The notes under the pieces were generated by a model. It saw only the letters and a program-made list of their open reading frames with translations, had not been told where the DNA came from and did no database searches. Of a stretch of DNA of 8,974 bases, positions 1-8,974 are shown one piece after another. Positions within the stretch are counted from its first letter, which is position 1. Each line of letters begins with the position of its first letter. Location: contig JACRBO010000084.1 of assembly GCA_016219235.1 (NCBI GenBank), forward strand, positions 1 to 8,974, read 5' to 3'. Position numbers and translations under genes: made by a program. The DNA is from Chloroflexota bacterium (GTDB taxonomy: Bacteria > Chloroflexota > Anaerolineae > Fen-1058).

Positions 1-1844
1 CTACGTCCTAATTCAAGGCATTTGCTCAAGTGCTCGGCCGCACTGTCGAGGTCGTTCCATTCGTACAGCAGGCGACCGTAGCTAGCGTAGGCCATGTTGA
101 TGAGCGGCAGGGGGTTGCCGGTGGCAGGTTGCAAGATGGCGCGATACATCGCGGCGGCGGCGGGCAGCTGGCCCTGCAAGACTTTGAGGTCGGCCAGTTG
201 AATCATCGCCATCAGGCGAATGAAGGCTTGACCGAATGCTTCGCTGAGCGCGATCGCTTGGGTGTACGCTTGTTCGGCGGCAACACCCTCGCCGCGCGTG
301 TCATGCGCCAGCCCCAGATTCAGCAACACCATGCCGCGCACAAACACCTCGCGCGCGGGAATCTGCGGCAGCGCCGTGTGAGCCAACTCGATCGCATGAT
401 CGATCTCGCCGCTGAGCACACTGATGATGGTGTGCGCGGCTTCGATCTCGCCGCGTGTTTCAGCATCATCCAGCGGCGTGAGGCGCAGCGCGGCGTGGAC
501 GCGCTCTTCGGCGGCGGCGTGTTGGCCGGTGATCAACAGCGCCCAGGCTTGAATGGCGAGCAATCGTGGCCGGGCTTGAATCAACACGTCGGGCAGGGCG
601 TCGAGCCAACCGATCAACGTGCGCGCATCGCCATAGATAAACATCGCATCATGGGCGGCGCTCTCAATCAAGCTGGCTGCTTGCTCGATGTCGTGTGCCT
701 GCAAAGCATGGTTGACCGCCTCGATCAACAGACCCTGCTGTTCGTACCAGCGGCTGGCGCGGCGATGCCACTCGGCCACGTCGCTCCCGGTGGCGGCGTG
801 GGTCAATCGGCTGCGCAGAAATTCCGCAAAGATCGAGTGATAGCGATACCACGTGCGGTGTTGATCGAGCGGCACGATGAACAGGTTCGCTTGCTCCAGC
901 TGTTCGAGTGTAGTTTGGCCGTTGGCTTGCCCCGTAATCGCATCGCACAACGCGCCCGTAAAGCGATCGAGCACGGCGGTGCGTAACAAGAAGTGTTGGA
1001 TGTCTTCGGGCTGCCGATGCAGTACTTCGTCGACGAGATAATCCAAAATGTAGCGATTGCTGCCGGTGAAGGCGGCGAGATTACTCGCGGCGAGAAAACT
1101 GGCGGCATCGGTGCGGCCTTGCAGCGAGACGGCCGCCAACTGCAAGCCCGCGATCCAGCCCTCGACGCGCGATTCCAACAGGGCCACCTGATCGGCCGTC
1201 AGGCCCAGCGCCATGACGCGATTGACGAAGGCGGCGGTCTCGTCGGGCGTGAAACGCAGATCGGCTGCGCGAATTTCCGAGAGTCGATCGGATGCGCGCC
1301 ACTTCGGCAGTGGCAGCGGCGGGTCCGATCGGCCTGCGATCACCAATCGGATGTGGGGCGGCAAATGGTTGATCAAGAAGGCGATCGCAGTATGAATCAG
1401 GTGCGCGGTAATCAGGTGATAATCGTCGAGTACGATCACGAGGGGCGCGGGGTGCGCGGCCAGATCATTGATCAACGAAGTCAGGATGGCTTCAAATGGA
1501 TAGGTGGCGTCGGAACTGAGCGGCGTTTGCAGCACACTGGCCGCAGTCTGGCCGAGGGATGAATCAACCGTCTGCAATGCGGCGATGAAATAGTTGAAAA
1601 ACCGATCGCGATCGTTGTCGCGTTCATCGAGGGAAATCCAGGCAAAGCGCAGTTGATCGGTGTTGTTCGCAATCCATTCACTCAATAGTGTGGTCTTGCC
1701 AAAGCCCGCCGGTGCAGAGAGCAAGATCAAGCGATGATTGCTGCGCAAGTCTGCATCGAGTTGCTGCAAGAGGCGCGGGCGTGACACAAGGTTGGGTCGC
1801 GGCGTCGGAACGTACAGCTTCGTCGCTAACAGAGGAGAGCGCAT
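1..1844 (-). CDS. MalT-like LuxR-family ATPase transcriptional regulator (3' end outside window)
   Basis: Open minus-strand frame from ATG at 1844 to the left edge, 614 codons with no stop. The N-terminus (RSPLLATKLYVPTPRPNLV) is typical of large MalT/LuxR-type STAND regulators. Walker A is A44-PAGFGKT-T52. Walker B is LVIVLDDYH with D140-D141. Further on are the family stretches RSDPPLPL, ADLRFTPDE and EGWIAGLQLAA (about 175-255). From about residue 370 the protein is helical and TPR-like, ending at the edge in YEWNDLDSAAEHLSKCLELG. Family members usually run to about 850-950 residues and end in a LuxR-type helix-turn-helix, so the DNA-binding domain should lie outside. Members act as cytoplasmic, ligand-activated transcription activators; the inducer here is unknown. 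ATG 1844 is the first possible start because an in-frame TAG lies two codons upstream. No good Shine-Dalgarno is seen. The membrane-protein gene ends 14 nt upstream on the same strand, so co-transcription or coupling is likely. Family certain, target unknown. Confidence 0.93.
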   Translation of the reverse strand, partial: MRSPLLATKLYVPTPRPNLVSRPRLLQQLDADLRSNHRLILLSAPAGFGKTTLLSEWIANNTDQLRFAWISLDERDNDRDRFFNYFIAALQTVDSSLGQTAASVLQTPLSSDATYPFEAILTSLINDLAAHPAPLVIVLDDYHLITAHLIHTAIAFLINHLPPHIRLVIAGRSDPPLPLPKWRASDRLSEIRAADLRFTPDETAAFVNRVMALGLTADQVALLESRVEGWIAGLQLAAVSLQGRTDAASFLAASNLAAFTGSNRYILDYLVDEVLHRQPEDIQHFLLRTAVLDRFTGALCDAITGQANGQTTLEQLEQANLFIVPLDQHRTWYRYHSIFAEFLRSRLTHAATGSDVAEWHRRASRWYEQQGLLIEAVNHALQAHDIEQAASLIESAAHDAMFIYGDARTLIGWLDALPDVLIQARPRLLAIQAWALLITGQHAAAEERVHAALRLTPLDDAETRGEIEAAHTIISVLSGEIDHAIELAHTALPQIPAREVFVRGMVLLNLGLAHDTRGEGVAAEQAYTQAIALSEAFGQAFIRLMAMIQLADLKVLQGQLPAAAAMYRAILQPATGNPLPLINMAYASYGRLLYEWNDLDSAAEHLSKCLELGR

Positions 1845-1858
1845 GTGCTAAGGATGGG

Positions 1859-2374
1859 TTACGCGGCGCGGGGACGGCTGGTGCGGAACAACAACAGGAT
1901 GCCCAACCCGATGAGCAGGATCGGCCCGATCGCGCCAAAGGTGCGACTGCCAAAGAACATCGCCAGCACGCTGAACCCCACGCCGCTGCCGATGGCCAGC
2001 CATAATCCGGCGCGGGCACTGTCGCCCTGCCAGTTACCCAGCCGCGACGCCAGCATCAGGCCGATGCCTACGAACGCGGGGATGAGCGCCCACGCGTACG
2101 CCCACGAGCCCCAATCGTCGGTGAGGGTGTTGTACATGAAGATCATCCCCAGCCCGATCATGATCGTGCCCGGCACGAACAGGGCGGCCAGTCCGGCGCG
2201 CGCCTGTGGCATCACCAGCACGGGCACATAGAAACCCGCGCCGATCACAAAGAAGATCAGCGGCCACACCTTGCCCAGATCGATGTCGAGGAAGTTAAAG
2301 GCGAGAAAGAGCAGCCCCAGCCCGATCAAGATCACGGCAACGACGGACGATGGGCGGTTGTCTGACGGTGTCAT
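1859..2374 (-). CDS. Six-helix membrane protein, LiaI/LiaF-like transmembrane domain
   Basis: A 171-residue, very hydrophobic protein with about six membrane segments: roughly 10-28, 34-56, 66-85, 92-110, 121-141 and 146-163. The segment reading FNFLDIDLGKVWPLIFFVIG, and its partial echo FGAIGPILLIGLGILLLF near the C-terminus, match the duplicated pattern of LiaI/LiaF-like transmembrane regions (DUF5668-type), which occur in envelope-stress sensors and in many uncharacterised small membrane proteins. No soluble LiaF C-terminal domain is present, so it is the membrane part only. The start is supported by GAGG (plus-strand 2381-2384) six nt before ATG. The stop is 14 nt from the start of the MalT-like regulator, so the two probably form an operon. 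A role in membrane sensing upstream of that regulator is possible, but this is inference from position only. Confidence 0.8.
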   Translation of the reverse strand: MTPSDNRPSSVVAVILIGLGLLFLAFNFLDIDLGKVWPLIFFVIGAGFYVPVLVMPQARAGLAALFVPGTIMIGLGMIFMYNTLTDDWGSWAYAWALIPAFVGIGLMLASRLGNWQGDSARAGLWLAIGSGVGFSVLAMFFGSRTFGAIGPILLIGLGILLLFRTSRPRAA

Positions 2375-2400
2375 GGTTTACCTCGTGGCTTACACGTGGA

Positions 2401-2452
2401 GGCGGCTCCTGCGCCGCCGGATACGCGGGCGTGGGAGCCCGCTCTGCTTTTT
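2401..2452. repeat. Two tandem GC-rich hairpins (REP-like)
   Basis: Two perfect 6-bp stems with 6-nt loops stand side by side. GGCGGC (2401-2406) pairs with GCCGCC (2413-2418), and GCGGGC (2425-2430) pairs with GCCCGC (2437-2442). The second is followed on the plus strand by CTTTTT (2447-2452), which makes it terminator-like in that direction, although no plus-strand gene precedes it. On the minus strand both hairpins fall in the leader of the membrane-protein gene. Tandem short GC hairpins in a spacer resemble REP-type repeats; a genome-wide copy count is needed to confirm this. Confidence 0.5.
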
Positions 2453-2478
2453 AACTCTGATTGATCGAGTCTGGCCAA

Positions 2479-2506
2479 AGTATACTCGCATCGGCGCGGC
2501 GCGCAA
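2479..2506 (-). promoter_or_regulatory. Candidate promoter for the membrane-protein/MalT-like operon
   Basis: Read on the minus strand, a -10-like TATACT (2479-2484) lies 16 nt downstream of TTGCGC (2501-2506; only TTG matches the -35 consensus). Transcription would start near 2472 and give a leader of about 97 nt containing the two GC-rich hairpins at 2401-2442. The -10 is good and the -35 weak. The sequence AGTATACT is itself a palindrome, so the call is tentative. Confidence 0.35.
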
Positions 2507-2558
2507 CCGGGGTATATAGAAAAACGGCTGGGCCATCTGCAAGTCCCCGATGAGGCTC

Positions 2559-2582
2559 GCGATGGATTGCCAAATCCATCGC
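2559..2582. repeat. Perfect 10-bp inverted repeat with 4-nt loop
   Basis: GCGATGGATT (2559-2568) and AATCCATCGC (2573-2582) are exact reverse complements around GCCA. No U-tract follows on either strand, so it is not a standard terminator. It lies in the divergent spacer between the membrane-protein gene and the HAD-like gene. It could be a palindromic repeat element, a protein-binding site or an RNA stem. The palindrome is certain, its role is not. Confidence 0.6.
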
Positions 2583-2588
2583 CCCAGA

Positions 2589-2621
2589 CGCCGGATTTGA
2601 CACGCCCTTCGGGCAGCGGCG
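2589..2621. repeat. Nested small hairpin in the divergent spacer
   Basis: An outer stem CGCCG (2589-2593) with CGGCG (2617-2621) encloses an inner stem GCCC-TTC-GGGC (2604-2614). It continues the run of GC-rich structures in the 346-nt spacer 2375-2720. Apart from these hairpins and the promoters, I see nothing coding in that spacer. Confidence 0.35.
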
Positions 2622-2685
2622 GGAGCCATTGAAAAGTCACCAACACTTTTGCATTATACTCAGTTGCAGTGCAACCGATCATCGA

Positions 2686-2714
2686 TTGGTTATTTGTCCG
2701 TCGGCGGGTATAAT
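2686..2714 (+). promoter_or_regulatory. Sigma-70-type promoter of the HAD-like gene, giving a leaderless mRNA
   Basis: A perfect -10 hexamer TATAAT (2709-2714) is preceded after exactly 17 nt by TTGGTT (2686-2691; TTG matches the -35). The hexamer ends 6 nt before the ATG at 2721, the usual -10 to +1 distance, so transcription should begin at or next to the start codon. No Shine-Dalgarno precedes that ATG, as expected for a leaderless transcript. Confidence 0.7.
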
Positions 2715-2720
2715 CGCGGC

Positions 2721-3461
2721 ATGACGATCAAAGGTGTGATTTTCGATTTAGGTAGTACGTTGATCGAGTATCGCGGCGAATGGCGCGCGGTGTTGAAAGG
2801 CCAGATCGGCAGCGTGCTGGACACTTTGCGTGCTAGCGGCCTGAGCCTGCCCGCTGAATTCGAGCCGCGTTACGAAGCGCTGATCGATCAGTTCTATACG
2901 CGCGGCCAGCAGGACTGGATCGAGTTCACGGCGGAATACACCCTGCAATACGCGCTGACGGAATGCGGCGCGCTGCGCGCCGATCAACCCGCGGAGATCA
3001 TCCGGGGCGCACTGGCGGCAGGCTTCGCCGAGGGCGAGAAATTGTGGGCGCCGTTTGCGGATGTCTACGCCACGCTCGATACGCTGAAGGCACGCAGCTA
3101 CAAACTGGGGATCGTCTCCAATGCGCGCGACGCGGCCAACGTGGAACGGCTGATCGATCAGGCGCAGCTGCGGTCGTGGTTCAATCCGATCGTCATCTCG
3201 GCGAACGCGGGCGTGCGCAAGCCGCATCCACGCATCTTCAAGATCGTGCTGGACGCCTGGCAGTTGCCGCCCGATCAAGTCGTCATGGTGGGCGACATGC
3301 TAGGTGCGGACATTCTCGGCGCGCACAACGCCGGCCTGCGCGGCATCTGGGCGACGATGCAGGCCGAACGCGGCGCGAATGAAGCGCATCAATACACGAT
3401 TGAGCCGGATGGAGTGATCAAGAGTTTGTCGGAGTTGCCGGGGTTGTTGGAAGGCTGGTAA
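2721..3461 (+). CDS. HAD-superfamily hydrolase-like protein with altered motif I
   Basis: A 246-residue cytoplasmic protein with the haloacid-dehalogenase fold. Motif I is FDLGSTL, with nucleophile D9. Motif II is GIVSNA with S133. Motif III is K167 in GVRKPHPRIF. Motif IV is GDMLGAD with D192 and D197. A helical cap lies between motifs I and II (about 20-110), as in type C1 enzymes such as phosphoglycolate phosphatase or 2-haloacid dehalogenase relatives. The general acid/base Asp two residues after the nucleophile (DxD) is Gly11 here, so ordinary phosphatase chemistry may be weakened or changed. Substrate unknown. ATG 2721 is chosen over an in-frame ATG at 2649 because homology begins there and the -10 box at 2709-2714 would lie inside a longer reading frame. 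Confidence 0.88.
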   Translation: MTIKGVIFDLGSTLIEYRGEWRAVLKGQIGSVLDTLRASGLSLPAEFEPRYEALIDQFYTRGQQDWIEFTAEYTLQYALTECGALRADQPAEIIRGALAAGFAEGEKLWAPFADVYATLDTLKARSYKLGIVSNARDAANVERLIDQAQLRSWFNPIVISANAGVRKPHPRIFKIVLDAWQLPPDQVVMVGDMLGADILGAHNAGLRGIWATMQAERGANEAHQYTIEPDGVIKSLSELPGLLEGW

Positions 3462-3471
3462 ATAAGGAAAC

Positions 3472-3551
3472 AAGTAGACAGGTAGATAAGTAGATAAGTA
3501 GGGAAGTAGATAAGTAGGGAAGTAGGGAAGTAGACAAGTAGATAAGTAGAT
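3472..3551. repeat. Ten tandem 8-bp units (AAGTAGNN)
   Basis: Ten consecutive octamers in perfect register fill exactly 80 bp: AAGTAG followed by AC, AT, AT, GG, AT, GG, GG, AC, AT, AT. The second unit has AGGTAG. A degenerate eleventh unit, AAGGAAAC, precedes the array at 3464-3471. The array starts 10 nt after the HAD-like stop codon. It is AT-rich and purine-rich on the plus strand, unlike the flanking genes, and shows no inverted partner. Copy number is likely to vary between relatives through slippage. Confidence 0.95.
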
Positions 3552-3557
3552 AAGGGT

Positions 3558-3612
3558 GTTTACGTGCAAGTTGCGTTGAGTTTACAGCGCGTTTACATGT
3601 CGGCTCTACACT
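3558..3612 (+). promoter_or_regulatory. GTTTAC direct repeats phased at 11 bp, and candidate promoter for the sensor kinase
   Basis: GTTTAC occurs at 3558-3563, 3580-3585 and 3591-3596, i.e. spaced 22 and 11 bp. The 11-mer in the gap (3569-3579, AGTTGCGTTGA) is a weak fourth copy. Direct repeats about one helical turn apart are the usual binding sites of OmpR/PhoB-family response regulators, for example the PhoP box related to TTAACA-N5-TTAACA. A -10-like TACACT follows at 3607-3612 without a recognisable -35, which fits an activator-dependent promoter. The gene downstream is a histidine kinase, so autoregulation through its unseen partner is a reasonable inference. Confidence 0.5.
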
Positions 3613-3616
3613 GAAC

Positions 3617-3672
3617 ATTATGAATTGTGCATTATTAATTGTGCATTATGAATTGTGCATTGTTAATTGTCC
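3617..3672. repeat. Four 14-bp (eight 7-bp) tandem units abutting the kinase start codon
   Basis: ATTATGAATTGTGC (3617-3630) is followed by three near-copies at 3631-3644, 3645-3658 and 3659-3672. Each is two heptamers beginning with ATT. The last unit ends exactly one base before the ATG at 3673, so the array replaces the usual ribosome-binding region and no Shine-Dalgarno is seen. If transcription starts after 3612, the array forms essentially the whole 5' leader. Confidence 0.92.
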
Positions 3673-5139
3673 ATGTCCCTTCGCACTCGCTTGCTTCTCT
3701 CCTATTTCCTCGTCGTCGTGACGTGCCTGGCCGTTATCGGGTTGGCGCTGCTGCTCTTGCTGCGCGATGCGCCCACGCAGAAACGCCTGACCACGGCGCG
3801 ACTCACCATCGAGGCGGGGGTGATTCATCGGCTGATCCGCGTGCCGCTGCAAAACAACGTCCCGCCCGAACAGATCATCCGCCGGTTGCAGGCGCTAGGC
3901 GCCAATCCTAATTCGCGCATTCTGTTGATCGACGAGCAAAGCGGCGAAGTGCTGGCCGACAGCGACAATCAACTGGCCGGCCAAAACTTGCTGAGTCTCG
4001 GCAAGACCGATCGGTTGAACAATACGCTCGTCGGTGATTTTGAATATCAGGGCACACGCTGGCTGTTCTCGACGCGGCAGGGACTCGATCGGACGGGCGG
4101 CGCGATTGAAGTGGCCGCACTGACGGAATACGATCCTGGCCCGGCGTTTCGCGATCCGATCTTTCAAGAACTGTTCCGGCCGTTGATGATGGCCGGGGCG
4201 TTGGCATTGATCGTGTCGATTGCGCTGGCGTTTATCATCACGCGCTCGGTTACTCAACCGCTGCGGCACGTGGCGCAGGCCGCGCAGCGCGTGGCGGCCG
4301 GCGATTACACGCGGCCGGTGCCGGTGGAAGGCTCGGTCGAAGTCAAAGAAGTGGCTGAGAACTTCAACCAGATGGCGCAGCGAGTACGCGATACTCAACA
4401 AAGCCAGCGTGATTTGCTGGCGAACGTCACGCATGAACTGAAGACGCCGCTCACCAGCATTCAAGGCTTTGCGCAGGCGATCAAAGACGGCGCGGCCAGC
4501 GAGCCGGAGGCGGTGCGCAGGAGCGCGACGATCATCTATGACGAAGCCGCCCGCATGGGCCGCATGGTGGCCGAGCTCCTCGATCTGGCCCGCATCGAAA
4601 GCGGCCAGATCGTAATGCGCCGCGAAATTGTCCTGATCGATCAGGTGCTGCGCAGCATCGTCGAGAAAATGGCGCCGCGTGCGCAGCAAAGCAGCGTGGC
4701 ACTCAACGCCGACATTCCCGACGGTTTGCCGTCGATCACGGGCGACGGCGATCGGCTGGCGCAGGTCTTTGGCAACCTGGTCGACAACGCCATCAAGCAC
4801 ACTCCGGCGGGTGGCAAAGTCACCGTGACGGCGCGCTTGCTGAGCGGCTCGTCGATCGCGAAGAAAAACAAGCCCTGGCCCGGCGGTATCGAAATCAGCG
4901 TGGCGGATACGGGGCATGGCATTCCGCCGGAAGATTTGTCGCGCATTTTCGAGCGCTTCTATCAGGTGGATAAATCACGCGCGCGGGCGCGATCGGGCGG
5001 CAGCAGCCTGGGGCTGGGCTTATCCATCGTGAAAGAGATCGTCACCGCGCACGGCGGATCGATTCATGCGGAGAGCGTCGTCGGCCTGGGCACGCGCTTC
5101 GTGATCGTGCTGCCCATCGAGCGGGGGAAAACGGCTTGA
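3673..5139 (+). CDS. Membrane-bound sensor histidine kinase (HAMP-HisKA-HATPase)
   Basis: A 488-residue two-component sensor kinase. A membrane helix at about 9-31 and a second at about 171-192 flank an extracytoplasmic sensor region of about 138 residues. A HAMP linker (about 192-245) follows. The dimerisation/phosphotransfer domain has the H-box NVTHELKTPL with phospho-acceptor H254. The ATPase domain has the N-box NLVDNAIKH (N372), G1 DTGHG (412-416), F-box RIFERFYQ and G2 GLGLS (G447, G449). All catalytic motifs are intact, so it should autophosphorylate and pass phosphate to a response regulator. None is encoded here: the HAD-like gene lies upstream and a toxin-antitoxin pair downstream, so it is an orphan within this view. 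The start is ambiguous. ATG 3673 is preferred; an in-frame TTG at 3667 would add two residues, and neither has a Shine-Dalgarno. Ligand unknown. Confidence 0.95.
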   Translation: MSLRTRLLLSYFLVVVTCLAVIGLALLLLLRDAPTQKRLTTARLTIEAGVIHRLIRVPLQNNVPPEQIIRRLQALGANPNSRILLIDEQSGEVLADSDNQLAGQNLLSLGKTDRLNNTLVGDFEYQGTRWLFSTRQGLDRTGGAIEVAALTEYDPGPAFRDPIFQELFRPLMMAGALALIVSIALAFIITRSVTQPLRHVAQAAQRVAAGDYTRPVPVEGSVEVKEVAENFNQMAQRVRDTQQSQRDLLANVTHELKTPLTSIQGFAQAIKDGAASEPEAVRRSATIIYDEAARMGRMVAELLDLARIESGQIVMRREIVLIDQVLRSIVEKMAPRAQQSSVALNADIPDGLPSITGDGDRLAQVFGNLVDNAIKHTPAGGKVTVTARLLSGSSIAKKNKPWPGGIEISVADTGHGIPPEDLSRIFERFYQVDKSRARARSGGSSLGLGLSIVKEIVTAHGGSIHAESVVGLGTRFVIVLPIERGKTA

Positions 5140-5148
5140 TGCTATAAT
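5140..5148 (+). promoter_or_regulatory. Extended -10 promoter of the toxin-antitoxin operon
   Basis: TGCTATAAT (5140-5148) is a perfect extended -10 element (TG-n-TATAAT). It begins immediately after the TGA stop codon of the histidine kinase. No -35 match lies 16-18 nt upstream, which is acceptable for an extended -10 promoter. Transcription would begin near 5155 and leave a leader of about 20 nt that carries GGAGG at 5165-5169. Confidence 0.65.
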
Positions 5149-5176
5149 CACATCACCCGCTGTTGGAGGTGGTAGG

Positions 5177-5395
5177 ATGACTACGACAGTTGCACAGATG
5201 AGCAAAGACGAATTGCGCGAGATGATTGAATCGTCGGTTGAGCAGAAACTGCTGGAATTGCTGGGCGATCCCGATGAAGGTCTTGAATTGAGGAAGACCG
5301 TGCGCGATCGATTGGTGCGGCAGCAGACAGCAGTTGCGGCTGGCAAACGCGGCCGATCGCTGGCGGAGGTCTCGAAGCGTCTGGGGCTGGAGTAA
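5177..5395 (+). CDS. Putative antitoxin of a RelE/ParE-type module
   Basis: A 72-residue, charged, mostly helical small protein. GGAGG (5165-5169) stands 7 nt before ATG 5177, a strong ribosome binding site. Residues about 8-45 (MSKDELREMIESSVEQKLLE and onward) look like an amphipathic helix. The C-terminal part, GKRGRSLAEVSKRLGLE, is basic then ends in a short helix, possibly the toxin-wrapping or DNA-contacting segment. I do not recognise a named antitoxin fold such as Phd, RelB or HTH in it. The antitoxin call rests mainly on gene order: it is small, precedes a RelE/ParE-family toxin by 5 nt, and shares its promoter. Antitoxins of such modules normally neutralise the toxin by direct binding and repress their own operon. 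Confidence 0.72.
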   Translation: MTTTVAQMSKDELREMIESSVEQKLLELLGDPDEGLELRKTVRDRLVRQQTAVAAGKRGRSLAEVSKRLGLE

Positions 5396-5400
5396 CGGCC

Positions 5401-5664
5401 ATGTATGAAATCGAACTGCTGGAAGCGGCTGAAGAGCAACTTGCGCAGCTCGATCGACCAACCGGGCGGCGCTTCGTCAAGCGGCTTAACTGGCTGGCGG
5501 CAAACTTCAGCGACATTCGCCCGGAGCCGTTAACCGGCGATCTGGCCGGACTCTATAAGTTCAGGGTCGGTGATTATCGGATCGTTTACGAAGTGATTGA
5601 TACGGAACGGCTGATTATCGTACACGCGATCGGGCATCGGCGAGAAATCTACCGCAAGCGATGA
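5401..5664 (+). CDS. RelE/ParE-family type II toxin
   Basis: An 87-residue protein with the full RelE/ParE pattern: an opening strand MYEIELLEAAEEQLAQL, a long helix to about residue 35, then the hallmark PLTGDLAGLYKFRVGDYRIV (43-62), a strand YEVIDTERLIIVHAIGH, and the basic tail HRREIYRKR (79-87). R55, R60, H79, R80, R81 and Y84 are candidates for the positively charged surface and catalytic residues. Family members are either ribosome-dependent mRNA endonucleases (RelE) or gyrase poisons (ParE). The Gly-Leu-Tyr-Lys-Phe and Tyr-Arg-Ile motifs do not decide which. GGAG (5389-5392) lies 8 nt before the ATG, inside the end of the antitoxin gene, so translation is probably coupled. It is full length for the family and looks intact. 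Confidence 0.9.
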   Translation: MYEIELLEAAEEQLAQLDRPTGRRFVKRLNWLAANFSDIRPEPLTGDLAGLYKFRVGDYRIVYEVIDTERLIIVHAIGHRREIYRKR

Positions 5665-5698
5665 TCGCCGTGCTCAAATTGCTTGACGCACGGTGATC
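5663..5698. repeat. 11-bp inverted repeat spanning the toxin stop and the metH -35 box
   Basis: GATCGCCGTGC (5663-5673) pairs with GCACGGTGATC (5688-5698) over 11 positions with one G-T wobble. The stem can continue inside as TCAA (5674-5677) with TTGA (5683-5686). As RNA it would cap the 3' end of the toxin-antitoxin transcript, although no U-tract follows. As DNA it overlaps the TTGACG -35 element at 5683-5688, so it could also be an operator. The function is open. Confidence 0.6.
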
Positions 5699-5711
5699 CG
5701 ACAGTTATAAT
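5683..5711 (+). promoter_or_regulatory. metH: Strong sigma-70-type promoter of the metH leader
   Basis: TTGACG (5683-5688, five of six matches) and a perfect TATAAT (5706-5711) are separated by exactly 17 nt. Transcription should start near 5718, about 52 nt before the riboswitch and 354 nt before the metH start codon. It is the best promoter in the window, as expected where control is exerted later by a riboswitch. Confidence 0.82.
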
Positions 5712-5769
5712 TTCACCACTCAGTCTTTTAGCCAGGACCGCACATCACCCGAACACAACTCAATACGCG

Positions 5770-5946
5770 CTCATCCAGAGAGGCGGAGGGACCGGCCCGA
5801 TGAAGCCTCGGCAACCCGTTGGATGTTGGAAATTGGATGTTAGAGATTAGATGTTGGCGGCAAGCGCCCCAACTTCCAATCTCCAACTTCCAACCTCCAA
5901 TTTCCAAACCCGGTGCCAATTCCGGCAGAGACATCTGGAAGATGAG
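5770..5946 (+). promoter_or_regulatory. SAM-I (S-box) riboswitch aptamer
   Basis: The S-box consensus is almost complete. P1 is CTCATC (5770-5775) with GATGAG (5941-5946). AGAGAGGCGGAGGGACCGG (5777-5795) carries the 5' strand of P2: GAGGC (5780-5784) pairs with GCCTC (5805-5809), and GGG pairs with CCC. The kink-turn GATGAA (5799-5804) and the GGCAACC junction into P3 follow. The other side has GGTGCCAATTCCGGCAGAG. Loop CCGG (5792-5795) can form the pseudoknot with CCGG (5922-5925). P4 is CAGA-GACA-TCTG (5926-5937). The known ligand of this class is S-adenosylmethionine, and metH downstream fits methionine control. The aptamer is 177 nt, well above the usual 100-120, entirely because of a very long P3 arm (separate entry). 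Confidence 0.96.
5819..5907 (+). repeat. Hyperextended riboswitch P3 arm built from inverted heptamer arrays
   Basis: The 5' arm is a run of heptamers: TTGGATG, TTGGAAA, TTGGATG, TTAGAGA, TTAGATG, TTGGCGG (5819-5860). The 3' arm is CCAACTT, CCAATCT, CCAACTT, CCAACCT, CCAATTT, CCAA (5869-5907). Opposed positions 5819/5907 through 5857/5869 keep one register with no bulge: 31 Watson-Crick pairs, one G-T and seven mismatches in 39. The apex can form GGCG-GCAAG-CGCC. In S-box RNAs the end of P3 points away from the ligand site and varies in length, so the core should still fold. Confidence 0.92.
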
Positions 5947-5975
5947 GATTTGTCCGATCGGTTTGACGCCTCTTC
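5941..5975 (+). promoter_or_regulatory. Antiterminator of the SAM riboswitch
   Basis: GATGAGG (5941-5947), which includes the 3' strand of aptamer helix P1, can pair six of seven positions with CCTCTTC (5969-5975), which is mostly the 5' arm of the terminator. The two helices exclude each other: without SAM the antiterminator forms and metH is read through; with SAM, P1 holds GATGAG and the terminator forms. The partition follows the standard S-box OFF switch. Confidence 0.8.
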
Positions 5976-5993
5976 ACTGGAAGGGGCGTTTTT
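5966..5993 (+). terminator. Intrinsic terminator of the SAM riboswitch expression platform
   Basis: ACGCCTCTT (5966-5974) pairs with AAGGGGCGT (5981-5989) over nine positions, one of them G-T, around the loop CACTGG. A run of five T follows (5989-5993), then CTT. It lies 20 nt after the aptamer, the normal place for the expression platform. Confidence 0.92.
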
Positions 5994-5995
5994 CT

Positions 5996-6054
5996 TGATG
6001 AGTAACGAGTGACGAGTGAACAACGCACCCTCACTCGTCACTCATTAATCGTCA
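5996..6054 (+). repeat. 24-position hairpin of heptamer repeats between terminator and RBS
   Basis: Arms 5996-6019 and 6031-6054 oppose 24 positions with 22 paired, including a perfect 13-bp core: GAGTGACGAGTGA (6007-6019) with TCACTCGTCACTC (6031-6043). The loop is 11 nt. The 5' arm again reads as 7-nt units (GAGTAAC, GAGTGAC, GAGTGAA). It starts 2 nt after the terminator T-run and ends 2 nt before the ribosome binding site, so every full-length metH mRNA carries it. It might stabilise the leader or affect ribosome access; it may also simply be a tolerated repeat. Confidence 0.9.
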
Positions 6055-6056
6055 TT

Positions 6057-6063
6057 AAGGGAG
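6057..6063 (+). promoter_or_regulatory. Ribosome binding site that selects the TTG start of metH
   Basis: AAGGGAG (6057-6063) is the only Shine-Dalgarno near the start of metH. It lies 8 nt before TTG 6072 but 17 nt before the first in-frame ATG (6081). The spacing therefore favours the TTG start. Confidence 0.7.
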
Positions 6064-6071
6064 AAATCACA

Positions 6072-8974
6072 TTGAAAATCATGCCTCACACGAATCGCCG
6101 TTATCTCGATGCGTTGGCCGATCACGTCGTGGTGTTTGACGGCGCGATGGGCACAAGCGTGCAAACGTGCAACCTCGGCCCGATCGACTTCGGCGGCGAA
6201 ACGCTCAACGGCTGCAATGATTATCTGGTGATGACGCGGCCCGATGTGGTCGAGTCGATCCACGCGTCGTTTCTGGCGGTCGGCGCGGAAGCGATCGAGA
6301 CGGACACCTTCCGATCGAACCGCCTGACGATGCGCGAATACGGCCTGCAAGATCGCATCGTCGAGATCAATTGCGCGGCGGCCTCATTGGCGCGGCGCGT
6401 AGCCGATCGGTTTGAGCGCGAAACCGGCGTCCTGCGTTTTGTCGCAGGCTCGATCGGCCCGTCAGGCATGCTGCCATCCACGAACGATCCGACTTTGAGC
6501 AACATCAGTTTTCAAGAACTGGTCGATGTCTTCCGCGAACAATGCGTCGGTTTGATTCAGGGCGGCGCGGATTTGCTGTTAATCGAAACGCAGCAAGACA
6601 TCCTCGAGACGAAGGCCGCGGTACATGGCGCGTGGCGCGCGTTTGAAGAGACGGGCATTCGTATTCCGGTGCAGACGCAGATCACGCTGGATACTTCGGG
6701 GCGCATGTTGTTGGGCACAGATATTGCGGCGGCGTTGACCACGCTGGAATCACTGCCGATTGTGGACGTGATCGGCCTGAACTGCTCGACCGGTCCGGAC
6801 TACATGCGCGAACCGGTGCGCTATTTGTGCGCGCATTCGCGCAAGCCCATCTCGGTGATTCCGAACGCGGGTCTGCCGCTCAACGTCGATGGCGTGGCCG
6901 TGTACCCGATGAAGCCGGTGCCGCTGTCCGAGACGCTGGCGGAGTTTGTGACCGAACTCGGCGTAAACGCGGTGGGCGGTTGCTGCGGCACGATTCCCGA
7001 ACACATTCGTGAGATTGTCGAGCGGGTGCGCGGGTTGAAACCAAAGGTGCGCGAGATCGAATATGCGCCGCTGGCCTCATCCGCGATGCGGGCGACGCCG
7101 CTGATTCAAGATCCCGCGCCGTTGATCGTGGGGGAACGCGTCAATTCGCAGGGCAGCCGCAAGATCAAGAAGCTGCTGCTGGAAGATGACTACGACGGCA
7201 TTCTCGCCGTGGCGCGCGATCAGGTTGAGGGCGGCGCGCACGTACTGGATATTTGCGTGGCAATGACCGAGCGCAGCGACGAAGCTGCGCAGATGCACAC
7301 GCTGGTCAAGAAGTTGCAGATGAGCGTCGAGACGCCGCTGATGATCGACTCGACCGAGGCCGAGGTGTTGAAGACCGCCCTGGAGATGAATCCAGGCCGC
7401 GCCATCATCAATTCGATCAACCTTGAAAATGGGCGCAAGCGCTGCGATGCAGTGCTGCCGCTGGCGGTGGCGCATGGCGCGGCCGTGATCGCGTTGACCA
7501 TCGACGAGCAGGGCATGGCCAAAACGGCCGATGCGAAGTTGGCTGTGGCCAAGCGCATCTACGACATCGCCGTGAACGAATATGGCCTGTCGCCGGATGC
7601 ATTGATCTACGACACGCTTACATTTACGTTGGCGACGGGCGCGGCTGATATGGCCGATTCGGCGATCGAGACGATGGAAGGCATCCGTCAGATCAAGGCA
7701 GCCTTGCCGGGTGTGCTCACTTCGTTGGGCGTGAGCAACGTATCGTTTGGCCTGAATCCCGCTGCACGCGCCGCCATCAACAGCGTGTTCCTGTATCACT
7801 GCGTGCAGGCCGGCCTCGATATGGCGCTGGTGCATCCCAAGGACATCACGCCGTATGCGGAGATTAATCCGGCAGTGCGCACGTTGTGCGATGACTTGAT
7901 CCTCAATCGTACGCCGGATGCGTTGACGAAACTCATCGCGCATTTCGAGAACGTCAAAGTCGATGCAAGTAAGCCCGTCGAAGACCCGACCGAAGGTTTC
8001 AGCGTCGAGCAGAAGATTCACTGGATGATCGTGCATCGCAAGAAAGAGGGCATTGAGCCGTTGATCGATGTCTCAATTCAGGCCCACGGCGCAACGGCCA
8101 ATGATGGCGCGGTGTGGACGCTGAACAATGTGCTGCTGCCCGCCATGAAAGAAGTCGGCGATAAATTCGGCGCGGGTGAATTGATTTTGCCGTTTGTGCT
8201 GCAGAGCGCCGAAGTGATGAAAAAAGCGGTGGCGCATCTGGAGAAATCGCTCGATCGCAAAGAGGGCACGACCAAAGGCAAGGTCGTACTCGCTACTGTT
8301 TATGGCGATGTGCACGACATCGGCAAGAGTCTGGTCAACACGATTCTGAGCAATAACGGCTACACCGTCTTCGATCTGGGCAAGCAGGTACCCGCCAACG
8401 TCATCATCGATAAAGCCGTAGAAGTCAGCGCGACGGCGATCGGTTTGAGCGCGCTGCTCGTGTCCACTTCGAAGCAAATGCCGTTGATCGTGAATGAACT
8501 ACAGCGGCGCGGCCTGCACTTCCCGGTGCTCATCGGCGGCGCGGCGATCAATCGGCGTTTCGGGCGGCGCATCCTTTTTACGGAAACGAAGGTGCCTTAC
8601 GACGCGGGCGTGTTCTATTGCAAAGACGCCTTCGAGGGTCTGGACACGATGGAGAAGTTGATCGATCCCAACGAGCGTGGTGATTTGATCGGGCGCATCA
8701 TTGCGGAGGCGGAAGCGGAGGTTAAAGCGGTAACTGGTCAATCGGTAACTGGTCAATCGGGCAAGACGCAACCGGTTAACCAGTCAACCAATTACCAGTT
8801 GACCAATATCCCGGTTCCCCCCTTCTGGGGCAGCCGCGTCATTCGCGATATGCCACTGGAGATGGTGTTTCAGCATCTCGACATCGACGAGTTGTATCGC
8901 CTGCAATGGGGCGCGAAGAACACGCACGGCGACGAGTGGGTGAAACTCAAAGCCGAGTTCGATGCGCGGCTCGA
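6072..8974 (+). CDS. metH: Cobalamin-dependent methionine synthase (3' end outside window)
   Basis: Transfers a methyl group from 5-methyltetrahydrofolate via methylcobalamin to homocysteine, giving methionine, in the cytoplasm. The 967 codons present hold, in order: the homocysteine-binding barrel (about 15-330) with zinc ligands C238, C304 and C305 (LNCSTG, GGCCGT); the pterin-binding barrel (about 350-620; VGERVNSQGS, GAHVLDI); the helical cap (about 640-730; MKEVGDKFGAGELILPFVLQ); the B12 domain with D746-V-H748-D-I-G, later SALLVST and IGGAA; a repeat-derived linker (about 880-915); and the start of the SAM-dependent activation domain (VPPFWGSRV, DIDELYRLQWG). Full-length proteins run to about 1150-1230 residues, so roughly 200-250 are missing only because of the window edge. 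TTG 6072 is preferred over ATG 6081 because of RBS spacing. Expression is under the SAM-I riboswitch directly upstream. All key residues are present. Confidence 0.96.
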   Translation, partial: MKIMPHTNRRYLDALADHVVVFDGAMGTSVQTCNLGPIDFGGETLNGCNDYLVMTRPDVVESIHASFLAVGAEAIETDTFRSNRLTMREYGLQDRIVEINCAAASLARRVADRFERETGVLRFVAGSIGPSGMLPSTNDPTLSNISFQELVDVFREQCVGLIQGGADLLLIETQQDILETKAAVHGAWRAFEETGIRIPVQTQITLDTSGRMLLGTDIAAALTTLESLPIVDVIGLNCSTGPDYMREPVRYLCAHSRKPISVIPNAGLPLNVDGVAVYPMKPVPLSETLAEFVTELGVNAVGGCCGTIPEHIREIVERVRGLKPKVREIEYAPLASSAMRATPLIQDPAPLIVGERVNSQGSRKIKKLLLEDDYDGILAVARDQVEGGAHVLDICVAMTERSDEAAQMHTLVKKLQMSVETPLMIDSTEAEVLKTALEMNPGRAIINSINLENGRKRCDAVLPLAVAHGAAVIALTIDEQGMAKTADAKLAVAKRIYDIAVNEYGLSPDALIYDTLTFTLATGAADMADSAIETMEGIRQIKAALPGVLTSLGVSNVSFGLNPAARAAINSVFLYHCVQAGLDMALVHPKDITPYAEINPAVRTLCDDLILNRTPDALTKLIAHFENVKVDASKPVEDPTEGFSVEQKIHWMIVHRKKEGIEPLIDVSIQAHGATANDGAVWTLNNVLLPAMKEVGDKFGAGELILPFVLQSAEVMKKAVAHLEKSLDRKEGTTKGKVVLATVYGDVHDIGKSLVNTILSNNGYTVFDLGKQVPANVIIDKAVEVSATAIGLSALLVSTSKQMPLIVNELQRRGLHFPVLIGGAAINRRFGRRILFTETKVPYDAGVFYCKDAFEGLDTMEKLIDPNERGDLIGRIIAEAEAEVKAVTGQSVTGQSGKTQPVNQSTNYQLTNIPVPPFWGSRVIRDMPLEMVFQHLDIDELYRLQWGAKNTHGDEWVKLKAEFDARL
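8729..8807 (+). repeat. In-frame palindromic repeat inside the metH inter-domain linker
   Basis: GGTAACTGGTCAATC occurs twice in tandem (8729-8743, 8744-8758) and encodes VTGQS-VTGQS. A complementary stretch at 8774-8807 can pair back: AACTGGT (8732-8738) with ACCAGTT (8794-8800), and ACTGGT (8748-8753) with ACCAGT (8779-8784), plus short GGT/ACC and AAT/ATT segments, with single-base bulges. It encodes a polar segment rich in T, Q, S and N (about residues 887-913) between the B12 and activation domains, where natural MetH linkers vary. The unit is 7+8=15 nt, i.e. five codons, so unit gain or loss keeps the frame. Confidence 0.85.

Follow-up and report, generated by a model that had tools for sequence, protein, structure and literature searches.

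A SAM-I riboswitch before metH in a Chloroflexota bacterium carries a P3 arm built of heptamer repeats that are dispersed in related genomes

The stretch of DNA analysed here, 8,974 nucleotides of a Chloroflexota bacterium (termed the window), carries in its second half, in this order, a promoter-like site, a SAM-I aptamer, a terminator-like stem and metH, the gene of the cobalamin-dependent methionine synthase, that runs past the window end (Table 1). SAM is a methyl donor, and SAM-I (S-box) is an RNA switch that senses it. The metH product contains the Pfam families S-methyl_trans (PF02574), Pterin_bind (PF00809), B12-binding (PF02310) and B12-binding_2 (PF02607), and it is 95% identical over 663 residues to MetH of Thermoflexales Go_SlAct_bin_560, 87% identical to that of Anaerolineae fen_1063 and 86% to that of Thermoflexales BIN19. 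The linker before its last domain differs among relatives; in the window the corresponding coding region (8728-8807) contains direct repeats of 15 bases, which together make up an inverted pair, and, by eye, the coding of this linker is repeat-derived in the window and in the relative G001 (G and L numbers denote genomes and loci throughout).

Table 1. Features of the metH leader and of the enlarged P3 helix (window coordinates).
Feature	Position	Strand	Basis
Promoter-like TTGACG-17-TATAAT	5683..5711	+	11/12 consensus matches only; mean of 0.2 sites in shuffles
SAM-I (S-box) aptamer	5768..5948	+	RF00162, 73.1 bits, model positions 1-108
5' arm of P3 enlargement, TTGGANN-type heptamers	5819..5857	+	
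Apical part of enlarged P3, between both arms	5858..5868	+	
3' arm of P3, TCCAANN-type heptamers, complement of the 5' arm	5869..5907	+	
Intrinsic terminator-like stem with T tail, likely expression platform	5965..5990	+	consensus match
metH (cobalamin-dependent methionine synthase), runs past window end	6072..8972	+	Pfam

The aptamer was assigned with cmscan, whose RF00162 match covers the entire model and exceeds the gathering score of 44.4 bits, with consensus bases aligned at the P2 loop and at J3/4. Together with the sulfur/methionine gene downstream and the terminator-like stem in the place of an expression platform, this full-length covariance-model match makes the leader alike to known SAM-I members, and both the SAM-I identity and the consensus-like S-box core named in the first-pass annotation were borne out by the Rfam model. 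In the minimum-energy fold of the whole leader, which is predicted to be the alternative and not the ligand-bound form, the aptamer 5' strand 5779-5785 is paired with 5967-5973 of the terminator stem, and this pairing is a candidate antiterminator that the energy model suggests. The arrangement points to a SAM-I riboswitch that acts by transcription attenuation, through which SAM would control metH.

Several further features surround the leader. A small ORF upstream of the riboswitch (5401-5664) matches a ParE-toxin family (PF05016, 49.3 bits), and at 3458-3554 and 3616-3674, before a sensor kinase gene, there are tandem arrays of 8-base GTAGATAA-like and 14/7-base CATTATGAATTGTG units. The gap between the terminator and metH (5996-6054) holds another inverted array, made of GAGTGAC-type units, with 24-base arms that are 88% complementary; by eye, a similar inverted array is present at the equivalent place in G001, though the aptamer is gone there. 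In the phage collection only two matches were found, of 46 bases each, both at the 5' half of the aptamer core. MIR2275 matched the minus strand at 30.4 bits (gathering score 60.5), which was put down to chance similarity with the stem and dismissed.

The RF00162 alignment places 85 bases opposite six model positions at the tip of P3, the helix in which the lengthening had originally been located. The two arms are paired over 39 positions without a gap, with 31 Watson-Crick pairs, one G-U pair and seven mismatches, in full agreement with the bulge-free stem of 32 paired positions described before. The best hairpin score in 5768-5993 was 19.0, compared with a maximum of 12.5 across 300 mononucleotide shuffles, and the fold of P3 (5815-5913) has a predicted energy of -46.8 kcal/mol (z -8.5), a stability reached by 0 of 200 shuffles. 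Tandem Repeats Finder reported period 14 in each arm, with period 7 as a further call in the 3' arm, and autocorrelation across P3 is strongest at period 7 (z 6.6). The energy model has the arm folding back on itself, in line with the earlier reading: its mean pairing probability with outside bases is 0.002, and when the arm was swapped for a tetraloop, all 49 non-arm pairs of the minimum-energy structure were unchanged. With 97 bases this P3 exceeds the median of 38.5 in 92 collected SAM-I P3 sequences, a set that was partly chosen for length.

RF00162 was present in all ten genomes reached via the ten nearest MetH loci, with 24 matches, five of which have a P3 of at least 60 bases (L099, L090, L102, L104 and the interrupted L103/L174), as well as in at least 140 of 150 relatives of G002; nearly all loci that bear titles come from metagenome assemblies. 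No SAM-I match was found in the six genomes (five of them Gemmatimonadota) behind L069-L072, L076 and L080. The 92 P3 sequences are distinct, partly length-selected, and neither a random nor an independent sample; 28 of them have at least 60 bases. Where P4 was readable as well (73 sequences), P3 reached 60 bases in 20 cases and P4 in one. Among the 40 P3s of at least 45 bases the best period was 7 in 13 and 8 in four, each with z of at least 3, and none of the other periods from 3 to 13 was the best at this level; the remaining 23 show no such period, so that a long P3 need not be built of repeats.

TTGGANN chains were found in ten of the 92 P3 sequences, which come from the window and six relatives, and all ten are inverted pairs with TTGGA first, the ten arms not being independent of each other, since G002, G067 and G124 contribute two each and the metH arms have a common ancestry. 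The chains precede metH in the window, G002 (L002/L102) and G011 (L145), metK in G001 (L099) and G002 (L104), and a metY-like gene in G004 (L090), the gene labels of relatives being read from translations and not from a family search; the others belong to G067 (L158, L159) and G124 (L164, L165). In G001, G002, G004 and G011 such arms are carried by five of nine SAM-I P3s, a high share if repeats are merely tolerated, which hints at targeting or benefit. Short P3s of 16 to 32 bases are present in G001 and G002 too (L087, L089, L095), and one P3 of G001 (L174) is 187 bases long and has TAGT-type octamers. Long, near-perfect palindromic SAM-I P3 arms without heptamers were observed in G131 (L162, L163).

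The three metH orthologues that have the arm (window, G002 and G011) are identical at 80-81 of 86 core positions per pair. When split at the predicted apex, their 5' and 3' arms measure 46 and 47 bases in the window, 53 and 54 in G002, and 37 and 39 in G011. Compared with the window, G011 (core 81/86) has an arm that is 7 bases shorter on each side, the 5' loss appearing in the alignment as one gap and the 3' loss as two, and G002 (core 80/86) has arms that are 7 bases longer on each side by the apex split, with the length difference spread over several gaps of the alignment. These 7-base differences on both sides indicate that, in the three orthologues, the arm varies in steps of one unit, with its two sides remaining of similar length. 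The related arms in G002 and G011 imply that the arm probably predates the species of the window; in G003, whose MetH is 76% identical, the metH leader has a P3 of 16 bases. The idea of an ancient conserved fold, which the first-pass annotation had set against an insertion, thus survives as to the sharing of the arm by near orthologues and fails as to deep conservation. The metH leader of G001 (L001 9880-10000) gave no RF00162 match; a terminator-like stem is kept there, by eye, just after a TATAAT-like site, and the metH riboswitch of this genome seems to have been lost, with the terminator left behind.

Is the pairing of the arms more exact than the repeated motif demands? Permutation of the unit order gave a mean z of -1.10 for riboswitch arms (n=10; window -2.26) and of -1.21 for other hairpins (n=14). 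The excess of matched units is weak and alike in both groups, hence the pairing is largely a consequence of the motif being repeated, and since riboswitch arms are paired no better than non-riboswitch hairpins, exact pairing is not clearly selected.

A generic hairpin scan was performed on samples of 190 kb from G002, 219 kb from G001, 240 kb from G041 and 160 kb from G022, in which 6, 20, 15 and 7 hairpins, respectively, scored at least 14. As hairpins of this score are few in the sampled DNA, the notion of genomes rich in such hairpins was abandoned, and a TTGGANN-specific search was used instead. TTGGA-type chains of at least four units numbered four in the G002 sample, three of them in deliberately included riboswitch contigs, and none in the samples of G001, G041 and G022; period-7 arrays of other units were present in the samples.

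The specific search, for three TTGGANN units with up to two mismatches in eight genomes, counts matches, of which one array may yield several. There were 82 matches in G001 (19 for the reversed control), 126 in G002 (27), 175 in G004 (33), 252 in G011 (76), 752 in G067 (225) and 786 in G124 (117), i.e., an excess of 3.3 to 6.7 times in these six genomes; it was absent in G003 (5, control 4) and G013 (0, control 1). TTGGANN arrays are scattered genome-wide in six of the eight relatives searched, and it is in relatives' genomes only that the dispersal is seen; the 8,974 bases of the window have no further chain of at least four units. In 30 fetched array loci, several of them overlapping, no Rfam match reached the gathering score. 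At 40 non-riboswitch array sites of G001 and G002, viewed with flanks of about 130 bases, 14 TTGGA-first inverted pairs, one opposite pair and 25 sites with neither were counted. The TTGGA-first pairing at 14 of 40 sites compared with 10 of 10 in P3 gives a Fisher p of 2e-4, a value that ignores shared ancestry. An 18-mer, TTGGACGCTTCGCGTGGA, which holds CGCTTCGCG between two units, has 21 matches in five of the eight genomes versus 3 for its reversed control; it is common, in exact form, to the metK P3 of G001 and other sites of the same genome, and of 19 contexts viewed by eye, 17 have a TTGGA-type unit next to it, on one flank or both. Also by eye, the hairpins L304 and L306 of G002 are similar in their loops too, and L298, a TTGGANN array, resembles L313 in its flanks, the two lying in an apparently orthologous coding region of G001 and G002.

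Repeat-built arms are present in other structured RNAs as well. Cobalamin riboswitches were matched once in each of six of the eight genomes; inverted TAGTNNNN octamer arms were found in those of G001, G004, G011 and G124, a similar arm with other units in G030 and a short one in G002 (partly by eye). The arms of G001, G004 and G011 have period 8 with z of 5.8 to 7.9. The regular-expression extraction was readable for 7 of 36 cobalamin loci, and for 3 of 30 from a wider search; in the three readable loci of other relatives no 7- or 8-base period was found. The TAGT octamer is dispersed likewise, with 54 matches in G001 (control 4), 10 in G002 (0), 139 in G004 (3), 68 in G011 (3) and 277 in G124 (0), and such dispersal is absent in G067 (1, control 44), G003 (0) and G013 (0). 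By eye, a repeat arm was seen in one of six TPP riboswitches (G067) and a short heptamer stem in one of seven RNase P matches (G030, below the gathering score). It might be speculated that Chloroflexota harbour several self-spreading hairpin repeat families of 7-8 base units, which preferentially enter or grow in the apical loops of structured RNAs, namely SAM-I, cobalamin and TPP riboswitches and perhaps RNase P RNA, and are a principal origin of new peripheral domains in the RNAs of this phylum; we regard so broad a statement as rather doubtful.

We favour, with a probability of about 0.72, the explanation that dispersed repeats have settled in a peripheral helix that tolerates them, with selection keeping only arms that are paired and balanced. 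The P3 of the window would have been enlarged by a copy of the degenerate, genome-dispersed heptamer repeat TTGGANN, which elsewhere takes the form of one-sided arrays and of TTGGA-first inverted pairs. This repeat would spread, and its copy number would shift by whole units, presumably through slippage and copying. P3 could accept the repeat since the tip of this helix is directed away from the ligand site, and selection at the RNA level would retain only inverted arms of roughly balanced length, so that the folding of P3 is preserved; for the arm as such, near-neutrality is the most likely state. The first-pass annotation had instead taken it for a palindrome that grew inside the RNA; on this view it would have arisen only here, from the P3 stem via slippage and template switching, and the unit-sized length differences in both arms among orthologues are in line with this. 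However, TTGGANN is matched many times across the genomes of relatives, it recurs in P3 before other genes, and the metK arm of G001 shares an exact 18-base stretch with other sites of G001, which leaves purely local growth very improbable.

The arm could also be functional, i.e., tune co-transcriptional folding or timing, stabilise the leader or bind a protein, and be under positive selection. The five of nine SAM-I riboswitches with TTGGANN arms, the octamer arms that four genomes have in their cobalamin riboswitches and the consistent pairing in the ten TTGGANN P3s argue for a function, but G001 and G002 also contain the short P3s described above, the length and the units vary between orthologues, and the pairing is no better than outside riboswitches; such a role is therefore considered unlikely. 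Much of the same distribution might be produced by a mobile inverted-repeat unit, whose paired form moves as such and prefers hairpin loops or structured RNA genes. It would be consistent with the 18-mer common to dispersed sites and one riboswitch, and with the single opposite pair beside 14 TTGGA-first pairs at the 40 non-riboswitch sites, yet the 25 sites with neither kind of pair fit it poorly. By hand arithmetic from the TTGGANN match counts, about 0.07 chance matches are expected in nine 400-base leaders, five of which carry an array, but this expectation rises to about 0.7 if arrays are assumed to be confined to about a tenth of the genome. A unit moving in paired form is thus judged improbable, and the capture of a dispersed repeat by a tolerant helix remains the preferred explanation.

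Both components of this explanation have precedents, which are compared here with excerpts of the cited papers. Riboswitches are known to carry stable stem-loops inserted at set positions (PMC2258182); unlike the insertions described in that excerpt, the arms reported here belong to a dispersed heptamer family shared across genes and genomes. In the trnL group I intron of Nostoc, P6b is a heptanucleotide stem, of Class I (TDNGATT) or Class II (NNTGAGT) repeats, which undergoes unit-sized length changes and in which one repeat class was replaced by another (PMC4476775, PMC3488679). The P3 arm is similarly a peripheral helix of a structured RNA made from degenerate pairing heptamers, with complementary heptamers in both arms and whole-unit length changes, but the RNA, the phylum and the repeat unit are different, and no homology is claimed. 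For the RNase P RNA of heterocystous cyanobacteria, the title of Vioque (1997; cited in PMC2858038) indicates STRR heptamers, which would likewise be genome repeats inside a structured RNA gene, though not a riboswitch. The TAACTGA heptamers of Beggiatoaceae are dispersed too and mostly intergenic; as presented in the excerpt, they are directly repeated and for the most part precede start codons, a single indirect repeat being described for the genome, in contrast to the inverted stems found here, and an earlier proposal is related there that polymerase slippage is favoured by 7-base repeats (PMC4679880). No earlier report of heptamer-built riboswitch arms was found in the open-licence library searched. 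Stem insertions and heptamer-built stems are thus already known, and what appears to be new is the repeat-built riboswitch arms in Chloroflexota.

The origin of peripheral domains in structured RNAs is usually out of sight. Here, within one clade, orthologous and paralogous riboswitches carry short, TTGGANN and TAGT-octamer P3s side by side, and like repeats are dispersed in the genomes. One may ask whether the spread of repeats builds RNA domains, and whether an arm of 90 bases is tolerated without a change in switching? In this clade both questions are directly testable.
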